Below are positions 1 through 7,829 of a stretch of 7,829 nucleotides of DNA, piece after piece. The DNA lies in NCBI GenBank assembly GCA_027619145.1, contig JAQCGA010000171.1, positions 1 through 7,829 on the forward strand, in the 5' to 3' direction. Source of the DNA: a bacterium (GTDB taxonomy: Bacteria; Latescibacterota; UBA2968; GCA-2709665). Positions within the stretch are counted from its first letter, which is position 1; every line of letters begins with the position of its first letter. The notes under the pieces are model-generated. The model saw only the letters and a program-made list of their open reading frames with translations. It was not told the DNA's origin and ran no database searches. The position numbers and the translations under genes were made by a program.

Positions 1-423
1 TTCCGAAGGATATTCGGCCAGGACGACCCGATGGAACCCTTCTCGTTTTTCGGTGGCCATCACGTTTTCAATGAACTGCTTCACGGGGCTGTAAATATTG
101 CCCACAATTGGGGCGCGCCGCAGGAGAGCCTCTCCTTTACCAATAAGCCGCTTGCCGAGTACGTTGCTGGCCAGAATACCGGCCAGCCAAATGACGGCGA
201 CGGTGAGGACAATTCCCAGGCCAGGGATGTCTGCCTGGGTTTGGAAAATTTGTTTGAGCAGCGGTTGAGCCAGGCCATCGAGCCATTGAAACACCAGACG
301 TAATACCAGAAAGGTAACAACAACGGGCACCAGGAAAGCGATGCCAGCAAGCATTCTAGTACGAAATCCGCCACGACCTCGTTCTTCTGGTTTTGCTGAA
401 GGTTCTTGTGCATCCTTGTTCAC
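1..423 (-). CDS. DUF502 family membrane protein, N-terminal part (runs off left edge)
   Basis: The frame is open from a GTG at 421-423 to the window edge, giving 141 residues without a stop. The start leaves a short polar, arginine-rich leader (about residues 2-23), then a first membrane segment (about 24-45, core AFLVPVVVTFLVL), the linker LVFQWLDGLAQPLL, and a second membrane segment (about 68-89, beginning PGLG). After it come NVLGKRLIGKGEALL, the block PIVGNIYSPVKQFIE and the start of a soluble strand, RVVLAEYPSE. This order (two helices, PGLG, an I-Y-S-x-V-K-Q block, then V-V-L-x-E-Y-P) is that of DUF502 proteins, a widespread inner-membrane family of unknown function. AAAGGA at 436-441 lies 12 bases before the GTG, slightly far for a ribosome site. 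An internal ATG at 352-354 would remove the basic leader and is less likely. The gene follows the DUF4837 gene after 134 bases and may have its own promoter. Confidence 0.88.
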   Translation of the reverse strand, partial: MNKDAQEPSAKPEERGRGGFRTRMLAGIAFLVPVVVTFLVLRLVFQWLDGLAQPLLKQIFQTQADIPGLGIVLTVAVIWLAGILASNVLGKRLIGKGEALLRRAPIVGNIYSPVKQFIENVMATEKREGFHRVVLAEYPSE

Positions 424-447
424 GTGGCCTGTATTTCCTTTGCAGGG

Positions 448-469
448 TCCGGCGGTGTTGGATGCCGGA
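448..469 (-). other. Inverted repeat in the leader before the DUF502 gene
   Basis: TCCGGC (464-469) and GCCGGA (448-453) form perfect six-base arms around a 10-base loop, 25 bases before the GTG start. No run of T follows, so it does not look like an intrinsic terminator. It could be a leader hairpin affecting translation or simply chance. If translation began further upstream (an in-frame TTG exists at 493-495), it would be coding. Confidence 0.3.
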
Positions 470-523
470 AAATACTTTATGTTCAGTGATTTCAAACGGG
501 TAACAACCGGAAGCCTGGACGAA

Positions 524-552
524 AGTATACCCTCTTTTGTCTCATAACGCAA
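524..552 (-). promoter_or_regulatory. Candidate promoter for the DUF502 gene
   Basis: On the minus strand TTGCGT (547-552) is separated by 17 bases from TATACT (524-529), a weak -35 with a good -10 for the main sigma factor. The overlapping TACTTTCG also fits the Bacteroidota -7 form TAnnTTTG except for one base. The site lies just past the DUF4837 stop and about 100 bases before the DUF502 start, where a promoter would be expected. Confidence 0.35.
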
Positions 553-557
553 GGGTG

Positions 558-1625
558 TCAGGGGACGGGAGAGGAGGAGGTAAATTCAAATGTTCGAGCC
601 ATCAGGTCTACCTGGCGTACATAAGGTTCTTTGCGTTTGTTGGGCGAGAATACTCCCACATCGACCCAGAAGAAGCGGTCCAGATCTACGTCTACAAAGG
701 CATAGCTTTTGAAGGGGCCGCCATTCCAGTTCTTTTCGTTCTCCCACAGTCCCTGGAGTTCTACCGCCAGTTTGCCTGCAAACGGGGTTTGTGAAGTTTC
801 AACTTGTCCGGCAGCAATACGGTCTCCATCGAAGAAGCGCCGTGTAATTTCGTCTCGTTTGTTGATGCACCAGTCATAGGTCAGCCGGTCCGGCGGAATG
901 CCGTCTTCCCAATAAACAAATAACCAGCGGTTGGGTTCTTCTTTGGTGAGGATCACAAAACTGCTGTCAGGGGCTGTTTCCAGAATTCGGTAACCGAAGG
1001 CAACGCGTACTGTCCAACCGTATTTTTGCGATAGTTCTTCGGTAAGTTCTTTCCGTTCTCCATAATGATAAATCAGGGTCTGGATACGCTTGTTGCGGGC
1101 TTCTTCCGCAGCACGGTACAGCCGGTCTGCTTCCATACGAATATTTTCTATGACGTGTTCCGGATCCTCTCCAGATATGGTAAGGAGCAATTGTTCTTGA
1201 GCCCAAATGTCGTTTTTCCAGGAAATGGCTGCGGGGGAGCCGTTGCGGATGGCCTCCTGCACCTCCGGACTGAGAAGGCTGCGCAGGAAGGTTGCCGTGG
1301 CATGCGGGGCATCGATTGGACTGATGACCAGCAGGTTTTTTCGGCGCTTGTATTTATGGAGATCCATATCGTTAATGTCTCCGTAGCGCAGAGAGAAGAC
1401 CTTTTCCTCTTGTGGTGTGTACATCACTTTTTCAAACGTATCTCGTAAGGGTCCTTCAAAACGTTGCCAGTCTGCGGCATCTGCGAGAACCACAATTTCT
1501 TGTGCGGGTCCCACGGATTCGGGCAATGAGCCTTTGCAGCCGCCCCAAACGGTTAGTGCGGCCAAGATCAGGAGCAGGGATTGTATTGAATGACGTGGGC
1601 GGATTGCTACACCAGAAAATGCCAT
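558..1625 (-). CDS. DUF4837 family lipoprotein
   Basis: This is a 355-residue protein, about the usual length for DUF4837 (roughly 340), an uncharacterised family found mainly in Bacteroidota. The N-terminus is a lipoprotein signal: basic residues R9 and R11, hydrophobic core LLLILAALTV (17-26), then W-G-G-C with the predicted lipidated Cys30. Tryptophan at -3 is unusual for a lipobox. The mature protein opens with the family block EIVVLADAADWQ (43-54), then KRRKNLLVISP, WLFVYWEDGIPPDRL, a stretch beginning RDEITRRFFDGDRI, and near the C-terminus GLWEN (292-296), NGGPF and a final YVRQVDLMARTFEF. It is likely anchored to a membrane facing the periplasm; no catalytic motif is visible. The ATG at 1623-1625 has AAAGGA at 1631-1636, five bases upstream. 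It starts 61 bases after sbcC with no clear terminator between, so it is probably the last gene of the sbcDC transcript. A functional link to DNA repair is not shown. Confidence 0.9.
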   Translation of the reverse strand: MAFSGVAIRPRHSIQSLLLILAALTVWGGCKGSLPESVGPAQEIVVLADAADWQRFEGPLRDTFEKVMYTPQEEKVFSLRYGDINDMDLHKYKRRKNLLVISPIDAPHATATFLRSLLSPEVQEAIRNGSPAAISWKNDIWAQEQLLLTISGEDPEHVIENIRMEADRLYRAAEEARNKRIQTLIYHYGERKELTEELSQKYGWTVRVAFGYRILETAPDSSFVILTKEEPNRWLFVYWEDGIPPDRLTYDWCINKRDEITRRFFDGDRIAAGQVETSQTPFAGKLAVELQGLWENEKNWNGGPFKSYAFVDVDLDRFFWVDVGVFSPNKRKEPYVRQVDLMARTFEFTSSSPVP

Positions 1626-1686
1626 GAATTTCCTTTATTTCTAAGCGGTCAACAGGCGCGTGGACCCGTTTCACCTGGGCTGCCTT

Positions 1687-4600
1687 TCAATGGAGCACCT
1701 GGAAAACGGAGCCTGTGTCAGGGTATTTGGTAACCTCGATCCGAACGGGGAAGGCCTGTTTGAGTGCTTCTACGTGGGTGATGACCAGGATCTTCTCAAA
1801 ATCTTCGCTGATGGCCTGAATGGCTTCCACGAGATGCTCAAGTCCTTCTGCATCCTGGGTGCCGAACCCTTCGTCTATGACCAGGGTGCGGAGCCGTGTA
1901 CCGGCTCTGCGGGCTAGGAGTTTGGAGAGGGCGATGCGGAGAGAAAAATCCACACGAAAGGCCTCTCCGCCAGAATAAAGTTCGTAGCGCCGCTCGCCCA
2001 ATTCGTCGCTGATCTGGATATCCAGGGTTTCTCGAGAGCCCCCTTTTTTAAGGTCTTTGAGCGACTCCAGGGAGATCTGGGTGCGGTTCTCGGTAAGCCG
2101 GGACAGGATGCGGTTGGCCTCTTCTTCAATTTCCGGGATTGCCTGTTCAATGATGAGGGCCTGGATGCCATCTTTTCCGAAGGCTATGACCAGTTCCCGG
2201 TAGGTGCGAATTTCTTTTTCGGCACGGTTGAGGCGATCTTGTTCTTCCTGGCGAGCAGCTTCGAACGTTTCACATCTTTCCAACCGGGTCTGGAGGACGG
2301 CCCGTTTCTGAAAGAGGCGGTCGCGTTCGGCGCGCTGGTTTTTCAACTGTTCCTGATTTTGGGCAATCTGTTCTGGCAGAGATTCGGTTTCGCGTACGTC
2401 TGGCTCAAGTTCGCTCACGCGCAAGTTTACGCGTTCGAGCCGGGATGCGTTGTCCTGCAAGCGTTTGTTTGCGGCCTGGAGGCGAGTCTGCGCGCTGTCC
2501 ATCTCACGCTGGGCAGACTGGAGTCGTTCTTTGCGGCCTTCTACATCGGAAAGATTTTCCAGGGATTGGGTCACGTGCGTGTGTTGTTGCGCATCGTAGT
2601 TCAGGTTTTCCAATTCGAGCTGCAAGGCGGTCAGTTCTTCCTGGGCCGGGCGCGCGTAGCGTTTTTCGGTGAGCCAGGTGCGGGCGGTGTCGCGTTTGTC
2701 GCGGGCTTCCGGCAGAGTGTGTTGAATTTTTTCCCGTCGCGCTTCGGCTGTTTGCAACTGGGCTAGGCGCGTTTCTATCATTGAGAGGTCTTGCAGGCGT
2801 TTGCGCAAGATACGGTGGTTGTCCGGATCGTAGAGGAGCGCTTCCAGTTCTTTGCGAGCTTCTGCAAGAACCCGGGCTTCTTTGCTGTTGGTTTGGATTT
2901 CTGAGGCGCGGGTTTCCAGGCCGGCTACCTCCTGGTGTACACGTTCCAGATCCTGTGCGGCCTGTGCGGCCATTTTGAGGGCTGCTTCCGCTCGGGCTGC
3001 GTTGCTGGCAGCATCTTCGATGGCCGCCAGGCGGTTTTTGAGATCCTGATAATTTCGGCGGTAAATTTCTCGCTCGGATGCAGCGTTTTCAGCCTCCTCT
3101 TCCAGGGCCTGAATGCTGGCTTGCTGGCGTTGCATCTGTTCATCTAGCTGGACACGGACTTCCTCCCGGTGCTGGTCATCCAGGTTCGTGCCGCAAAGAG
3201 GGCATTGAGCCTCTTGAAGCTCCTCCAGTGCGGAGCGTTGCCTGGCCACTCGGTCTACTTCTTTTTGGAGCTCTTCGATGCGTTGACGTGCATTTTCTTC
3301 GCGAGATTTCAGAGAGGCACCTTCTTCGCGGACCCGGTCTCGCTGGCGTTCCAATTCTTGTGCCTGTTCGAGTCTCAGGTTCGCTTCTTGTGTATTTTTG
3401 AGAAGGGTGGGTTCTTCACCTGCGACCGCTTCCAGGTGCTGCTGCCTCTCTCTCCGGGTATTGAGCGCGACGTGAATGTCCGCCCGGGCCGCTTCGTAGG
3501 CGCGTTCCAGTTCGCGGATATGGCGCTCGAGGGTTTCTTTCTTTTCTCGTGTTTCCTCAAATTGGTGTTCTTGTTCCCGCGCCAGTGCGAGTTCTTTTGT
3601 TCCGGTTTCAATTTCTTCGCGACGGATGAGGATTTCATCAATTTCTCGGAGTTCTCTTTCTGCTTCAGAAACCCGCAGTTCCCACTCCCCCAGGCGGCGT
3701 TCCACTTCATGGCGTGCCTGGGTGATTTGTTTTTCCAGATCGGATTGCTGTTTTTCTAGGTCCCGGAGACGGTGTAGCTTTTGCTGCAGTTGGGTTTCTT
3801 CTCCCTGGAGGGTTTTGCGCTGTTCTACGGCGGCTAAGATCTCTTCTTTTTTTAATAAGATTTCGTGGCAGGCGTCCAATTCTTTCTGGGCAGTATTCGC
3901 TTCTGTTGTAGCGGTTTTTTGATCTGATTCCAGTCGCGTCCATTCTTCTTTCAAACCGGCCAATTCCTGTTCTTTTGCTTTTGTTCGGGCCTGGTTTTCT
4001 CGCAATGTTTCCAGGTGTCGTTCTGCTGCGGAGATCTCTTTTTCCAGAACTTCGAGGTGGGTGGAGGAGGTCTCCAGGTTTTTCAGAAGTTCGGGTTTTT
4101 CCGCTGCTGCCTGTTCGATTTCGGCCAGGTGCTGCCGGGCTTGCGAGGCATCTACTTCTGTTTCCTGGACGTGCGCACGCGCCAGGGCTGCCAGCTCGTC
4201 GTAGCGGGACAGGCCCAGGATTTCGGCCAGAATCGTTTTTCGTTCCCGGGCGTTGCGCCGGGTGAATTCATCTGCTTGCCCCTGCAAGATGAATGCGGAG
4301 TTGATAAATGTGTCGTAGCTCATGCGCAGCAGGCCATTGAGCCGGTCTTGTGTTTTGCGCAAGGAGCTCTCTTCGGTCAGGGCGCGGAAGGCTCCTGATT
4401 CTGGATCGAAGACCTGGAGTTCGAGTGAAGAGGACCCGGAGCGGGCGGTTTTGCGGTAGCTGCGGCTTACCCGGTACCGGTCATTTTCGAGGGCAAATAT
4501 GAAGACGACCTGCATTTCTGTCGCGCCAATCCGCAGAAGACCGTCATCGGGTTTGCGTTCGGCACTGCTTTTTCGGGCTTCTCCCCACAGTGCCCAGGTC

Positions 4601-4737
4601 ATGGCATCGAGCAGGGCGGATTTGCCGTGGCCGTTTTGGCCAGAGATACAGGCGACATGAAATGTGGTGAAGTCCAGAGCGGGTGGAGATTCCCCATAGC
4701 TGAGGAAATTGCTCAAAGAAAGTGAAATAGGAATCAT
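1687..4737 (-). CDS. sbcC: SbcC, Rad50-like ATPase subunit of the SbcCD nuclease
   Basis: This complete 1016-residue SMC-like ATPase powers the SbcCD complex, which tethers and processes double-strand ends and hairpins in the cytoplasm/nucleoid. The N-terminal ATPase half has Walker A GQNGHGKS (33-40) and the Q-loop in FILQGQ (Gln152). Heptad-rich charged coiled coil runs from about 180 to 830, broken by the zinc hook CPLC (Cys512, Cys515) almost exactly at mid-length; the hook dimerises two molecules through zinc. The C-terminal half has the signature SGGE (922-925), Walker B LVIDEG (Asp955, Glu956) and H-loop ITH (His988). All catalytic elements are intact. Length is typical of Bacteroidota/Chloroflexota-type SbcC and near E. 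coli SbcC (1048). The ATG overlaps the sbcD stop in ATGA (4734-4737), and GAAGG at 4747-4751 is nine bases upstream, so translation is probably coupled to the 3' part of sbcD. It ends in TGA. Confidence 0.97.
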   Translation of the reverse strand: MIPISLSLSNFLSYGESPPALDFTTFHVACISGQNGHGKSALLDAMTWALWGEARKSSAERKPDDGLLRIGATEMQVVFIFALENDRYRVSRSYRKTARSGSSSLELQVFDPESGAFRALTEESSLRKTQDRLNGLLRMSYDTFINSAFILQGQADEFTRRNARERKTILAEILGLSRYDELAALARAHVQETEVDASQARQHLAEIEQAAAEKPELLKNLETSSTHLEVLEKEISAAERHLETLRENQARTKAKEQELAGLKEEWTRLESDQKTATTEANTAQKELDACHEILLKKEEILAAVEQRKTLQGEETQLQQKLHRLRDLEKQQSDLEKQITQARHEVERRLGEWELRVSEAERELREIDEILIRREEIETGTKELALAREQEHQFEETREKKETLERHIRELERAYEAARADIHVALNTRRERQQHLEAVAGEEPTLLKNTQEANLRLEQAQELERQRDRVREEGASLKSREENARQRIEELQKEVDRVARQRSALEELQEAQCPLCGTNLDDQHREEVRVQLDEQMQRQQASIQALEEEAENAASEREIYRRNYQDLKNRLAAIEDAASNAARAEAALKMAAQAAQDLERVHQEVAGLETRASEIQTNSKEARVLAEARKELEALLYDPDNHRILRKRLQDLSMIETRLAQLQTAEARREKIQHTLPEARDKRDTARTWLTEKRYARPAQEELTALQLELENLNYDAQQHTHVTQSLENLSDVEGRKERLQSAQREMDSAQTRLQAANKRLQDNASRLERVNLRVSELEPDVRETESLPEQIAQNQEQLKNQRAERDRLFQKRAVLQTRLERCETFEAARQEEQDRLNRAEKEIRTYRELVIAFGKDGIQALIIEQAIPEIEEEANRILSRLTENRTQISLESLKDLKKGGSRETLDIQISDELGERRYELYSGGEAFRVDFSLRIALSKLLARRAGTRLRTLVIDEGFGTQDAEGLEHLVEAIQAISEDFEKILVITHVEALKQAFPVRIEVTKYPDTGSVFQVLH

Positions 4738-5261
4738 GTGGCCCGGCCTTCTTGAAGTTGTGCTTCCAGATAGGCGGCGCTTATTTGCAGATCTTCTTCG
4801 ATAGATTCTAATTCTGGATGGTTCTGGATGTAGGCGTGCAGCGCGTCTTTGAGGTGCATGTCTTCGGAGATTTCCGCCCGTCGCATGTGCGCGTGCGCTT
4901 TGGGTTTGGGGGCAATGGTGGCTACGAGGAACGCGCTGTCCAGGGCCTGTTTGACGGCCTTGAGGTCCACGGTGTCGTTCCGTTCTCCTTGAAGTTCATA
5001 GATCACGCGTACGACTGCATCTGTAAGCGTATGGCGCCCAATTTCTTCCAGGATGGCGGTGGTGGGGTCTTCGTCTTCGGAAACAAGAATACGCAGCGTT
5101 TTGAAAGGTCTTGCTGGTGTTCTGACAAAGGTATAGGATGTTTCACGGCGAAGGGGTGCCTCGTTGTCCTCAGTACCGTCCCGAATGGTGACCAGACATA
5201 CGCCACGGGGTTCGTTTTCTTCGCCGAAGTCAATGCGTTCCAGGCTGCCGGAATAGACCAC
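4734..5261 (-). CDS. sbcD: SbcD C-terminal fragment (capping domain), possible GTG restart
   Basis: From the GTG at 5259-5261 the frame encodes 175 residues corresponding to the SbcD capping domain and C-terminal tail, opening VVYSGSLERIDFGEE and ending ISAAYLEAQLQEGRAT. GGAGGG at 5271-5276 lies nine bases before the GTG, a spacing suited to ribosome binding, and the GTG is only 28 bases past the TAG, so reinitiation is feasible. The caveat is that GGAGGG encodes the conserved Gly-Gly of the family and could be there for that reason alone. It contains no catalytic motifs and overlaps the sbcC start in ATGA. Confidence 0.5.
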   Translation of the reverse strand: MVYSGSLERIDFGEENEPRGVCLVTIRDGTEDNEAPLRRETSYTFVRTPARPFKTLRILVSEDEDPTTAILEEIGRHTLTDAVVRVIYELQGERNDTVDLKAVKQALDSAFLVATIAPKPKAHAHMRRAEISEDMHLKDALHAYIQNHPELESIEEDLQISAAYLEAQLQEGRAT

Positions 5262-5278
5262 CGGCGGATGCCCTCCGG
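5261..5278 (-). other. GC-rich hairpin just downstream of the sbcD amber codon
   Basis: CCGGAGG (5272-5278) and CCGCCGG (5261-5267) pair by six G-C pairs with one A-G mismatch around the tetraloop GCAT. The stem begins 10 bases after the TAG. It would cover the GGAGGG motif and the first base of the GTG. It may stimulate readthrough, control a restart, or merely reflect the codons for the conserved Gly-Gly-His-Pro-Pro stretch. Confidence 0.35.
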
Positions 5279-5288
5279 CGTTGAGGTC

Positions 5289-5993
5289 CTAGAATTTATG
5301 GATGTGACCCAGGGCGATGTAGTCGAAGGCGGGATTGGCGAGGGTGCTGGTGAGGAAGACAGGATCTCGTCCGATAATGGCGGTTTGTTCGGAGCCGGAG
5401 AAGGTGGCATCTGCGGCGGCCACGTGGGCGGCCAGGATGGCGGGATAACGCGGGTCCACTCGGGCGGCCAGGCTTTCGATCATTTGCGCACCCAGGTCCT
5501 GGAGTTTTTCTACGGCTTCTTCCTGAGACAGGGTTTGATATTGGGTCCGGGAGAGCAGGCGGCTGCGGTGCAACCAGGGCAGGCAGGCGACCTGAACGGG
5601 TCCGGATTTTGTGCGAATGGTGAGTAAGCGTGGGTCCGAGGCAATGTATACCCCTTCTGTGCCCAGGGTGCCGAAGATGTCGATGGAGGAAGCTTTGCCG
5701 AAGGCGACGGGGCTGTCGTGGTTCCCGGTGATCATGACAATAGGGATGTGGGCCAGCATGCGGATGAGCGAGGCAAACTCGCGCTGGTGGGTGGGTGTGG
5801 GGTCGCAGGAGCGGTAGGCATCGCCAGAGAAGATGACCAGGTCCACTTCTTCTTTGAGGGCTTCTTCAAACGCGAAGCGTAGACTTTTAACGAAATCCTG
5901 GAGTCGGGTATGGAGGCCTGTTGCAGCGTCCAGACGGCCGTAGTTTTCGATGCCGATGTGGGTATCTGCAACGTGCAGAAATTTAATTTCCAT
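5289..5993 (-). CDS. sbcD: SbcD nuclease-domain fragment ending at the amber codon
   Basis: If TAG is read as stop, this makes a 234-residue protein holding the complete metallophosphoesterase core (motifs I to V, ending GHIHKF) but no capping domain. In Mre11/SbcD family members the capping and C-terminal parts contact DNA and the SbcC/Rad50 coiled-coil base, so this piece alone would be expected to bind SbcC poorly. A longer version beginning at TTG 6021-6023 would add ten residues (MSLPTADPSF) that lack family support. Confidence 0.7.
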   Translation of the reverse strand: MEIKFLHVADTHIGIENYGRLDAATGLHTRLQDFVKSLRFAFEEALKEEVDLVIFSGDAYRSCDPTPTHQREFASLIRMLAHIPIVMITGNHDSPVAFGKASSIDIFGTLGTEGVYIASDPRLLTIRTKSGPVQVACLPWLHRSRLLSRTQYQTLSQEEAVEKLQDLGAQMIESLAARVDPRYPAILAAHVAAADATFSGSEQTAIIGRDPVFLTSTLANPAFDYIALGHIHKF

Positions 5994-6078
5994 AAAAGAA
6001 GGGTCCGCCGTGGGGAGGGACAAAGGCGAGGTCTTAGGGCAAGAGGGCAGGTTGTAAGGAGGTCGAAACCTGAACAGA

Positions 6079-6108
6079 AATGTAGCCAGAAATGCCTGGA
6101 ATTGTCAA
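6079..6108 (-). promoter_or_regulatory. sbcD: Candidate promoter of the sbcDC operon
   Basis: A perfect TTGACA (6103-6108) is followed after 18 bases by TACATT (6079-6084), which continues as TACATTTC, one mismatch from the Bacteroidota -7 form TAnnTTTG. It lies in the 145-base gap between the HhH gene stop and the sbcD start, giving a leader of roughly 75-80 bases. An imperfect dyad, CCAG-6-CTGG (6086-6099), fills the spacer, and AGGT-TTCG-ACCT (6060-6071) lies near the expected transcription start. Either could be an operator, but both have only four-base arms. Confidence 0.45.
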
Positions 6109-6138
6109 GGAGATTCGAGGTATCCGTTACGGGATGGG

Positions 6139-7829
6139 TTACTCCAGTGAGCCCAGGTCTACCTGGAAGGACCAGGAAGAAGATACTCCCTCGGGGGTGC
6201 GTTTGAAAGAATACCGCCCAGAAAATGAAAAAACGGCTCCGGACCAGCTCAATCGGGTTCCGAAGGCCTGTCCGGAGCCGGAGAGGACTTGCAACCGGGA
6301 GCCACCCCACACATCGGGTTCAAACATGTAGATGCGGGCCTCGTATGCCGTGGTGTGGAAGCGAGTGAACCAGAGATCCAGACGCGGCCCAGAAGAACGC
6401 CCCAGACGCAGATCTGCCGCAGTAGCCGCACCAATTCCTCGCCGGGCCGGGGTGGCCCCCCGGGTGATTTCGGTCCAGGCCCGGATACGGAACTCGGGAG
6501 GGTGTAAGCTGTAGGCCACACGGTACCGTTTGCGGAGGCGAGGACCCGTACGGCTGGAAGTGGTCACGGTTTCTTGCTGTGTACCCAGGGTGAGATCCAG
6601 GTTCTGGTGGCGAGACAGGCGCTGAGTCATAGAGAAGGTGAAGCGTTCCCCCCGGGAAGGTAGTGGCGCATCGGTTTCGGGGAGCAGACGTCCGTGGCGG
6701 TCCAGGTCGAGTTGGATTCGGGTGCCCTTGCGTGGCGCCCAGGCGGCCCCGGCAAAGAGGCCCCATTCATTGTGCGGCCATCCGCTGTAGGCGGAGAAGG
6801 CGGCTGCGTGGGGGGCGTAATACGAGGGATCATACCGGCGGGCGAGGACGGTGAGACGGAGGGTATTGAACCGGAGGGTCGTACCGGACAGCCATGCGGT
6901 TTCCGGTCCGGGTGCGAGTTCGCCAAAGAGGGCAACGTTGCGCACTGAAAGGTTCCAATTGAGCCCGACCGGGGTCTGTTGTTGGCGGGGTGGACCGGAG
7001 GTGAGAACAGGGGCGGAAAAGGCGAGGTGGCACAGGGAGAGCCCCACCTTGCCAAAGGGCAGGCGGCTGGTAAGTCGCAGGCTGACGATACGTTCGGTAA
7101 GCGCGTGTTTTCGGCTTTTTTGCAAGGGGGAGACGTGTTCGCCTCCCCGCCGGATGGCGGCGTTCTCGGTACTGTCGGTGGCGGCATCCCAGGTGGCGCG
7201 GCCTGCAAAGGCGGACCAGGTGAGGAAGCCTGGGAGGCTTTCGAGATAGATTCCTCGAAGGGCGCCTTCTTCGGTGCTGGAGCGTGAACCGATGCGGCTG
7301 TTGCTGGACGGTCTGGCCCAGGCCAGGCCGGTGGCAGAACGGTCCTGGCGGCTGAAGAGCAGGCCCTGACCCATACCCGGCCGAAAGTCGCCGAGCAACA
7401 GGCGGTGCAGACCTGGAAGTGCAGACAGGAGGAGGTAGCCAGAAACGAAGTCGGCGATGCCGGATTCTTTCGGGTCGCGTTCGGTAAGTATCAAAGATTC
7501 GGTGTGGGCTCCAAGCCGGAATTCGGTGCGCTGATAAAGGCGCAGATTGGGCCAGGTGGACTTCAGGCCGGATGGGCGTGAGAGGCGGGTTCGGGTTTGG
7601 GCAAAGAAGCGGGGTTCTGTACGTGTGGTGAGATAGGGAGTGATGGCGTCGAAGGTGTCTGGAGGGATGATGCTACGCAGGGCGTTGAGGGTTTCGAACG
7701 GTCCGTGTTTTTTTCGGTAAGAAGTAATGAGGTGAGCGGTTTCGTGGGAGAGCCAGGGAAGATGTGCCAGGTCTTCTTCGGATGCGTGGTTGAGATCCAG
7801 GCGCAGGCCGTCTAGATCTTCGAGGGCGG
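6139..7829 (-). CDS. Helix-hairpin-helix protein with C-terminal barrel-like domain, N-terminus missing
   Basis: The frame is open from the right edge to TAA at 6139-6141, giving 563 codons with 562 complete residues in view; the start and any signal peptide lie outside. At 7681-7800 is a ComEA-like helix-hairpin-helix: LDLNHASEEDLAHLPWL, then ETAHLITSYRKKHGPFETL, followed by a second half-motif, PPDTFDAITPYL. Such motifs bind the DNA backbone non-specifically. The remaining ~450 residues are rich in alternating polar and aromatic or hydrophobic strands (for example RLLLGDFRPGMGQGLLFSRQ and RIQLDLDRHGRLL) with many arginines and glycines. They resemble the barrel-like C-terminus of Bacteroidota HhH proteins, where a G-D-F-x-x-x-x-G-Q-G-L motif recurs. 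I infer an envelope protein, perhaps outer membrane; its function in this family is not known to me. A TTG at 7492-7494 is an internal leucine, not the start. No terminator is visible before the sbcD promoter region. Confidence 0.85.
   Translation of the reverse strand, partial: ALEDLDGLRLDLNHASEEDLAHLPWLSHETAHLITSYRKKHGPFETLNALRSIIPPDTFDAITPYLTTRTEPRFFAQTRTRLSRPSGLKSTWPNLRLYQRTEFRLGAHTESLILTERDPKESGIADFVSGYLLLSALPGLHRLLLGDFRPGMGQGLLFSRQDRSATGLAWARPSSNSRIGSRSSTEEGALRGIYLESLPGFLTWSAFAGRATWDAATDSTENAAIRRGGEHVSPLQKSRKHALTERIVSLRLTSRLPFGKVGLSLCHLAFSAPVLTSGPPRQQQTPVGLNWNLSVRNVALFGELAPGPETAWLSGTTLRFNTLRLTVLARRYDPSYYAPHAAAFSAYSGWPHNEWGLFAGAAWAPRKGTRIQLDLDRHGRLLPETDAPLPSRGERFTFSMTQRLSRHQNLDLTLGTQQETVTTSSRTGPRLRKRYRVAYSLHPPEFRIRAWTEITRGATPARRGIGAATAADLRLGRSSGPRLDLWFTRFHTTAYEARIYMFEPDVWGGSRLQVLSGSGQAFGTRLSWSGAVFSFSGRYSFKRTPEGVSSSWSFQVDLGSLE

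Follow-up and report, generated by a model that had tools for sequence, protein, structure and literature searches.

An in-frame TAG at a conserved glutamine codon of an otherwise intact sbcD gene, possibly a very recent nonsense allele

Does a single TAG within the frame of an sbcD gene mark a broken gene, a stop codon that is read or bypassed, or an error in the assembly? The window (the whole 7829-base stretch of DNA that was analysed) holds five gene frames, all on the minus strand: a gene encoding a protein with an HHH motif (7827-6139, its 5' end lying beyond the window), sbcD, sbcC, a DUF4837 protein gene (1625-558) and a DUF502 protein gene (1-552, running off the start of the window). 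The sbcD frame extends from an ATG at 5993 to a TGA ending at 4734 and comprises 419 codons. Inspection of frames and ORFs placed the TAG at codon 235 (5291..5289), with the residues GHIHKF before it and DLNAGG after it. It is the sole internal stop across the five frames; the DUF502, DUF4837, sbcC and HHH-motif frames contain none, the first and last of these as far as they go before running off the window. Directly downstream lies sbcC (1687..4737), an open partner gene of 1016 aa that overlaps the sbcD stop as ATGA. An earlier note, made from the sequence alone, had described just this arrangement, with a TAG at codon 235 of an otherwise intact 419-codon sbcD, an ATGA overlap with an intact sbcC and no TAG inside the other four genes, and the frame check agreed with it on each count.

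The protein obtained by reading through the TAG is a member of the SbcD family, with a match to TIGR00619 (sbcd) of 139.9 bits (cut-off 77.65). Codons 1-234 alone (5292..5993), which form the metallophosphoesterase (nuclease) part up to GHIHKF, matched the same model at 116.2 bits, also above the cut-off, and PF00149 covers residues 3-233 of the read-through protein. The TIGR00619 match continues past the stop to residue 262. Taken alone, codons 236-419 matched only NF041030, weakly (27.2 bits, far below its cut-off). Together with the natural TGA these codons (4734..5288) would encode the end of the nuclease region and, beyond it, the presumed capping and Rad50/SbcC-binding regions, as family knowledge and the excerpted text of PMC7260605 place them. 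The window SbcC matched TIGR00618 over residues 1-1010 (1.7e-95), at 320.9 bits, below the model cut-off of 478.5. An SbcC match also follows sbcD in the relative loci L001-L012, and the gene order sbcD-sbcC-DUF4837 is common to the window and L001-L009. The window gene is thus homologous to the SbcD/Mre11 nucleases on both sides of the stop and, as in sbcDC operons, has sbcC immediately behind it; what sets it apart from the family is the TAG. Its nearest SbcD relatives among the matches listed, L001 (Candidatus Latescibacterota) and P0002, are both 81% identical to it, and it is on such relatives that we base the description of the window as Latescibacterota-like.

In an alignment of 48 rows, made up of the window protein and the 47 best-scoring of 4480 SbcD matches, the site of codon 235 is glutamine in all 47 other rows. 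At the DNA level, glutamine was likewise found in 56 of the 56 loci in which a tblastn match at E <= 1e-15 covered the codon (41 CAG and 15 CAA); another 22 of the 78 loci fell short of this condition. Comparison of relatives at this codon, which the earlier note had put forward as a check, therefore gave glutamine throughout, as its claim of a conserved glutamine had implied. More distant proteins can differ: the top PDB match (4o24/2q8u), from an organism that we take to be Thermotoga maritima, aligns an arginine at the site. The invariant columns of a 20-row alignment that includes the window contain D10, H12, D58, N91, H92, H190, H230 and H232, among others, and these residues presumably have a catalytic role. 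We also surveyed 64 genomes from the phylum to which L001 belongs. An SbcD match was present in 47 of them, and the 40 sbcD matches of full length were all free of premature stops; the single TAA flagged in this survey was the last codon of the matched stretch (414 of 414). The TAG thus interrupts a gene that is intact in its relatives, and it is neither an old shared feature nor a habit of the phylum.

An ageing nonsense pseudogene should show relaxed constraint beyond its stop, and this was largely missing here. Downstream of the TAG the window keeps every one of the 45 columns whose conservation in the other rows reaches 95%, a complete lack of deviation that 20 of the 47 other sequences share in the same leave-one-out count. 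Measured against the family majority, it has diverged 1.88 times as much downstream as upstream, which places it 23rd of 48. The sole contrary sign is a slight rise in pN: the downstream/upstream ratio was 1.59-2.33 in four pairs that include the window and 1.30-2.00 in six pairs that do not, and the values for window-L001 (2.20) and window-L002 (2.33) lie above all six. These raised ratios could hint at an older relaxation, although the upstream counts are small and the conserved columns untouched. Synonymous divergence from L001 is near saturation (dS 0.78 upstream of the TAG and 1.42 downstream). The 101.3 nonsynonymous sites in conserved columns and the 12.3 stop-making sites elsewhere are all unhit; by the rule of three, and with even mutation assumed, these counts make free downstream drift beyond about 0.026 substitutions per site unlikely. 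The downstream part has therefore kept its family character, as the earlier note had claimed, and its proposal that the stop is either very recent or tolerated fits the absence of decay. That absence leaves three possibilities, namely that the stop is very young, that it is absent from the cells, or that it is tolerated through some form of expression. As a pseudogene, the gene would be compatible with very recent loss only.

Complete constraint downstream would suit a TAG that is read as an amino acid, whether by a suppressor tRNA, by partial readthrough or in a code where TAG means glutamine. TAG also closes none of the four genes that end within the window, a number too small to be informative. 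Against such decoding, the five frames hold one TAG beside 130 glutamine codons (CAG and CAA together), RF1 scored over its cut-off in seven of seven relative genomes, and TAG terminates 11 of the 89 ORFs, mechanically chosen and each at least 200 aa long, that were taken from 11 relative loci. Pyrrolysyl-tRNA synthetase (PylS) was over its cut-off in none of the same seven genomes, with weak sub-threshold matches in two. A pattern for tRNAs with a CUA anticodon, which allowed short variable loops only and was run without a positive control, fitted 13 places in the seven genomes, compared with 19 for a reversed control. We discarded these places: seven of the 13 were out-of-register fits within tRNA-Arg(tct), and ARAGORN found no tRNA at the other six. 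A tRNA family search of these genomes returned 34-47 matches each, counted irrespective of anticodon, and there were no tRNA genes in the window or in L001-L010. The RNA around the stop showed no unusual structure, three folds being average (z 0.18, -0.22 and -0.29).

Known systems of stop-codon recoding (pyrrolysine at UAG, codes with TAG as glutamine, amber suppression) likewise place an in-frame TAG in a constrained gene, but the window has a single such site, and the machinery was not found in the seven relatives. Nor is sbcD a methylamine methyltransferase, the kind of gene named as a known pyrrolysine user in the excerpted text of PMC8318568; in that excerpt pyrrolysine is tied to Deltaproteobacteria bins, and both mentions of Latescibacteria merely list a bin. 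Genome-wide recoding was judged unlikely from the one TAG of the window together with the RF1, PylS and tRNA results in the relatives. A suppressor tRNA specific to this strain is possible. Taking all forms of decoding together, we regard it as very unlikely that this TAG is decoded into an amino acid.

The stop could also be tolerated if the ribosome ended at the TAG and reinitiated at the GTG at 5261, so that two pieces, a nuclease part of 234 aa and a C-terminal part of 175 aa, would assemble with SbcC. The positions make reinitiation mechanically possible: this GTG (Val245, 5259..5261) lies 30 nt past the TAG and is the sole in-frame start among the 49 codons from the TAG on, and a GGAGG resembling a ribosome-binding site (5272..5276) lies 10 nt ahead of it. 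The intact downstream constraint is in keeping with this. However, Val245 is shared by all 48 rows of the alignment and the GGAGG belongs to Gly-Gly codons, so neither element need have arisen for reinitiation. The cut also falls inside the TIGR00619 match and inside the matches to solved SbcD structures (the best of which reach residues 275-276), and the stretch from the cut to residue 262 or 275-276 presumably belongs to the nuclease core. All 40 full-length matches in the phylum run through this place uncut. The protein database does enter the window sbcD as two proteins, one of 234 aa (P0058) and one of 175 aa (P0242).

Out of 77 matched proteins we examined 14 stand-alone C-terminal pieces, including the one from the window; among them P0253 has almost the same starting point. 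It comes from another lineage, has 178 aa, begins with MPPVVYSGS and lies on a 715-kb contig; the full-length proteins nearest to it in the set compared are P0109 (62%) and P0095 (63%, Planctomycetota). P0253 may be a split gene, which would speak for the two-piece arrangement, or a frameshift product, as P0290 (described below) appears to be, which would speak against it. Its locus was not found at E <= 1e-45 in 392 genomes from the phylum that includes L059, an empty answer that is not informative, and a search of five relative genomes gave an uncut relative in four. We consider it improbable that the window gene is expressed in two pieces, and a little more improbable still that there is a lineage which makes SbcD as two polypeptides from one gene by coupled reinitiation at GTG, with P0253 as a second case. 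In such a lineage a UAG behind the final metal-binding motif would close the nuclease piece, and the GTG would open the piece for capping and SbcC binding. A tolerated stop would mean that an Mre11-type nuclease can function although severed directly behind the final metal-binding motif; to our knowledge this would be new for the family.

The explanation that we prefer, at about an even chance, is a very recent nonsense allele at the glutamine codon of sbcD in a Latescibacterota-like bacterium with the standard code. With this one codon changed, translation would end after residue 234. The truncated product would keep the metal-binding motifs and lose the end of the nuclease region and the capping and SbcC-binding regions; with these missing, cells that carry the allele would have a crippled SbcCD nuclease or none. 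The stop, the conserved glutamine and the intact downstream part are seen directly in the sequences; the presence of the TAG in cells as well as in the assembly, standard decoding in this organism and the loss of SbcCD function are what we infer. We count in favour of a nonsense allele the glutamine in every aligned protein (47/47) and every covering locus (56/56), the intact downstream part, the lack of cut genes in the phylum (0/40), the presence of RF1 over cut-off in all seven relatives and the use of TAG as a stop in the ORFs of relatives. Counted against it are the somewhat higher pN ratios of the window and, at the population level, the distance even to the nearest SbcD (81% identity). 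A further point against it is that one base in one 7829-base contig has equally the look of a consensus error.

A single transition-type stop is an ordinary event when, as here, the window holds no second instance and the relatives yielded no recoding machinery. Recent nonsense pseudogene alleles are a recognised class, and like them the window has one stop and no further decay, with no difference seen as far as the sequence goes.

An error, whether in the consensus, the base calling or the assembly, or a read from a minority strain at one base of this metagenome contig, would leave the sbcD of the organism intact. We hold this to be a serious contender, somewhat short of an even chance; it ranks close behind a nonsense allele, and the weighting of the two is a judgement and not a measurement. 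The source is a lone contig, the truncated protein P0058 is known from one member on one contig, and the sbcD frame is open elsewhere and undecayed downstream. There are 199 codons in the window that lie one transition of the C-to-T/G-to-A class away from a stop, so one wrong base easily creates one. Other SbcD and SbcC genes from metagenomes also look broken. In P0290 the first 21 residues are unmatched, after which it is 93% identical to its longer relative P0293, and in P0245 the first 8 residues are unmatched, after which it is 87% identical to its longer relative P0005; judged by these alignments, both C-terminal SbcD pieces look like frame-broken genes. In the SbcC gene of G041 (L152, G041:C207:5300-8600), one of the 64 genomes surveyed above, the homology shifts frame near residue 610-620, the first frame being open for 1065 codons. 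On the other side, the window gives no further sign of error, its other four gene frames being without internal stops. We also looked at cluster sizes for traces of sister strains (2 members in the cluster of the window's own SbcC, 3 in that of the C-terminal piece and 1 in that of the N-terminal piece) and dropped this line, since alternative gene starts or pieces at contig edges could explain the sizes.

The explanations listed in the earlier note thus divide: a fresh nonsense change or an error is favoured, while suppression or recoding is disfavoured, no recoding machinery having been found in the seven relatives. In either of the two favoured cases, the TAG would have little importance beyond annotation.

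Wider searches gave no near match to the window gene in plasmid records. Among viral contigs there were 11 loci with SbcD relatives at 27-50% identity, none of them close. Within the titles and abstract openings returned, the literature on sbcD nonsense mutation held nothing bearing on this case, nor did that on stop codon reassignment among the matches listed, and we found none on pseudogenes in metagenome-assembled genomes.

Several minor observations were made along the way. SbcC diverges much faster than SbcD between the nearest relatives (60% versus 81% identity). The gap between the HHH-motif gene and sbcD is about 145 bases in the window (5993-6139); among relatives, L002-L008 have roughly 3 kb between the end of the HHH-motif match and sbcD, L009 has roughly 2 kb and L010 roughly 260 bases. 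Upstream of sbcD lies a sigma-70-like site on the minus strand (6108-6079, 10 of 12 positions), for which the chance expectation in the scanned stretch is 0.6. The TTG start of the DUF502 gene is doubtful, as homology starts at residue 53 with L001 and at residue 57 with L012. Finally, L140-L144, on contigs listed as viral (IMG/VR), carry SbcD relatives that are 47-50% identical to that of the window.
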